Assembly: GCF_018141425.1 (NCBI RefSeq)
Contig: NZ_CP058561.1
Span: 1 to 64,000, forward strand
Direction of reading: 5' to 3'
Source: Vallitalea guaymasensis
GTDB lineage: Bacteria > Bacillota > Clostridia > Lachnospirales > Vallitaleaceae
Length of the DNA stretch: 64,000 nt
The first letter of the stretch is position 1; each line of letters begins with the position of its first letter. The position numbers and the translations under genes were made by a program. Below the pieces are notes generated by a model that did no database searches, was not told where the DNA came from, and was given only the letters and a program-made list of their open reading frames with translations. Below, piece after piece: positions 1 through 64,000 of this stretch.

Positions 1-1580
1 CAAACATTCTAAAGGCAGATGGTTATAAAAAATCTGCTCTATTAGCCCCACGGGATATTGATTACAGTCAATATAAAGTAAGAGGTCACTATACCAATGA
101 TGATAAACTTGAATCTTATTTTAGAGCAATGATGTGGTATGGACAAATTGCACTTCCACTTACCGAAGTAGTTAATGAAAAAGAGGTATTATGCGAAGAT
201 GAAACTGTAAAAGCTTTAATCATGACATATACTGCTTTTATGCAAAGTAATAATGATAATGACCTAAAATCATGGGATAAAATTTATATGCCAACCAATT
301 TTTATGTTGGTCAATCAGATGATCTTAATTTATTTCAGTACAAAGATTTAATTCTTAATGTTTTTGGAGAAAAAGTGAATTTAAATGATTTTAGAAATGA
401 GAAATACTATGATAAGTTATTGGAAGAAGCAAAAAAAATGCCTGATCCTGGTATCAAAAATAAAATAACCTTACAGAATGTCCATGTGGGAAAACAATTT
501 AGATTTATGGGACAGAGATATACTTTTGATGGAGAAATACTCCAAGAGTTAATGGAACCTTACAAAAGACCTGTACCCTCTGGATTAGATGTTGCAGCTG
601 TATTAGGTAGCAAACGTGCCAAAACATTATTAGATAAATATTACGAACCACAAAAACCTTGGCCAGAATATGAAAATAAGTTTAAGGCAATGAAAGAAAA
701 AATATCAAAAGTAGACGATAAAGACTGGAAATCAAATATGTATAATGGGTGGTTGGATACCATATCCTCAATACAAAAACCTTTTGAAAACATAAATGGT
801 GCTCCAATGTTCATGAAAAATAAAGCTTGGACAGATAAATCTATCAGCTCTGCTCTAGGAAGTTATGCAGAATTAAAACATGATACAATATTATATGTTA
901 AACAACCAGTTGCTGAATGCGGAGGAGCTGATTTTATATACCATCATTATGTAGAACCTAATATTGAAGTTTACTCTAAATTATTATGGCTTACTGAGTA
1001 TTCTTCTACTAATCTTAAAGAAAGAGGACTACTGTCACAGGAGTTTGAACAAATTTCAATAAAAATAATTGAGTTATTAGAATTACTAAGAGATTGTTCA
1101 ATAAAAGAGCTTAATAATGAAATTCTGTCTAAAGACATAAAATGCAAATTAAATACTATAGGTGGAAAAATAGATTCTATAAACTATGCTATATTAAACC
1201 AAACTGGCGGTAATGAATTAAGCTGTTCAGCAATAATTGCAGATATAGCAACAGTTGAAAATAGCTGTCTTGAAATAGGTACTGAACTGCCAAATGAAAT
1301 TTATGTTGTCATCAAAGACGGTGAAGAGTTATACCTATCAAGAGGTTCAGTATATGGATATCATGAATTTTTAAGCGATACTAGACTTACAGATGATGAA
1401 TGGCAGGAAAAACTAGGTATAATAAAAGAACAATATGGAGAAGATTCTATAGATTTTTATATGTTTAATACTGGCGAACCATCCCCCTCTCTACCAAAAC
1501 AACCTGAGTGGGTTTATTCTTTCAAATCAAAAGAAAAAAATAATGTTGAGTGCAAGCAACAAGAAGTAAACTGGGAATAA
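1..1580 (+). CDS. DUF3160 domain protein, 5' end outside window
   Basis: The frame is open from base 3 to the stop at 1578-1580 with no start, so the N-terminus lies outside the window. The first in-frame ATG (129) cannot be the start: it sits inside the conserved stretch YFRAMMWYG, and the codons before it encode RGHYT, another hallmark of DUF3160. About 525 residues are visible; family members are commonly larger and carry a secretion or lipoprotein signal, which cannot be checked here. The function of the family is unknown. The C-terminal part is rich in Asp, Glu and Tyr. The M56 protease gene starts 9 bases after the stop, so the two are probably cotranscribed. Confidence 0.8.
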   Translation, partial: NILKADGYKKSALLAPRDIDYSQYKVRGHYTNDDKLESYFRAMMWYGQIALPLTEVVNEKEVLCEDETVKALIMTYTAFMQSNNDNDLKSWDKIYMPTNFYVGQSDDLNLFQYKDLILNVFGEKVNLNDFRNEKYYDKLLEEAKKMPDPGIKNKITLQNVHVGKQFRFMGQRYTFDGEILQELMEPYKRPVPSGLDVAAVLGSKRAKTLLDKYYEPQKPWPEYENKFKAMKEKISKVDDKDWKSNMYNGWLDTISSIQKPFENINGAPMFMKNKAWTDKSISSALGSYAELKHDTILYVKQPVAECGGADFIYHHYVEPNIEVYSKLLWLTEYSSTNLKERGLLSQEFEQISIKIIELLELLRDCSIKELNNEILSKDIKCKLNTIGGKIDSINYAILNQTGGNELSCSAIIADIATVENSCLEIGTELPNEIYVVIKDGEELYLSRGSVYGYHEFLSDTRLTDDEWQEKLGIIKEQYGEDSIDFYMFNTGEPSPSLPKQPEWVYSFKSKEKNNVECKQQEVNWE

Positions 1581-1589
1581 GGTGATATA

Positions 1590-3077
1590 ATGTCTCATTG
1601 GATAATAAATAAATTACTATATATGACTATTACATCTTCAATATTGATAGTTACAATTATGATAACAAAAAAAGTGTTAGGCAAGAAATTATCTGTAAGA
1701 TGGAATTATTACGTTTGGCTGTTAATAATTATCCAATTGCTTATTCCAATGTCAATTAAAAGTGACTTAAGCATATATAACCTTCTTACCTATGATAATC
1801 TTGACAACAGTACCTATTTAAATGCTGACTATAGTAAACCAATAGATGTTGATGAAGCAAATAATACTTCATTGAAAACGGATACTAAATCATATCAGCA
1901 GTCCAAACAAAAAAATGTACTTACACTTAGAAAGCTAATATATGTTATTTGGTTTATAGGGTTTATCATTATAACTTTATACTATTTAATTTTCAACCTA
2001 AAACTAATACATAAATTTAAAAGGTGTAAATGTAATGATTTACAATTAGAACATTTATTCAGGAGCTGTAAATCAGTTATAGCTCCTACACAAAATGTGA
2101 GATTATTAGTTTCAGATTTTATTAATGTTCCTTCCCTATATGGTATAATACGTCCAGTTATAATTATGCCAAAATTTATCTTAACTAACAAAGATGAAAA
2201 AGAAGTCAGGCTTCTATTAATACATGAGCTGATGCATCTGAAACTTAGACATAATGTGATAAAAGGTATCTATCTGCTATTAACAACTATCTATTGGTTT
2301 AATCCATTAATATGGTTAGGACTGAAAAAGTTAGATGAAGATGGTGAATTATACTGTGATAATGAAGTCGTTAATTTTATTAGCTCAGACGATAATATTG
2401 TTTATGGAAATCTAATAATAGATTTAGCATCATATGATAAAGATTTTCGATTACCAATTCAGGCAGTCAGCTTCATAAACAATAAAAAATACATCAAAAA
2501 AAGAGTATTGAACATAGCCTATAAAAAAAGTAAAAATCGTAAAACTAGAATCATTGGATGTTTAATAACTTTTATTATGGCATTCACTCTAATGACTTCT
2601 GCTAAAACAGATACCTCTTCATTAACGGATAGAATAGAACAAGAAACAGGAATCATATTAAATACTGAAGCAAAAAATATAATCAATATATTAGCAAAAG
2701 ATGATTCCGGTTATATATCCACCACCCACACTGATAATGATATTCTTATAAAATATGATTGTATAACAGGTTCAACAAAACAATACACTAATTTATTTAG
2801 TATTAGACTTATGGACATTGATGGTATTCCAAAAAAATGCGTTATCTACATAGAACAATTAGACATATTAAAAAATACTGATTCAGCTAAAAAACACTAT
2901 ATGCCATTATTTTCAGAAGTCCTAAACTCATTATTTAATAATAATAACATTACAGACTTTATAACTCAAAATTGCACCATTAAAAGCTTGCAAAACACAG
3001 AAGAAACTATTATAGACAATTATAAGATCAATCATATCATGGATGGTAAACACAAATTCTATATTAGCTGGAAATAA
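1590..3077 (+). CDS. M56 family (BlaR1/MecR1-like) membrane metallopeptidase
   Basis: This 495-residue protein has hydrophobic segments near residues 8-28, 40-55, 115-137 and 315-335. A cytoplasmic zinc-protease motif HELMH lies at residues 212-216, followed by ELYCDNE, the usual downstream element of peptidase family M56. Relatives such as BlaR1 sense an external signal through a C-terminal extracellular domain and cleave a BlaI-type repressor. Here the roughly 160 residues after the last membrane segment do not show penicillin-binding motifs (no clear SxxK or KTG), so the ligand is probably not a beta-lactam. No BlaI gene is visible nearby; it could lie upstream of the window. The ATG is preceded by AAGGTGAT at a good distance. 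Confidence 0.85.
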   Translation: MSHWIINKLLYMTITSSILIVTIMITKKVLGKKLSVRWNYYVWLLIIIQLLIPMSIKSDLSIYNLLTYDNLDNSTYLNADYSKPIDVDEANNTSLKTDTKSYQQSKQKNVLTLRKLIYVIWFIGFIIITLYYLIFNLKLIHKFKRCKCNDLQLEHLFRSCKSVIAPTQNVRLLVSDFINVPSLYGIIRPVIIMPKFILTNKDEKEVRLLLIHELMHLKLRHNVIKGIYLLLTTIYWFNPLIWLGLKKLDEDGELYCDNEVVNFISSDDNIVYGNLIIDLASYDKDFRLPIQAVSFINNKKYIKKRVLNIAYKKSKNRKTRIIGCLITFIMAFTLMTSAKTDTSSLTDRIEQETGIILNTEAKNIINILAKDDSGYISTTHTDNDILIKYDCITGSTKQYTNLFSIRLMDIDGIPKKCVIYIEQLDILKNTDSAKKHYMPLFSEVLNSLFNNNNITDFITQNCTIKSLQNTEETIIDNYKINHIMDGKHKFYISWK

Positions 3078-3125
3078 TATCTTTCAGGTACAATAATAAA
3101 ATCTTATAATATGTTATACATACGA

Positions 3126-3170
3126 AAAAAAGCTCAAGCTGTCAATTACTTAAACAGCTTGAGCTTTTTT
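3126..3170. terminator. bidirectional terminator between convergent genes
   Basis: A perfect 17-bp inverted repeat (arms 3126-3142 and 3154-3170, 11-base loop) has A6 on its left end and T6 on its right end. It therefore works as an intrinsic terminator on both strands, closing the M56 gene from the left and the lipoprotein gene from the right. Confidence 0.92.
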
Positions 3171-3200
3171 AATGGTTCTTGCTATAAAAACCATTATTAT

Positions 3201-4634
3201 TCATTTTTTATTACTCATATTATTACTTACATCAATCTTATATAATTGGTATTCATTAGAATAATTGCTATATGTAATTAGGTATTCTCCATTTTGCGAT
3301 ATAGAAATATATTTTTCATCTGATTGTATATTGTTAATAGAGGTTATTTTTTTATTGATTACGTCTATAAAAACTAGTTGATTATTATCATTATATAGTG
3401 GTGTACCAATTACCATATTTGATAATCCATAATCCGTATCATAATCATATTGAAATTTATTATGACTAATTATATCTACATACTTCTCATTGTTACTATT
3501 AAAAGCATGAGTGTAGTTATCATAAGTACCTATTAACATAAATAAATTTTCACCAACCCACTCTGCTGAAGTTTCCCATTGAATTTCTCCATCCTCATTA
3601 TTATGTAATTTTACAAAACTATCTTTTGAAATATTATATAGCATATCGCCATAAGACCATTCATAACCTATTAATTGAAAAATTAACAAATTGGGACTCG
3701 AAATTGAAAAAGATGGGTATCTAGGCATAGAACCATTCATTTCATCTTCATCATCTGTATACCATTTCATTATAATTTTGGGATTAGTCAACATAATGTC
3801 AGAAACAATTAAGCTTCCATTTCCATCACTAAACGTTATTAATCTTCCATCTGATGAAATATCGAATCCATCATAATTCATATTACCATACTTTATATGA
3901 TTTATAACATTATTCTTTTCTATATTATATATAATAACTTCGTCTCTAAATTTATATATAATATTCTCATCAGTTGTCTTTATTCCTAAACCATATATAC
4001 TATTTCCCTTAGAATTCCTATCATTGAAATCACAATCAAATGTATATATTATTTCCAAACTCTCATCATTAAATTGCTGCTTTACTATATATACAATGTT
4101 TTTATTTGCTATATCCCTAACCAAAAAAACAATTCCTTCATTAGCTAATCTGGGAGATAATATATTGGTATATTTATCAAATATATCTTTATCTAATCTT
4201 TCTAAATTAATATTTTTCTGTTCTAACTCCTCATTGCTAATCTCATTCATCAGTATATCATTATTATCAGTGTTATCAATATAATCATGTGAAGTTATAC
4301 TAACTGAATTAGTACATGTATAACTATTTAATTCTACTAGTATTCTATTAGGCTTCAAAATTTGTTCATCTATTACTTGACAATTTTTAATATCTAATTC
4401 TTGTTTTATAATATTTCCTAACTCTTCTTTACTATTATTTAATTCATCCTCACGGTTAACACTTGATTCATTGGATTTTTGATTATTAATATTATTTTCT
4501 AAAATCCCATCTTCATTATTAACCTGCTCATTTATTCCATCAATTGTTTTAGTCTTATTGCTTGTTTCCCCACATCCTATTAGCATACAACTAATCAAAG
4601 ATATTAATATAAGCAATTTCAAAATATTATTCAT
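3201..4634 (-). CDS. secreted lipoprotein, beta-propeller-like, function unknown
   Basis: The protein has 477 residues. The N-terminus is a lipoprotein signal with lipobox LIGC, which predicts lipidation of Cys21 and anchoring to the outer face of the membrane. Residues 22-80 are a low-complexity Asn/Glu/Ser linker. The rest contains spaced motifs such as DISSDGRLITF and SISQNGEYLITYS, typical of WD40/TolB/DPP-IV-like propeller blades. I do not recognise a specific family. AGGAGGGTG stands just upstream of the ATG. It has its own promoter-like sequence (4667-4695) and terminator, so it is probably monocistronic. Confidence 0.75.
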   Translation of the reverse strand: MNNILKLLILISLISCMLIGCGETSNKTKTIDGINEQVNNEDGILENNINNQKSNESSVNREDELNNSKEELGNIIKQELDIKNCQVIDEQILKPNRILVELNSYTCTNSVSITSHDYIDNTDNNDILMNEISNEELEQKNINLERLDKDIFDKYTNILSPRLANEGIVFLVRDIANKNIVYIVKQQFNDESLEIIYTFDCDFNDRNSKGNSIYGLGIKTTDENIIYKFRDEVIIYNIEKNNVINHIKYGNMNYDGFDISSDGRLITFSDGNGSLIVSDIMLTNPKIIMKWYTDDEDEMNGSMPRYPSFSISSPNLLIFQLIGYEWSYGDMLYNISKDSFVKLHNNEDGEIQWETSAEWVGENLFMLIGTYDNYTHAFNSNNEKYVDIISHNKFQYDYDTDYGLSNMVIGTPLYNDNNQLVFIDVINKKITSINNIQSDEKYISISQNGEYLITYSNYSNEYQLYKIDVSNNMSNKK

Positions 4635-4666
4635 AACAACACCCTCCTATTAATTATTTGCTTTTA

Positions 4667-4695
4667 AATATATCACTTCAAAAAGTTAATTACAA
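4667..4695 (-). promoter_or_regulatory. sigma-A-type promoter of the lipoprotein gene
   Basis: Read on the minus strand, TTGTAA (4690-4695) and TATATT (4667-4672) are separated by exactly 17 bases, about 30 bases upstream of the start codon. It lies immediately beyond the gpsA terminator. Confidence 0.55.
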
Positions 4696-4696
4696 T

Positions 4697-4747
4697 AAAA
4701 AAACCTTATCTTTAATACTAATTAATATTAATTAATATTAAGATAAG
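4697..4747 (-). terminator. terminator of the gpsA operon
   Basis: The arms CTTATCTTTAATA (4705-4717) and TATTAAGATAAG (4736-4747) pair with one bulged base. On the minus strand the hairpin is followed by seven Ts (4697-4703). The loop holds a short tandem ATTAATATTA repeat. It lies about 50 bases past the gpsA stop. Confidence 0.8.
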
Positions 4748-4798
4748 ATTTTAGCAAAACAATGTAATACTATGTTAACATTTATTCTTTAATATATA

Positions 4799-5797
4799 TC
4801 ACTTTTTATATTCAATCTTTTTATCTCGTATCATTAAATCCTCTACAGCTTTTTTAGTATCTTTACCTTTAAATAAGACTTCATTAACTTCTCTTATGAT
4901 AGGCATTTCAACTTTATATTTTTCAGATAAGTCAAGGGCTGCCTTTGCTGTATACACACCTTCAACCACCATCTTTACCTCGTCAAGAGCTTCCTGTAAA
5001 CTATAACCTTTTCCAATTAAGATACCGGCTCTTCTGTTACGGCTATGCATACTTGTACATGTTACGATCAAATCGCCAATACCTGATAATCCTGCAAAAG
5101 TTTGTGTCTCAGCTCCCATAGCAACGCCAAGTCTGCTTATTTCTGTTATACCTCTTGTCATAATTGCAGCCTTAGTATTATCTCCAAAACCAATACCATC
5201 TGAGATACCAGCCGCTAGAGCAATAACATTTTTCAGGGCTCCTCCCATTTCTATTCCTATTACATCAGAACTAGTATATACCCTGAAATCAGAGTTCATA
5301 AATATATCTTGAACTTTTTTGGCTATATCATGATCTTTAGAGCCTGCAACACAAGTTGTAGGTATATTCCTTGATACTTCTTCAGCATGGCTTGGTCCAG
5401 ATAATACTGCCACAGGATTATCTGGCATCTCATCATTTATTACATCAGCTAATGTATATAGTGAATCATCTTCTAATCCTTTTGCTACATTAACAATGAT
5501 TTGATCTTTTGTAACGTATTCTTTCATTAAATTTGCTGTATTCCTTACGAATTTTGATGGAACTGCCATTACAAGCATATCTTTGCCCAAAATAGCTTCC
5601 TTAAGATTATTGGTTATATTAATCTCATCTGGAATATGTATTCCTGGAAGTTTTGATTTATTTTCTCTTGTATCATTCAATAAATTAACTTCATCTTCTA
5701 TAATTGACCAAAGAGCAACTTCATGACCATTATTATTAAGTAATATAGCTAAAGCAGTTCCCCAGCTTCCTGCACCTAAAACAGATACAGCTGCCAT
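4799..5797 (-). CDS. gpsA: NAD(P)H-dependent glycerol-3-phosphate dehydrogenase
   Basis: This enzyme reduces dihydroxyacetone phosphate to sn-glycerol-3-phosphate, the backbone for phospholipids, in the cytoplasm. The N-terminal Rossmann motif GAGSWGTALA, the GPSHAEEV segment and the catalytic-lysine region GGALKNVIALAAGI are all present, and the length (332 aa) is normal. I start it at the ATG at 5797, preceded by GAGGTGAT; a GTG 9 bases further upstream is part of that ribosome-binding site. It is the last gene of the operon after plsY, which consumes its product. In Bacillus spoIVA follows gpsA; here it does not, so conserved synteny ends at this point. Confidence 0.97.
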   Translation of the reverse strand: MAAVSVLGAGSWGTALAILLNNNGHEVALWSIIEDEVNLLNDTRENKSKLPGIHIPDEINITNNLKEAILGKDMLVMAVPSKFVRNTANLMKEYVTKDQIIVNVAKGLEDDSLYTLADVINDEMPDNPVAVLSGPSHAEEVSRNIPTTCVAGSKDHDIAKKVQDIFMNSDFRVYTSSDVIGIEMGGALKNVIALAAGISDGIGFGDNTKAAIMTRGITEISRLGVAMGAETQTFAGLSGIGDLIVTCTSMHSRNRRAGILIGKGYSLQEALDEVKMVVEGVYTAKAALDLSEKYKVEMPIIREVNEVLFKGKDTKKAVEDLMIRDKKIEYKK

Positions 5798-5824
5798 ATT
5801 TATCACCTCACATAAATTAGATAG

Positions 5825-6439
5825 TTATTTTTCATTTTCAGATAAATTCTTCTTATGTCCTAGCTTATTTTCTGTACCATTAAGTAATCTTTTAATATTG
5901 GCTCTATGATTATACAGTGCAAAAATCATCAGTATAACACCTAATACAATATATTGTGGTCTGTCAGTATAAAATATTGCCATTAGTATAGGAATAGAAA
6001 TTGCCATTAAGATTGAACCAAGTGAAACATATCTTGATATAAAAATTACTATAGCCATTATTCCAATAACAATAAGACCTATCCTTATATCAACTGCAGT
6101 TAATAATCCAATAGTAGCAGCTATTCCTTTTCCACCTCTAAATCCTAAGAAAACAGGCCAATTATGACCAATAACAACACCCACACCTGCATAATATCCC
6201 ATTAGGATATCATCAAAGATAAGGGAGCAAACTAATACTCCAATAGCAGCTTTAAATACATCCATAAAGAATGTAATTATGCCTGCTTTCCAGCCCATAA
6301 CTCTAATAACATTAGTGGTTCCTGCATTACCGCTTCCATATTTTCTTATATCTAGTCGTCCTTTTATACGGCTAATGATATAAGCTGATTGAAAACATCC
6401 AATAAGATAACCTATTAATAAGCTAGCAATTATCTTCAT
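5825..6439 (-). CDS. plsY: acyl-phosphate:glycerol-3-phosphate acyltransferase PlsY
   Basis: This integral membrane enzyme transfers the acyl group from acyl-phosphate (made by PlsX, encoded at 25.9 kb) to glycerol-3-phosphate, the first acylation step of phospholipid synthesis. The family motifs GSGNAGTTNV and FRGGKGIAAT are present, with about five hydrophobic segments over 204 residues. Its ATG follows directly on the TAG stop of der (stop and start abut), which suggests translational coupling. gpsA, the supplier of its substrate, lies 27 bases downstream. Confidence 0.96.
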   Translation of the reverse strand: MKIIASLLIGYLIGCFQSAYIISRIKGRLDIRKYGSGNAGTTNVIRVMGWKAGIITFFMDVFKAAIGVLVCSLIFDDILMGYYAGVGVVIGHNWPVFLGFRGGKGIAATIGLLTAVDIRIGLIVIGIMAIVIFISRYVSLGSILMAISIPILMAIFYTDRPQYIVLGVILMIFALYNHRANIKRLLNGTENKLGHKKNLSENEK

Positions 6440-7771
6440 CTATTTACCCTTTTCCTTTCTCTCTCTTATAATAAAATGAATAGGCGTCCCCTTAAAACCA
6501 AATGATTCCCTTATCCTATTCTCAATATATCGCTTATACGAAAAATGCATTAAACTCTTGTCATTCACAAATATGATAAAAGTAGGTGGTTTAATAGAAA
6601 TTTGAGTCATATAATATAGTTTCAATCTCTTACCTTTATCAGAAGGAGGTTGATTCATTGCAGTTGCATCATATAAAACGTCATTAAGGACACCAGTTGA
6701 AACTCTAAGAGCATGATTTTGAATTACAATATCAATATTTTCAAATAGTTTATTAATCCTTAAGCCAGTCAATGCTGAAATAAATATTTTGGGAGCATAA
6801 GTCATGTAGCTTAGTGTTGTATCTACATTACCCAGATACTTGTACATAGTTTTATCATCTTTTTCTATGGCATCCCACTTATTTACAGCTATAATAGCAC
6901 CTTTACCTCTTTCATGGGCTATTCCTGCAATCTTTGCATCCTGCTCTGTTATACCTTCAACAGCATCAATGAGCAATACAACAATATCACATTTTTCTAT
7001 AGCTGATACCGTTCTTATTATACTGTATCTCTCTAGTCCTTCTTTTTCAATTTTGTTCTTCCTTCTAAGCCCAGCAGTATCAACAAAAATATATTCATTT
7101 CCGTTGTATTTGACAATTGTATCTACTGCATCTCTTGTTGTTCCAGCTATATCACTAACTATAACACGTTCTTCTCCAAGAAGCTTATTAATCAATGAAG
7201 ACTTACCTACATTGGGCTTACCGATTACTGCTATTCTAGGTAAATCAATCTCTTCATTATCAGTATTTTTTTCATAAAAATGCGATACAACCTCGTCTAA
7301 CATATCTCCTATACCTGTTGATTGAGCTGAAGATATAGCAAAAGGTTCACCTAGTCCAAGATTATAAAATTCAAATACATCATATTGTAATTTTTCTCTA
7401 TTATCAACTTTGTTGACACATAATACAACAGGCTTATGTGCACGTCTAAGCATATCTGCAACTTTATAATCTGCGTCAGTAAGACCAGACTTTACATCAA
7501 CTACAAAAACAATAACACTAGCAGTATCAATAGCCACTTCAGCTTGTTTTCTCATATAAGAAAGCATTTTATCATCTGTAGTAGGCTCAATGCCTCCTGT
7601 ATCTATTATAGTAAAGTTATAATTTAGCCACTCTACATCAGCATATATTCTGTCTCTTGTAACACCTGGTGTATCTTCTACAATAGAAATCTTAGCTCCT
7701 GCTAGTTTGTTAAATAAAGTAGATTTTCCAACATTGGGTCTTCCTACTATGGCTACTACTTCTCTACTCAT
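6440..7771 (-). CDS. der: ribosome biogenesis GTPase Der (EngA)
   Basis: Der is an essential GTPase for 50S subunit maturation. It has two tandem GTPase domains: GRPNVGKS and DTGG in the first (residues 8-165), [12 protein letters not shown] and NKWD in the second (about 178-345). A KH-like C-terminal domain ends in a basic tail. The length of 443 aa is typical. AAGGAGT precedes the ATG. It is placed between a DUF512 gene and plsY, as in many Clostridia. Confidence 0.97.
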
Positions 7772-7784
7772 AAATAAGTACTCC

Positions 7785-9098
7785 TTATCCTAATATATTT
7801 CTAATAAATTCTTGTCCAGTTGATTTTACAACAGTAACTTTTACTTGTAAAGTATTTTCTATATCAGTTACAGTAATATCATCCAGTAAAGTTTCTTCTC
7901 CACTTCTAAGTAAATTGCAAGGTAAAAGTAATTCCTCTCCCAATTCTTTATCTTTTAGCTGTTCAATAATATCTTTTCCTGTAAGTAATCCTGATACAGT
8001 TATATTATGCCCAAAGAAATTATTAATGATTGGATAAATATTTACTTTTACATTAGGGAATTTTTCTTCTAATTTATCTATCATATCCTTTATCATGTTA
8101 TACGCTAATGTCCCAGTAACTATAGATACATTTCTTACCAATTCTTCATTGGTATTTATTTCATTATAACATAACATAAACTCATCAAGCAATAACCTTG
8201 ACATACCTACACCATTTTCTAATTGTAGATATCCATCATAATTATCTTCATCTGGAAATGGTTTGTCTGCCAACAGATAAAATTCATCCCCTGCATGAAT
8301 AAAATGTGTACCTGTCTCTTCATAGATAATATCTTGCCATTTATGAATAATGTCAAGTACTTCTACAGCATCTTCTTTTGTAAATAATTCTAGTTCAAAA
8401 AGTCCTTCTCTATATTTAGACAAACCTACTGGAACTACTGAAACACTTTGCATATGTGGAATGAATTTTCTTAGATTATCTATGGAATAATCAAGTTCCT
8501 TACCATCATTTATTCCTTTGCAAAGTACAATCTGCCCATTCATTGTTATTCCAGCATCATAAAATTTCTTCATATATCCAACTAATCTATCAGCAAAACG
8601 GTTATGGAGCATTTTCTTTCTAAGTTCCATATTCATTGAATGCACTGAAATATTGATTGGAGATAAGTGGTATTTAATTAATCTGTTAACATCTCTATCT
8701 TTCATATTGGTTAGAGTTATATAATTGCCTTGTAAAAATGACAACCTGGAATCATCATCTTTAAAATATAGTGTATCTCTCATACCTTTTGGTAATTGGT
8801 CTATAAAACAAAATATACATTTATTGCTACAAGACTTATACTCATCCATTAAATCATTTTCAAAATCTATACCAAGCTCCTCATCATAGTCTTTTTCTAT
8901 TTCAAGAAGCCATTCTTCGCCATTATCTTTTAAAATTAAAACTTCCAGATAATCATCATCTACAAGAAAATGATAATCAAGGGCGTCTTCCACCAATTGA
9001 TTATTTATTGAAATCAGTTGGTCTCCTTGCTGTATTCCAAGTTCATAAGCTATGCTGCCGTCTTTCACATGCATAACCTTATGAAATTTATCTTTCAT
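7785..9098 (-). CDS. DUF512 radical-SAM-like protein with N-terminal PDZ domain
   Basis: Residues 5-60 form a PDZ-like domain ([18 protein letters not shown]). A CxxxCxxC cluster motif follows (C90, C94, C97: CSNKCIFC), then a TIM-barrel-like region and the C-terminal DUF512 segment with [15 protein letters not shown]. The cysteine spacing is that of radical-SAM [4Fe-4S] enzymes; substrate and reaction are not known to me. I chose the ATG at 9098, which is 9 bases from GAAGGGA; an ATG at 9107 sits too close to that site. It lies between pgeF and der, a placement common in Clostridia, which hints at a ribosome or cell-envelope role. Confidence 0.85.
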
Positions 9099-9124
9099 TA
9101 AAAACATTCCCTTCAGTCATAGCA

Positions 9125-9952
9125 CTACTTCAGTTCCATTATCGCTGCCAAACTACCTCTTTCACCGCCAGTTCCTCTATGAGAAAACATCTGATCTTTG
9201 TTGCAATTAGTACAGATATCTGTAATAGTGATATTTTCATTATTAATTCCTACATCTAGTAATATTAACTTATTTGCTGTCCATAAGTCAATTAAATATT
9301 TATTTTTTGTTTTTTTCTTAATTACTTTATCTTGTTCTTCATTATTAAATATCTTTTTGAATTCATCAACTACTTCACTTTCAACCTCAAAGCAACAAGG
9401 TCCAATAGATGGACCTATACAACAAAGTATATCATCAACGTTTGAACTGAATTCACTAACCATTTTTTCAACTGTTTTAGAAGCTATCTTCTGTACTGTG
9501 CCTCTCCATCCTGAATGTGTCAGCCCTATTACTTTTTTCACTGGATCCAAAAAGTAAATAGGTACACAGTCAGCATAAAAAGTTACTAGAGGAACCTTAG
9601 ACTCGTTAGTTATTAATCCATCAACACCTTCAATATCACTCTCTCTAAAAATACCTTTGCCTTTATCCTTACTTGTAACAACTTTAATAACATCTCTATG
9701 TACTTGGTCAGAAAAAACCAAGTCTTTATAATTAATACCTACACTACTACACAATATCTCAAAGTTCTTTCTAACGTTTTCGTCTAAGTCTCCTCTATTA
9801 AACCCAAGATTCATACTTTCATATATTCCTTTACTAACACCGCCTAATCTAGTACTAAAACAATGGTTAGTGATTCCTGCCCTTTCAAAAGCAGGAATTG
9901 TCAAATATTCTAAATCGTCTATTCTATTAACTTTAAAAACCTCTGATTTCAT
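9125..9952 (-). CDS. pgeF: peptidoglycan editing factor PgeF / YlmD-LACC1 family
   Basis: This is the multicopper-oxidase-like family (formerly DUF152). It includes E. coli PgeF, which removes misincorporated residues from peptidoglycan precursors, and enzymes with purine-nucleoside phosphorylase/deaminase activity. The metal-binding signature is present: SDQVH, FYADCVP, THSGWRGTV and CCFEVESEV, with the C-terminal CTNCNK and HRGTGGERG motifs. The start is set at ATG 9952 because AAAGG lies 9 bases upstream; an ATG at 9973 has no ribosome-binding site. The length becomes 275 aa. Which activity dominates in this organism cannot be told from sequence. Confidence 0.92.
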   Translation of the reverse strand: MKSEVFKVNRIDDLEYLTIPAFERAGITNHCFSTRLGGVSKGIYESMNLGFNRGDLDENVRKNFEILCSSVGINYKDLVFSDQVHRDVIKVVTSKDKGKGIFRESDIEGVDGLITNESKVPLVTFYADCVPIYFLDPVKKVIGLTHSGWRGTVQKIASKTVEKMVSEFSSNVDDILCCIGPSIGPCCFEVESEVVDEFKKIFNNEEQDKVIKKKTKNKYLIDLWTANKLILLDVGINNENITITDICTNCNKDQMFSHRGTGGERGSLAAIMELK

Positions 9953-9989
9953 ATCACACAACCTTTCATCCATGTGCCGAATTAAAGTG

Positions 9990-10346
9990 TTAATTACATT
10001 TAAATGCGTCTTTGACTACCCTTATCTTATTATTAACTATTTCTACTACATCAAACCTGATATCCACATTATACAACCGTTTGACTTTTGTATAATACAT
10101 AGCTGTTTTTATTATCCGTTTCTGTTTGTAGTATCCAACTGCCTCTATGGGATATCCTGTATTGATGTTTCTTCTATATTTAACCTCAATGAATGTCAGA
10201 TAATCTGAATCCATTCCAATTATATCTATTTCACCGAATCTACATCTATAATTTCTATCAATAATCTTATAGCCTTGTTTTTCTAAAAATTTTGCAGCTA
10301 TTTCTTCACCTTTGCTGCCTATAGCTCTATTATTACTGTTTTCCAT
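9990..10346 (-). CDS. YraN family (UPF0102) endonuclease-fold protein
   Basis: This is a 118-residue protein with the restriction-endonuclease-like core of UPF0102: GSKGEEIAAKFLEKQGY, then RCRFGEIDII and FIEVKYRR, matching the E-x-D-x(n)-E-x-K catalytic pattern. Its physiological role is unsettled. The start is the ATG at 10346, 7 bases after AGGTGG; a GTG 9 bases earlier lies inside that site. It is commonly found next to rnhB, as here (third gene after it). Confidence 0.9.
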   Translation of the reverse strand: MENSNNRAIGSKGEEIAAKFLEKQGYKIIDRNYRCRFGEIDIIGMDSDYLTFIEVKYRRNINTGYPIEAVGYYKQKRIIKTAMYYTKVKRLYNVDIRFDVVEIVNNKIRVVKDAFKCN

Positions 10347-10397
10347 AAAAACCACCTAACCAACTATACATAAACCGTTACGTCTCTTCTGTATAGA

Positions 10398-10670
10398 TTA
10401 AATAGATTTATAAATATCATCCAGATCACTTACAAACACTAAAATTTCTGCTACTATTTGATAGAGCTCAGGTGGTATCATATCCCCTATATCTAATTTA
10501 GTCAGACTTTCAACTAATTTCTCATCCTTATAGATAGGCAATTCTTGTTCATCTGCTTTTTCAAGAATTTTATCAGCTACTATTCCTTTACCCTTAGCAA
10601 TAACTGTTGGAGCAGTTTCATTAATATCATATTTTAATGCAGCCACTTTCTTAATTTTTCTTCTATCCAC
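10398..10670 (-). CDS. standalone FlhB cytoplasmic-domain homologue (FlhX/YlqH)
   Basis: The 90 residues correspond to the cytoplasmic C-terminal domain of the flagellar export switch FlhB (AALKYD, APTVIAKGKG, IADKI-like and LPIYKD elements). There are no membrane segments. The protein begins just after the position where full FlhB carries its NPTH autocleavage site, so it resembles the already cleaved fragment. The start is a GTG preceded by GAGG. Bacillus YlqH holds the same place beside a large FliK-like protein and rnhB. It may exchange with FlhB-C in flagellar export or act independently; no other flagellar genes occur in the window. Confidence 0.85.
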   Translation of the reverse strand: MDRRKIKKVAALKYDINETAPTVIAKGKGIVADKILEKADEQELPIYKDEKLVESLTKLDIGDMIPPELYQIVAEILVFVSDLDDIYKSI

Positions 10671-10692
10671 TTACAACCAACCTCAATTCGTT

Positions 10693-12258
10693 CTATACTC
10701 TCATATCAAATGAATATCTTTTAACACTATTAGCATTATTTTTTCTTTGTAAGAAATCTTCAACAAAATTAAAGTCCTTTTTATTATTAATAACGATAAG
10801 TCCAGTTACATTTATATCGAAACTCCTTAATCTCTTATGTAAATTGATAATATAATCATCAATAATCTTTTTCTTCTCTTCATCTTCAACATAGAACTTA
10901 CATTCAACATTGTTGACCTGTTTGTTAATATAGACATCAATATGACCGAGATTAACATAGTCAAGTCTAAGTAATGCCGATATAGAATTAGGGTTACTTC
11001 TTTTTCTTAATTCTTTCTTATTCTCAAAAATGTATAATTCACTATTTAATAACTTATTTCCAAATTTGAAAGGTAATTGAACATAGTTAAAATTATTATT
11101 AAGGTTGTTAATAAACTCAATATTATTTTTTACTTTCGTAGCATCTTTTGATATATTGCTTTGTTTACCTTCAGTTAATCCTTGAGTAAGTTTAATTATG
11201 TTAATAATCTTTTCATATACATCGTTAAAATAATCATTAATCAATTTTGGGTTTTCTAAAGCACCCCTATCAAGGAAGATGTTTTTATCTACTGCGCTTT
11301 TTAATAATTTGTTAGTGATAATATTACTAAGAGTTTCTTTATCTTTTTCTCCGATTTCAAGGGAAAATATATCCCCAAGCAATTTCTGCAATGATAAATC
11401 TTTTGATAGATTCAGTGTATTATTGTCTTTTAATAAATATGTATTATCTAATTCTTTTTTTAATTCTTCAATACCCTCTCTAGATAAAATATCTCCTAAT
11501 CTAAAATCAACTACATCATTAGTATTCTTATTAATAACAGGAATGTCAACTTTTAATTCCTGTTCTTTTGAAGAGTTATTTTCTATTACATTAATAAGCT
11601 TATCATTACTAACATTATCCGATTCATTGTTCATCAGAATATTAATTAATCTATTTTTAATATCAATATCAAGACCTTTATCATCAATTATTTGATTAGC
11701 CAAACTAATTATCTCCTGCTTGATGGAATGATTATTATTTGAATAATTATCTAGCTGATTAATATTTTCACTAGTAACAGGTATATTATTTTTAACTAGT
11801 AGAATTAGCTTATCAACACTAGTATCTTTAAATTGCCTTGATAATGTTAGAATCTTATTTATGAATTCCTTATCAACCTGCATATTGTTACTTAAAAGTT
11901 TTTCTACTATTTCAGTATTTTTTTCATTTATTGGTACGCCCGCTTCTTCTAATATCTGATATAATTTATTACTCTTAGGACTATAACCTTCATCTAATAT
12001 AGGCTTCAGAAGAACTTGTTCCAGATTGGATTCCTTTACTTGAAATAAAACCTTCTGACCAATATTAAACTCCATCTGATCAGTTAATTTAGCTGTAAGT
12101 TCAGCACCACTTGCTAACTTTATAATAATATTCTTTTGTTTTATATCAAGTATTTCTCCTTTTATGGTTTGACCTTTGTTAAAATCTCTACTATTGACTT
12201 TAGAAATTTTAGAAATATCTATCCTCTTGTTTATTTGTTTATTATAATTAATCCGCAT
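10693..12258 (-). CDS. FliK-like large protein (YlqG position)
   Basis: This 521-residue protein is rich in Asn, Ile, Lys and Leu. Residues 25-80 resemble an OB/beta-barrel module (GQTIKGEILDI, IIIKLASGAEL). The middle part is low-complexity and helical. The last roughly 110 residues (from about LLRLDYVNLGHIDVYI) resemble the C-terminal domain of flagellar hook-length control protein FliK. The downstream gene is an FlhB C-domain homologue, the known partner type of FliK. The ATG at 12258 has AGAGGA 9 bases upstream; a GTG at 12264 is too close to it. The FliK assignment is by pattern only; a function in hook-length control is inference. Confidence 0.6.
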   Translation of the reverse strand: MRINYNKQINKRIDISKISKVNSRDFNKGQTIKGEILDIKQKNIIIKLASGAELTAKLTDQMEFNIGQKVLFQVKESNLEQVLLKPILDEGYSPKSNKLYQILEEAGVPINEKNTEIVEKLLSNNMQVDKEFINKILTLSRQFKDTSVDKLILLVKNNIPVTSENINQLDNYSNNNHSIKQEIISLANQIIDDKGLDIDIKNRLINILMNNESDNVSNDKLINVIENNSSKEQELKVDIPVINKNTNDVVDFRLGDILSREGIEELKKELDNTYLLKDNNTLNLSKDLSLQKLLGDIFSLEIGEKDKETLSNIITNKLLKSAVDKNIFLDRGALENPKLINDYFNDVYEKIINIIKLTQGLTEGKQSNISKDATKVKNNIEFINNLNNNFNYVQLPFKFGNKLLNSELYIFENKKELRKRSNPNSISALLRLDYVNLGHIDVYINKQVNNVECKFYVEDEEKKKIIDDYIINLHKRLRSFDINVTGLIVINNKKDFNFVEDFLQRKNNANSVKRYSFDMRV

Positions 12259-12302
12259 AATCACTCATCCTCTCACATAAAAGTGGTTTTGCAGCATGTT
12301 AT

Positions 12303-13064
12303 TTATAATATAGATTTAATAAAAGATTTTCTATGTATTGGACAAGGTCCATGTTCTTTCAGTGCTTCTATATGTTCTTGTGTACCATACCCTTTGTTTT
12401 TAGCAAACTTGTATTCAGGGAAAAGCTGGTCATAATCTTTCATTAATCTATCTCTATATACTTTAGCAATTATACTTGCAGCTGCAATTGAAATACTTTT
12501 GGCATCACCTTTTATAATAGGTTCTTGAGGTATTTTAACTCTTGGGATTGTTACTGCATCAACTAATATCATATCTGGTTTTATTTCTAGACTATCAATA
12601 GCAGATATCATGGATTCATAAGTAGCATTAAGAATATTAATATCATCAATAACATCTACATTAGCCATACCTACGCTTACAGCTATAGCCTTTTCCATTA
12701 TAATATCGTATAATTCTTCTCTTTTAGCTTCTGTTAATTTTTTGGAATCATTTATGTATAGTATATTTACATCTTTAGGGAGAATTACTGCGGCACTAAC
12801 AACTGGTCCAGATAGAGGTCCTCTACCAACTTCATCTATTCCACATATGTATTTTTTATCAGGATACTTATTTTCATAAGCTTTCATTTGAATAATACGT
12901 TCAACTTCTTTTTCATAAGCTTCTATCTTTTTTTCGTACTTATCTATTAATTTTTTAACTCCCAATCTTTCATCAGACTTTAATTCATCTAGTTTGTCTT
13001 CTAAATAACATACGGGAACATTACTCAACATATCTTTTATATCGGAAATTGTCATATTTGTCAT
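12303..13064 (-). CDS. rnhB: ribonuclease HII
   Basis: RNase HII removes ribonucleotides and RNA primers from RNA-DNA hybrids. The catalytic motifs GIDEVGRGPLSGPV (Asp-Glu), LVDAV (Asp) and SIAAASIIAKVYRD (Asp) are all present. The first 70 residues form an extra helical domain, as in many Firmicute RNase HII proteins. The length is 253 aa. The gene lies between the HD-domain gene and the FliK-like gene, in the same order relative to rbgA as in Bacillus. Confidence 0.96.
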   Translation of the reverse strand: MTNMTISDIKDMLSNVPVCYLEDKLDELKSDERLGVKKLIDKYEKKIEAYEKEVERIIQMKAYENKYPDKKYICGIDEVGRGPLSGPVVSAAVILPKDVNILYINDSKKLTEAKREELYDIIMEKAIAVSVGMANVDVIDDINILNATYESMISAIDSLEIKPDMILVDAVTIPRVKIPQEPIIKGDAKSISIAAASIIAKVYRDRLMKDYDQLFPEYKFAKNKGYGTQEHIEALKEHGPCPIHRKSFIKSIL

Positions 13065-13139
13065 TATACCTTATTCTCCTTTTCCACCGAAAACTATTAC
13101 TTTATTCTACCATAACTCTACCCGAAATAGCCATTACTA

Positions 13140-13844
13140 TTAATCTTTATTTCTATCAATTTCATTGATTAAGTAACTCTTAATTTCGTCTATTCTATTT
13201 ATTTCCTGTTTATTGTTAACTTTTTTTCTACATATAGTTAAAAATTTTATAATAAAAAGCATCTGCTTATTTTTTTCATCTTTAGATATTCTGCCTCTTC
13301 CTGTTCTGTCACATAAAGATAATAATGCTACTTCAGTTATTGAAGTTTCATTAATCATCTTACCAACTTGTGAAAAAGGCAGTTCTTTACAAACAAATAA
13401 TGGCTGCATATGCCATCTAACCAATTTAACAACTTCATTAACGAACAAGTCATCTTCCATAAAGGTCAACAAATAATTTCTTGCAATTTCTTCCCCATGC
13501 TTATCATGGTCATATGAAATTATTCTACCTTTTCTTATTTTTGTTGTAGTTATTTTACCAACATCATGTAGAAGAGCAGCCCACATGAATACTTTTTTAT
13601 CTTTGCTTAATTCTTTTATCTCTGCAGCCCTATCAACAACTTCCATAGTATGATTATATACATTACCTTCAGGATGATACATAGGATTTTGCTCAACCTT
13701 TTTTAGATCTAATAGAATCTTTAAAGGATAAGTATCAATATACTCTTTCTCATGCAGCAACAAACCATCAAAATATTCTGATGGCTTTTTATCATTCAAT
13801 AAATGTACGTCAAATTCTTCAAATAGCTCTATAAGATTATTCAT
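13140..13844 (-). CDS. HD-domain phosphohydrolase, CCA-enzyme HD-like
   Basis: This is a 234-residue protein with an HD metal-binding pattern: VYNHTMEVVDRA, ALLHDVGK and YDHDKHGEEIA, followed by VRWHMQP. The arrangement resembles the HD domain appended to bacterial tRNA nucleotidyltransferases (PEGNVYNHTMEV), but no nucleotidyltransferase domain is present. The substrate is unknown; phosphodiester or nucleotide hydrolysis is likely. GGAG lies 8 bases upstream of the ATG. It sits between rbgA and rnhB, where Bacillus has no such gene. Confidence 0.8.
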   Translation of the reverse strand: MNNLIELFEEFDVHLLNDKKPSEYFDGLLLHEKEYIDTYPLKILLDLKKVEQNPMYHPEGNVYNHTMEVVDRAAEIKELSKDKKVFMWAALLHDVGKITTTKIRKGRIISYDHDKHGEEIARNYLLTFMEDDLFVNEVVKLVRWHMQPLFVCKELPFSQVGKMINETSITEVALLSLCDRTGRGRISKDEKNKQMLFIIKFLTICRKKVNNKQEINRIDEIKSYLINEIDRNKD

Positions 13845-13924
13845 GTAATCAACTCCATAATGTATTTACTAATATTTTTACCTTATTCAAATATATTATT
13901 AAGTAAATTCATATAAAAGTGGAA

Positions 13925-13952
13925 TTGATATTATATAATTATAAAATATCAA
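13925..13952. repeat. 28-bp AT-only near-palindrome downstream of rbgA
   Basis: The flanks TTGATATT and AATATCAA enclose an almost self-complementary AT core, 21 bases beyond the rbgA stop. There is no uridine run on the minus strand, so it is at best a weak terminator or mRNA 3' stem. Confidence 0.4.
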
Positions 13953-13972
13953 ATTTTAAAAACAGCTAGATC

Positions 13973-14824
13973 TCATAATCCAACTGTTTCCAAAGTAATT
14001 TTACCAAGTATTCCGTTTCTGAATTCATCCATTAATATTATTGCTGCTTTATTCAAATCTAATTCATTACCAGCTTTTATCAGATTTCTGTTTTTTGCAA
14101 TGTTTTCTAATATTTGGATAGATTCCAGATTATCCGTATCAGATAATTTATATCTAGTAAGCAGCCTCTCCAAATAATTATTCCTCAAGTACTCTATTAG
14201 AATCAGTGCTAATTCTTCAATATTAAGAATTTCATCTTTTATGGATCCAATCAGAGCCAAGTTAATCCCTACTTGCTGATCTTCAAATTTCGGCCAGAGA
14301 ATTCCTGGTGTATCAAGAAGTTCCATATCCTTTTTCAATTTAATCCATTGTTTTCCTTTTGTAACTCCTGGTCTATTTCCCGTCTTCGCACTTGCTTTTC
14401 CTACCAATTTATTAATGAACGTAGACTTACCAACATTAGGTATACCTGCTACCATTGCTCTTATAGGTTTATTTATTAAACCTCTTTTTTTATTTCTTTC
14501 AATTTTTTCTTTACAAAGTTCATATGCCTTATTAATTACTTGATTAATTCCTTTTCCATTTTTAGAATTAACCAATACAACACTTATACCTCTATCTTCG
14601 TACCACTTTATAAATTCTTCTGTCTTATTTCTATCTGCTAAATCAATTTTATTGAATACAACTATTCTAGGCTTATTATTAGCTATTTTATCCATATCAG
14701 GATTTCTACTGCTTATTGGTACTCTTGCATCAATCAACTCAATTATGACGTCTACAAGCTTAATATTCTCTTGCATCATACGTTTAGCTTTTGTCATATG
14801 TCCTGGGTACCATTGTATATTCAT
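13973..14824 (-). CDS. rbgA: ribosome biogenesis GTPase RbgA (YlqF)
   Basis: RbgA is a circularly permuted GTPase needed for late 50S assembly. The motifs run in the permuted order: NKIDLADR (G4), VNSKNGKG (G5), GIPNVGKSTFINKL (G1), PGVTKG (G2) and DTPGILWP (G3). A C-terminal RNA-binding domain follows. The N-terminus (IQWYPGHMTKAKR) is highly characteristic, and 283 aa is the normal length. It lies downstream of lepB but is separated from it by a terminator-like hairpin, so it may have its own promoter. Confidence 0.96.
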   Translation of the reverse strand: MNIQWYPGHMTKAKRMMQENIKLVDVIIELIDARVPISSRNPDMDKIANNKPRIVVFNKIDLADRNKTEEFIKWYEDRGISVVLVNSKNGKGINQVINKAYELCKEKIERNKKRGLINKPIRAMVAGIPNVGKSTFINKLVGKASAKTGNRPGVTKGKQWIKLKKDMELLDTPGILWPKFEDQQVGINLALIGSIKDEILNIEELALILIEYLRNNYLERLLTRYKLSDTDNLESIQILENIAKNRNLIKAGNELDLNKAAIILMDEFRNGILGKITLETVGL

Positions 14825-14874
14825 ATCCTTCTATCCTTTCACTGTCATTGACCACGACTTTCTTTCTCTTATGG

Positions 14875-14904
14875 AAAAGGGGCTGTGTATTATCCGACAG
14901 CCCC
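14875..14904 (-). terminator. terminator of lepB
   Basis: An 8-bp GC-rich stem (GGGGCTGT at 14879-14886 with ACAGCCCC at 14897-14904, 10-base loop) is followed on the minus strand by TTTT. It lies 22 bases past the lepB stop. The short T-run suggests partial read-through into rbgA. Confidence 0.75.
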
Positions 14905-14925
14905 GTATTCTCTGATATAATTAGA

Positions 14926-15462
14926 TTATTTAACAAATCCAAAATCTTTAAGTGGCCATATTCTTAGTCCAGCTTTTCCGATTATATCTTTCTTGCTAAT
15001 TGTTCCAACATCAGTATAACGACTATCTGAACTGTTATTTCTATTATCACCCATTACAAAATACTCGCCTTCTGGAACAACAAATGGAAATTCTCTGTTA
15101 CCTAATTTACCGTCATCAATTATATCAAACTCTTCTTCTAATTTTTCTTTATTAATATATACTTGTCCATCAATTATATTAACCTCATCACCAGGTAGTC
15201 CAATGATTCTCTTAATATAATTTTGTGATGGATTCTTCTTATAAGGAAAAACGACAATATCATATTTCTTTGGTTTTGTAAATCTATAGCTTATTTTGTC
15301 TATAATTACATGGTCGCCATTATGAAGTGTCGGTTCCATAGATTGTCCAATAACATTTGTTTTCTGAAATACAAACGTTGTTATAAGTAATACTGCAACT
15401 AATACAATTCCTATATCAAGTACCCAACTTAATATTTCTCTTCCTAAAGTTGTGTTCTTCAT
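14926..15462 (-). CDS. lepB: type I signal peptidase
   Basis: This membrane-anchored serine protease removes signal peptides from exported proteins. One N-terminal membrane segment (residues 10-33) precedes the catalytic serine box GQSMEPTL and the lysine box YIKRIIGLPGD; the C-terminal MGDNRNNSSDSR motif is also present. The length is 178 aa from the ATG at 15462, which has GAAGGG 6 bases upstream; an ATG at 15480 lies upstream of that site and is rejected. Terminator-like hairpins flank the gene on both sides, so it appears to be its own unit between rplS and rbgA. Confidence 0.95.
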   Translation of the reverse strand: MKNTTLGREILSWVLDIGIVLVAVLLITTFVFQKTNVIGQSMEPTLHNGDHVIIDKISYRFTKPKKYDIVVFPYKKNPSQNYIKRIIGLPGDEVNIIDGQVYINKEKLEEEFDIIDDGKLGNREFPFVVPEGEYFVMGDNRNNSSDSRYTDVGTISKKDIIGKAGLRIWPLKDFGFVK

Positions 15463-15540
15463 GCTTAACCCTTCTTTCATAAGACTAAATACATTGCATA
15501 AAGTTGTTTTATCATATGCATATAACGTACTAAATAAACA

Positions 15541-15571
15541 AAAAGGGACTAATACATAGTACTAAGTCCCT
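15541..15571 (-). terminator. terminator after rplS
   Basis: AGGGACT (15544-15550) and AGTCCCT (15565-15571) form a 7-bp stem. On the minus strand it is followed by a T-run (15539-15543 region). It lies about 100 bases past the rplS stop and closes the rimM-trmD-rplS operon. Confidence 0.75.
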
Positions 15572-15669
15572 CACTAGTCAAATTAATCATCATAACAGCC
15601 ATTTGTAAACTATACCATGTAACTTTTATAGTTAATTTTTAGTTAAACTGCATATTATAATTAACTTAA

Positions 15670-16020
15670 TTATCTAATTAACTCTTTAACTTTAGCAGCT
15701 TTACCAATTCTGTCTCTTAAGTAGTTAAGTTTAGCTCTTCTAACTTTACCACGTCTTATGACATCGATATGATCGATAATTGGTGAATGTAATGGCCAAG
15801 TTTTTTCAACACCTACACCATAAGAAATTCTTCTAGCTGTAAATGTTTCACGATTACTTCCGTTTTGTCTTTTGATAACTACGCCTTCAAACATCTGTAA
15901 TCTTTCACGGTTTCCTTCTTTAACTTTAGCATATACTCTAATAGTATCACCAACGTTAAAATCTGTTAAAGCTTTTTCTCTTAATTGTTCTTGTTCAATT
16001 TTACGTATTATATCGTTCAT
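15670..16020 (-). CDS. rplS: 50S ribosomal protein L19
   Basis: L19 lies at the 30S-50S interface. The motifs [26 protein letters not shown] and [14 protein letters not shown] are diagnostic. The length is 116 aa. An AGGAGG-type ribosome-binding site (AGGAGGAAACAC) precedes the ATG. It is the last gene of rimM-trmD-rplS, the usual order. Confidence 0.98.
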
Positions 16021-16109
16021 GTGTTTCCTCCTAATATCTAGATGTTCTTAATACATTATTGTAACAGAGGACCATCCGTACTCACATTAAATTACTATAT
16101 CATACTTCA

Positions 16110-16841
16110 TCATGATTTGCAATATTTATCTAAAATTTTCTTATCCTTTTCTGATAGTTCTGCTTTCTCTAATAGATCAGGTCTCTTGTTGTATGTTCTT
16201 ATCAATGATTGTTCTCTTCTCCACTGGTCAATATTTTTATGATGTCCAGATAATAATATGTCAGGAACTTTCTTATCCATAAAAACAGCTGGTCTAGTAT
16301 ATTGAGGATATTCTAATAAATTATCATCAAATGATTCTGTCGTAGCAGATACTCCATTAGATAGAACATCAGGTATTAATCTTGATATGGCATCTACCAT
16401 GACCATTACAGCCAGTTCTCCACCAGTTAATATATAATCTCCAATGGATACTTCATCTGTAACTATCATATCAATTACTCTTTCATCTATACCTTCATAA
16501 TGTCCGCATAAAAAAATTAATTCTTCTTCCTTAGATAATTCCATAGCCATTTCTTGATTAAATGTCTTTCCTTGTGGAGTTAGATATATGACCCTAGGTT
16601 TATTATTAAGTTTGCTTGCAACAGCCTTATATGCCTCATATATAGGTTCTGGCTGCATAACCATACCAGCACCGCCACCATAAGGGTAATCATCTACTTG
16701 TTTATGCTTGTTGTATGCATAATCCCTAATATTGATTGTATCTATTTCAATCAAGTTCTTTTCCTGAGCTTTACCTATAATACTTGAACCAAGTCCTTGT
16801 TTAATCATGTCTGGAAATAAAGTCATTATGTTAAATTTCAC
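16110..16841 (-). CDS. trmD: tRNA (guanine-N1)-methyltransferase TrmD
   Basis: TrmD methylates G37 next to the anticodon and so prevents +1 frameshifting. It is a SPOUT enzyme; the trefoil-knot segment with GHYEGIDERV, YILTGGELA and the Asp-containing VMVDAISRLIP is present. The start is a GTG whose codon overlaps the rimM stop (GTGA), so the two genes share 4 bases and are translationally coupled. The length of 243 aa is normal. Confidence 0.97.
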   Translation of the reverse strand: MKFNIMTLFPDMIKQGLGSSIIGKAQEKNLIEIDTINIRDYAYNKHKQVDDYPYGGGAGMVMQPEPIYEAYKAVASKLNNKPRVIYLTPQGKTFNQEMAMELSKEEELIFLCGHYEGIDERVIDMIVTDEVSIGDYILTGGELAVMVMVDAISRLIPDVLSNGVSATTESFDDNLLEYPQYTRPAVFMDKKVPDILLSGHHKNIDQWRREQSLIRTYNKRPDLLEKAELSEKDKKILDKYCKS

Positions 16842-17347
16842 TCATCAATCAATCCTTCCAGTAATGAAACCACCATGGTCTTATTATTCATATCTACTTG
16901 TTTTATGCATTGTTTTATAGCAGGTATCAAAATTTCTTTTTTATCATCAGTCTCGATCACATATACATCATTGCTACCAGTAAATATAATATCTTTTATA
17001 GTACCTAGATTTTTACCAGCATCAGTACTTACATCTATGCCTATAAGGTCTTGTACATAATATTCGTCATCTTCTAAAGGTAATGCTAATTCTCTTGGTA
17101 TTTTAATAATAGATTGTTTCAACTTCTCTGCACTAGTCATATCTTTCAATTCTTCAAACTTTATAATAATCATATTCTTAAAATACTTTATACCATCAAT
17201 AGTATATTTTTCTATTTTTCTATTATTATCAATATACACATATTCCAGCAATTCAAATCTTTTAGGCTCATCAGTCAAAGGTATTACCTTAACTTCACCC
17301 CTAATACCATGTGTATTAACTATTTTTCCAATATTAAAGTAATCCAT
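16838..17347 (-). CDS. rimM: ribosome maturation factor RimM
   Basis: RimM assists maturation of the 30S head by binding S19. The N-terminal RimM domain (MDYFNIGKIVNTHGIRGEVKV) and the PRC-barrel domain (YYVQDLIGIDVST to EILIPAI) are visible. I start at ATG 17347, which follows TAGGTGAG; an upstream in-frame start at 17380 would add 11 residues not found in the family. The length is 169 aa. A terminator hairpin separates it from khpA, so rimM-trmD-rplS are expressed partly by read-through or from a promoter not found. Confidence 0.95.
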   Translation of the reverse strand: MDYFNIGKIVNTHGIRGEVKVIPLTDEPKRFELLEYVYIDNNRKIEKYTIDGIKYFKNMIIIKFEELKDMTSAEKLKQSIIKIPRELALPLEDDEYYVQDLIGIDVSTDAGKNLGTIKDIIFTGSNDVYVIETDDKKEILIPAIKQCIKQVDMNNKTMVVSLLEGLIDE

Positions 17348-17394
17348 ACACTCACCTACAAATAATTTTTTTATGAACAAATAAAGATAAAGAT

Positions 17395-17420
17395 AAAAAA
17401 AGGCTAGGGAATCCCTAACC
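17395..17420 (-). terminator. intrinsic terminator/attenuator between khpA and rimM
   Basis: An 8-bp stem with one G-U pair and a 3-base loop (17402-17420) starts the base after the khpA stop and is followed on the minus strand by seven Ts (17395-17401). It interrupts what is otherwise a continuous rpsP-khpA-rimM-trmD-rplS series. Confidence 0.82.
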
Positions 17421-17651
17421 TTATTGTAGAATTTCTACAACAACTCTTTTCTCTTCTTTTGTTGCTGCAGCCTTAACTACAGTTCTTATAGCCTTAGCGA
17501 TTCTACCTTGTTTTCCAATTACTTTTCCCATATCGTCAGGTGCAACTTTTAACTCTAATATAATTGAGCGTTCTCCCTCAATTTCATTTACTTTAACATC
17601 ATCTGGATTATCAACTAATGCTTTAGCGATAACTTCCACTAATTCTTTCAT
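17421..17651 (-). CDS. khpA: KH-domain RNA-binding protein KhpA (YlqC)
   Basis: This is a small KH protein of 76 aa with the motif [17 protein letters not shown] (the GxxG RNA-binding loop). KhpA with KhpB binds many RNAs and affects cell division and envelope genes in Firmicutes. The ATG at 17651 follows GGAGGTG with a 6-base gap; a TTG at 17669 is inside that site. It follows rpsP as in most Firmicutes. Confidence 0.95.
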
Positions 17652-17669
17652 GTTGTACACCTCCAACAA

Positions 17670-17915
17670 TTACTTTACAACTCCAGCTTGCTTTAACAAT
17701 CTTTTGACTGTATCAGAAGGCTGAGCTCCGTTACTTAACCATTTGTTAGCAACTTCTTCATTTATCTTTAAATCAATAGGATTTTTTGTTGGATTATAGT
17801 AGCCAACTTGCTCTATGAATTTACCATCTCTTGGTGATCTAGAATCAGCAACTACAATTCTATAAAAAGGAGCTTTTTTTGCACCCATTCTTTTTAATCT
17901 CATTCTTACTGCCAT
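17670..17915 (-). CDS. rpsP: 30S ribosomal protein S16
   Basis: The N-terminus [20 protein letters not shown] and the following [13 protein letters not shown] are diagnostic for S16. The length is 81 aa from the ATG at 17915, which follows GGGAGGTG; a start at 17933 is upstream of that site and rejected. It lies 64 bases after ffh and immediately before khpA. Confidence 0.98.
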
Positions 17916-17979
17916 TTGTGTTTCACCTCCCATAGTTAATTATTATCTATATTAGACTAATCAAGAATATAAATTCTAA

Positions 17980-19323
17980 CTAGCCCATAAAAGGAAATTT
18001 ATTAAATAATCCTTTTTTACCTTTGCCTTTCATCATACCACTAAACTGTTTCATCATTTTCTTGGATTGTTCAAATTGTTTAATGAACCTATTTACATCT
18101 TGGATATGATTACCTGAACCATTAGCTATTCTTCTTTTTCTTGAAGGATTGATAAGTGCTGGATTAGCTCTTTCTTCAAGTGTCATGGAATATATCATTG
18201 ATTCTACTTTTGACAGCTCTTTATCATCTATTTCAACATCTTTCATTTGTTTATTCATGCCAGGAATCATTGACATGATATCACCAATGGAACCTAATTT
18301 CTTTACTTGCTGCATTTGCTCAAGAAAATCATCAAAAGTAAATTCAGCTTTTCTAAACTTTCTTTCCATTTCAGCAGCTTTTTTAGCATCAATAGCTTCA
18401 GAAGCTTTTTCAATAAGTGTTAGAACATCACCCATTCCAAGAATTCTGGATGCCATTCTTTCTGGATGGAATACTTCAATATCTGTAAGTTTTTCTCCTA
18501 TACATGCAAATTTGATAGGCTTATTGGTTACTGCTCTTACAGAAAGTGCGGAACCACCTCTAGTATCACCATCTAGCTTAGTTAAGATAACACCATCAAT
18601 ACCTATTTTTTCATTGAAGTTTTCTGCCACGTTTACAGCATCTTGTCCTGTCATAGCATCAACTACCAACAATATTTCTTGAGGATTTATGTTTTCTTTT
18701 ATTTCTATAAGTTCACCCATCATATCTTCATCTATGTGAAGTCTACCGGCTGTATCGATTATAACTACATTATTGCCATTCTTATCTGCTGATTCGATAG
18801 CTGCTTTAGCTATATCCACTGGTTTGTTCTTATCACCCATTGTGAATACTGGTACATCAATCTGCCCACCTACAACCTGTAACTGTTTGATAGCTGCTGG
18901 TCTATATACATCACAAGCTACTAATAGAGGCTTCTTACCACTTTTCTTAAGGCTACCTGCAAGTTTTGCAGTAGTGGTTGTCTTACCTGCCCCTTGCAAA
19001 CCAACCATCATGTATACTGTTGGAGACTCTTTTGAAAAAGTTAAATCAGATTTTTCTTCACCCATTAATTTAACTAATTCCTCATTAACAATCTTAATAA
19101 CCTGTTGACCTGGTGTCAGACTTTCCATTACCTCATGTCCAACAGCTCTTTCTCTTATATCTTTAACAAATTTTTTAACTACTTTAAAGTTAACATCTGC
19201 TTCAAGTAATGCTAGTTTAACTTCTCTTAACGCCAGTTTTACATCTTGTTCACTAAGTTTTCCTTTTTTCTTAAGGGTAGAAAATATATTCTGAAACTTA
19301 TCTGTCAAACTTTCAAATGCCAT
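17980..19323 (-). CDS. ffh: signal recognition particle protein Ffh (SRP54)
   Basis: Ffh binds signal sequences of nascent membrane proteins and, with the FtsY receptor (encoded next to it), delivers them to the translocon. The N domain occupies residues 1-90. The G domain has GLQGAGKTTTTAKLA, DTAGRLHID and TKLDGDTRGG. The methionine-rich M domain (FDDFLEQMQQVKKLG, SIPGMNKQMKD-like region, RKRRIANGSG) ends at residue 447. YlxM lies 27 bases upstream, as usual. Confidence 0.98.
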   Translation of the reverse strand: MAFESLTDKFQNIFSTLKKKGKLSEQDVKLALREVKLALLEADVNFKVVKKFVKDIRERAVGHEVMESLTPGQQVIKIVNEELVKLMGEEKSDLTFSKESPTVYMMVGLQGAGKTTTTAKLAGSLKKSGKKPLLVACDVYRPAAIKQLQVVGGQIDVPVFTMGDKNKPVDIAKAAIESADKNGNNVVIIDTAGRLHIDEDMMGELIEIKENINPQEILLVVDAMTGQDAVNVAENFNEKIGIDGVILTKLDGDTRGGSALSVRAVTNKPIKFACIGEKLTDIEVFHPERMASRILGMGDVLTLIEKASEAIDAKKAAEMERKFRKAEFTFDDFLEQMQQVKKLGSIGDIMSMIPGMNKQMKDVEIDDKELSKVESMIYSMTLEERANPALINPSRKRRIANGSGNHIQDVNRFIKQFEQSKKMMKQFSGMMKGKGKKGLFNKFPFMG

Positions 19324-19350
19324 ACACTAACCTCCCACTCATAAACTCTT

Positions 19351-19722
19351 CTATAAATCTTCTAATATTCTATTGCAAGTTTCCTGTATACTAACTATTC
19401 TATTAGCCACTATCTCTTGGCTTTGTTTGTCTTCATTAAAACTATCTAAAATTTCACTTGCATAATTATAAATCTTTTCTACGTTCTGCTTATTTATTAG
19501 AAATTTATCTACCAATTGTAATTTGTTCTCATAATTTTCAAGCTGTTTCTCACATCTCTTCAATGTATCATGAACACCTTGTCTACTAATCTTCAACTGT
19601 TCAGATATTTCTCCTAGAGAAAAATCATTCAAATGATATAATTCATATATTTCTTTCTGGTGCTTTGTTAATAGTTCACCGTAGAAATCGTATAGTAATG
19701 TTTTCTTAAAAATATTACTCAA
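19351..19722 (-). CDS. ylxM: YlxM/p13 family DNA-binding protein
   Basis: YlxM is a sigma-factor-like helix-turn-helix protein: LLYDFYGELLTKHQKEIYELYHLNDFSLGEI is the family signature, with the recognition helix near ISRQGVHDTLKR. In streptococci the homologue influences SRP assembly. The start codon is TTG, with AGGTGGTGA upstream; no in-frame ATG precedes the conserved LLYDFYGELL. The ribosome-binding site lies within the inverted repeat at 19734-19763. The length is 123 aa. Confidence 0.93.
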   Translation of the reverse strand: MSNIFKKTLLYDFYGELLTKHQKEIYELYHLNDFSLGEISEQLKISRQGVHDTLKRCEKQLENYENKLQLVDKFLINKQNVEKIYNYASEILDSFNEDKQSQEIVANRIVSIQETCNRILEDL

Positions 19723-19733
19723 AATTAAATCAC

Positions 19734-19763
19734 CACCTGTAAAGGTTATTTACTTTACAGGTG
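19734..19763. promoter_or_regulatory. 11-bp perfect inverted repeat overlapping ylxM start region
   Basis: CACCTGTAAAG and its exact complement CTTTACAGGTG are separated by 8 bases. On the minus strand the first arm begins two bases after the -10 box, so it covers the expected transcription start (about 19759); the second arm contains the AGGTG ribosome-binding site of ylxM. It could be a repressor operator or an RNA element that hides the ribosome-binding site. Confidence 0.7.
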
Positions 19764-19765
19764 GT

Positions 19766-19794
19766 ATTATATGATACTTTATTATGTTTGTCAA
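19766..19794 (-). promoter_or_regulatory. consensus sigma-A promoter of ylxM-ffh
   Basis: On the minus strand TTGACA (19789-19794), 17 bases, TATAAT (19766-19771): a full match to the vegetative consensus. It drives ylxM-ffh and probably rpsP-khpA, separating them from the smc-ftsY transcript upstream. Confidence 0.88.
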
Positions 19795-19858
19795 GCTTTT
19801 TTACTTGATATGCTAAAAATTCTTGATTATAATATGCCCAAGAGACATATTTGATATC

Positions 19859-21046
19859 CTATTCTTCAAATAAAGCACTAACAAAATCTTCTGAATTGAA
19901 CTGCTGCATATCATCTATTCCTTCACCAACACCAATATATTTAACTGGAATATTAAGCTCTGTTTGAATTGCAACTGCGATACCACCTTTTGCTGTACCA
20001 TCAAGCTTAGTAAGTACAATACCTGTGATATCCGCTATGTCTTTGAATTGCTTAGCCTGTTGTAATGCATTTTGACCTGTAGTACTATCAAGGACTAATA
20101 GAACCTCCTTATGTGCTTCTGGATATTCTCTATTAATGATCTTAAATATCTTTCTTAACTCTTCCATCAAATTCTTCTTATTGTGAAGTCTTCCTGCTGT
20201 ATCACATATTAATAGATCAGCTTCCCTTGCTTTAGCAGCTTGTACAGCATCGAACACAACTGCTCCAGGATCTGAATTCTCTTGTTGAGATATAAGTTCT
20301 ACTCCTGCTCTGTTGGACCATTCAGCTAATTGGTCTATAGCAGCTGCTCTAAAAGTATCAGCGGCAGCAAGAATTACTTTTTTCCCTTTTTGCTTATATT
20401 GATTAGCTAATTTACCAATAGTAGTAGTCTTACCTACACCATTAACACCAATTACAAGAACTACTGATTTTTTCTCTGTAAATTCATAGAGATTTTCTTC
20501 ATTTTTCATAAGTTCTTTTAACTCTTCCATCAATAACTCTCTAACACCAGCTGTGTCCTTGATTTTGTTTTCTTTCACCTTTTCTCTTAGGTCTTCAATA
20601 ATTGTCATAGCTGTATTAACACCTAAATCAGCAACTATCAGTGCCTCTTCAAGTTCCTCATAAAAATCTTCATCTATTTTTGTAAATGAACTTAGTACTT
20701 GATCTACTCCACCAAGTATATTATTTCTTGTTTTAGTAAGTCCTTTAACTAATTTACCAAAGAATCCTCTTTTTTTCTTACCTTCTTCTTGTTCTTGTGG
20801 AATCTGATTTTCTTCTTCCTCCTCATCATCATTGTCTTCTATGACTTCTTCACTTGTTATATCATCATTTTCATTACTATTATTTTCTTGTACATTAATA
20901 TTATTATCTTCTTTTATTACATCTTCTTCTATTTCTGTTCCTTCTATTTCTGATTCTTTGGCATCAACCAATTCTTGTTCATTCTCTGAAGTATTTTCTT
21001 TTTGTTCTTCTTTTGTTTTGTTTTTCTTCCAGCTAAATAAGCCCAT
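19859..21046 (-). CDS. ftsY: signal recognition particle receptor FtsY
   Basis: FtsY is the membrane-associated GTPase that docks the SRP. Residues 10-90 form a very acidic A region (runs of Glu, Asp and Asn), followed by the N domain and the G domain with GVNGVGKTTTIGKLA, DTAGRLHNK and TKLDGTAKGG. The length is 395 aa from ATG 21046, which follows AGGAGGA; an ATG at 21067 lies upstream of that site. It is placed directly after smc, as in Bacillus (rnc-smc-ftsY). Confidence 0.97.
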   Translation of the reverse strand: MGLFSWKKNKTKEEQKENTSENEQELVDAKESEIEGTEIEEDVIKEDNNINVQENNSNENDDITSEEVIEDNDDEEEEENQIPQEQEEGKKKRGFFGKLVKGLTKTRNNILGGVDQVLSSFTKIDEDFYEELEEALIVADLGVNTAMTIIEDLREKVKENKIKDTAGVRELLMEELKELMKNEENLYEFTEKKSVVLVIGVNGVGKTTTIGKLANQYKQKGKKVILAAADTFRAAAIDQLAEWSNRAGVELISQQENSDPGAVVFDAVQAAKAREADLLICDTAGRLHNKKNLMEELRKIFKIINREYPEAHKEVLLVLDSTTGQNALQQAKQFKDIADITGIVLTKLDGTAKGGIAVAIQTELNIPVKYIGVGEGIDDMQQFNSEDFVSALFEE

Positions 21047-21101
21047 TGTATATTTCCTCCTATCCATATGTCAAACTCTAGTTTCACATACGTATGTCTA
21101 T

Positions 21102-24100
21102 TTATCCTGTTAATTCATTTTCAATTAATTTTACTGAAACTCTTGTGGATATACCTTTTTCCTGCATGGTAATACCATATAAGGCATCTGCGGCTTCCAT
21201 GGTCCCTCTTCTATGTGTGATAATAATGAATTGAGTATTACCTGACAGCTTTTGCAAGTACTTAGCGAATCTTTCCACATTAGCATCATCAAGGGCTGCC
21301 TCTATCTCATCAAGAACACAGAATGGAGAAGGTTTTAATCTTTGTATTGCAAACAGTAAAGCTATTGCAGTAAAAGCTCGCTCTCCACCAGATAACAGCA
21401 TCATACTCTGTAATTTCTTTCCTGGTGGTTGTGCAACAATGTTAATTCCTGATTCCAATACATTTTCTTCGTCCACTAAATAGAGCAAACCTTTGCCCCC
21501 TCCAAATAACTCTTTGAAAACCAAGTCAAATTGGAGTTTTATTTCTTTAAACTTAATTTTAAATTGTTTAATCATTTCTTTATCAAGTTCATTAATAATT
21601 CCTATTAATTTTTCTTTAGCGACTATCAAATCTTCTTTTTGTTCTGATAGAAAATCATATCTAGTAATAACTTCTTTGTATTCTTCAATAGCATTAACGT
21701 TAACATCACCTAATGCTTTTATTGTTTCCTTCAGTTCCTTAACCTTATTCTTAAGCTGAGAGACAGTACCTAGATCATCTTTATATTCAGCTACCATATT
21801 GAAAGTTAATTCATATTCATCCCACATATAATTCGTAATATTTTCTTTTTGGAGTTCATATTTCATTTTAACATTCTGAAGTCTCATGATTTCTTTTTCT
21901 AAGAGATTAGACTTTTCACTTAGACTTTCTCTCTCTTCAAATATAGCATTCTGTTTCAATGAAATCTCTTCTTTATTCTTATTCAATATTTCTAATTCAG
22001 CATGCTTAGCCCCAATACAATCAAGAACCTCTTTAACATCCTTTTGGTATTTGTTTATTAAACTGATCTTCAATCCTATATCGTTTTTATTATTTTGTAG
22101 TTCTTCATTTAGCTTTTCTTTTTGCTTATTAATATCTTGCAGCTCATTATCTAATCTTTCTATATTCTGATTGGAACTATTCAATTTTTGTTTAGTTGAT
22201 GTCATTGTTATTTTCAGATTAGTAATTTCTTCATTTAAAGTATTTCTAGTTGCCTTCTTTTTTTGTATTGCTTCAGTAAGGCTCAACACTTTATCCTCTG
22301 CATCTGTATTTTCACTTTCAGTTCCACTAAGTTCTTCGTTGTATTTTTCTGTAGTAGCCATTAACTCAGTATTTTGATTATCTAATTCATTTAATTCTAC
22401 TTTACTGTCATTTATCTCTTGTTGCTTCTGGTTTATATCTTTAATAATTTGATTCATATTGATTTGTAATGAATTCATTTTAATATTAAGATTATGTTCT
22501 TTTGACATTAATTCCTTGGACTTGTCAGATAGGCTATTTCTTTCTTCAACTATCTTAGTCCTCTTATTTGAAGCTATTTTGATTTCTTCTGTAATTTGTT
22601 GTATCTTGTTCTTGTATTCATTCAATTCCCTTTTCCTAGAAAGAAAATTATTTGCTTTATTCTTATAGCTACCTCCAGTTAAGGAACCTCCTGGATTTAA
22701 TACTTCACCAGATAGAGTAACTATCTTCAACTTATAATTGTATTTTCTTGCTAGTGTTACAGCATTATCAATATTATCAACTATAACAACTCTGCCAAGG
22801 AGATATTTGATGATGTTATCATACATATCATCATATATGACTAAATCATTTCCATATCCAATAAAACCCTTTTCATTACTGATTGGATTATAATTATTAT
22901 TCGTTCTAATACTGGTTAACGGTAAAAAAGTGGCTCTACCGAATTTATTGGTTTTCAGGTAGTTGATCATCTTTTTTGCAGTTTCTTCTTCCTTGGTAAT
23001 AATATTCTGCACTCCGCCACCAAGAGCTGTCTCTATGGCAATTTCATATTTCTTGTCTACTTTTATTATATCTGCAACAACACCTAATACTGAATCAATA
23101 TTATTCTTTGTTTTCAATTCCATAACTTTTCTTATGCTATAATTATAACCTTCGTAATGTTCAGTTATGTCATTCAACGCATTGTATTTAGATTTATATT
23201 GATTTATCTGTTGATTATAGATGTTTAATTTTTCTTCAATATCATGCTTTGACTCATTAATTTCTTTTATCTTATCAGTGGTACTGATAGTCTCGCTCTT
23301 TGTTTGTTGCAGATCTTCTTCAACAAAAGTGATTTTTTCTTCTATTTGTTCTTTTTTATTGTTTAGTATAATAGATTCATTCTGTACTTTGTTAATTTTA
23401 TCAATCAAGAAATTTCTTCTGTTTTCAATATTTTCAAGCATAGTACTATATCTTTGTATCTTACTCTTAACTACTGTTATTTCATTGAGTCTTTCAATTA
23501 TGTTTGTTTTAATTTCTTCTATAGTTGTTTCACCAGTACTTATTTCTTCAGAAATTAATGCTAGTTGTTCTTCTTTTTCTTTTAGTTGTGATGTTAATAG
23601 TTCTATACTTGATTTTAAACTTACAATTTCTTCTTCAATAACTTTAACACTAGTAAGGTTAAGGTCATGTTTAGAATTTATTTCACTAATATTTTGTTCT
23701 ATTCGTTCATTAGTTACCTTAATAGAACTAATTCGTTCATTATTGATTTTAATATTATTTTCTATTCTTTCCTTTTCAAGATTATTTGTGGATATTTCGT
23801 CTTTTTTATTATCAATCTTAGTACCTATATCCTGCAAATCATTATTCAATTCATTATATTTTAATTTGATTTCTTCATACTTATTATTGACTGAAACAAT
23901 TTCTTCATTGGTATCTTTTTCTTTTTTGCTGATATCTTCTACATTCTTATCAAGTTTTTCATATTCTGTAATAAAAATGTTTACCTCATATTTTTTCAAT
24001 TCTTCTTTTAATGACAGGTATTTTTTAGCTACTTCTGCTTGTCCTTCCAGATTACCTTTCTGTCCTTCTAATTCCTTGATTATGTCATTTATCCTAAGAA

Positions 24101-24662
24101 GATTCTGTTTTTCCTGCTCCAATTTCTTATAAGCTTCTGATTTTCTTCTTTTGAACTTGACAATACCAGCCGCTTCATCAAATAGGTCTCTTCTATCTTC
24201 CGGTTTAGTACTTAATATTTTATCTATTTGACCTTGTCCTATTATTGAATAACCTTCTTTACCTACTCCTGTATCCAAGAATAATTCATGAATATCTTTC
24301 AGTCTGCAAGGAGTTTTATTTATGTAGAACTCACTTTCTCCTGAACGATAGACACGCCTTGAAATAGTCACCTCAAGATAATCAATAGCCATTCTTTTAT
24401 CATGGTTATCTATGGTAATATCTACTTGAGAATAACCAACAGGACGTCTGTTCTCGGTACCAGCAAAAATGACATCTTCCATCTTAGAACCTCTAAGCTG
24501 TTTAGCACTCTGAGCCCCTAGAACCCATCGTACTGCATCTGCAATATTGCTTTTACCACTACCGTTAGGTCCAACAATCCCAGTTATCCCTTCATTAAAT
24601 TCAAAATTAATCTTATTAGCAAAGGATTTGAACCCTTGTAATTCAATATTTTTTAAGTACAT
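21102..24662 (-). CDS. smc: chromosome segregation protein SMC
   Basis: SMC is the ATPase of the condensin complex that compacts and separates chromosomes. The 1186 residues show the N-terminal Walker A (GPNGSGKSNIADAVRWVLG), two long coiled-coil arms (about 170-500 and 670-1010), a hinge (about 510-650, with ETALGGGVQNI and LSGEVLNPGGSLTGG) and the C-terminal signature LLSGGERAFTAIALLFA with Walker B FCVLDEIEAALDDAN. The length is typical. The kleisin partners ScpA and ScpB are not in the window. Confidence 0.98.
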   Translation of the reverse strand: MYLKNIELQGFKSFANKINFEFNEGITGIVGPNGSGKSNIADAVRWVLGAQSAKQLRGSKMEDVIFAGTENRRPVGYSQVDITIDNHDKRMAIDYLEVTISRRVYRSGESEFYINKTPCRLKDIHELFLDTGVGKEGYSIIGQGQIDKILSTKPEDRRDLFDEAAGIVKFKRRKSEAYKKLEQEKQNLLRINDIIKELEGQKGNLEGQAEVAKKYLSLKEELKKYEVNIFITEYEKLDKNVEDISKKEKDTNEEIVSVNNKYEEIKLKYNELNNDLQDIGTKIDNKKDEISTNNLEKERIENNIKINNERISSIKVTNERIEQNISEINSKHDLNLTSVKVIEEEIVSLKSSIELLTSQLKEKEEQLALISEEISTGETTIEEIKTNIIERLNEITVVKSKIQRYSTMLENIENRRNFLIDKINKVQNESIILNNKKEQIEEKITFVEEDLQQTKSETISTTDKIKEINESKHDIEEKLNIYNQQINQYKSKYNALNDITEHYEGYNYSIRKVMELKTKNNIDSVLGVVADIIKVDKKYEIAIETALGGGVQNIITKEEETAKKMINYLKTNKFGRATFLPLTSIRTNNNYNPISNEKGFIGYGNDLVIYDDMYDNIIKYLLGRVVIVDNIDNAVTLARKYNYKLKIVTLSGEVLNPGGSLTGGSYKNKANNFLSRKRELNEYKNKIQQITEEIKIASNKRTKIVEERNSLSDKSKELMSKEHNLNIKMNSLQINMNQIIKDINQKQQEINDSKVELNELDNQNTELMATTEKYNEELSGTESENTDAEDKVLSLTEAIQKKKATRNTLNEEITNLKITMTSTKQKLNSSNQNIERLDNELQDINKQKEKLNEELQNNKNDIGLKISLINKYQKDVKEVLDCIGAKHAELEILNKNKEEISLKQNAIFEERESLSEKSNLLEKEIMRLQNVKMKYELQKENITNYMWDEYELTFNMVAEYKDDLGTVSQLKNKVKELKETIKALGDVNVNAIEEYKEVITRYDFLSEQKEDLIVAKEKLIGIINELDKEMIKQFKIKFKEIKLQFDLVFKELFGGGKGLLYLVDEENVLESGINIVAQPPGKKLQSMMLLSGGERAFTAIALLFAIQRLKPSPFCVLDEIEAALDDANVERFAKYLQKLSGNTQFIIITHRRGTMEAADALYGITMQEKGISTRVSVKLIENELTG

Positions 24663-24770
24663 ATTATCTCCTTACCTTGTACAAAATCATTAATGCTTTT
24701 TGTACCAAAGATTTATTCAATAAGATAAATTTTTCTAATCTATTATGTTTAAAACTATGCTGTAAAAATG

Positions 24771-24848
24771 ATTGGCAATGAACAATGGACAATTATTAAT
24801 TCAAATCTATTATTTTTGATAGTTGTCAATTGTACACTGTCAATTGAA
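24771..24848. repeat. imperfect inverted repeat between smc and rnc
   Basis: A left arm of about 24 bases (24771-24794) matches the complement of a right arm (24820-24844) at 19 of 24 positions, with about 26 bases between them. The arms are made of CAATTGACAA/TTGTCCATTG-like units. This looks like a small MITE or dispersed intergenic repeat; within the window I see no second copy. Confidence 0.5.
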
Positions 24849-24853
24849 TATAA

Positions 24854-25540
24854 CTAGATATTCTTAATTGCATCATACGCTCCATCTTGTTCAGCAGATT
24901 TTTTACTTCTACCTCTTCCATAACCTATTACTTTCCCTTCATGTCTAACCTCTACCATAAATAATTTGTTGTGATCAGGTCCTTTTTCCTTGACAATTAT
25001 GTATTCTATTGGTTCTTCACTTGTCTTTTGTATTATCTCTTGTAAGTGTGTTTTACTATCAATAAATAATTTTCTTTTTTCTACATCCTTTAATAATGTA
25101 TTCAAAATAAATTGTCTTGAAGCCTCTAAACCACCATCTAGATATATAGATCCAATCAAAGCTTCTACAGCATCTGATAGTACTGAAGCCCTGAATCTAC
25201 CACCTGAATTTTCTTCACCCTTACCAAGTCTAATGAATTCCCCTAATTTTATTTCGTTAGAAAAGTTTGCTAATGTTGGTTCGCATACAATACTTGCCCG
25301 AAATTTAGTCAACTCTCCTTCAAGCATGTCTGTATAATTCCTAAATAAAAAATCACTAGTTACGATTTCAAGAACTGCATCACCTAAAAATTCTAGTCTT
25401 TCATTATTTTCAAACTTAGACATCTTATGTTCATTAGCATATGAACTATGTGTTAATGCTTGAGATAATAACTTTACATTTTTAAACTTGTAGTTAATAA
25501 TCTTTTGGAATTCGTTTAAATTTTTGTATTTATTTCTCAA
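24854..25540 (-). CDS. rnc: ribonuclease III
   Basis: RNase III cleaves double-stranded RNA in rRNA and mRNA processing. The catalytic signature NERLEFLGDAVLEI and the second acidic site DAVEALIGSIYLDGG are present, followed by a C-terminal double-stranded-RNA-binding domain (THLQEIIQKTSEEPIEY to KSAEQDGAYDAI). The start codon is TTG with GGAGGAG 6 bases upstream and no better ATG nearby. The length is 228 aa. It lies upstream of smc, 191 bases away. Confidence 0.97.
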   Translation of the reverse strand: MRNKYKNLNEFQKIINYKFKNVKLLSQALTHSSYANEHKMSKFENNERLEFLGDAVLEIVTSDFLFRNYTDMLEGELTKFRASIVCEPTLANFSNEIKLGEFIRLGKGEENSGGRFRASVLSDAVEALIGSIYLDGGLEASRQFILNTLLKDVEKRKLFIDSKTHLQEIIQKTSEEPIEYIIVKEKGPDHNKLFMVEVRHEGKVIGYGRGRSKKSAEQDGAYDAIKNI

Positions 25541-25595
25541 TATGTTCTCCTCCTTCGTTAAGGTCTACTAATAAAAGCGAAAACCTTATTATTCT

Positions 25596-25625
25596 AAAAA
25601 GCAAAGCCCTTAAATGTAAGGGCTT
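25596..25625 (-). terminator. terminator after acpP
   Basis: A perfect 9-bp stem (AAGCCCTTA at 25604-25612, TAAGGGCTT at 25617-25625) has a 4-base loop. On the minus strand the tail reads TGCTTTTT. It lies 4 bases past the acpP stop and separates plsX-acpP from rnc-smc-ftsY. Confidence 0.78.
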
Positions 25626-25628
25626 CCA

Positions 25629-25865
25629 TTAGTCGTTATTAATCCTTGAGTTTATTGCTTCAATTGCATCATTGACTGTTACAATATTTTCTGCCTGATC
25701 ATTATCAATCTCAATATCAAATTCTTCTTCAAGAGCCATGATTATTTGAACTAAGTCTAAAGAATCAACGTTCAAATCATCTACAAATTTAGTATCTTTT
25801 GTGATTTGTGACTCATCCACATTTGTAAATTCAGATATAATTGAAACTAATTTTTCAAATTCCAT
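25629..25865 (-). CDS. acpP: acyl carrier protein
   Basis: ACP carries growing fatty acids on a phosphopantetheine arm. The attachment site is Ser in NVDSLDLVQ, and the acidic helix ALEEEFDIEI is typical. The length is 78 aa from ATG 25865, which follows AAGGGGG; an in-frame start at 25895 lies upstream of that site. It follows plsX after 33 bases, linking fatty-acid and phospholipid synthesis. Confidence 0.96.
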   Translation of the reverse strand: MEFEKLVSIISEFTNVDESQITKDTKFVDDLNVDSLDLVQIIMALEEEFDIEIDNDQAENIVTVNDAIEAINSRINND

Positions 25866-25898
25866 TTTTAATGCCCCCTTTTCTCTTATACTCATTAC

Positions 25899-26900
25899 TT
25901 AAATTTTTATGTTTTCCTTTATTTTTTGATTAATTTTTTGGTCTGAAAATTTCTTGCATTGTAGTATGGTATTTTTAATAGCTTTTGAGTCTGAACTACC
26001 ATGTGTTTTAACAACCAAGCCTTCCAATCCAAGTAATGGAGCGCCTCCATACTCAGAATAATCAAAGCTTTTCTTAAAATCCTTCAATGCTGGTTTTAAT
26101 AAAAGCGTCCCTATCTTAGATCTGACATTTTGTAGTAAATGCTTTTTTAACATACTAAGCATAGTTAAAGCAAAACCTTCAGTGTACTTTAAAATGATAT
26201 TACCGACAAATGCATCACAAACAAGTATATCCGCTTTACCTTCTGGTATCTCTCTAGCCTCGATATTACCGATGAAATTAATATCCTCGTTTTCTAGTAA
26301 TGAATAAGCCTCTTTTACTAAGCTATTGCCTTTGGACTTTTCTTCACCAATGTTAATTAGTGCAACCCTAGGATTCTTAACACCTAATACATTTTCAAAA
26401 TAGATAGAACCCATCTTAGCATATTGAACTAAATAACTTGCTTTTGAATCTACATTAGCACCACAATCTATTAATAAGGATACACCTTTTTTATGAGGGA
26501 TAAGTGGGGCAAGCGCAGGTCTTTCTATACCTTTGATTCTTCCTACGATAAAAGTACCTCCAGCTAGTATTGCACCAGTACTACCAGCAGAAACAAAAGC
26601 ATTCGCTTTTTTTTCTTTTACTAGATTGAGACCTTTTACTAATGAAGATTCTTTTTTTCTTCTTATAGCCATTACTGGAGACTCGCAAGTATCAATAGTT
26701 TCTTTTGCATCCACTACCTCTAGTTGTTCTTTATTATATGTGTACTTAGTAAGTTGTTCATTTATGATAATATTATTACCAACTAAATAAATCTTTATGT
26801 TACTATCATCATTAATTGATTCTATACAGCCTTTAATTATTTCATTTGGGGCATTATCGCCACCCATTGCATCCACTGCAACAGTTATCATTTCTTGCAT
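25899..26900 (-). CDS. plsX: phosphate acyltransferase PlsX
   Basis: PlsX converts acyl-ACP to acyl-phosphate, the substrate of PlsY. The N-terminus VAVDAMGGDNAPNEI, the AFVSAGSTGAILAGG segment and EYGGAPLLGLEGLVVKTHG are characteristic. Two adjacent ATG codons (26903 and 26900) follow AGAGGGTG; the second has the better spacing. It is about 333 aa. Neither an upstream fapR gene nor a clear FapR operator is visible. Confidence 0.96.
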   Translation of the reverse strand: MQEMITVAVDAMGGDNAPNEIIKGCIESINDDSNIKIYLVGNNIIINEQLTKYTYNKEQLEVVDAKETIDTCESPVMAIRRKKESSLVKGLNLVKEKKANAFVSAGSTGAILAGGTFIVGRIKGIERPALAPLIPHKKGVSLLIDCGANVDSKASYLVQYAKMGSIYFENVLGVKNPRVALINIGEEKSKGNSLVKEAYSLLENEDINFIGNIEAREIPEGKADILVCDAFVGNIILKYTEGFALTMLSMLKKHLLQNVRSKIGTLLLKPALKDFKKSFDYSEYGGAPLLGLEGLVVKTHGSSDSKAIKNTILQCKKFSDQKINQKIKENIKI

Positions 26901-26931
26901 CATTACACCCTCTAATCTACATTCTAAAAAT

Positions 26932-26960
26932 ACTATACTAAATTTTTACCATATTTTCAA
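26932..26960 (-). promoter_or_regulatory. sigma-A-type promoter of plsX-acpP
   Basis: On the minus strand TTGAAA (26955-26960), 17 bases, TATAGT (26932-26937), about 30 bases upstream of the plsX start. Confidence 0.6.
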
Positions 26961-27067
26961 TATATATTTTAAAATTTCTAGAATAGCTTATAGTATTTGA
27001 GGCAACTCTATATATGATTTTCGTAATATTCATTCATTCTTTACTAATAAAGTAACCTAAATAATTA

Positions 27068-27087
27068 AAGGCAGCATACGCTGCCTT
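27068..27087 (-). terminator. terminator hairpin after rpmF
   Basis: AAGGCAGC and GCTGCCTT form a perfect 8-bp GC-rich stem with a 4-base loop, 4 bases beyond the rpmF stop. The T-run after it on the minus strand is weak (TTAATTATTT), so termination may be incomplete. Confidence 0.65.
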
Positions 27088-27091
27088 CTAA

Positions 27092-27268
27092 TTATTCAGT
27101 TTCAATAACTACTTTATTCTTGTATGTTCCACATGACTTACAAACTCTATGAGGCATAATTAATTCCCCACACTTACTACATTTCACTAAATTAGGAGCA
27201 GTTAATTTCCAGTTAGCTCTACGTTTGTCTCTTCTAGCTTGTGATGTTTTTCTTTTTGGTACTGCCAT
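27092..27268 (-). CDS. rpmF: 50S ribosomal protein L32
   Basis: This is a short gene of 58 codons. The product begins AVPKRKTSQARRDKRRANW and carries two CxxC pairs (CSKCGE and CKSCGT) for a zinc ribbon, so it is the zinc-binding C+ form of L32. AAGGAGGTG lies 5 bases upstream of the ATG. It is 12 bases downstream of the YceD-family gene, the near-universal arrangement. Confidence 0.97.
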   Translation of the reverse strand: MAVPKRKTSQARRDKRRANWKLTAPNLVKCSKCGELIMPHRVCKSCGTYKNKVVIETE

Positions 27269-27280
27269 ATTGACACCTCC

Positions 27281-27781
27281 TTAAAACTCTTTAAATAAAT
27301 CTTTAAATACTGCTAATCTAGGGTCAATATCACTGTTATCACAGCTACAAGTAACCTTATTAAGATTAGCTCCACATTGATTACAAATTCCTTTGCACGT
27401 ATCACTACATAATACTTTCATAGGCAAATCAATGATTAATTCATTTAAAGCTAATTTCTCTAAATCAAGATTATATCCATCAATATACTGAACTTTTTCT
27501 TCATTAACATCATCAAAATTAATGTCTTTAGAAAAATTAGTTTCGATTTTATAATCTACTTCTTCCATGCATCTATCACAAGGAATCTTAAGTGTTCCTT
27601 TAACCAAACCCTCTAGATTGAATTTTCTATGACCAAGATTCGTTAACTCCAGGTCAATATGAATAACGTCATCTATTCGGTAAGTAATTCCACCAAAATT
27701 AAATTGTTTGATGCTTACATCAGTAGATATTTTTTTATTCATCCCATCATTGGATAATAAATCAGTTAAATTAAACTCCAT
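27281..27781 (-). CDS. YceD family protein (DUF177)
   Basis: DUF177 proteins are found upstream of rpmF across bacteria and are linked to 23S rRNA accumulation; the mechanism is unknown. Residues 85-95 hold IPCDRCMEEV, and the C-terminal part has a second cysteine cluster (CSDTCKGICNQCG then CSCDN), probably a zinc site. The length is 166 aa. It is driven by a consensus promoter at 27841-27869. Confidence 0.92.
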   Translation of the reverse strand: MEFNLTDLLSNDGMNKKISTDVSIKQFNFGGITYRIDDVIHIDLELTNLGHRKFNLEGLVKGTLKIPCDRCMEEVDYKIETNFSKDINFDDVNEEKVQYIDGYNLDLEKLALNELIIDLPMKVLCSDTCKGICNQCGANLNKVTCSCDNSDIDPRLAVFKDLFKEF

Positions 27782-27840
27782 ATTAACACCCCAATCACAA
27801 TTTTATTTTGAAAGGGAAACGTATAAAATAACCACATGTA

Positions 27841-27869
27841 ATTATACATATCAAATATACTTTTGTCAA
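27841..27869 (-). promoter_or_regulatory. consensus sigma-A promoter of yceD-rpmF
   Basis: On the minus strand TTGACA (27864-27869), 17 bases, TATAAT (27841-27846): a perfect match, about 60 bases upstream of the start codon. Confidence 0.88.
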
Positions 27870-27914
27870 CATTTTTAACAAATTTATGGTAGAATATTCA
27901 TTAATTAAGTTTAA

Positions 27915-29105
27915 TTAAATAAGTCTTGCTGTTTCTCTAGCTATTGTCATTTCTTCATCTGTAGGAATTACAACTGTCTTAACTTTTGCACCTTTAGCTG
28001 AAAAATCTTTTTCGATACCTCTGCACTTATTGGCTTCTTCGTCAATCTCAACTCCTAAGAATGTAAGATATGAACAAATATCCGCTCTTACCTCTGCGTT
28101 ATTTTCGCCAAGTCCAGCAGTAAATGCTATAGCATCAATTCCGTTCATTGCAGCAGCATAAGCACCAACATATTTTGCAACTCTATATGAAAATACATCC
28201 ATTGTAAGTCTAGCTTTTTCATTACCTTCTTCTATTGCATTTTCTAAATCTCTAAAGTCGCTTGATATTTCAGATATACCAAGAACACCTGATTTTTTAT
28301 TTAAGATAGTATTAATTTCATCAATTGATAATCCTTCTTTATCAGCTAAAAATTGTACGATAGCTGGGTCCATATCACCTGATCTTGTTCCCATTACTAA
28401 TCCTTCTAATGGTGTAAGTCCCATACTAGTGTCGATTGATTTTCCACCATCAACAGCACAAACACTAGCACCATTACCTAAGTGACAAACCACTATTTTC
28501 ATATCTTTAATATCTTTGCCTAAGAATTCAGCAGTTCTGTTAGATACGTATTTATGAGATGTACCATGGAATCCATATCTTCTTAATTTATATTTTCTAT
28601 AATATTCATATGGTAAAGCATATAAATATGTTTTAGCAGGCATTGTTTGATGGAAAGCTGTATCAAATACTCCTACCATTGGAACATTAGGCATAATTTG
28701 TTTACATGCATCTATACCAATTAGATTAGCTGGATTATGTAAAGGAGCTAAATCAGAGCATTTCTTAACTGCTTCTATTACATCCTCATTGATTACTGTT
28801 GAACTTGCAAATTCTTCTCCACCATGAACAATCCTATGACCAACTGCGTTTATTTCATCCATGCTTTCAATTACACCATGTTCTTTAGATACTAAAGCAT
28901 CAACAACATATTTAACCGCATCTTTATGGCTTGGCATATCCCCTTCGATTATTATAGTATCACAACCAATTTTAGTATGTTTAATTCTTGAACCGTCGAT
29001 TCCAATTCTTTCACAGATACCTTTTGCTAATACTTCTTCATTCTCCATACTTATTAATTGGTACTTAAGTGATGAGCTACCACAATTTAATACTAATATA
29101 TTCAC
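27915..29105 (-). CDS. ackA: acetate kinase
   Basis: This kinase converts acetyl-phosphate and ADP to acetate and ATP, the substrate-level phosphorylation step of fermentation. The N-terminal ASKHA motif [13 protein letters not shown] and signatures [18 protein letters not shown] and [11 protein letters not shown] are present. The length of 396 aa is normal. It follows pta by 45 bases and shares its promoter. I see no convincing terminator in the gap before the yceD promoter. Confidence 0.98.
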
Positions 29106-29150
29106 CTTAACAATCTCCTTTTAATTGTAATTTTTTTATTATTTTTGTTA

Positions 29151-30143
29151 TTATAATGATGCTTGTACTGCTGTAATAGCAACTACTCCTACGATATCAT
29201 CCGCAGTACATCCTCTAGATAAATCATTAACAGGCTTTGCGATACCTTGTGTAATTGGTCCGTAAGCTTCTGCCTTAGCTAGTCTTTGAGTGAGTTTATA
29301 TCCAATGTTTCCTGAATCAAGATCAGGGAATACAAGTACATTAACTTTTCCAGCAACTTCACTACCTGGTGCTTTAGAAGCTCCAACACTTGGTACGATA
29401 GCAGCGTCTAATTGGAATTCTCCATCTAACTTCACATCTGGGTTTTGTTCCTTAGCAATCTTAACTGCTTCTACTACTTTATCAACGTCAGCATGTTTTG
29501 CACTACCCATTGTTGAATGTGATAACATACCAACTACAGGCTCTACTTGTACTAAATCTTCGAATGACTTAGCTGAGCTAAGTGCTATAGATGCTAATTC
29601 TTCTGAATTAGGATTTTGATTTAATCCGGAATCAGCAAATAAGAAAGTTCCATTTGCACCATATTCACAATTAGGTACTACCATAACAAAGAATGCAGAA
29701 ACCAATTTTGTTCCTGGAGCTGTTTTTAATATTTGTAATGATGGTCTTAGAACATTTGCTGTTGCATTAACTGCTCCAGCAACCATACCATCAGCCATTC
29801 CTTCTTTAACCATCATGACACCTAGATATAATGGGTCATTTTTTAATAACTCTTCTGCTTTTTCTTCAGTCATTCCTTTATTTTTACGAAGTTCTACTAA
29901 ATCGCCAACGTATTTATCCATTTTTTCGAATGAATCAGGATCAACAAAGATAGCTTTTGAAATATCCAATCCTTCTGCTACTTTTTCTATTTCTCCTTTA
30001 TTACCAATAAGAATTACATTTGCTATTTCTTCATCAAGAATCTTAGCTGTAGCCTCTACTGTTCTTCTTTCCAATGATTCAGGTAATACAATTGTTTGAT
30101 TTAAACTTTTTGCTCTGTTTTTAATGTTGTTTATAAAACTCAA
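29151..30143 (-). CDS. pta: phosphate acetyltransferase
   Basis: Pta converts acetyl-CoA and phosphate to acetyl-phosphate, feeding AckA. This is the short (330 aa) clostridial form without the N-terminal regulatory domain. Family motifs such as LPESLERRT, GMVAGAVNATANVLRP and the C-terminal PVNDLSRGCTADDIV are present. It is the first gene of pta-ackA. Confidence 0.97.
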   Translation of the reverse strand: MSFINNIKNRAKSLNQTIVLPESLERRTVEATAKILDEEIANVILIGNKGEIEKVAEGLDISKAIFVDPDSFEKMDKYVGDLVELRKNKGMTEEKAEELLKNDPLYLGVMMVKEGMADGMVAGAVNATANVLRPSLQILKTAPGTKLVSAFFVMVVPNCEYGANGTFLFADSGLNQNPNSEELASIALSSAKSFEDLVQVEPVVGMLSHSTMGSAKHADVDKVVEAVKIAKEQNPDVKLDGEFQLDAAIVPSVGASKAPGSEVAGKVNVLVFPDLDSGNIGYKLTQRLAKAEAYGPITQGIAKPVNDLSRGCTADDIVGVVAITAVQASL

Positions 30144-30194
30144 TTTAATAAACTCCTTTCAGTTCTCTAACTAAAAAATTATCTACTTTACTCT

Positions 30195-30223
30195 ATTATA
30201 ATATTATTGTTCATTGTATACAA
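30195..30223 (-). promoter_or_regulatory. sigma-A promoter of pta-ackA
   Basis: On the minus strand TTGTAT (30218-30223), 17 bases, TATAAT (30195-30200). Transcription would start near 30188, about 45 bases before the pta ATG. Confidence 0.75.
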
Positions 30224-30224
30224 T
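30213..30224. promoter_or_regulatory. 12-bp palindrome ATTGTATACAAT on the pta -35 box
   Basis: The sequence is its own complement and covers the -35 element, the classic place for a repressor. Chance palindromes are fairly frequent in AT-rich DNA, so the call rests on position. Confidence 0.4.
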
Positions 30225-30227
30225 ATG

Positions 30228-30262
30228 TTTTTTGTGTTTTTTTAAGTTTTTTTGTTTTTTTT
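30228..30262. promoter_or_regulatory. four phased A-tracts upstream of the pta promoter
   Basis: T-runs on the plus strand (A-runs with respect to pta) of 6, 7, 7 and 8 bases are centred near 30230.5, 30240, 30250 and 30258.5. The spacing of 8.5-10 bases is close to one helical turn, which predicts intrinsic curvature. The place just upstream of the -35 box fits an UP-element for RNA polymerase alpha subunits. Confidence 0.65.
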
Positions 30263-30367
30263 CTTAAAAACTTATCAAAGTGAACCTAAGGAGACAAACT
30301 AATTTGTATTATATCCTTCCACAAATACCACATAAATATTAGAATATATTTATTTTTTGTATTAGGC

Positions 30368-30396
30368 TTGATTTAACACATATTTTACTTTAATAT
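30368..30396 (+). promoter_or_regulatory. possible promoter of tmcAL
   Basis: TTGATT (30368-30373), 17 bases, TAATAT (30391-30396), 75 bases before the start codon. The -10 match is only moderate. Confidence 0.4.
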
Positions 30397-30470
30397 TAAA
30401 ATGAGTACTTGAGAAATGATTATTAGTATATAGTACTCTCATTACAAAATTTAAGTAGGTGATATTATAC

Positions 30471-31733
30471 ATGAATACAGTAGGTATTGTCGCAGAATAT
30501 AACCCATTTCACAATGGTCATCTTTATCAATTGGAACAGGCAAAAAAAATGACGAATTCCCAATACACAGTTATCATAATGAGCGGCAATTTCGTTCAAA
30601 GAGGAGAACCTTCCATAGTAAATAAATGGACAAGAACTAGAATGGCTCTTCTAAATGGAGCTGATCTTGTAATTGAATTACCCGTTCATTTTTCTACCTC
30701 CAGTGCTGAGTTCTTTTCTTTTGCTTCAGTAAAATTATTAGATGATCTTGGCATTATTGATAACCTATGTTTTGGAAGTGAACTTGGAAATACTAATGAA
30801 TTGGAAGAAATAGCATCAATATTATGCAACGAACCTGAATACTTCAAAGAGAAATTAAGCAATTATCTGAAAGAAGGATTCAGTTTTGCAACAGCACGTT
30901 CCCATGCCTTGACTGATTATCTGACTGACCATCATATATTAGATTTACCCAAAGATGAATTAACACAAATAATCAAATCACCAAATAATATATTAGGTAT
31001 TGAATACATGAAATCATTATTAAAATTAAACAGTAAAATAAAACCCTATGCAGTTAAAAGGGTTGGGGCTTCATATCATGGAGATAATATAAGTGATAAT
31101 TTGTCTTCTGCTTCTGCTATCAGAAAAATATTGAAGAAATCACCAAGCGACTTGAATACACTTGCTAAATATATGCCTTCATTAGCTTATGACCTTCTAG
31201 AAACATCAATAGAAGCTGGGGAAGGTCCTATATTTTTTGATGATTGTTCCTCGTTAATCAATTATAAACTAAAAGTTTCAACTAAAGATCAAATGGAAAA
31301 TTGTATTGATGTAAGCGAAGGAATTCAAAACAGATTCAAGAAAGCGGTTATTAATTATAGTACAATAAGTGATATCATCGGTTATACACGTACTAGGAGA
31401 TACCCAATATCCAGAATACAAAGAACGTTGCTTCACATTTTATTATCTCTACACAAAGAAGATTTCTGGAATTTTGTTGAAAATGGTTTTGCTCAATATG
31501 TAAAAATACTTGGTTTCAGAAAAGATAGCAGTGATTTATTGAAATCATTGAAGACCAATTGTAATCTACCTATCATTTCTAATGTAAAGGATAGCATTAA
31601 TGTCCTTAATGATACTGGTCTTAAGATGTTAAAAGATGAAATCAAGTGCAGTGATATATATAATATCATAATCGGCGATAAATATGGTACACCTTGCAAA
31701 AATGATTATTCTCAACCAATCATAATAATATGA
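30471..31733 (+). CDS. tmcAL: tRNA(Met) cytidine acetate ligase TmcAL (YlbM)
   Basis: TmcAL activates acetate with ATP and acetylates C34 of elongator tRNA-Met. The N-terminal nucleotidyltransferase motif GIVAEYNPFHNGH (HxGH) and IIMSGNFVQRGEPSIVNKW are diagnostic, and the C-terminal region has the usual TRTRRYPISRIQRTLLH. The length is 420 aa from ATG 30471, preceded by TAGGTGAT; a GTG at 30459 is part of that site. The link with acetate is notable because it lies divergent to the acetate-producing pta-ackA operon. Confidence 0.94.
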   Translation: MNTVGIVAEYNPFHNGHLYQLEQAKKMTNSQYTVIIMSGNFVQRGEPSIVNKWTRTRMALLNGADLVIELPVHFSTSSAEFFSFASVKLLDDLGIIDNLCFGSELGNTNELEEIASILCNEPEYFKEKLSNYLKEGFSFATARSHALTDYLTDHHILDLPKDELTQIIKSPNNILGIEYMKSLLKLNSKIKPYAVKRVGASYHGDNISDNLSSASAIRKILKKSPSDLNTLAKYMPSLAYDLLETSIEAGEGPIFFDDCSSLINYKLKVSTKDQMENCIDVSEGIQNRFKKAVINYSTISDIIGYTRTRRYPISRIQRTLLHILLSLHKEDFWNFVENGFAQYVKILGFRKDSSDLLKSLKTNCNLPIISNVKDSINVLNDTGLKMLKDEIKCSDIYNIIIGDKYGTPCKNDYSQPIIII

Positions 31734-31819
31734 GATATAATCATTACAGTAATTTTTTATTCTAAAAAATATATATTGTAAATATACTTGTATTAATAAT
31801 GTGCTATAAAGGGTAATAT

Positions 31820-32773
31820 ATGAAAACCAAAAAAATATCAAAAAGTTTTATAATGAATATGATACTTATAATACTGCTATTGACCATCTTAGTACTTCCA
31901 AAAACCTCTATGGAAGCTGCTAAAAACGGTTTATTATTATGGTTTAATGTTATAATCCCAACTTTGTTTCCATTCATTCTCTTATCTAACTTGATAATAA
32001 ATACTAATATAATTAATTATATCAATTATATATTTACTGGATTAATGACTAGATTATTTAATTTACCTGGAGTAGCAGGCTATGCTTTAATTACAGGATT
32101 ATTGTCTGGTTATCCAGTAGGAGCTAAGATAACTGCTGACTTGCTGAATAAAAAGGCTATAAATTCAACTCAAGCACAGTATATGTTAACTTTTTGCAAT
32201 AATGCAAGCCCCATGTTTATCATTGGATTCATAGCAACAGGTTTGTTGGATAATTCCCGTATTGGAATCTTTATGTTAATAACCATATATGCAGCAAACC
32301 TAATAACTGCTTTTATTTATAGAGTAATTTATGGAAAAAATTTACCTGTCATAAAGAAATCCACCTTCAAATCGAAAGTTAATGAATCAATTAATTTTTC
32401 TCTTTTTGATGATTGTATAATGAATGCGATAACCCTCATAGTAAAAATAGGTGGTTATATAATATTTTTCTCAATAATATTAAATTGTTTCTACCTTATT
32501 CCTATAAAAGACAGCTTAATCAAAAACTTTTTGTTCAGTTTGATAGAACTATCTAATGGCGCTAAAATATTAGTAAATTGTAATTCTTCAATACAAGTTA
32601 CCTTTGTTTTATTATGTACATTAGTGTCCTTTGGTACTTTTTCCGTTCATGCTCAAACAGCAAGTGTTCTTGCTGATACAAAATTAAATATAAATAAATA
32701 TATCTTGTCCAAAATAATAAATGCTGTAATAACATTTATTACAGCACTTTTAATAACTCCATTAATAATCTAA
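31820..32773 (+). CDS. ylbJ: sporulation integral membrane protein YlbJ
   Basis: YlbJ belongs to the nucleoside-recognition (gate domain) membrane family and is needed for spore formation in Bacillus under mother-cell control. About eight hydrophobic segments occur over 317 residues. The motifs NVIIPTLFPF, LSGYPVGAK, TFCNNASPMFIIGFIATGLL and FGTFSVHAQTASVLADT are characteristic. AAAGGG precedes the ATG. The protein is shorter than the Bacillus one (about 400 aa), mainly in the loop after the fifth segment. Its last codons contain a transcription terminator. Confidence 0.9.
   Translation: MKTKKISKSFIMNMILIILLLTILVLPKTSMEAAKNGLLLWFNVIIPTLFPFILLSNLIINTNIINYINYIFTGLMTRLFNLPGVAGYALITGLLSGYPVGAKITADLLNKKAINSTQAQYMLTFCNNASPMFIIGFIATGLLDNSRIGIFMLITIYAANLITAFIYRVIYGKNLPVIKKSTFKSKVNESINFSLFDDCIMNAITLIVKIGGYIIFFSIILNCFYLIPIKDSLIKNFLFSLIELSNGAKILVNCNSSIQVTFVLLCTLVSFGTFSVHAQTASVLADTKLNINKYILSKIINAVITFITALLITPLII
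32722..32746. terminator. bidirectional terminator inside the ylbJ 3' end
   Basis: A perfect 11-bp stem (TGCTGTAATAA at 32722-32732 and TTATTACAGCA at 32736-32746) has a 3-base loop. It is followed by CTTTT on the plus strand and by TTTATTATTTT on the minus strand. It lies within codons near the ylbJ C-terminus and serves both convergent transcripts, whose stops are only 6 bases apart. Confidence 0.78.
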
Positions 32774-32779
32774 CTAATA

Positions 32780-33301
32780 CTATGTACTTTTTTTCTTTAC
32801 TTTTCTATTCTGAAGATCTTGTCTATTTTCATTTAATGTCTCTAGCTGAATCTTCATGAATTCTTCCAGCTGTTCATATACTTTATGTGTCTCAAATAAT
32901 GTTTCTTTGGTGGATTCTTCTATCTTACTTATTATTTCATCTGCATATTCATATGCACCTAGTTTCAATTCTCTTGAAGTATTCTTTGCTTCTGTAAGAA
33001 TTATCTCTGCTTCAGAATAAGCCTGTTGCATTATCTCATGCTCATTAATCAATTCAAGCATCTTATTCTCGGTTTCTTTTTCAACATTCTCAGCATTCTT
33101 CTTAGCATCCATTATTATCTTATCTTTTTCATCTATGACTCTCTGACATCGTTTAATTTCCTCTGGCAACTTTAATCTCATATCCGTCATCAATTCATAT
33201 ATGACTTCTGGATTTACCATTATTTTATTAGAAAAAGGCACTTTACTACAACTTTCAAAATAATCTTCCATCTCATTTATCAAATCCATTATGCTACTCA
33301 C
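32780..33301 (-). CDS. coiled-coil protein of the coaD operon
   Basis: This 173-residue protein is almost wholly helical. Residues 45-160 form an amphipathic, Glu/Lys/Ile-rich coiled coil, similar in style to DivIVA or the F-ATPase b subunit but without their signature motifs. No membrane segment is present. The start is GTG after GAGGGGG. Similar proteins next to coaD are common in Clostridia and are often annotated only as ATPase; I find no nucleotide-binding motif. A scaffold role is a guess. Confidence 0.75.
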   Translation of the reverse strand: MSSIMDLINEMEDYFESCSKVPFSNKIMVNPEVIYELMTDMRLKLPEEIKRCQRVIDEKDKIIMDAKKNAENVEKETENKMLELINEHEIMQQAYSEAEIILTEAKNTSRELKLGAYEYADEIISKIEESTKETLFETHKVYEQLEEFMKIQLETLNENRQDLQNRKVKKKST

Positions 33302-33326
33302 TTTATCAAACCCCCTCTTATATAAA

Positions 33327-33815
33327 TTAGGACTTATTGTCTTTGAATTTTTTATTCATATATTCAGCTGTCTCCAGCGGAACCATTTTGCTTATATCAC
33401 CACCATACATAGCAACTTCTTTTACAATACTAGCACTTAAAAATGAATATTCTACTCTGGTAATCAAGCATATCGTTTCTATATTATTATCTAGACTATA
33501 ATTCGTCTGAGCAATCTGCAACTCATATTCAAAGTCTGACACAGCTCTAAAACCTCTCACAATAATTGTAGCGTGCTTTTCCTTTAAAAAATCTACTAAA
33601 AGCCCAGAAAAACTATCTACTTCTACATTTTCCATATCTTTTGTCAATCTTTTCAATAACTCTACTCTTTCATCCGTTGAAAACAAAGGTTGTTTAGAAT
33701 TATTTTTCAAAACTCCAACTATAAGCTTATCAACTAATTTAGCACTTCTTTTTATTATATCTAGATGTCCATTGGTTGCAGGGTCGAAACTTCCTGGATA
33801 AACTGCAATTCTCAC
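33327..33815 (-). CDS. coaD: phosphopantetheine adenylyltransferase
   Basis: CoaD transfers AMP to 4'-phosphopantetheine, the penultimate step of coenzyme A synthesis. The TxGH motif in [16 protein letters not shown] and the second ATP site [14 protein letters not shown] are present. The length is 162 aa, with a GTG start after AAGGAGTGG. It follows rsmD by 26 bases, the usual partner gene. Confidence 0.97.
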
Positions 33816-33841
33816 TATTAGACCACTCCTTAAAATAATTT

Positions 33842-34408
33842 CTAATCTACTTTATGACTATGCTTAATAAATGTAAATTTATTAGTTCTAAAAAGTTTTT
33901 CCTTTGATATTTCATACTTTGTATCATCAATAAAAACAAATGTAGTATCTATAGAACTTTCACATATTATCATACCATCTCTGTCAAGTAAATCATTTTG
34001 CTCTATTAGTGAAATCACTTTACTCTCCCAACCTTTATCATAAGGCGGATCCATAAAAATTATATCAAATTTTTCATTATTAGTATAAAATTTATTAAGG
34101 GCATGTATTACATCAATTTTATAAATCTTAGCCATATCACTTAACTTCGTCTTTTCCAAATTATCTTTGATACATTTCAACGAATCAATACTTTTTTCAA
34201 CAAAAGCCGCACTGCCAGCTCCTCTGCTTAGAGCTTCTATACCAATAGCTCCACTCCCACTAAACAAATCTAGAAATCTACTATCATATACATCAACATT
34301 AATAATATTGAATAAAGTTTCTTTTGTTCTATCAGTAGTTGGCCTAACATCTAAACCTTTTGGAGTTATTAAATTAATTCTTCTTGCTTTTCCTGCTATT
34401 ACTCTCAT
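33842..34408 (-). CDS. rsmD: 16S rRNA (guanine966-N2)-methyltransferase RsmD
   Basis: RsmD methylates G966 of 16S rRNA. The motifs [35 protein letters not shown] (SAM binding) and FMDPPYDKG (catalytic) are all visible over 188 aa. It is the first gene of rsmD-coaD-coiled-coil, downstream of the promoter at 34488-34515. Confidence 0.96.
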
Positions 34409-34487
34409 ATGTAATCCTTCCTGTTAAGGCTGTGCCTCGTTCCCCAAAAGGGATTATCTTATAAAATAAAAAAAGTTACACATTATT

Positions 34488-34515
34488 ATTTTAACCTATT
34501 AACAATAATTGTCAA
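34488..34515 (-). promoter_or_regulatory. sigma-A-type promoter of rsmD-coaD
   Basis: On the minus strand TTGACA (34510-34515), 16 bases, TAAAAT (34488-34493). The leader before rsmD is about 75 bases. Confidence 0.6.
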
Positions 34516-34561
34516 TAAGTATTATGTCTTAATCAAAATTTTTATCAAAATATGTTAAAAC

Positions 34562-34586
34562 AAAAAGATGAGCATAGCCCATCTTT
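34562..34586 (-). terminator. terminator after the SASP gene
   Basis: AAAGATG (34564-34570) pairs with CATCTTT (34580-34586), with additional partial pairing inside. On the minus strand the tail is a T-run (TTTTTG). It lies 34 bases past the spore-protein stop. Confidence 0.7.
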
Positions 34587-34619
34587 CATATATTGTAGAT
34601 TAATATTAAATATCTGTTA

Positions 34620-34811
34620 TTATTGACCCATTAAACTTTGTTCAGCTTTTTCGATCATTTTTTTAACCATGTATCCACCAACTGAACCGTTTTGGTATGA
34701 TGTTAAGTCACCATTATATCCTTGTTTTAAAGGTACTCCTATTTCGTTTGCTACTTCATATTTAAATTTTGATAAAGCTTCTCTTGCTTCTGGAACTACG
34801 TTTTTAGCCAT
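34620..34811 (-). CDS. small acid-soluble spore protein, alpha/beta type
   Basis: This DNA-binding protein coats and protects spore DNA. The 63 residues contain the family signatures FKYEVANEIGVPL (around the germination-protease site) and GYNGDLTSYQNGSVGGYMVKKMIE. The start is ATG 34811, 7 bases after GGAGGG. As with other SASPs, forespore sigma-G control is expected; a CATAATA sequence near 34889, about 75 bases upstream of the start, could be a -10 box, but no good -35 was found. This is the strongest single marker that the organism forms endospores. Confidence 0.95.
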   Translation of the reverse strand: MAKNVVPEAREALSKFKYEVANEIGVPLKQGYNGDLTSYQNGSVGGYMVKKMIEKAEQSLMGQ

Positions 34812-34970
34812 TACTAGACCCTCCAATTCTTACAATGTTGTTTTTTTGTAACGCCTCTTCGAAGAGTTGTTTAATTAGGTTACGATATTATTATGTGTAT
34901 ATTTAATAATAATACACTAGCAAATATTGTTTTTAAATCTAATCTTTTCTAGTAATTCTATTTACAATCC

Positions 34971-34996
34971 ATATTATTACATTAATGTAATAATAT
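34971..34996. repeat. 26-bp perfect palindrome just past recG
   Basis: ATATTATTACAT and its complement are joined by TA, giving a 26-base perfect palindrome 4 bases after the recG stop. No T-run follows on the minus strand; it may act as a transcript 3' stem or protein site. Confidence 0.5.
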
Positions 34997-35000
34997 TCCA

Positions 35001-37055
35001 TTATAAGGATATCTGTTCTATTCTTTTTGTAAAATATCTTTTCATTTTATGATTTAGATACTTATTTTCTTCTGATTCCAGATACTTGTCATTGGATAAT
35101 ATCTCTTTTGCTAATCCATTGGCTTCTTTCAATATATCTATGTCCCTGAATATATCTCCGATGATGAATTCTGGAAGACCATGTTGTTTTAAACCAAACA
35201 CATCTCCTGGACCTCTTAACTTAAGATCGTATTCTGATATGACAAAACCATCTGTATGCTTACACATTATATCCATTCTTTTCTTGGTAATCGTATTTTT
35301 AGAATCAGTAATCAACACACAATATGATTTGTATTTACCTCTACCTACTCTTCCTCTTAATTGGTGTAATCCAGCCAAACCAAACCTTTCAGCATTTTCA
35401 ATAATCATTAAAGTAGCATTAGGAACATTGACTCCTACCTCAATTACAGTAGTTGACACCAAGATATCAATCTCATTATTACTAAATCTTTCCATAATAT
35501 CATTTTTTTCTTTGGCTTTCATTTTACCATGGATATACTCTACTTTTATTTTATTATCAATTCTTTCCTTTATCTTATCGCTATATGAAACAACCGATTC
35601 AAGTTCTAGTGTTTCGGAGTCTTCAACCATAGGACAAATAATATATACTTGTCTACCATTATTAATTTCTCCTTCAATAAAAGAATATATACGTTCTCTA
35701 TAAGAAGTATTTACTGCATAGGTTTCTATTTTTTGCCTGCCTGGAGGCATTTCATCTATGATTGAAACGTCCATATCTGAGTATACTATAAGTGCCAGTG
35801 TTCGTGGAATCGGTGTTGCACTCATTACAAGTATATGAGGATATTTCCCTTTATCTGACAAATTCTCTCTTTGCTTCACACCGAATCTATGCTGCTCATC
35901 AGTAATAGCTAATGCCAGATTATTGAATTCAACTTTTTCTTGTATCAGAGCATGTGTACCAATCAATATACTTATTTCGCCATTTTTCAATTTTTTATAA
36001 ATTTCATCTTTTTGTTTTTTAGTCATTGAACCCACTAGAAGCTCAACATTTACACCCATAGGATCAAGCAGCTTGGTTATTGAATTATAATGCTGTTTAG
36101 CCAATACCTCAGTAGGTGCCATCATACAGGCTTGATAATTATTGTCTGCTACGTACAAAAGCGCTAGAGCCGCTATTATTGTCTTGCCTGAACCAACATC
36201 ACCTTGTACTAATCTATTCATAGCTTTATTGGATTTTAGTTCATCCTTTATCTCTTTCCATACCTTTTGCTGAGCACCTGTTAAATCATAAGGCAATGAT
36301 TCTATCAATATTTTTTCGTTAGGTATATCATTGATATTAAATTCATTAATTACATCATTAGTATGTTCTTTTATGAGATTTATCCCTAAAGCAAATAATA
36401 GGAATTCATCAAAAATAAGTCTTTTTTTGGCAGTCTCTAGTGATTCATAGTCATCTGGATCATGAATTTGCCTTATAGAATAATTATATTCTGCCAAGTT
36501 ATATTTCTCTCTAACTTCATTTGGTAGAAATTCCTTTAATTGGTTTCTAGTATACTCAATGGCTTGCTTAATACTACCAGTCATAAAATTCATTGATATG
36601 TCTTTTATAAGAGGGTAAATGGGTTTTAGATGATTAATACTCTCACTGTACTTATTAATCTCTATTATCTGTGGAGAACTCATCTGAACTATATTATACT
36701 TGTATTGTATCTTACCCTTGAAAACATATTTAGCCCCTATTTTTAATTTGTTCTTAAGATAAGGCTGCGAAAACCAGATTGCAAATATCTCTCCCGTATT
36801 ATCCCTGATCTTAGTCTTAGTCAATACCATATTTCTTTTTCTGATATTTTGTGTAGGAAAACATATGGTCCCCTCTATAACATTAATCTCGTCCATTTTT
36901 ATTTCTGATATTTTTGTTATTGGCATGTTTCTTTCATAATCTCTTGGATAATAATTCAATAGATTTTCTATAGTTCTAATACCCATTTTATCTAATAATT
37001 TACTTTTTTTATCTCCTATACCTTTCAAAACAACAACAGGTAAGTTAGTATTCAT
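35001..37055 (-). CDS. recG: ATP-dependent DNA helicase RecG
   Basis: RecG remodels stalled replication forks and branched DNA. The N-terminal wedge/OB domain (residues 1-230) precedes the helicase domains with Walker A GDVGSGKT, DEQH, SATPIPRTLAL and the C-terminal motif VI region GLHQLRGRVGRGKYKSYC. The length is 684 aa from ATG 37055, which follows AAAGGGTGA; a start at 37121 would add 22 non-family residues. It lies 190 bases after fakA. Confidence 0.97.
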   Translation of the reverse strand: MNTNLPVVVLKGIGDKKSKLLDKMGIRTIENLLNYYPRDYERNMPITKISEIKMDEINVIEGTICFPTQNIRKRNMVLTKTKIRDNTGEIFAIWFSQPYLKNKLKIGAKYVFKGKIQYKYNIVQMSSPQIIEINKYSESINHLKPIYPLIKDISMNFMTGSIKQAIEYTRNQLKEFLPNEVREKYNLAEYNYSIRQIHDPDDYESLETAKKRLIFDEFLLFALGINLIKEHTNDVINEFNINDIPNEKILIESLPYDLTGAQQKVWKEIKDELKSNKAMNRLVQGDVGSGKTIIAALALLYVADNNYQACMMAPTEVLAKQHYNSITKLLDPMGVNVELLVGSMTKKQKDEIYKKLKNGEISILIGTHALIQEKVEFNNLALAITDEQHRFGVKQRENLSDKGKYPHILVMSATPIPRTLALIVYSDMDVSIIDEMPPGRQKIETYAVNTSYRERIYSFIEGEINNGRQVYIICPMVEDSETLELESVVSYSDKIKERIDNKIKVEYIHGKMKAKEKNDIMERFSNNEIDILVSTTVIEVGVNVPNATLMIIENAERFGLAGLHQLRGRVGRGKYKSYCVLITDSKNTITKKRMDIMCKHTDGFVISEYDLKLRGPGDVFGLKQHGLPEFIIGDIFRDIDILKEANGLAKEILSNDKYLESEENKYLNHKMKRYFTKRIEQISL

Positions 37056-37245
37056 AAAAAAGTCACCCTTTAACTCTTTTTTTATCTTGGTTTTATAATT
37101 AAATAAAAGAGACTGTTCCACAATACATTTTACTTCAATAGCCAGTAAGATAGATTGCTATCTTATGGAAATCGATTGCTGTAAAAATAATTATTGTGAG
37201 ACAGCCATCTGTAATTAATCAACTATAATCTTCAATTGTTCCTAT

Positions 37246-38922
37246 CTATTCAACTGATAGAATATAGTAATATAAAGGTTGACCACCATAATGTACTTCA
37301 ACATCACAGTCTTCAAATTTTTCCTCTATATATTTACCAAAATCATCTGCTACGTTTTCATCAACTTCTTCACCGTAATAAATAATAACTAATTCGCTAT
37401 CATCATCAACCAACTGCTCCACCAATTCTTTTGCAGCAGTATCTAATTCTTTTTCTACAGCGAGGATTTTATCATTACCTATTCCAAGTATATCTCCTTC
37501 TTTGATCTCTTTCTCATCAATGCTGGTATCTCTTACAGCAAAAGTAAGTTGACCAGTGGAAACATCAGTCATTGAATCTTCCATATTGGTTATATTATCA
37601 TCAACACTATTTTCATGTTCATAGCTAATCATGGCTGATATACCTTGAGGAATTGATTTTGAAGGGATAACTATTACATTTTTATCTTCACATAATTCGC
37701 TTGCTTGTTTAGCAGCTAATATAATATTTTTATTATTTGGAAGAACAAATACATTATCAGCATTTACTTGTTTTATTGCATTCAATACATCCTCTGTACT
37801 AGGATTCATTGTTTGTCCACCTTGGATTATATAATCAACACCGAGGCTCTTGAAAATATCTTTTAAGCCATCACCAATTGAAACAGCAACAAAACCGACT
37901 TCTTTTCTTGGCTCTTCTGATACATCTTTGTTATTTTGAACACTAGAATCATCCTGTTCTGAAATAACCTTTGATGTATGCTGTTGTCTCATATTATCAA
38001 TCTTCATGTTTACTAATTCACCAAGCTCTAAAGCTTTCTGTATTGCAAGTCCTGGGTCATTAGTATGTACATGGACTTTAATAATATCATCATAACCCGC
38101 TACAACGATTGAATCACCAATAGTCTCTAAGTAACTTCTGAAAACCAGACTATCTTCTTCCGTAGTATCTGGGTTATTAACGTTTATAATAAATTCTGTG
38201 CAATAACCGAATTTTATATCTTCTGTTGGGATTTTTGCTAGATTTGAATTATCTACTTCATCATCTGTATCAATATCAGTAACTACATCAAAATCTAATT
38301 CTTCTCCAGCTTGAAGTGACATGAATGCACCTTCAAAAATATATAATAATCCTTGACCACCTGCATCAACAACGCCTGCTTGTTTTAATACATCCAACAT
38401 GTCTGGAGTCTTTTCAAGAACTTCTTTTGCATAATTGATACTCTCTCTAATAACAAATTCAATATCATTAGAATCAATTGCCAGCATAGCGGCTCTTTCT
38501 GCAGTCTCTCTTGCTACTGTCAAGATAGTACCCTCTTTAGGTTTCATAACAGCCCTATACGCCGTTTCAACGCCTTTTTGGAAAGACTTAGCAAGTATTA
38601 GGGTATCTATCTTATCATGTTCTGCAATCACCTTAGAAAAGCCTCTGAGCAATTGTGATAAGATAACCCCTGAGTTTCCTCTAGCTCCTCTTAATGAACC
38701 AGATGAAATTGCCCCCGCTACCTCTTTCATATTATTATAATTAGAATTACTTACTTCTTTAGCTGCTGATAATATTGTTAAAGACATGTTTGTACCTGTA
38801 TCTCCATCTGGAACCGGAAAAACATTTAATTTATCTACATATGCTTTCTTAGATTCTAAATGCTTAGCTCCAGAAACAAACATTTTCTTTAAAGTACTTG
38901 AATCAATATATTCTATAGCCAC
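37246..38922 (-). CDS. fakA: fatty acid kinase A / DAK2 domain protein (YloV)
   Basis: FakA phosphorylates exogenous fatty acids bound to FakB, giving acyl-phosphate for PlsY. The N-terminal DAK2 (DhaL-like) nucleotide domain has NVFPVPDGDTGTNM and SLRGARGNSGVILSQLLRGF; the rest is the DegV-like-partner middle region and a C-terminal domain. The length is 558 aa. It follows the Asp23-family gene by 35 bases, the normal pair. No FakB gene is in the window. Confidence 0.93.
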   Translation of the reverse strand: MAIEYIDSSTLKKMFVSGAKHLESKKAYVDKLNVFPVPDGDTGTNMSLTILSAAKEVSNSNYNNMKEVAGAISSGSLRGARGNSGVILSQLLRGFSKVIAEHDKIDTLILAKSFQKGVETAYRAVMKPKEGTILTVARETAERAAMLAIDSNDIEFVIRESINYAKEVLEKTPDMLDVLKQAGVVDAGGQGLLYIFEGAFMSLQAGEELDFDVVTDIDTDDEVDNSNLAKIPTEDIKFGYCTEFIINVNNPDTTEEDSLVFRSYLETIGDSIVVAGYDDIIKVHVHTNDPGLAIQKALELGELVNMKIDNMRQQHTSKVISEQDDSSVQNNKDVSEEPRKEVGFVAVSIGDGLKDIFKSLGVDYIIQGGQTMNPSTEDVLNAIKQVNADNVFVLPNNKNIILAAKQASELCEDKNVIVIPSKSIPQGISAMISYEHENSVDDNITNMEDSMTDVSTGQLTFAVRDTSIDEKEIKEGDILGIGNDKILAVEKELDTAAKELVEQLVDDDSELVIIYYGEEVDENVADDFGKYIEEKFEDCDVEVHYGGQPLYYYILSVE

Positions 38923-38957
38923 AACTTTTCCTCCTTAATATAATACTTCCATAAGGC

Positions 38958-39311
38958 TTAATCAACTCTAACGCCTTCTACAAAGATATTAATCTTTCCA
39001 ACATCCATTCCAGTAAATTTTTCGATTTTATATTTTACAGTACTAATTAAATTATCTGCAACTGCTCTTATATTAATTCCATATTCAATAATTACATGAA
39101 AATCTATTGTAATAACATTATTTTCTATATCTACTTTTATACCTTTTGTCAAACTCTCTCTCTTAAGCAATCTAACAAAGCCGTTAGTTACATTTATTGA
39201 AGCCATACCAACTATCCCATAGCATTCAATAGCTGTTAATCCAGCAACTTTAGCTACTACTTCGTTATCAATGGTAATATCACCAATATTCGTTCCAAAT
39301 CTCCCAGTCAT
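38958..39311 (-). CDS. Asp23/Gls24 family envelope stress protein (YloU)
   Basis: This 117-residue protein has the family core IDNEVVAKVAGLTAIECYGIVGM and VDIENNVITIDFHVIIEYG. Members form membrane-associated complexes linked to envelope stress; the exact role of YloU is unclear. AAAGGAGG precedes the ATG. It is first in the operon with fakA, behind a promoter with a leader of about 140 bases. Confidence 0.92.
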   Translation of the reverse strand: MTGRFGTNIGDITIDNEVVAKVAGLTAIECYGIVGMASINVTNGFVRLLKRESLTKGIKVDIENNVITIDFHVIIEYGINIRAVADNLISTVKYKIEKFTGMDVGKINIFVEGVRVD

Positions 39312-39451
39312 AAAACAAACCTCCTTTTTATATTATATATTTTAATTTCCCTTATTAATCTTCATAAAGTATTTTGATAGTTAAATAATAACCTTAAACA
39401 TGCTTTCACATAATATAATTGTTAATTAATCTATTGATTAAATCACTAAGC

Positions 39452-39481
39452 ATTATACCATTTTTTCTACTATTATTACAA
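39452..39481 (-). promoter_or_regulatory. sigma-A promoter of the asp23-fakA operon
   Basis: On the minus strand TTGTAA (39476-39481), 18 bases, TATAAT (39452-39457). Confidence 0.65.
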
Positions 39482-39519
39482 TATTATTTTCTTTTCTTTA
39501 AATTATTATAATCTAATGC

Positions 39520-39548
39520 TTGCATTATGTCCACTTTTTTGTTAAAAT
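39520..39548 (+). promoter_or_regulatory. likely promoter of rpmB
   Basis: TTGCAT (39520-39525), 17 bases, TAAAAT (39543-39548), about 40 bases before the rpmB ATG. It is divergent from, and nearly abuts, the asp23 promoter. Confidence 0.55.
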
Positions 39549-39588
39549 TGTTTTGTTGTAAACATGTACGATATAAGGAGGTGCAAGT

Positions 39589-39774
39589 ATGGCTAAGTGT
39601 GATATTTGTGATAAAGGCGTTTCTTTTGGAATTCAAGTAAGCCATTCCCATAAAAGAGCTAATAAAATGTGGAAACCTAATATTAGAAGAGTTAGAGCAA
39701 TTGTTAATGGTCAACCAAAAAGACTTAATGTTTGTTCTAAGTGTTTAAAATCTGGTGCGGTAGAACGTGCATAA
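39589..39774 (+). CDS. rpmB: 50S ribosomal protein L28
   Basis: The 61-residue protein carries the L28 signatures CDICDKGVSFG, SHSHKRANKMWKPN and a second zinc pair CSKC, so it is the zinc-binding form. AAGGAGGTG precedes the ATG. It is transcribed opposite to its neighbours, as in Bacillus, where rpmB and spoVM are divergent from yloU. Confidence 0.97.
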   Translation: MAKCDICDKGVSFGIQVSHSHKRANKMWKPNIRRVRAIVNGQPKRLNVCSKCLKSGAVERA

Positions 39775-39777
39775 AAC

Positions 39778-39804
39778 AATCCCCAATAGGGGATTATTTT
39801 TTTT
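39778..39804. terminator. terminator of rpmB, usable on both strands
   Basis: AATCCCC and GGGGATT form a 7-bp stem with a 4-base loop, followed on the plus strand by ATTTTTTTT. On the minus strand the tail is GTTTT, so it can also stop the thiN-end transcript. Confidence 0.88.
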
Positions 39805-39812
39805 ATTTTATT

Positions 39813-39959
39813 CTAACATTTTAATAACCAAATACCTATACATAAACTAGTAAGTGAAAGAATGACACCTACAGCTCCTTTAGGTAATATAGATATTAAA
39901 AGCATTCCTAAAGATATAGATACTAGAATTACTCCTATCAATTTAGTTCGGAAGCACAT
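39813..39959 (-). CDS. small two-helix membrane protein, unannotated, at the spoVM position
   Basis: This 48-codon ORF starts at ATG 39959, which has GGTGA 5 bases upstream; an in-frame ATG at 39971 would add MVKV but has no ribosome-binding site. The product begins MCFRTKLIG, then two hydrophobic stretches (about residues 8-26 and 30-46) separated by LPKGA, ending WLLKC. The length, hydrophobicity and terminator 9 bases downstream favour a real gene. It lies between thiN and rpmB, where Bacillus has spoVM; SpoVM is a 26-residue amphipathic peptide and this sequence is not clearly homologous. The gap to thiN is 93 bases. Confidence 0.5.
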   Translation of the reverse strand: MCFRTKLIGVILVSISLGMLLISILPKGAVGVILSLTSLCIGIWLLKC

Positions 39960-40052
39960 TACTTTCACCATACATAACTTATTATTACATTATATGTTTA
40001 AAATATATATTTGATAACTAAAATACTGTATTAACTTATCAATTATCTATTA

Positions 40053-40694
40053 TTAGTCTCTCGAACGTATTACCATCAAAATACCATCAGTAAGACTGAC
40101 CGTAGCCTTATCCTTGATAAATTCGTTGCTAATTCCTATTGAAATCCCTTGTCTCATAGTATAGCCATTAAGTTCATACTTTAATCCTTGGGTGGATATC
40201 CCTGTAACTGTACTGGTTAATGGAATCAATGATATGTATTTATAATCATTTCTATGAAAACAAGTAGTCTTGTCAATAAGACTGATGATATTATTATTAT
40301 TTATAATCCTGCATTTGATTCTTTTTTCAAGGGGTATCATCAGAATATGAATATTTGCTATAGTATGGTCAATTCTAGTGCCAATTCCACCAAATAAATC
40401 AATATGGGTACTCCCCATATCAATTGCTTCCATTATTGCTAGATGAGTATCGGTTTCATCCTTTTCTGCAATAAATCTATTCACTTTTATCCTAGAATCC
40501 TTAGTCAATTCCTTAATAACTATCGGACTGATTGAATCAAAATCTCCAACTATCAGATTAGGTTGTATCCCTGCCTCAAATAAGTACTGGGCTCCTTTAT
40601 CTACACCTATTATATAATCATATTCGTTACAAGTGATAAAACTCTTCAGAAAAGCTAGATCTACACTTCCCCCTGTAACAATTAGTGTTTTCAT
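40053..40694 (-). CDS. thiN: thiamine diphosphokinase
   Basis: ThiN converts thiamine to thiamine diphosphate using ATP. The motifs LIVGDFDSI, EKDETDTHLAI and DLFGGIGTRIDHTIANI are typical of the YloS/ThiN family over 213 aa. It is in the conserved order prkC-rsgA-rpe-thiN. The ribosome-binding site is not strong (GAGAGG 16 bases upstream), so translation may depend on coupling with rpe, whose stop is 2 bases away. Confidence 0.95.
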   Translation of the reverse strand: MKTLIVTGGSVDLAFLKSFITCNEYDYIIGVDKGAQYLFEAGIQPNLIVGDFDSISPIVIKELTKDSRIKVNRFIAEKDETDTHLAIMEAIDMGSTHIDLFGGIGTRIDHTIANIHILMIPLEKRIKCRIINNNNIISLIDKTTCFHRNDYKYISLIPLTSTVTGISTQGLKYELNGYTMRQGISIGISNEFIKDKATVSLTDGILMVIRSRD

Positions 40695-40696
40695 AT

Positions 40697-41353
40697 CTAA
40701 TTTTCACAAACCTCTCTAAAAGCTTTAATTGTACTATTTATATCTTCTGAATTATATATTGCTGAACCTGCAACAATTACATTGGCTCCAGCATTAACAA
40801 CTTGTTTTACATTATCCAAGGATATTCCACCATCTACCTGAATATCACATTTAAAACCTCTACCACAAATAACGTCCTTGATGGCACTTATTTTGTGTAA
40901 TGAGGATTCTATGAACTTCTGACCGCCAAAACCTGGGTTTACTGACATAACCAACACCATATCAAGCTCATCAATAATATATTCCAAAGCACTGATAGAA
41001 GTAGCAGGATTCAGTGATACAGCAGCTTTTAGACCATAACTCTTAATTAAAGATATAGTACTATGAAGATGTTTACAAGCTTCTGCATGTACCGTTATTA
41101 TATCTGCTCCTGCTTCTTTAAAATCTTTTATATATCTGCTTGGTTCATCAATCATCAAATGAACATCAAATACTTTGTCAGTATACTCTCTTATGCTCTT
41201 GATAATAGGTACTCCAAAGGAAATATTAGGAACAAATGACCCATCCATGACATCAATGTGTACATAATCACATCCTGCTTCATCAATTCTTTTAATATCA
41301 TGTCCTAAATTTGCAAAATCCGCTGCCAAAATCGAAGGTGCTATCTTAATCAT
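40697..41353 (-). CDS. rpe: ribulose-phosphate 3-epimerase
   Basis: Rpe interconverts ribulose-5-phosphate and xylulose-5-phosphate in the pentose phosphate pathway. The TIM-barrel signatures [36 protein letters not shown] and [12 protein letters not shown] are complete over 218 aa. GGAGATGG precedes the ATG, and the rsgA stop ends one base before the start. Confidence 0.97.
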
Positions 41354-41354
41354 T

Positions 41355-42233
41355 TTACCATCTCCTAATATCTTTTAATTCATCATATAGCATTTTATAA
41401 CTTTCATATCTAAGTTTACTGATTTCACCATTTTCAAGTGCATGTTTAACTGCACAATCAGGTTCGCTTATATGGTTACACCCATAGAATTTACAGTTAT
41501 CTTCATACTTCTTAAATTCAATGAAATAATTCTTCAGATCATCTTTTTCAATCTCATCAATATATAAAGAACTGAAACCAGGTGTATCAACAACATAACT
41601 ATCCTTATCAAAAGCTAAAAGGGTCGCATGTCTGGTAGTATGCTTACCTCTTTTGATTTTTTCACTGACTTCACCAGTTTCAAGCATCTCCACTGATTGA
41701 ATCAGATTAAGTATAGATGATTTTCCTACACCTGAAGGTCCAGCAAATACTGTTGTTTTATCATACAATATTTTTCTAAGTGGTGATATTCCTATATCTT
41801 TTGTCGCACTAGTCAACAACACATCATATCCTGTATCTTTATAGATGCTTCTTATATCATCCAAATCTTCATCAGATACCGTATCAACCTTATTAAAACA
41901 TATGACTACACTTATATTTTCTCTTTCTGCCATTATTAAAAACTTATCAAGTAAATTAAAGTTCGGTTTTGGATTCTCCACTGCGAAAACAATAACAACT
42001 TGATCAATATTAGCGACTGTAGGTCTAACTAAACTATTTTTTCTAGGTAGAATCTCTAATATATTCCCCTTCATATCTTCATTCTCTAATATATCAATCT
42101 CTACATTATCGCCAATAAGAGGCTTTATCTTCTTATTTCTAAAAACACCTCTGGCCTTACATTCATATATACCCTTTTCAGGTACGTGTATATAGTAAAA
42201 TCCCGCAATTCCTTTAATGATTTTACCTACCAT
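41355..42233 (-). CDS. rsgA: ribosome small subunit-dependent GTPase A
   Basis: RsgA (YloQ/CpgA) helps release maturation factors from the 30S subunit. An N-terminal OB fold is followed by a circularly permuted GTPase domain ([28 protein letters not shown]) and a C-terminal zinc site ([17 protein letters not shown]). In Bacillus this protein is phosphorylated by PrkC, encoded immediately upstream; their stop and start codons overlap by one base. Confidence 0.96.
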
Positions 42234-44146
42234 TAATTATCCTCCTCTTTAGTAAAAACAAAAGGGTTTTCATACTGGTACACATCATTAAGGTAAATCT
42301 TAATGATTGCATCTCCCTCACCAGAAACAATAATTGGCAATGGGAAATCTTCACTTTTAACCAATTTATTGAACACAACATTTTCCTTGCCATTAATAAC
42401 TAGAACTGCTTTCAACTGACCTTCAGTCTGATTAGGGTCAAATATATTATTTATAGTTTCAGTATGGTAATATCTAATTTTTTTGCCTAGACTTACAGCA
42501 ATATCTATAACATAGTTTTCTTTTACTTCTTCCCCTGGATCAACGGTCTGGCTGATAACTTTACCTTTAGCCACTGTATCATGGTTAATCTTAGTTACAC
42601 TTCCTATTTCTAGATTAGCCTCGGTCAACTTATTCCTGGCTTGCTGTTCAGTCAAGTCCTTCAAATTAGGTACAAAAACTGTTTTTTCTTCTTTACCTTT
42701 ACTTACAAAAATAGTGACAACTTCACCTTTTTTTAATTTGGTTCCCTTATCAGGATATTGCCTTATTACAATACCAAGAGGTATAGAATCATGATATTCT
42801 CTTTCTATCTTATAAGTAAGATTTCTTCCCTGTATAATACTTTGTGCTGTAGTAAATTTTACACTTAGAACATCAGGAACTTCAAAAGTCTCTATTCCTT
42901 TGCTTACAGTTAATTTTACAATCTGGTCTTTTTCAGCAACTGTATTTTCTTCTGGAATCTGTGAAATAATCTTATCCACATCATAAGTATCATCATATGC
43001 TCTTTCTGTAACATCGATTGTTAAATGCTTGTCTTCCAATAATTTTTTTGCATCAGACAGCAACATACCCTGTACATCAGGTATTAACACTTCTACTGGC
43101 TGCAATCTGGCTTTTATACTATTAAATACAAAATAAGAAACTATTGACACCAAAACAATAGCCGAAACCACTCCTAGAAAAACCACAACTTTCTCAAGAT
43201 TGGATTTTTTCTCGGTAACAGTATTATTTTCTTTTTCTTTCCATATTTTTTTCATATCATTATCAGACATAAAGAGGGTAGGTGAATCATCAACTACCTT
43301 TATGTCAACAAAATCTTCTTCAGGTGATATATTCGCTTTTTTCAGATCTTCCATCAACTCATCTGCACTGGAATATCTGAATTCAGTTTTCTTTAAAGTA
43401 GCCTTGATTATAATTGATTCCAGGCATTTAGTAATATCAGGATTTTTCTCTCTTGGACTTGGCAGATCTTCATTTATGTGAAGAAGAGCTACTGAAACTG
43501 GACTTTCAGCTTGATAAGGCAAGGTTCCTGTAGCCATCTCATACATAGTAATACCTAGTGAATACAAATCACTTTTTTCGTCACAAAAGCCACCTCTGGC
43601 TTGTTCTGGAGATATATAGTGAACTGAACCACTTGCATTAGTAGGGGCTACAATAGTCTTATCTGTAGCTACTCTGGCAATACCAAAATCAGCTACTTTT
43701 GCAATACCATCTTTTGTAATGATGATATTTTGTGGCTTGATGTCCCTATGTATAATATGATTTTCATGTGCATGTTCTAACGCTGAAGCAATAGACGCAG
43801 CAATTTTGATAGTCTCAGCATCAGATAATGGCGCATTATTCTTAATATACTCCTTTAGGGTAATTCCTTCCAATAATTCCATTACTATATAATAAATATT
43901 TTTATCATTTCCTACGTCATATATATTAACAATATTATGATGTGATAAACTAGCTGCTGATTGAGCCTCCACTTTGAATCTTCTGACAAATTCTTCATCC
44001 AAGCAAAATTCATCTCTTAGAACTTTTATGGCTACAAATCTCTCCAGCTTATTACATTTAGCTTTATATACAATAGACATACCGCCTGAACCAACTTTTT
44101 CAATTATTTCATATCTACCACTTAAAATTACTCCTGGCTGCAACAT
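42233..44146 (-). CDS. prkC: PASTA-domain Ser/Thr protein kinase PrkC/Stk1
   Basis: This membrane receptor kinase responds to muropeptides and controls growth, germination and cell-wall synthesis. The kinase domain (residues 10-270) has GSGGMSIVYKA, VAIKVL, HRDIKPQNI and DFGIAR. One membrane segment lies near 323-343. Outside there are three PASTA repeats (about 353-420, 421-488, 489-555), then about 75 residues of beta-rich sequence of unknown type. The length is 637 aa. The PP2C gene stp lies just upstream (11 bases), forming the standard kinase-phosphatase pair. Confidence 0.97.
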   Translation of the reverse strand: MLQPGVILSGRYEIIEKVGSGGMSIVYKAKCNKLERFVAIKVLRDEFCLDEEFVRRFKVEAQSAASLSHHNIVNIYDVGNDKNIYYIVMELLEGITLKEYIKNNAPLSDAETIKIAASIASALEHAHENHIIHRDIKPQNIIITKDGIAKVADFGIARVATDKTIVAPTNASGSVHYISPEQARGGFCDEKSDLYSLGITMYEMATGTLPYQAESPVSVALLHINEDLPSPREKNPDITKCLESIIIKATLKKTEFRYSSADELMEDLKKANISPEEDFVDIKVVDDSPTLFMSDNDMKKIWKEKENNTVTEKKSNLEKVVVFLGVVSAIVLVSIVSYFVFNSIKARLQPVEVLIPDVQGMLLSDAKKLLEDKHLTIDVTERAYDDTYDVDKIISQIPEENTVAEKDQIVKLTVSKGIETFEVPDVLSVKFTTAQSIIQGRNLTYKIEREYHDSIPLGIVIRQYPDKGTKLKKGEVVTIFVSKGKEEKTVFVPNLKDLTEQQARNKLTEANLEIGSVTKINHDTVAKGKVISQTVDPGEEVKENYVIDIAVSLGKKIRYYHTETINNIFDPNQTEGQLKAVLVINGKENVVFNKLVKSEDFPLPIIVSGEGDAIIKIYLNDVYQYENPFVFTKEEDN

Positions 44147-44157
44147 ACCATGTCACC

Positions 44158-44880
44158 TCATTCCCCTTTTATTAATACAGCTGCTATATTATCAGTTCCT
44201 CCATTATTCAGAGCAAGTTCAATCAGTTCATCAAGCTTTTCATCAAGTTTTTTATCAGAACCGACCACTTGGAGAATTGTATCATCTTCTAACATATTGG
44301 TCAAACCATCTGAACACATTAGGATAAATTCCTCACTAGTTATGTTCAAGGTAAATATATCACATTTTACAGTTTCATCTGCACCAACAGCCCTAGTAAT
44401 AATATTTTTATTTGGATGATTTTTACTTTGACCTCTTGATAGTTTACCAGATTTAATCATTTCTTCAACTAACGAATGATCTTCTGTTATTTGATTAATA
44501 GCATTATTGATTAAATATAATCTACTATCTCCAACATTAGCAACAAATAATTTATTATCTTCAACTGAACAAACAATGAATGTTGTGCCCATACCGAAAA
44601 AATTCTCATCTGCCAATGATTTATTATGAATTATTTCATTTATGTAATTTATACCATTAATAAAAGTATCTGTAATATGTGGGTATTCATTTTTCTTAAC
44701 ATAACCAACGAATTCTTCAACAGCACACATTGAAGCATACTCTCCCGCTTTATGTCCACCCATCCCATCAGCAATTATATAAAGATTAGGAAGGTTTCCA
44801 ATTTTTTCATTAGAAATGTAAAAACTATCTTGATTTATATTCCTTATTTTCCCTTTATGGGTTTTCCCTATAGCTTTCAT
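44158..44880 (-). CDS. stp: PP2C-type Ser/Thr phosphatase Stp/PrpC
   Basis: This phosphatase reverses PrkC phosphorylation. The metal-binding motifs are complete: NQDSF, IADGMGGHKAGEYAS, VGDSRLYL, EDHSL, CSDGLTNM and GGTDNIA over 240 aa. It is upstream of prkC and downstream of rlmN, the usual Firmicute order. Confidence 0.97.
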   Translation of the reverse strand: MKAIGKTHKGKIRNINQDSFYISNEKIGNLPNLYIIADGMGGHKAGEYASMCAVEEFVGYVKKNEYPHITDTFINGINYINEIIHNKSLADENFFGMGTTFIVCSVEDNKLFVANVGDSRLYLINNAINQITEDHSLVEEMIKSGKLSRGQSKNHPNKNIITRAVGADETVKCDIFTLNITSEEFILMCSDGLTNMLEDDTILQVVGSDKKLDEKLDELIELALNNGGTDNIAAVLIKGE

Positions 44881-44918
44881 ATAACCTCCTATAAGTATTA
44901 CCTGTTTATTAAAATAAT

Positions 44919-45968
44919 TTATACTTCCTTATTTTTGTCTTTAGTGTAACTTCTTCTAAGCTGTCCACATGCTGCATCAATGTCGCTTCCCAATTCTCGT
45001 CTAATAGTAGTAGGTATTTTATGTTTTTCCAATACATTTTTGAAGGCTAGTATAGTGTCTTTACTGCTATGCCTGTAGCTTCTTTCTTCTACTTGATTAA
45101 CTGGTATTAGATTGACATGACATAAAATTCCTTTTAATACTTTTGATAGTTCCTTAGCACATTCAATCCCATCATTAACACCTTTTACCAAACTATATTC
45201 GAATGTAATTCTTCTCTTAGTTTTTTTAACATAATCTTTACATGCCTCAATTAATAAATCATAGTCATATGCATTAGCAATAGGCATCATGGTTTTTCTA
45301 ATTGAATTATTGGGAGCATGTAATGATATAGCCAAAGTGATCTTTAAATTTTCATCGGCTATATCATTAATCTTTTCAATGATACCACAAGTAGATACAG
45401 TAATGTTTCTTTGACTAATATTCATTCCTTCTTCTGAGTTTATAATCTTAATAAACTTTATCAGAACATCATAATTATCTAAAGGCTCACCAGTCCCCAT
45501 AATAACTATATTAGATATTCTCTGACCGCTTATTCTGTTTATTTCATATACTTGTCCCAGCATCTCAGAAACTGTCAAATTCCTTTTTAATCCCCCAATA
45601 GTTGATGCACAGAATTTACATCCCATCCTACATCCAACCTGAGAAGATATACATACTGAATTACCATGCTTATAAGACATGAAAACACTCTCAACTACAT
45701 GATGATCATTTAATTCAAACAGATACTTTCTAGTTCCATCTTTTGACTCTAATTTTTTAACTTCACGAAGCGTTACTATATCGCAGTTAACAGCTAATTT
45801 ATCTTGTAATGCCTTAGATATATTGGTCATCTCAGTAAAAGAGGATACTCTTTTTTCATGTAACCACTCATATATCTGCTTAGCCCTAAATTTCTTTTCA
45901 CCTATTTTTTCCATAAATTCTATCAATTCATCCATGGACATTGATAAAATATCAACCTTATCATTCAA
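44919..45968 (-). CDS. rlmN: 23S rRNA/tRNA adenine-C2 methyltransferase RlmN
   Basis: RlmN is a radical-SAM enzyme that methylates A2503 of 23S rRNA and A37 of tRNAs. It has the CxxxCxxC motif in GCRMGCKFCAST, GTGEPLDNYD, ISLHAPNN and the catalytic cysteine near the C-terminus (DIDAACGQLR). The start is a TTG with AAGGA 10 bases upstream; the next in-frame ATG would lose 9 residues and has a poorer site. The length is 349 aa. Confidence 0.97.
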   Translation of the reverse strand: MNDKVDILSMSMDELIEFMEKIGEKKFRAKQIYEWLHEKRVSSFTEMTNISKALQDKLAVNCDIVTLREVKKLESKDGTRKYLFELNDHHVVESVFMSYKHGNSVCISSQVGCRMGCKFCASTIGGLKRNLTVSEMLGQVYEINRISGQRISNIVIMGTGEPLDNYDVLIKFIKIINSEEGMNISQRNITVSTCGIIEKINDIADENLKITLAISLHAPNNSIRKTMMPIANAYDYDLLIEACKDYVKKTKRRITFEYSLVKGVNDGIECAKELSKVLKGILCHVNLIPVNQVEERSYRHSSKDTILAFKNVLEKHKIPTTIRRELGSDIDAACGQLRRSYTKDKNKEV

Positions 45969-45993
45969 ATTCTAATATTCCTTCCATTATGTT

Positions 45994-47367
45994 CTAATTA
46001 CCAATTCTTCTTAGCTTAGCTATGAAGAAACCATCTGTATCATAAAATCCAGGTAATAATTGAATATACCCCTTTTTGTTATTATTGATTGTATCAGGTA
46101 AATTATCCTCAAAATCAACTAATTCAAAAGGGAAATTATCAGTGAACCAATTAACATTCTTTATGTTTTCTTCTGGATTAACAGTACATGTGCTATACAT
46201 AAGTATACCACCTGTTTTTACATATTTGCAAACAACTTTTAATATATTCCTTTGAATATCAATCAGATCATTTATATCTTTTCTTTCTACATTATATTTA
46301 ATATCAGGTTTCTTTCTTATTATTCCAAGTCCTGAACATGGAACATCTGCTATTACTATATCAGCCTTTTCTATCATTGAACTATCAATCTCTAATGCAT
46401 TATACTCTTTTATATCAACATTATTCAACTGTAATCTTTTTACATTTTCAGCAATCAACTGTAATTTTTTCGGATAAATGTCTCTAGAGACAACACTTCC
46501 AGCATTATTCATCTTTTCTGCAAAATGAGTTGTTTTTCCTCCAGGAGCAGCACATACATCAATGACTAACATATCCTTATTTGGATTTGCCAATTGAGCC
46601 ACTAACATGGAACTTTCATCCTGTACTGTAAATTTACCTTGATTAAAAGCCTCCAAACCTCTGATATTGTTATAATTACTAATCTTCAAAGCATAATCAA
46701 GGAGCTTCCCTTTTTCCACATCTACATTAGAATCCTGTAACTGCTTCATTAATTCTTCTGGATTAGTCTTTGTTAGGTTACATCTAATATTGGTTTTAAC
46801 AGTTTTATTACTATTGATACACATTTCTTTTACGGTTTCATAATCATAATGCTTCAACCACAATTCAACAATCCACATTGGGAAAGAATACATTATTGAT
46901 AGGTATTCAACTGGTTCATCATTTTCATTAGGATATTGTATTGAATCTATATTTCGTGCTATATTCCTTAATACACCATTCACAAATCCAGATAGATTAC
47001 CCAATTTTCTTTTTTTAGCTAACTTGACAGCTTCATTACAGACAGCAGATACAGGTACTTTATCCATATAGTTTATCTGATAGACTGATAATCTCAAAAT
47101 ATACAAAATGATTTTTTTCATTTTATTAGTTTTTGTCTTGGAGAACTTATTGATTATATAATCTATAGTTATTACATGTTCGACTGTACCTTCTACGATT
47201 CTAGTAATAAACGCCCTATCTATCTTAGATATATCATTATGATTCTTGAAATACTTATCAATAGCAATATTCGTATATGCTTTATCTTTGAATATGCTTG
47301 TTATAATCTCTAACGCTACATTTCTAGCATTAATCTTATTCGTTTTATCATTACTCGCTTTTGTCAT
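45994..47367 (-). CDS. rsmB: 16S rRNA (cytosine967-C5)-methyltransferase RsmB
   Basis: RsmB methylates C967 of 16S rRNA. The N-terminal 140 residues are NusB-like. The methyltransferase domain has DVCAAPGGKTTHFAEKM, VIADVPCSGLG with catalytic Cys, and YSTCTVNPEEN. The length is 457 aa. GGGGGTAG precedes the ATG. It lies between a zinc-protease gene and rlmN in the priA-prkC operon. Confidence 0.96.
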   Translation of the reverse strand: MTKASNDKTNKINARNVALEIITSIFKDKAYTNIAIDKYFKNHNDISKIDRAFITRIVEGTVEHVITIDYIINKFSKTKTNKMKKIILYILRLSVYQINYMDKVPVSAVCNEAVKLAKKRKLGNLSGFVNGVLRNIARNIDSIQYPNENDEPVEYLSIMYSFPMWIVELWLKHYDYETVKEMCINSNKTVKTNIRCNLTKTNPEELMKQLQDSNVDVEKGKLLDYALKISNYNNIRGLEAFNQGKFTVQDESSMLVAQLANPNKDMLVIDVCAAPGGKTTHFAEKMNNAGSVVSRDIYPKKLQLIAENVKRLQLNNVDIKEYNALEIDSSMIEKADIVIADVPCSGLGIIRKKPDIKYNVERKDINDLIDIQRNILKVVCKYVKTGGILMYSTCTVNPEENIKNVNWFTDNFPFELVDFEDNLPDTINNNKKGYIQLLPGFYDTDGFFIAKLRRIGN

Positions 47368-47393
47368 TTCTACCCCCGACGAACTTTATCTTA

Positions 47394-48095
47394 TTAGTCA
47401 TTTCTTCTACCAGCTATAAGCAATAATCTTAACAAACTAGATATTGAAGCTGCCGCTGCCGCAACATAAGTGAGGGCTGCTGCTGATAGAACTTTTTTCG
47501 CAGGTACTATCTCTTCATAAGAAAGATAAGCATTTGACTCCAATATCCCTATTGCACGATTGGAAGCATTGAATTCAACTGGTAGAGTAACCAATTGAAA
47601 CAATACTACAGCTGCAAATAATATAATCCCTAATTTCAGGAAAAAAATGTTTGCAATCAAACCAAGTAATATAATAGGAAAAGCAAGTTTTGATGATATA
47701 TTGACAACAGGAAAAATCGCATGTCTTATCTTCAAAAAAGTATATCCCGTATTATGCTGTATGGCATGACCACATTCATGCGCTGCAACCCCAACTGCAG
47801 CAATAGATTGATTATTATATACTGCATCAGATAATTTTAATACTTTTGATCTTGGATCGTAGTGGTCAGTTAATCTACCACTAACATGTTCTACTCTTAC
47901 ATCATAGATTCCTGCCTGTCGCAATATCATTTCAGCTACATCCTTACCTGTATATCCTCGTGAATTTCTATAGCCAGAATATTTTTTGAATGTAGATGCT
48001 ACCTTTGATTGTGCATACAAAGATAAAAGCATGGCAGGTATCAATATAATGAACGTAGGGTCATAAAAAAGACCATATGAGCCAATTCCTCTCAT
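47394..48095 (-). CDS. membrane zinc metallopeptidase (YugP family)
   Basis: This 233-residue protein has the zinc-protease motif HECGHAIQH around residue 114, with downstream glutamate region VTLPVEFNASNRA, and hydrophobic segments at about 8-26, 130-170 and 205-225. It belongs to the neutral zinc metallopeptidase family typified by Bacillus YugP. The substrate is unknown. It sits between fmt and rsmB, a common clostridial position. Confidence 0.92.
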   Translation of the reverse strand: MRGIGSYGLFYDPTFIILIPAMLLSLYAQSKVASTFKKYSGYRNSRGYTGKDVAEMILRQAGIYDVRVEHVSGRLTDHYDPRSKVLKLSDAVYNNQSIAAVGVAAHECGHAIQHNTGYTFLKIRHAIFPVVNISSKLAFPIILLGLIANIFFLKLGIILFAAVVLFQLVTLPVEFNASNRAIGILESNAYLSYEEIVPAKKVLSAAALTYVAAAAASISSLLRLLLIAGRRND

Positions 48096-48099
48096 GCTA

Positions 48100-49035
48100 T
48101 CATCTCCTTCCTAGAATTTCTCCTACTTGAAGCTTGTACCCTCTTAAAAAAGCACCAGCAGACATTCTTTTTTTACCTTGCAACTGTACTTCTTTAATCA
48201 GTATACATTGATTCCCACATTTTACAACAAATCCATCTTTTTGAATATTAACAATCTCTCCTGGTTTACCGTTATATGAATCGTCTATCACTTTACCTGC
48301 CCATACCTTAAGTATCTTATTACCTAGATAAGTATAAGCACTAGGCCATGGATTCAATCCTCTAATAAGCAACTCAATCTTGTAAGCTTCGATCTCCCAG
48401 TTAATATTTCCTAAGCTTTTTTCAAGCATAGGTGCATATGTTGATTCATCTGAATTTTGTTTTATTCTAATTATAGTATTATTTTGTACTTCTTTTAAAG
48501 TTTTAATCAATAATTTTGCACCGACATCAGATAATTTATCATGCAATGAACCACCTGTGTCTGTATCTTCAATTTTAACAGCTTCTTTTAAAAGCATATC
48601 GCCTGTATCTATCCCAACATCCATATACATAGTTGTTATACCTGTTTCAGATTCACCGTTGATTATAGACCATTGAATAGGTCCTGCCCCTCTGTATTTA
48701 GGTAATAAGGAAGCATGTACATTAATACAGCCATGTTTAGGTAGATTAAGTATTCGCTTAGGTAAGATTTTACCAAAAGCTATAACAACTATAACATCCG
48801 GATTAATCTCTTCCATAGCTTCCACAAAGTCATTTTCACTTAATTTTTGTGGTTGATATACTTTTATATCATTGCTTACTGCTACTTCTTTTACAGGTGT
48901 AGAAATAACTTTATTACCTCTTCCTTTTGGTTTATCTGGTTTAGTGACAACAGCAACTACTTCATGTTCAGAATTGATTAACTCCTGTAAAGTAGGTACT
49001 GAAAAATCAGGAGTTCCCATAAATACTACTTTCAA
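48100..49035 (-). CDS. fmt: methionyl-tRNA formyltransferase
   Basis: Fmt formylates initiator Met-tRNA. The motifs VFMGTPDFSVPTL, NVHASLLPKYRGAGPIQW and GLNPWPSAYT are diagnostic over 311 aa. The start is TTG with GAGGGTGA immediately upstream; the next ATG is inside the conserved VFMGTPDF. It follows def, which later removes the formyl group. Confidence 0.96.
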   Translation of the reverse strand: MKVVFMGTPDFSVPTLQELINSEHEVVAVVTKPDKPKGRGNKVISTPVKEVAVSNDIKVYQPQKLSENDFVEAMEEINPDVIVVIAFGKILPKRILNLPKHGCINVHASLLPKYRGAGPIQWSIINGESETGITTMYMDVGIDTGDMLLKEAVKIEDTDTGGSLHDKLSDVGAKLLIKTLKEVQNNTIIRIKQNSDESTYAPMLEKSLGNINWEIEAYKIELLIRGLNPWPSAYTYLGNKILKVWAGKVIDDSYNGKPGEIVNIQKDGFVVKCGNQCILIKEVQLQGKKRMSAGAFLRGYKLQVGEILGRR

Positions 49036-49051
49036 ATTCTCACCCTCTTTT

Positions 49052-49504
49052 TTATTCTTGTACTATGTTTTCTGCTATATCAGTAAATAATCTGCCCTTA
49101 AGATGGTCTGTTTCATGACATAATGCTACAGCCAATAACTCTCTTCCTTCAACAACAATCTTCTCTCCATCTAGATTCAATGCTTCAGCTTTAACATATG
49201 CAGGTCTTTTAACTTCTCCAGATTTTCCTGGAATACTTAAACAACCTTCTGGATTTAGCTGTTCACCTTTTGTCTTAACGATCTTGGGGTTAATCAGAAC
49301 CATTGGACCTTCTCCAACATCAATAACCACTATTTGCTTTAGAATACCTACTTGTGGTCCAGCAAGACCAACTCCATTAGCGCTATTCATAGTTTCTATC
49401 ATATCTTCAGCCAACACTTTTATATTTTCTGTTATTTCTTTAATCTCTTTACAATTTTTCCTTAAAATCTCGTCGCCATCAATTCTTATTTGTCTTAAAG
49501 CCAT
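49052..49504 (-). CDS. def: peptide deformylase
   Basis: Def removes the formyl group from nascent proteins. Its three motifs are present: GVGLAGPQVG, EGCLSIPG (Cys ligand) and HETDHLKG (HExxH with Thr where Ile/Leu/Val is more usual). The length is 150 aa, AAAGGAGTG upstream. It forms the usual priA-def-fmt series. Confidence 0.97.
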   Translation of the reverse strand: MALRQIRIDGDEILRKNCKEIKEITENIKVLAEDMIETMNSANGVGLAGPQVGILKQIVVIDVGEGPMVLINPKIVKTKGEQLNPEGCLSIPGKSGEVKRPAYVKAEALNLDGEKIVVEGRELLAVALCHETDHLKGRLFTDIAENIVQE

Positions 49505-49556
49505 TATAAGAACACTCCTTTTAACATTTTATTAATATTATTTCAGTTACATTTAT

Positions 49557-51788
49557 TTAATATGAAATCAATGGATTAATATCCATTTGTATTGAAATGT
49601 CTTTGTATTTAATACTAAGTCTTTCCATATATCTATTAATGAATTGCATCAACTCCTTATATCCTGTACTTCTTAATAAAATCACTCTTCTATAATTATT
49701 TTTTATTTTAGATACATTAGCTGGTGATGGACCGATTATTTCAAGTCCCATTCTGGATGCAACTAATAATATATCATTTTTTAATTCAAAAGATCTTCTA
49801 ATCAACTCTTTTTCGTTAGTGGATTGAATCAACAACACTAACAAATTGGAGAATGGCGGATAATTCATTACTTGCCTATACTTAATCTCAGCTTCATAAA
49901 ATCCAATGTAATCTTGTTCCTTTGACTTGGTTATGCTATAATGCTCTGGAGTATAGGATTGAATTATAGCTGTTCCCTGTAGGTTGCTTCTACCTGCTCT
50001 GCCTGTAACCTGTGTCAATAATTGAAATGTCCTCTCTGAAGCTCTGAAATCGCTCATATAAAGAGATAAATCAGCAGCTATAACACCAACTAGTGTCACA
50101 TCAGGAAAATCATGACCTTTTGCAACCATTTGAGTTCCTATAAGAATATCTGCTTCACCATTTCTAAACTTCCCTAATATTGTATCATAACTATTTTTTC
50201 TTGTAGTCGTATCAAGATCCATTCTCAAGACCCTTGCTGTAGGAAATTCTTTCTTTACATAAGACTCCACTTTCTCTGTCCCTATTCCGAATTGCTTGAT
50301 GTACTTGGAATTGCATGAAGGACATTTACTAACCATATTGATTGTTTTACCACAATAGTGGCATATTAGTTTATCACCAAAAGCATGATATGTATATGGT
50401 ATATCACAACTATCACATTTAATTACATACCCGCATTGTCTACAAGATACAAATCTTGAATAACCTCTTCTATTTAAAAACAAAATGATTTGTTCTTTGT
50501 TGAATAATTTATTCTGTATTTCATTTCTTAGAGTATCACTAAATATTGATTTATTTCCATTAATCAATTCTTCACGCATATCAATGACCTTAACATCCAA
50601 CTTATTAGTTGAAGCTGCTTTTTCTTTTAATTCCAATAAAGTATATTTACCTTCTTTAGCTAAATGATATGATTCCAGAGATGGTGTAGCTGAACCTAGT
50701 ACCACATCAGCACCAGTCATCTCACCTCTTTTAATTGCTACTTCTCTAGCGTGATATTTGGGTGATACCTCTGACTTATAACTCATTTCGTGTTCTTCAT
50801 CAATTATTATCATACCAAGCTTTTTGAATGGAGTGAAAACCGCAGATCTAGGACCTATCATAATAGATATATCACCGTCTCTTGCTCTTCTCCAACCATC
50901 ATATTTTTCACCAGCTGATAGCTTACTATGCATTACACCCACCTGATTACCAAATCTTGATATGAAATTTCTAACTGTCTGAGGAGTCAAAGCTATTTCA
51001 GGTATCAATACTATAGCCTGTTGCCCTTTCTCAAGGACTTTTTCTATTATTTGCATGTAGACTTCTGTTTTTCCACTACCTGTAATACCATGGATCAAAT
51101 GAACCTGACTTTCCTTATTCAGATTACTCAATACCTTGTTAATAACTTTTTGCTGCTCTATATTAGGTAATTTGTTTTTACTTCTTCTTATATTATTAAC
51201 ATTATATGGTTCTCTATAAATACGTTCTGAATTAATTTTTATAATTCCTTTTTTCTCTAAGTTGGAAAGTACTGCTGGAGTTATATCAGCCTTTTTAATT
51301 ATAGTACTTTGCTTGCATTTTTCACAAGTAAGCAAGTGATTTCCAGCTCTGCTTAAAGCCTTATAATTTTTGTTATCCCACATTTTTATATATGATTTCA
51401 ACTCATCAGCTTCAATTATTCTAACAATTTCTTTTTGTGTCTTTTCATTAACCTTTTTACCTATTGGAATCAATGTTCTAAGAGCTGATATTATGGTACA
51501 TGCATATCGTTCTTTCATCCAAACAGCTAATTTGATTAGATGAGCTTCTATGGACATGTTCATTGACGCTACACCTGTAATGTCTTTAATCTTATCCACG
51601 TCAAAGTTAGGTTTATCAGTAAACCCTATAACATATCCTTTTAAATTTTTATTTCCTTTACCAAAAGGTATATCAACAACAGTTCCAATTACAATCTTAT
51701 CCATCAAGTTATGGGGGACACGATATTGAAATACTCTATCTAACTTTGAATGAGATATATCAACAATAATATCTGCATATTTATTCAT
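49557..51788 (-). CDS. priA: primosomal replication restart helicase PriA
   Basis: PriA reloads the replisome at stalled forks. The N-terminal DNA-binding domain is followed by helicase motifs GITGSGKTEVYMQI, DEEHEMSYKSE, GSATPSLESY and the zinc-binding cysteines (CRQCGYVIKCDSC, CHYCGK, CPSCNSKY), then QVTGRAGRS. The length is 743 aa. It is the first gene of a long operon that runs through prkC to thiN. Confidence 0.97.
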   Translation of the reverse strand: MNKYADIIVDISHSKLDRVFQYRVPHNLMDKIVIGTVVDIPFGKGNKNLKGYVIGFTDKPNFDVDKIKDITGVASMNMSIEAHLIKLAVWMKERYACTIISALRTLIPIGKKVNEKTQKEIVRIIEADELKSYIKMWDNKNYKALSRAGNHLLTCEKCKQSTIIKKADITPAVLSNLEKKGIIKINSERIYREPYNVNNIRRSKNKLPNIEQQKVINKVLSNLNKESQVHLIHGITGSGKTEVYMQIIEKVLEKGQQAIVLIPEIALTPQTVRNFISRFGNQVGVMHSKLSAGEKYDGWRRARDGDISIMIGPRSAVFTPFKKLGMIIIDEEHEMSYKSEVSPKYHAREVAIKRGEMTGADVVLGSATPSLESYHLAKEGKYTLLELKEKAASTNKLDVKVIDMREELINGNKSIFSDTLRNEIQNKLFNKEQIILFLNRRGYSRFVSCRQCGYVIKCDSCDIPYTYHAFGDKLICHYCGKTINMVSKCPSCNSKYIKQFGIGTEKVESYVKKEFPTARVLRMDLDTTTRKNSYDTILGKFRNGEADILIGTQMVAKGHDFPDVTLVGVIAADLSLYMSDFRASERTFQLLTQVTGRAGRSNLQGTAIIQSYTPEHYSITKSKEQDYIGFYEAEIKYRQVMNYPPFSNLLVLLIQSTNEKELIRRSFELKNDILLVASRMGLEIIGPSPANVSKIKNNYRRVILLRSTGYKELMQFINRYMERLSIKYKDISIQMDINPLISY

Positions 51789-51888
51789 ATAATCTTCCTT
51801 TTATGTAAAACCAATATAATTACTTATTCTATAGCAATTATTTAATTAGGCTTGTATATATCAATCAATCACATACCATTATTTTCTT

Positions 51889-51917
51889 ATTATAACATAT
51901 GAATAACCATATAACAA
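51889..51917 (-). promoter_or_regulatory. sigma-A promoter of the priA-to-thiN operon
   Basis: On the minus strand TTGTTA (51912-51917), 17 bases, TATAAT (51889-51894), about 100 bases before the priA ATG. Confidence 0.68.
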
Positions 51918-51976
51918 TGTAATCGCCCTCTTAAAAGAGAACTTTTATATAGAATAAAAAATCTTTATAAGTGCAT

Positions 51977-51998
51977 AAAAAAAGGGGGTATCCCCCTT
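51977..51998 (-). terminator. terminator after rpoZ
   Basis: A perfect 7-bp GC stem (AAGGGGG / CCCCCTT, 3-base loop) begins 3 bases past the rpoZ stop and is followed on the minus strand by a seven-T run. It separates the yicC-remA-gmk-rpoZ operon from priA. Confidence 0.9.
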
Positions 51999-52000
51999 AT

Positions 52001-52246
52001 TTATTGGTCATCCTCAGCTATATCATGTGCTACTATATCAATTTTGCCTTCATAAAGTTCATTTACTGCATTTGATAAGGGCTTAGTATAATTATTACTT
52101 GATAATACTTCGTCCCCTCCGATAATCTCTCTAGCTCTCTTTGCTGAAGCAACAACGATTGAGTATCTGCTTTTAAGTTTTTCTTCATCACTACTCATTC
52201 TGTCATTGATTGTTGTCATTAAATCTGTGTAAGATGGATGTAACAT
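52001..52246 (-). CDS. rpoZ: RNA polymerase omega subunit
   Basis: Omega supports assembly and stability of RNA polymerase. The 81-residue protein has the family core SRYSIVVASAKRAREI followed by KPLSNAVNELYEGKI. Its ribosome-binding site GGAGAG lies within the end of gmk, and its ATG directly follows the gmk stop. gmk-rpoZ is the standard pair. Confidence 0.95.
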   Translation of the reverse strand: MLHPSYTDLMTTINDRMSSDEEKLKSRYSIVVASAKRAREIIGGDEVLSSNNYTKPLSNAVNELYEGKIDIVAHDIAEDDQ

Positions 52247-52879
52247 CTATATCTCTCCTTTCAAAAGCTCTGCAAATTCATCTTTTAATCTATCTTTTAG
52301 TTCACCACTTCTATTAGCTCTTTTGTGCTCTGCATTAATGATTGTATTAATGTCATTTGCACATTTTTGTAAATCATCATTAACAACAATATAATCATAT
52401 TTATTGATAACTTCTGCTTCTTCATATGATCTTTTAAGCCTTTTGTTAATGATATCAGAACTTTCTGTTCCTCTTTTTTCTAATCTTGCCTTCAATTCAG
52501 CTACACTTGGTGCTGTTATGAAAATTAATACTGCATCGTCATATTGTGCTTTGACATCAAGAGCACCCTGCATCTCAATCTCAAGAATCACATTTTTACC
52601 TTGCTCAAGATTATTTTCTACAAATTTTCTAGGTGTACCATAATAGTTATCGCAATAGGATGCCCACTCTATAAGTTCATTATTATCTATCATGCTTTCA
52701 AAGTCATCTCTAGTATCAAAAAAATACTCTCTTCCATGTTCCTCATATTCTCGTGGTGCTCTAGTTGTAGAAGATATTGAAAGAATGTAATCTCCTTTTG
52801 ATAAAAGTTCTTTAACAACAGAACCTTTTCCAGCGCCTGAAAAACCTGATATAATTATGAGTATACCCTTTTTATTCAT
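52247..52879 (-). CDS. gmk: guanylate kinase
   Basis: Gmk phosphorylates GMP to GDP. The P-loop SGFSGAGKGSVVKEL, the GMP-binding segment SSTTRAPREYEEHGREYFF and EIEMQGALDVK are present over 210 aa. AAAGGTGAT precedes the ATG. It lies between remA and rpoZ. Confidence 0.97.
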   Translation of the reverse strand: MNKKGILIIISGFSGAGKGSVVKELLSKGDYILSISSTTRAPREYEEHGREYFFDTRDDFESMIDNNELIEWASYCDNYYGTPRKFVENNLEQGKNVILEIEMQGALDVKAQYDDAVLIFITAPSVAELKARLEKRGTESSDIINKRLKRSYEEAEVINKYDYIVVNDDLQKCANDINTIINAEHKRANRSGELKDRLKDEFAELLKGEI

Positions 52880-52928
52880 CTAATCACCTTTAATTATGTT
52901 TTTTGTTATTATTTAGGTTCTATATATG

Positions 52929-53207
52929 CTATAGCATATTTTTTTTATCCTCTTCAATTAAATCCGAATTATCTTTTATAAGTCTTTGTCCTACTGTCTC
53001 TGGTAGAATAGCAGATAATATAACATGACCACTATCCATTATAATAACAGCTCTGGTTTTTCTGCCATATGTAGCATCTATTAATTTCCCATCATCCCTG
53101 CCATTCTGGATAACTCTTTTTATAGGTGCGGATTCTGGACTAATAATTGCAATTATTCTATTAGCAGATATAATATTTCCAAAACCAATATTAACCATTT
53201 GAATCAT
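52929..53207 (-). CDS. remA: RemA/DUF370 DNA-binding regulator
   Basis: RemA activates biofilm-matrix and osmoprotection genes in Bacillus by binding DNA as a ring. The sequence has the conserved [25 protein letters not shown] and [24 protein letters not shown] over 92 aa. GGGAG is 9 bases from the ATG at 53207. It lies between yicC and gmk as in Bacillus. Target genes in this organism are unknown. Confidence 0.93.
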
Positions 53208-53289
53208 TATCTTAATCTCCCTTACTATATATACTGAATTAAATATTTAATATGATTAGCTTATTCAATTCAACAAACATAGAATATAC

Positions 53290-54165
53290 TTATTCAATAT
53301 TTTGGATTTGTTCGCGGATTTTTTCTATTTCTGTTTTAAGCTCTAATCCATTAGTAGAAACTTCAATATCATTTGATTTTGATAAAATCGTGTTTGATTC
53401 CCTATTCATTTCTTGTAAAAGAAAATCGAGTTTCCTACCAATAGGAATATCTTTATCTAAAGTACGTCTCATATGTTCAATATGGCTCTCTAGTCTAACA
53501 ATTTCTTCATCCACACAACATTTATCAGCAAATATAGCAACTTCTACAGCAAGCCTTGCTTCATCAATAGTACTACTTAATAAATCATTTATTCTATTTT
53601 CCAATTTGACTTTGTACTCTTCAATAACATATGGTGCTCTAGTTTTGATATTGGAAACTAAGTTATTGATAGTGTCAAGCTTCTGTATTATATCTTTTTT
53701 CAATAATTCGCCTTCTGTTGTTCTAGTAGAAATAAGCTTTTCTATAGCTATTGTCAATGCCTTCTCCATTAGATTCCATAATAGCTCTTCATCAACATCC
53801 TGTTCTTCTATAGTTATGACTTCAGGATATCTAGTGATATTAGATACTCTTATATCGTTATCAAGTTCAAACTTCTCACTGATGATATCAAAGTACTTTA
53901 GGTATTGTCCTATCAGGTCTTCATTAAGCTTAATACATTCATTCCCTTCAGAATTATCTTCATAAGAGATAAATATGTCCACCTTACCTCTAGATACTTT
54001 TTTCTTGACAAAGTTTCTAATATTATTTTCTAGAAAGCTTATTTTCTTTGGCATTCTAACATTGATATCACAATATCTATGATTAACAGATTTAATTTCA
54101 ACTGTCATCTTTCTATCATTAGATACATATTCTCCTCTACCAAAGCCTGTCATACTTTTTACCAT
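53290..54165 (-). CDS. yicC: YicC/YloC family endoribonuclease
   Basis: The N-terminus MVKSMTGFGRGEY, the segment VEIKSVNHRYCDINVRMP and the C-terminal SHIEHMRRTL to KLDFLLQEMNRESNTILSKS define this family of RNases involved in small-RNA and mRNA decay. The length is 291 aa. I start at ATG 54165; an in-frame GTG 9 bases upstream overlaps the GAGTGA ribosome-binding site. It is the first gene of yicC-remA-gmk-rpoZ. Confidence 0.94.
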   Translation of the reverse strand: MVKSMTGFGRGEYVSNDRKMTVEIKSVNHRYCDINVRMPKKISFLENNIRNFVKKKVSRGKVDIFISYEDNSEGNECIKLNEDLIGQYLKYFDIISEKFELDNDIRVSNITRYPEVITIEEQDVDEELLWNLMEKALTIAIEKLISTRTTEGELLKKDIIQKLDTINNLVSNIKTRAPYVIEEYKVKLENRINDLLSSTIDEARLAVEVAIFADKCCVDEEIVRLESHIEHMRRTLDKDIPIGRKLDFLLQEMNRESNTILSKSNDIEVSTNGLELKTEIEKIREQIQNIE

Positions 54166-54242
54166 TTTAATCACTCATTTCTATGATATGAGTCAAAATT
54201 CACCAAATTTTAATTCATATTCATTGGTATTATCCTTATGGT

Positions 54243-54271
54243 ATTATACCTTACTATAAATATCTAGTCAA
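54243..54271 (-). promoter_or_regulatory. sigma-A promoter of yicC-remA-gmk-rpoZ
   Basis: On the minus strand TTGACT (54266-54271), 17 bases, TATAAT (54243-54248), about 78 bases before the yicC start. The -10 box lies within an 11-base palindrome GGTATTATACC. Confidence 0.75.
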
Positions 54272-54282
54272 CACAGGACAAG

Positions 54283-54338
54283 GAAAAAAACCTAAAATAA
54301 TAAAGGCTCTTTCCCTATTGAAAAAAGCCTCTATTATT
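54283..54338 (-). terminator. terminator of the sugar locus
   Basis: AATAATAAAGGCT (54296-54308) pairs over 13 positions with AGCCTCTATTATT (54326-54338), one of them G-U. On the minus strand the tail contains a seven-T run (54284-54290). It lies 4 bases past the last gene of the sugar locus. Confidence 0.85.
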
Positions 54339-54342
54339 GCAA

Positions 54343-55551
54343 TTAATTATTTAATAATTTGTTGACGAACTCTTTATTCTTTTTCAATTCATTTATAGAA
54401 TTTATATAATGATGCTGCCTAGCTTTGAACAATGTAAATCTGTCTAATTCCTTGTAGTGATTTATATAGTCTAATAATCTGCTTCGCAGTTTTTCTACGT
54501 CTTCCAAGTTAAATTCATTAAGATCATTTACTTCGTCTATAATTTCATTAACCTTTTTTGCCATATCATCATATCCGATCATTTCGCTCATATAATCTGA
54601 TAAGTCCTTTAACTCTTCCCTATTGATGGCTTTTTGATTAGTGAACATATTCCATTCCATGATAAATCTCTTCAGATTCTTCTCAAGGTAGAATAAGAAA
54701 TCAGCTTTTGCTTCTACTGGTGGTTCATGGATTATTGTTACAGCCTTATCCGTTAGAAAATATGCTTTGAACATTTTATCTTCCTTATGTATATCAGCTT
54801 TTTCATTACCATTAGCATATATCAATCTACTAGCTAACAATAATGAGAAATCCTCACCTCTTGGAACATCCTCTGGATAAAACATTTTTCCTGCGAAGTC
54901 TTTTCTGACTATCATATTTCCACCGAAACCAAATAAAGTTTCTTTTATATTATCATCCTTGGTAAGTCTTATGATATCGTTATCCATAGAGGAAAATTTT
55001 TTCCAGCTTTTTAATTTATCTTCTGTTTTTATTCTTATGGTACCATTTTTTTCATAAGGTGCAGTAAAGATATATTTGTCCTCATTATCGTTCAACACTT
55101 CTTTTATATAAACCATATAATCTTTTCTCAATAATTCATCATCATCAATTTGAATAATTATATCTTCGTCCAGTAAATAAGGAATCATGAATCCTAATGT
55201 CCTTATTTCAGGATAGCCTTTAACAGAAAAAAATTCATTTTGAGTATTTATTCTATAATTATTGATATCTGTATTAGTATATATTGAATTAGGGAATCTA
55301 CAAGTATTCATGACTCCTGCTACTTTATCTCTAATAATACTATCTTTCGTTGTATCTTCATTAGTTCCTATTGCAAATATATATATTTTAAGATTATCTT
55401 CATCATCTACTTTCAATTCATTAACACTTTTTATTGTATTTACCAATGTATTATCGTCTTCAAAACTCTCTAGACCTGTTGGATGATCGAATACATTTAT
55501 CATATTTTTATCAGTATCAATGTAAACATTAATTACCATAGCAAAATTCAT
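54343..55551 (-). CDS. putative GT-A-type glycosyltransferase, last gene of the sugar locus
   Basis: This is a 402-residue cytoplasmic protein. The N-terminal part looks like a GT-A fold: an alternating beta-alpha pattern, the acidic metal-binding motif IIQIDDDELL near residue 130, then FGFGGNMIVRKDFAGKMF and PRGEDFSLL, a common acceptor-side pattern in family-2-like enzymes. The last 120 residues are helical and rich in Glu, Asn and Lys. No signal or membrane segment is seen. The exact family and substrate are not recognised. The neighbouring LacI, glycosidase and transporter genes suggest a role with a sugar or glycoside taken up by the cell. Confidence 0.6.
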   Translation of the reverse strand: MNFAMVINVYIDTDKNMINVFDHPTGLESFEDDNTLVNTIKSVNELKVDDEDNLKIYIFAIGTNEDTTKDSIIRDKVAGVMNTCRFPNSIYTNTDINNYRINTQNEFFSVKGYPEIRTLGFMIPYLLDEDIIIQIDDDELLRKDYMVYIKEVLNDNEDKYIFTAPYEKNGTIRIKTEDKLKSWKKFSSMDNDIIRLTKDDNIKETLFGFGGNMIVRKDFAGKMFYPEDVPRGEDFSLLLASRLIYANGNEKADIHKEDKMFKAYFLTDKAVTIIHEPPVEAKADFLFYLEKNLKRFIMEWNMFTNQKAINREELKDLSDYMSEMIGYDDMAKKVNEIIDEVNDLNEFNLEDVEKLRSRLLDYINHYKELDRFTLFKARQHHYINSINELKKNKEFVNKLLNN

Positions 55552-55594
55552 ATTTCATTAATTCCTTTCCTGTAAAAGTGTATGCTATATGAGT

Positions 55595-56632
55595 TTATTC
55601 CTCAATTTTTCTAGTAGTATGGCGATATATTATTTTGGGGTCAAATATTATTTTTGTTTCACCATCATAATTATCTTCTTCATTTATCATACCTATCAAT
55701 ATCTCTATTGCCTTAGATGAAATATCCTTGGCATTCTGTTCAACTGTTGTCAAAGATGGAACAGTGAATTCTGAAATAGGTATATTATCAAATCCAACAA
55801 CCTGTATATCTTCAGGAATGGATATTCCCTTCTCATTAAGGGATTTTAGTACACCAAAAGCTTTTTCATCTCCAGACACAAATATTGCATCTGGCAATTT
55901 ACCCTCTTCAATTATTTGATTACACGCTGTATATGCTTCTTTATATGACTTGATTCCTTCATATATAATAAAATCCTGCTTTTGTAATTTATTATCCAAA
56001 ACAGCTGTATAGAATCCTTCTCTTCTTTCCTCATTAGAAATATACCTATTACTACCAAGGAAAAAAAGGATGGACTTACAACCACTTCTTATAAGATATT
56101 GTGTAACAAGGTATGATGCTTTATAGTTATCGATTTCAACAAATGGATTTTCGGGATAATTATAATTCTTTCCTATAGTTACATAGGGAATACCTAATTC
56201 CTGGAATAATCTTATCTTATTATCATCTTTTTGAATGTTAAGGATTATAGCACCATCAACAAAACCAGATTTTAGAAGATGTATATTTTTTTTATTCTCT
56301 TCTTCATCATCCATATTGAATTGAAACATGAAAACATTATATTCATAAGCAGAAGCTTGATTAATAATGTTCTGGAACATATTGGAATACCATTGTCCTG
56401 GATACAGGTCTTGTTGTTTCTCAATAACAAGTATAATATTCTTTGCTGTCTTCTTTCTAAGACTCTTTGCATATATATTTGTTTCAAAACCAGTTTCTTT
56501 GATGACATCATTAATAATTTTTCTTGTTTCTTCTTTTACGTATTGTCCGTTGTTTATAACTCTTGATACAGTTCTAACAGAAAAACCTGTCCTCTTAGCT
56601 ATATCCTTAATGGTTAAATTGTTTTTTCCCAT
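55595..56632 (-). CDS. LacI family transcriptional regulator of the sugar locus
   Basis: This 345-residue protein has an N-terminal LacI helix-turn-helix (LTIKDIAKRTGFSVRTVSRVINNG, given here by its key parts IKDIAKRTG and RTVSRVIN), the hinge (ETGFETNIYAKSLRKK) and a periplasmic-binding-like sugar domain. The likely targets are the three palindromes at 62496-62597, which have the central CG or CA typical for this family. It lies inside the operon it presumably controls, giving feedback control. The effector is unknown. Confidence 0.9.
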   Translation of the reverse strand: MGKNNLTIKDIAKRTGFSVRTVSRVINNGQYVKEETRKIINDVIKETGFETNIYAKSLRKKTAKNIILVIEKQQDLYPGQWYSNMFQNIINQASAYEYNVFMFQFNMDDEEENKKNIHLLKSGFVDGAIILNIQKDDNKIRLFQELGIPYVTIGKNYNYPENPFVEIDNYKASYLVTQYLIRSGCKSILFFLGSNRYISNEERREGFYTAVLDNKLQKQDFIIYEGIKSYKEAYTACNQIIEEGKLPDAIFVSGDEKAFGVLKSLNEKGISIPEDIQVVGFDNIPISEFTVPSLTTVEQNAKDISSKAIEILIGMINEEDNYDGETKIIFDPKIIYRHTTRKIEE

Positions 56633-56664
56633 TTCTTCCCTTCTTTCTATTGGAAAAAATTATT

Positions 56665-59181
56665 CTATTTCATAATTAACATAGAATTTATTGGTCTTAT
56701 CATTCCTGCTGACGAAAGATCTGATGTACATGGATAGCTCAGTTCAATTAGTTGATTCTTATAAATCATACTTAGACAACTAGAAGCTCCTCCGTCTAGA
56801 TTCATTACCCAATCAACTGCTCCTACTTCTTTTTCTAGAATACCAACTATTTCATTGAAATTAGCTCCACAACTTTCTTTTGTTCTTCCAGAAAAAACGA
56901 ACACAAAAAATTTATTAGTTCTCGTTAGACCAACAACTGTTCTAGGACCTCTAACCCAATCTTGTACTTGAGTCTCTTGGGTCTGCATTGAAAGAGGATG
57001 AAACCATCCTTCTCTTTTAAATGCTTCAATTTGCACTTGGTTATTAGAAACCAGATTCTTGCCATTTTCAACTAGCAGTGTAGCTCCACCATAAACCCAA
57101 CTAATATCATCCCATTGTCCTTGGGTCATATCCTCAGGCTTTTCAAGATATACATCCAGTTTATAAGGTTTAGTAATTTTATAATAATCATCATTAATAC
57201 CAGTCAATCCCAGTGAATCTACTAACCTTTTTATATAATCGCCTGTAACAGACAGAACAACTCCTATACTAGGTATAGATACTTCTCCATATCTTACACA
57301 AACTATTTTATTATTTATTATAACAATATTTAACCTATTTTTACCATATGAATAGAAAAATTTTCTATAATCTTCATTATTCTTGCTCAAATCCTGATTA
57401 TCAATATATGGAGTAATGATATTGACATTTCCATTGTCACTATTTACATCATCTCTATCCCATGTAATTTCTTCATTGTTGATTATTATCTTACCACCTT
57501 GTAAAGTTCTTCTACCGAAAATTACTTGACCGGATTTGGTACAGCCTATGAATGCTTTATTATATAATGGAAAATATTCTTCTCTGTTAGTATCTTCATT
57601 TACATACTTGTATCCAAGAAAAATCTTACCTACATCAATCTTTTCATTTGGAAGTTCTTTCCTTGTAGAATTATAAGCTTCAACAATATTATCCGTGGCA
57701 AAATATAAAAAGTTACAGCAATATCTTAGATCTCGTTCTATATCATTCTTAAAATACTCCCTAGGTGAAATCAAACTTTTATTTAATTTTTCTGCTTCTA
57801 CAGGTTTTAATGAAACATTATCATCAAATAACAACCCTGTTACAAGTACATTATTATTGTGTTCATGATTATAAACATCATCTGTTGTCTTTTCTATATT
57901 ATCTGCATTATAATAACATGAGATATATTTACCTCTAAAATGATTATTGATAAATTCATATAAGATTTCTCTTTCTGCAACTTTATAATCTGCTTCACTT
58001 TGTTGTTTATCCATTAGAAACTCTGGAAAATCATTCCTCTTTATACTTGTTGAATAAAAATTCATGTATTTAATGGGCAGCAAGTTGTTAATATCTTCAC
58101 CTGATTTAAATACCTCTCTACATCTTTTTATACCATATTCATTAAGTAAACAATTATAATGAAATAAGCTCATAGTTATTCTTTCATTACCAGTAAAGTC
58201 ATAATCACAATCAAACTCTTTTATGACATAACCTATTATATATGGAATATCACTGCTGCCGTTTCTATAAATGTTAGTATATCTTGAAACTACTACATTT
58301 TGAACAGTAGACAATATAAAGTAATCAAAAGAAACATTTTTCAATGAAAATATATGTTTCTCACCTAGACCTATAACAAGTGTTTTATTACTGGAGGCTT
58401 TACCAAATAATATGGCATCTTCTTTCTCCAGTTTACTGAAATCCATTCCTACAGAAGTATTGTCATAGATTTTTATTTGTGTATTCTTTTTAATTAAGTC
58501 ATTAGATTCTATAGTAGCTTGATTATCCATAATATCATAATAATCATCAATTGTTGCTTCATCATGAATGCTACTTTTTTTTACATAGATAACTATTTTT
58601 TTATCTCTAAACTCTAATAACTCATTGTTGACGATTATCTGCAAAAGAGTTAATAATTGTTTATTGTCACCTGCTAAAAATATAAGTTCTTCTGCAATCA
58701 TCATCTTAGTTTTCAAAATTTCCAACTTATTGATTACACTAGTATTGTATCTTATTTTCTTTGGTATACCACTATAAATTAAATTAATAATGGCATTATC
58801 AAAATTCAATTTTTCCAATTTATTCGTTGAAATATATTCTTCATCTAAACTATAGCTACTATAAATATCTTTCATGTCTTTATCAAATGTTTCTTGTCTG
58901 ATTTTATGTATATCACCGTATATCTCCTCATCTGTATAATCTTCTAAAAGAGTAAAATCCATAAAATAATCTTTAAGCTTATTATAATAATGTTGGTAAC
59001 GGTATTTATCCACTTTATCTTTACTATAGGCAAGATCCAGAGCATAATCAATTATTACTTCATTACCTTTTGCTTTATCTACCTTTACAGAACCATAATT
59101 ATACCTTAAGTATTGAAAATAGCCTTTTGTCAATTTTCTTTTATAGGCTCCTGCAACATAATTATGTTTATAAATCATCAT
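56665..59181 (-). CDS. large cytoplasmic protein with C-terminal phosphodiester glycosidase (NAGPA) domain
   Basis: The protein has 838 residues. The last 250 or so match the NAGPA/DUF2233 phosphodiester glycosidase family: VYGGATLLVENG, RGPRTVVGLTRTNKFFVFVFSGR and VMNLDGGASSCLSM, the usual catalytic-site pattern. Human NAGPA removes GlcNAc from GlcNAc-1-phospho-mannose. The first roughly 550 residues are not recognised; they are rich in Tyr, Asp, Asn and Lys, with no signal peptide, membrane segment or repeats. The product is therefore predicted cytoplasmic, unlike most NAGPA-domain proteins. Its ATG overlaps the stop of the permease gene by 4 bases, so it is firmly part of the uptake operon. 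Confidence 0.7.
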   Translation of the reverse strand: MMIYKHNYVAGAYKRKLTKGYFQYLRYNYGSVKVDKAKGNEVIIDYALDLAYSKDKVDKYRYQHYYNKLKDYFMDFTLLEDYTDEEIYGDIHKIRQETFDKDMKDIYSSYSLDEEYISTNKLEKLNFDNAIINLIYSGIPKKIRYNTSVINKLEILKTKMMIAEELIFLAGDNKQLLTLLQIIVNNELLEFRDKKIVIYVKKSSIHDEATIDDYYDIMDNQATIESNDLIKKNTQIKIYDNTSVGMDFSKLEKEDAILFGKASSNKTLVIGLGEKHIFSLKNVSFDYFILSTVQNVVVSRYTNIYRNGSSDIPYIIGYVIKEFDCDYDFTGNERITMSLFHYNCLLNEYGIKRCREVFKSGEDINNLLPIKYMNFYSTSIKRNDFPEFLMDKQQSEADYKVAEREILYEFINNHFRGKYISCYYNADNIEKTTDDVYNHEHNNNVLVTGLLFDDNVSLKPVEAEKLNKSLISPREYFKNDIERDLRYCCNFLYFATDNIVEAYNSTRKELPNEKIDVGKIFLGYKYVNEDTNREEYFPLYNKAFIGCTKSGQVIFGRRTLQGGKIIINNEEITWDRDDVNSDNGNVNIITPYIDNQDLSKNNEDYRKFFYSYGKNRLNIVIINNKIVCVRYGEVSIPSIGVVLSVTGDYIKRLVDSLGLTGINDDYYKITKPYKLDVYLEKPEDMTQGQWDDISWVYGGATLLVENGKNLVSNNQVQIEAFKREGWFHPLSMQTQETQVQDWVRGPRTVVGLTRTNKFFVFVFSGRTKESCGANFNEIVGILEKEVGAVDWVMNLDGGASSCLSMIYKNQLIELSYPCTSDLSSAGMIRPINSMLIMK

Positions 59182-60035
59182 TCTTTTACTCCTCCATCAA
59201 GTATACCTGATATAATCTTTCTTTGGAGTAATAGAACAACAATTATCAGTGGTACTGTGATTACAATAGAAGCTGCACACATGGTTCCCCAAGGAACAGT
59301 ATAATCTGTTTGATAAAGAGTGATTCCTACTGTAACCGTACGTCTAATCTTTAATGGATTCAATACTTGCGCAAATAGATATTGATTCCATGCAGTTATG
59401 AATACAAGTATACTTACAGTAAATAATCCCGGTGCAACAAGAGGCATGATAATTTTATAGAAGCATTTGAAAATAGATGCTCCATCAATCATTGCGCTCT
59501 CTTCTAAAGTATTAGGTACTGATTTGAAAAATGTTGATAAGAACCATACTGCCATTGGTAATTGTGTGGTTGTGATAGCTAGTGCCAGCCCCCAATAAGT
59601 GTTAAGCAATCTAAGATTCTTCATCATTTTATATATAGGATTAATAATTGTTATTGGTGGTAGTAAAGTTATGCTCAGCAGCACTAACATGAATACCTTT
59701 TTCCCTTTTATATCAGTTCTTGAAACAGCATAGCTTGCTAAACATCCTATTGACACTGACAATGCTGTACTTACCAATGAAATAACTGTGCTGTTTTTCA
59801 AATATAGTAAAAAGGGTTGTCTTTCAAAGACATCTATGTAATTCTGTAATGTCCATTCTGATGGCCAAAATGTGGGAGGAATGCTAAATAGATCTTTCTG
59901 ATTCTTAAATGAATTTAAAAATTGCCATATAAACGGAAATATGATTCCACCAACAAAAAATATGAAGAATAAGGCAAACAAAACTCCTTTAATATATTTT
60001 TTTAGTTTTATTGATTTAGTATTTTTTTTCATCAT
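59178..60035 (-). CDS. carbohydrate ABC transporter permease, MalG type
   Basis: This is the second inner-membrane subunit of a CUT1 sugar importer: six predicted membrane segments over 285 residues and the EAA loop LEESAMIDGASIFKCFYKIIMP that contacts the ATPase. The stop and start codons of neighbours overlap on both sides. No ATPase gene is present in the locus, so a shared MsmX/UgpC-type ATPase encoded elsewhere must energise it. Confidence 0.95.
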   Translation of the reverse strand: MMKKNTKSIKLKKYIKGVLFALFFIFFVGGIIFPFIWQFLNSFKNQKDLFSIPPTFWPSEWTLQNYIDVFERQPFLLYLKNSTVISLVSTALSVSIGCLASYAVSRTDIKGKKVFMLVLLSITLLPPITIINPIYKMMKNLRLLNTYWGLALAITTTQLPMAVWFLSTFFKSVPNTLEESAMIDGASIFKCFYKIIMPLVAPGLFTVSILVFITAWNQYLFAQVLNPLKIRRTVTVGITLYQTDYTVPWGTMCAASIVITVPLIIVVLLLQRKIISGILDGGVKE

Positions 60036-60919
60036 TACACCTTCTCCATCTTGGTCTTCAACGCATCCATAAACAAAAAGCTTATCAATAGGGAAATTAT
60101 AAAGGTTACTACGGCTAATGTTGCACCATATCCAAGATTACCAAAATTGAAATAAGTCTTGATTGTATATAGAGATAAACTTTGAGTTCCGTCAGCTGGC
60201 CCACCGCTTGTTAGTGCGACTACCAAATCATATATACGGAATGTAGCAAGCACTCTAAATAATATAGCTACAACAACAACCGGTTTAATTATTGGCAGTG
60301 TAATTCTAAAAAATCTCTGTATCTTGTTAGCTCCATCAAGGGAAGCCGCTTCATATAGACTTTCAGGAACTGTTTGAAGCCCTGATAGAATAAGCAGTGA
60401 CATGTAAGGTGTAGTTTTCCATACATCCGCAATAATAACTGCTATTATGGCTGTATTTTTCTCAATAAGCCAAGGTATATAATCTTGAATAAGATGAAGT
60501 TTGCTTAGTATAAGATTGATGATTCCATATTGATCACTATACATGAACTGCCACATCAAACCTGAAACTATAGTAGGTATAGCCCAAGGCACTAGTACAG
60601 CAGTTCTAATTATACCTTGTCCTGGAATAGCTTTATTCATGATTAAGGCAAAAATCATACCTATCAAAGTTTCCAAGGTTACAGCAACAACTGTAAACAT
60701 CAATGTAAACTTCAAACTCTCTATAAAAGTCTTATCACTGAATAATTTGATATAATTATCAAACCCAACAAATTTCTTGCCCTCTGCCAAAGTCTGAATA
60801 CGAAGATCATAAAGACTCATGTTAATTGTATTAATAACAGGATATACTATAAAAACCAATACTAATACAATTGAAGGTATTATGAATATATAACCCATTT
60901 TGGCCTTCTGTTTTTGCAT
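60035..60919 (-). CDS. carbohydrate ABC transporter permease, MalF/UgpA type
   Basis: This is the first permease subunit: 294 residues with six membrane segments and the EAA loop (SLYEAASLDGANKIQRFFRI). It partners the MalG-type permease, with which it overlaps by one base. A 190-base gap with an imperfect stem-loop separates it from the binding-protein gene. Confidence 0.95.
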   Translation of the reverse strand: MQKQKAKMGYIFIIPSIVLVLVFIVYPVINTINMSLYDLRIQTLAEGKKFVGFDNYIKLFSDKTFIESLKFTLMFTVVAVTLETLIGMIFALIMNKAIPGQGIIRTAVLVPWAIPTIVSGLMWQFMYSDQYGIINLILSKLHLIQDYIPWLIEKNTAIIAVIIADVWKTTPYMSLLILSGLQTVPESLYEAASLDGANKIQRFFRITLPIIKPVVVVAILFRVLATFRIYDLVVALTSGGPADGTQSLSLYTIKTYFNFGNLGYGATLAVVTFIISLLISFLFMDALKTKMEKV

Positions 60920-61021
60920 ATTCGGTCACTCCTAATTTTTATTCATTCTAGTTATATTAATATATTGTGCTTCCACCACATGTTATATATATTTAATCCA
61001 AGTGGAGTTTTTGTTCTATAA

Positions 61022-61071
61022 AGATTAGAACGCCGATAGAAAATTATTCCATCCAACGTTCTCTCTAATCT
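61022..61071 (-). repeat. stem-loop between binding-protein and permease genes
   Basis: AGATTAGAACG (61022-61032) pairs with CGTTCTCTCTAATCT (61057-61071) except for a 4-base bulge; the loop is 24 bases. No T-run follows. Such structures between binding-protein and permease genes commonly stabilise the upstream mRNA so that the binding protein is made in excess. Confidence 0.55.
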
Positions 61072-61108
61072 CTCGTTTCATATCACTAACTGAAATTAAT
61101 TCAATATA

Positions 61109-62380
61109 TTATTGTCCGATTATCTTCTTAATCTCGTTATCAGCATCTTTAACTGCATCTTCAACTGTTTTTTCTCCTACAAAAGCTAATTGTGTCTGTA
61201 GTTGAAGTACATTGGAGATTTCTGAATAATATGGTGATTTTGGTCTTGGATTAGCATTCATGAATACTGGTAACATATTCTCAACAAAAGGCATTTTTTC
61301 AAGAATCTCTTTATCTTCATATAATGACTTGATAGATGGTAAATGACTTAGTCCAAGAGCTTCCATTTTCTCAGCTTCTTCACCAGCCATGAATTTAGCA
61401 AATTTTATTGCCTCTTCTTGGTTCTTTGAAAATTTTGATACCATGATTTGCCATCCACCAAGAGTAGAATAACTGTTACCATCTTTATCTGCTTTTGGTA
61501 ATTGTGCTATCCCAACTTTTCCTACTACTTGTGATTTATCTGCATCTTGTGATTTGTTCCATCCACTTGGCCAGTCTCTTAGAAAAACTAATTTTCCAGC
61601 AAAAAATGGAGCTCTAGCATCACCGCTACCAAAGTTGATAATTCCTTCTGGAGTAATTTTTGAAGTATTAATCATATCAACCATCATCTTTGTGGCTTTA
61701 ACAGTTTCAGGGGAATTGTAGATCACTTTTCCGTCTTCATCGAAAACATCCCCACCATAACTCCAAACATATTCCATTAAATTACATGTCAAACCTTCAT
61801 ATTGTTTCCATGACCCTGCCAAACCTTTCATTTCTGGTTCTTTTTCCATTATATATGTAGCTGTTTCAACTAACTCTTCCCAAGTTTCTGGAACAGGCTT
61901 ATTATATTTTTTCAATAAGTCTTTTCTGTAATAAAGCATACCTGCATCAATTCTGTAAGGTAGTCCCCATAATTTATCCTTATATATATTTGCATTTATT
62001 GCACCAGGCAGATATTTATCTTTTTCATCTTGTGTCAATTGGTCAGTTAAATCTGTTACCCAGCCAGCTGAAGCAAAAATTGGAGGCCATGTTACATCCG
62101 CATCAAACATATCCAACGAATCATCCTCTGCCTGCAATGCTGTACTAATCATCTGTAACTTTTTATTAGTATCAGCTGGTAATTCAACAACATTAACTTT
62201 AATATTAGGATTTTCTTCGTGAAATCTATTTATAATATTGGTAAGTGTTCCATTTTCATCAACATGAGAATAATAGTTTAAAGTTACCTCTTTTTCTTCA
62301 TCACTATTCTCAGCCTTGCATCCTGCTGATATAACAACTAAACACATTATTAAAAGTACACTTATTATTTTTCTTTTCAT
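61109..62380 (-). CDS. sugar-binding lipoprotein of ABC transporter (family 1)
   Basis: This is the extracellular receptor for the importer. The signal peptide ends in lipobox ISAGC (lipidated Cys21). The mature part has the family-1 pattern, including DMFDADVTWPPIFASAGWV, LPYRIDAGMLYYRKDLL and the tail ADNEIKKIIGQ. The start is ATG 62380, which follows AAGGAGA; an in-frame start at 62434 would put 18 residues before the signal peptide. The length is 423 aa. It is the first gene of the locus, behind a LacI-controlled promoter. Confidence 0.96.
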   Translation of the reverse strand: MKRKIISVLLIMCLVVISAGCKAENSDEEKEVTLNYYSHVDENGTLTNIINRFHEENPNIKVNVVELPADTNKKLQMISTALQAEDDSLDMFDADVTWPPIFASAGWVTDLTDQLTQDEKDKYLPGAINANIYKDKLWGLPYRIDAGMLYYRKDLLKKYNKPVPETWEELVETATYIMEKEPEMKGLAGSWKQYEGLTCNLMEYVWSYGGDVFDEDGKVIYNSPETVKATKMMVDMINTSKITPEGIINFGSGDARAPFFAGKLVFLRDWPSGWNKSQDADKSQVVGKVGIAQLPKADKDGNSYSTLGGWQIMVSKFSKNQEEAIKFAKFMAGEEAEKMEALGLSHLPSIKSLYEDKEILEKMPFVENMLPVFMNANPRPKSPYYSEISNVLQLQTQLAFVGEKTVEDAVKDADNEIKKIIGQ

Positions 62381-62472
62381 TTTTAATTTCTCCTTAATAT
62401 AATTTGTAGTATATCTTCTAGATAAGTCAATCACTTACATGCAGCTATTGTTATACGCACCTCCTGTCTATG

Positions 62473-62501
62473 ATTATACACTAATATGTCTCTTTTGCCA
62501 A
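62473..62501 (-). promoter_or_regulatory. promoter of the sugar locus
   Basis: On the minus strand TTGGCA (62496-62501), 17 bases, TATAAT (62473-62478). The -35 hexamer is the downstream half of operator 1, so bound repressor would block RNA polymerase. Confidence 0.8.
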
Positions 62502-62509
62502 CGATGGCA
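62496..62509. promoter_or_regulatory. LacI-type operator 1, on the -35 box
   Basis: TGCCAACGATGGCA: dyad TGCCA...TGGCA with central CG. It is the exact complement of operator 2. Confidence 0.82.
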
Positions 62510-62538
62510 GTTTTAGGACAAAAAAATAATTTTACTTC

Positions 62539-62552
62539 TGCCATCGTTGGCA
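62539..62552. promoter_or_regulatory. LacI-type operator 2
   Basis: TGCCATCGTTGGCA, the reverse complement of operator 1, with centres 43 bases apart. Confidence 0.8.
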
Positions 62553-62583
62553 TTAGACTTAAAATAAAAAAACTTTACTTTTC

Positions 62584-62597
62584 TGCCATCATTGGCA
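62584..62597. promoter_or_regulatory. LacI-type operator 3
   Basis: TGCCATCATTGGCA, within a longer TTCTGCCA...TGGCAGAA dyad. The centre is 45 bases from operator 2. The central CG is replaced by CA. Confidence 0.75.
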
Positions 62598-62665
62598 GAA
62601 CTTATTATGGAATAATATTACTCCTTTTTCTTAGCTGTGTCAATACCCTTTTTTAAACTAGCTGT

Positions 62666-62719
62666 AAATAAAAATATTGCAGAATAAAGATCTAGTTGTA
62701 CAATCTTTATTCTGCAATA
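62666..62719 (-). terminator. terminator of the tRNA-synthetase-like gene
   Basis: A perfect 17-bp inverted repeat (62675-62691 and 62703-62719, 11-base loop) is followed on the minus strand by TTTTTATTT. It lies 12 bases past the stop. Confidence 0.88.
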
Positions 62720-62731
62720 GAAATGAACTAA

Positions 62732-64000
62732 TTATTTATATTGACTTTCATGTTTTTCAAAAAAGTCTATTCTAGGTTCTAGATATTTAATCTTATGGTT
62801 ATCATAATCTTCAATAAAGGAATATATGTTATCAAATATATACTCCCAATTCCAGATGTTTTCATTAACATTAAGATATTCTCTGACCATTTTACAACTG
62901 TCTGGAGCAATTGGGTGTATCAATGTAATAGCAGTACGCACACCATGAAAAGCTGTTATTAAAACTTTTTCTCTAAGTTCATTATCTTCGTCAGCTTCAG
63001 CTTTCTTCATATTATTAACCCAGTACTTGTTCATTTTTCTTATATAGCTGTCAAGTACGTAGACAATCCTATGGAAATCATGATTATACATATGTCTTTC
63101 ATAATTCAGTATTGCCTCTTTAGATTCCTCCAATATTTTTTCATCTACTTCTCCCATAGGGATTTTGGAATCAAAATACTTTTGAGATGTATAGAAACAA
63201 GATCTAATGAGTCTATTGAATACATTAGTAAGTAAGTTACCATCTTTTAGAACAGTATCCGGTCCTTGCCTGTCTTCTTCTTTCATAAATACCTGAGGTG
63301 TGAAACTTACACTCTTCTTAGCTAAACCAAGGCTCAAGAAATGCATTCTTAATTGCTCTGCTGTATAATAGTCTAATAATTCCTCTGCCATAGGTGGTTT
63401 GATATCACTACTACTACTTGCTTTCTTATCCATGAATAGCACATGATTATTAGGTATCAGATGAGGTAGATTAATGTTTTCCCAATCTAATGAACTATCC
63501 TTATTAATGCCAAGTAATGCTAAGAACATACCCATTTCAGCAATACCGTAAAAATAAATATTATCTTCACCAATGAATTGATATACTTTTGAATCTTTTG
63601 ATTGCCACCAATCCTTCCAATTCTCTGGATCTTCACCAATTGAATCTAAATAAGTCTTAGTAAAAGAAATTGGTGCCCATAATGATTCCGGCCATACCCA
63701 GAATGTCAAATCTTCTAAATCTTCTTTTTCAGGCACTTTAATTCCCCAATCAATATTTCCTGATAATCTAAAAGGAACTAATGTCTTTCCAGTTCTGAAT
63801 CTTATTCCAAGCTTGTCAAATACATCTCTAGCTGTATCCCTATCTTCCAAATTATCGAATATAAAAGTTATTGAAGGCTTTTTAGGTTCATCAATTATTG
63901 TATGCTTAGGTAATTTATCTTGTATATCAGCTAAATCATCTTCTAACTGTTTCCTCTTAACATATATAATTGGTGGCTTCAAGAATTCTTCAATAGTATT
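62732..64000 (-). CDS. methionyl-tRNA synthetase-like protein (class I), N-terminus outside window
   Basis: The frame stays open to base 64000, so the N-terminal part is missing; a TTG at 63982 is internal. About 422 residues are visible. FWVWPESLWAPISFTKTYLDSIGE, YQFIGEDNIYFYGIAEMGMFLALLG and NHVLFMDKKASSSS follow the layout of the second half of a MetRS catalytic domain, ending in a helical anticodon-binding-like domain (DFHRIVYVLDSYIRKMNKYW, IHPIAPDSCKMVREYL). At the KMSKS position it has KASSS. It may be a divergent MetRS or a paralogue; the HIGH motif lies outside the window. It is an independent unit, closed by a strong terminator. Confidence 0.75.
   Translation of the reverse strand, partial: NTIEEFLKPPIIYVKRKQLEDDLADIQDKLPKHTIIDEPKKPSITFIFDNLEDRDTARDVFDKLGIRFRTGKTLVPFRLSGNIDWGIKVPEKEDLEDLTFWVWPESLWAPISFTKTYLDSIGEDPENWKDWWQSKDSKVYQFIGEDNIYFYGIAEMGMFLALLGINKDSSLDWENINLPHLIPNNHVLFMDKKASSSSDIKPPMAEELLDYYTAEQLRMHFLSLGLAKKSVSFTPQVFMKEEDRQGPDTVLKDGNLLTNVFNRLIRSCFYTSQKYFDSKIPMGEVDEKILEESKEAILNYERHMYNHDFHRIVYVLDSYIRKMNKYWVNNMKKAEADEDNELREKVLITAFHGVRTAITLIHPIAPDSCKMVREYLNVNENIWNWEYIFDNIYSFIEDYDNHKIKYLEPRIDFFEKHESQYK

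Follow-up and report, generated by a model that had tools for sequence, protein, structure and literature searches.

A six-gene operon of Vallitalea guaymasensis combines a CUT1-type sugar importer with an 838-residue fusion protein, in which a C-terminal NAGPA domain follows an N-terminal half that is probably akin to a DUF89-like phosphatase domain, in degenerate form. We read the unit as a catabolic sugar operon in which this fusion, acting in the cytoplasm, would split an imported alpha-linked, non-phosphorylated di- or oligosaccharide; we judge the chances of this reading to be evenly balanced. What is likely new is a cytoplasmic NAGPA enzyme that has a degenerate DUF89-like base and fills the position of the GH13 enzyme in a sister operon of the same order. 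The stretch analysed here (the window) comprises 64,000 nucleotides and is part of a 5.63 Mb single-contig genome.

Organization of the operon

Six ORFs on the minus strand, from 62434 down to 54343, form one bounded unit, with intergenic gaps of 189, −1, −4, 32 and 43 bases from the binding-protein gene to the GT-A-like gene. All of them were located in the span proposed by the initial annotation; its outer end at 62597 coincides with the far limit of the most distant of three upstream palindromes. The first gene (61109–62380, in an ORF open to a GTG at 62434) encodes a sugar-binding lipoprotein. Its start is probably the ATG at 62380 rather than the GTG; AAGGAG lies upstream of this ATG, and the protein carries a lipobox-like VISAGC. 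It is followed by CUT1-type permease 1 (MalF/UgpA-like, 60035–60919), CUT1-type permease 2 (GlcU/MalG-like, 59178–60035), the fusion (56665–59181), a LacI-family regulator (55595–56632) and a 402-residue GT-A-like protein (54343–55551) with the motifs D136-D137-D138, FGG, RGED and HEPP.

When the six proteins were scanned, the matches to SBP_bac_1, BPD_transp_1 (twice) and LacI were all above the Pfam cut-offs; the regulator and both permeases were also recognized by NCBIfam, and a binding protein plus two permeases, the composition of a CUT1 importer, was found with the two libraries. CUT1 importers often share one ATPase, and no ATPase gene for this one was found by Pfam among the six. Neither did any of the six proteins match a glycoside hydrolase in Pfam, and the NAGPA fusion, predicted to be cytoplasmic, is the only glycosidase-like protein of the operon, in agreement with the first description of the locus.

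Upstream of the unit, an exact pattern search located three palindromes of the form TGCCA-N4-TGGCA (62496–62509, 62539–62552 and 62584–62597), spaced by 43 and 45 bases. The pattern occurs at only five sites in the 5.63 Mb genome, three of them within this 102-base stretch, and the control pattern (the same one read backwards) occurs once. Allowing up to three mismatches, TGCCAACGATGGCA gave seven matches in the window versus 1.7 expected, six of which are the three palindromes read on both strands. These sites look like LacI-type operators. A promoter-like TTGGCA-17-TATAAT (62473–62501, minus strand) agrees with the consensus at 11 of 12 positions, and its −35 box overlaps the innermost palindrome; such consensus matches are weak evidence alone, with 72 in the region versus 58.6 expected. 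The same holds for a terminator-like hairpin directly after the GT-A-like gene (54296–54338, minus strand; 19 pairs, four of them G-C), one of four such sites in the region versus 1.9 expected. Palindromes, promoter match and terminal hairpin together bear out the view of a self-contained single unit that is likely self-regulated. We infer that the operon's own LacI protein binds the three palindromes, where it would repress the unit until the sugar is present.

The C-terminal NAGPA domain

The NAGPA part covers residues 468–838 of the fusion (56668–57780, minus strand) and scored 52.7 bits against a Pfam cut-off of 25 (PF09992). Full-length fusions were found at seven loci, and all seven proteins matched NAGPA, above the cut-off in each of the four with scores available. 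In the window fusion, the signature residues N490, PRT746–748, GR765–766, D796-GG-x-S (to S800) and R829 are kept; of these, PRT, G-R, DGG-x-S and Arg829 are shared with the phosphodiester glycosidase (NAGPA) family, to which the mannose-6-phosphate uncovering enzyme and the DUF2233 protein 3ohg belong. The aspartate of the D-G-R motif, however, is replaced by Ser764. This residue is Ser in all seven fusions versus Asp in 95% of 47 non-fusion relatives; these relatives were picked from 58 loci by the pattern RT, G, DGG, S/T, for which their 100% conservation is by construction. Their alignment took in six of the fusions (L048 was left out), and a separate alignment covered all seven. The absence of this Asp from every fusion implies that catalysis may be altered or lost. 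The NAGPA signature is thus retained in most of its residues, with the D-G-R Asp as the exception.

Searched against the PDB, a profile of the seven fusions matched 3ohg with an E value of 1.8e-4. An unrelated ciliary protein came next in rank (0.003) before the uncovering enzyme, which reached no better than 0.5–0.9. Sequence hydropathy revealed no signal or membrane segment in the 838-residue protein: among the first 40 windows of 19 residues, the best value was 0.11 (0.36 or less in all seven fusions), as compared with 2.45 for the binding protein. A cytoplasmic location fits these values. The window fusion thus differs from the NAGPA family in having no signal peptide, a large N-terminal half, Ser in the D-G-R motif and a place in a sugar-import operon. 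Few NAGPA-domain proteins have been assigned a function, and those studied so far are, to our knowledge, active outside the cytoplasm. Among the literature matches listed and in the excerpts consulted, neither a DUF89–NAGPA fusion nor a cytoplasmic NAGPA protein in a sugar operon was described.

The N-terminal half and its probable relation to DUF89

The N-terminal half (residues 1–467; 57781–59181, minus strand) matched no Pfam family above cut-off, and PF01937, the family of DUF89/ARMT1-like phosphatases, was not listed at E values up to 5 for any of the seven fusions. Profile comparisons nevertheless point to a remote relationship, in which residues of about 150–280 align with the DUF89/ARMT1 core. 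A profile of the N-terminal halves scored 31.3 against ten DUF89 proteins, a value reached by none of 100 shuffles. Against 32 DUF89 proteins, hhalign gave a score of 41.0 and a probability of 56 over 114 collinear columns, with a P value of 1.1e-4 that is uncorrected for the choice of DUF89, which had been picked by eye from its motif pattern beforehand. Controls stayed at or below 29.6 in 200 shuffles and at or below 18.2 for six other families. The set of 32 excludes L099, L100 and L124, which were set aside in advance, L127 and L129, which the list did not contain, L104 and L120, which yielded no ORF, and two further proteins removed by the length filter. Single fusion sequences aligned weakly, with probabilities from 17 (window) down to 0.2, and that of L047 aligned elsewhere.

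When the N-terminal profile was run against 249 genomes in six frames, the outcome was independent of the prior choice of DUF89. Apart from the two fusions that the window's genome itself contains, only two proteins were matched, with per-genome E values of 4.4e-5 and 4.6e-4, which amount to about 0.01 and 0.1 for the whole set of 249. Both are DUF89 proteins (Pfam 5e-66 and 4e-69). AlphaFold models, made from three sequences each, had a mean pLDDT of 36.8 for the full fusion and 48.3 for the N-terminal 328 residues and are too weak for proof of the fold. When these weak models were compared with the PDB by Foldseek, DUF89 entries ranked 6, 11 and 18 in one case and 6, 10 and 14 in the other, with methyltransferases and others above them and no match reaching an E value of 0.001; this comparison lends support at best. 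From the profile evidence, the N-terminal half is probably akin to a DUF89-like phosphatase domain.

The Lys of the K-G-Q motif is a key residue of DUF89; it is Leu or Phe in all seven fusions. According to an excerpt of PMC8669784, phosphatases of this family are metal-dependent, and the one from yeast works best on fructose-1-phosphate; according to an excerpt of PMC9352595, their activity needs two aspartates. The second of these is absent from all seven fusions (Glu in the window, hydrophobic residues in the other six), whereas the first is Asp in four, Glu in two and Gly in the window protein, with a D-N one residue further. The losses of catalytic Asp and Lys make it unlikely that the N-terminal half works as a phosphatase. 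Unlike DUF89 phosphatases, moreover, this half is joined to a NAGPA domain. It would serve instead in binding of substrate or phosphate, or in assembly, and a phosphatase fold would thereby be put to a new purpose.

With key residues lost from both halves, the fusion might be a cytoplasmic sugar sensor or a scaffold with two degenerate enzyme domains. We consider this very unlikely: the remaining NAGPA signature residues are kept, the relatives resemble the window fusion far more closely in the C-terminal half (38–40% identity) than in the N-terminal half (18–22%), and without the fusion most clusters would show no enzyme.

Distribution of the fusion and its neighbourhoods

Full-length fusions are rare: the seven belong to six genomes, that of the window having two. 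NAGPA-domain proteins as such are widespread in these bacteria. In the class sample of 391 genomes, the single-sequence query matched 58, and almost all of these matches were confined to the NAGPA part; full-length fusions were found in two of the 391, in 4 of the 22 genomes of the family and in 5 of the 295 of the order sample. Two carriers, G406 and G408, are listed as congeners of V. guaymasensis; G404 and G405, also of this genus, had no full-length fusion. In the window's own genome, NAGPA matches were found at four places, including the two fusions.

A CUT1 transporter and a regulator stand beside the fusion at all seven loci. In six of them the regulator is of the ROK type and the gene order is permease–permease–binding protein–ROK–fusion; the LacI form with a GT-A-like gene was found in the window only. 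The co-occurrence that had been put forward as a mark of a pathway consequently holds for fusion, transporter and regulator (7/7) but not for the GT-A-like gene (1/7). Binding proteins of the ROK-type loci are 59–92% identical to each other; all six share only 21–25% identity with that of the window, and the permeases, in the four loci compared fully, 30–34%. The association of the fusion with two distinct transporter lineages is good evidence that it acts on an imported substrate. No ordinary glycoside hydrolase was recognized inside the seven fusion clusters by reading the ORF lists, with HMM scans on selected ORFs.

A phosphohexomutase gene adjoins the fusion in two of the six ROK-type loci, in G109 (with Pfam PGM_PMM domains) and in G423, where the protein is 51% identical to that of G109. 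This gene raises the possibility of a phosphorylase, in which phosphate would attack the sugar and hexose-1-phosphate would be passed to the mutase, a phosphate near Ser764 replacing the lost carboxylate of the D-G-R Asp. The Asp-to-Ser change in every fusion, set against the prevalence of Asp in the non-fusion relatives, agrees with such a scheme, and the known enzyme of the family handles a phosphate leaving group, as described in an excerpt of PMC12024695. The mutase is however found at only two of the seven loci and is absent from the window, and binding of phosphate by the N-terminal half is itself conjecture. We regard a phosphorylase as quite improbable. A similarly slim chance attaches to its fuller form, a new glycoside phosphorylase made of a NAGPA scaffold and a de-catalysed, phosphate-binding DUF89 domain that would cleave imported alpha-glucosides in the cytoplasm by means of inorganic phosphate and stand in for GH13 and GH65 enzymes.

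Just past the mutase gene of G423, on the other strand and in another transporter cluster, there is a gene for a 439-residue protein (L083:4948-6267), which has no Pfam match and is glycosidase-like by eye.

The binding protein, the sister operon and the substrate

Among solved structures, the binding protein of the window was closest to 6dtq (MalE3, 3e-83) and 1eu8 (trehalose/maltose-binding protein, 1e-67), and its assignment to the maltose/trehalose type rests on the molecule names of these two best matches. The next were 6j9w (2e-67) and 7nbz (SmoF, 5e-63). SmoF binds sulfoquinovosyl-glycerol, an anionic glycoside by its title, and its presence among the near relatives leaves a charged ligand possible for this clade.

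Across 196 genomes of the order, the closest relative of this binding protein was found in G423, at locus L148, where the order of genes is binding protein–permease–permease–GH13–LacI. This is the order of the window with the enzyme exchanged. The two operons also share their transporter (49% identity for the binding proteins, 60 and 53% for the permeases); they differ in that the NAGPA fusion replaces the GH13 enzyme, in the extra GT-A-like gene of the window and in the LacI proteins, which are only 30% identical. By sequence, the GH13 protein is of the oligo-1,6-glucosidase or phosphotrehalase type: it matched the oligo-1,6-glucosidase 1uok at 5e-197 and scored 575.8 bits for NF008183 (cut-off 535) and 626 for TIGR02403 (cut-off 799). 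G423 also has a ROK-type fusion elsewhere in its genome. Of five neighbourhoods with related transporters, two contain a GH13 enzyme (L148 and L149, where the gene is divergent from the transporter), and none was seen on reading the other three (L150, L151 and L152). The fusion thus occupies the slot that an alpha-glucosidase-type enzyme, the GH13 protein, has in the sister operon.

A sugar phosphodiester, such as a glycosyl-1-phosphate or a teichoic-acid fragment, had been suggested as the substrate in the initial annotation; it would be cleaved by the NAGPA domain, the DUF89-like domain handling the phosphorylated product. We find this unlikely. The sole family activity for which we have a source is on a sugar phosphodiester and on UDP-GlcNAc, according to an excerpt of PMC12024695, and the probable phosphatase-type fold of the N-terminal half, the SmoF relationship and the phosphohexomutase genes beside two ROK-type fusions would also suit a phosphorylated substrate. 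So would the best NCBIfam match of the binding protein at L006, the paralogous ROK-type locus of the window's genome, which is UgpB, at 96 bits versus a cut-off of 411; in the PDB, that protein was closer to 7bvt (5e-41) and Lmo0181 (8e-29) than to UgpB itself (4aq4, 2e-25). Against a phosphodiester, the binding protein of the window is nearest to maltose/trehalose-type proteins and scored 17.5 bits for UgpB, far below the same cut-off, its closest relative has a GH13 enzyme in the slot of the fusion, and the residues lost from the DUF89-like half are among those that a phosphatase needs.

We therefore favour a non-phosphorylated, alpha-linked sugar. The lipoprotein and the permease pair, together with an ATPase whose gene lies elsewhere, would import the di- or oligosaccharide, and the C-terminal NAGPA domain of the fusion, taking the slot held by GH13 in the sister operon, would cleave its glycosidic bond in the cytoplasm. 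Several points count against this reading: the three GH65 proteins of the window's genome, which may already handle alpha-disaccharides, the D-G-R Asp missing from every fusion, the family activity cited above, the SmoF relationship, the three related neighbourhoods in which no GH13 enzyme was seen, the low identity of the two LacI proteins and the 439-residue protein of G423. A cytoplasmic, operon-bound NAGPA protein in a GH13 slot suggests a concrete substrate class to test, and with it ordinary glycosides would join phosphodiesters among the substrates of the family. With one enzyme, one binding protein and one repressor with candidate sites, the locus is compact enough for the question to be directly testable.

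The GT-A-like protein

The GT-A-like protein of the window matched no glycosyltransferase in Pfam, NCBIfam or the PDB, but the motifs DDD, F-x-F-G-G, R-G-E-D and H-x-P-P are common to it and its two aligned relatives, one of which matched Glycos_transf_2 below the cut-off. A profile that included the cNMP-binding domain of the relatives drew cNMP proteins from the PDB and was cut to the glycosyltransferase part, whose best E value was 0.24. A search of viral contigs with the GT-A profile gave 214 stretches, none of which was confirmed.

Besides the window, the 391 class genomes yielded matches in G019 (2.5e-16), G337 (2.4e-11) and G164 (7.6e-4, covering only residues 243–376), and the 295 order genomes a single one, in G427. 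No other fusion-bearing genome in these two sets had a match, and the gene is an add-on of the window's genome. The relatives in G019, G337 and G427 have a cNMP-binding domain at their C terminus (recognized by Pfam in the first two, read from the sequence in G427) and adjoin a GT4-like gene (by Pfam for G019 only), whereas the window protein has neither the cNMP domain nor the GT4 partner. The GT-A-like part of the G019 and G337 proteins is 26–29% identical to the window protein, with DDD, FGG and RGED in common.

Fusion loci and related transporter neighbourhoods

A second DUF89-like/NAGPA fusion, of 768 aa, is encoded at about 3.35 Mb in the window genome, in a paralogous locus (L006:3496-10053) consisting of two permeases, a binding protein, a ROK regulator and the fusion. 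Cobalamin-type genes, assigned by reading, lie downstream of it. The same genome encodes three GH65 proteins (C1:236687, 3236238 and 3411368), and therefore alpha-disaccharide phosphorolysis may pre-exist there.

Among the ROK-type loci, the fusion gene of G109 is overlapped at its end by a PP2C-like phosphatase gene (L044:8038-8907). A separate transporter cluster adjoining the G423 locus encodes a 439-aa protein (L083:4948-6267) that has no Pfam match and, judged by eye, looks glycosidase-like. In G408, a genome of the window's genus, a related CUT1 transporter is followed by a DUF1868 2H-phosphodiesterase-type protein (L150:9162-9866), which occupies the position where an enzyme might be expected.

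In contrast to the fusion, the NAGPA proteins with signal-like starts in G000 (L007:5841-11564) and G423 (L085:7994-11540) have an apparent cell-envelope setting. The genes adjoining them resemble, by eye, the LytR-CpsA-Psr family.

GT-A-like proteins

Three GT-A-like proteins are fused to a cyclic-nucleotide-binding domain (L041:390-2141, L042:937-2694 and L087:748-2445). A GT4-like gene adjoins all three and a GalU-like gene also adjoins one; if real, a glycosyltransferase gated by a nucleotide would be unusual. In two genomes the GT4/GT-A pair is adjoined by a protein of about 400 aa (L045:3348-4559, without a family match in Pfam and NCBIfam; L046:11642-12814, without one in NCBIfam). Both carry an acidic stretch, D-T-D or similar, and are perhaps candidates for a second unrecognised GT-A.
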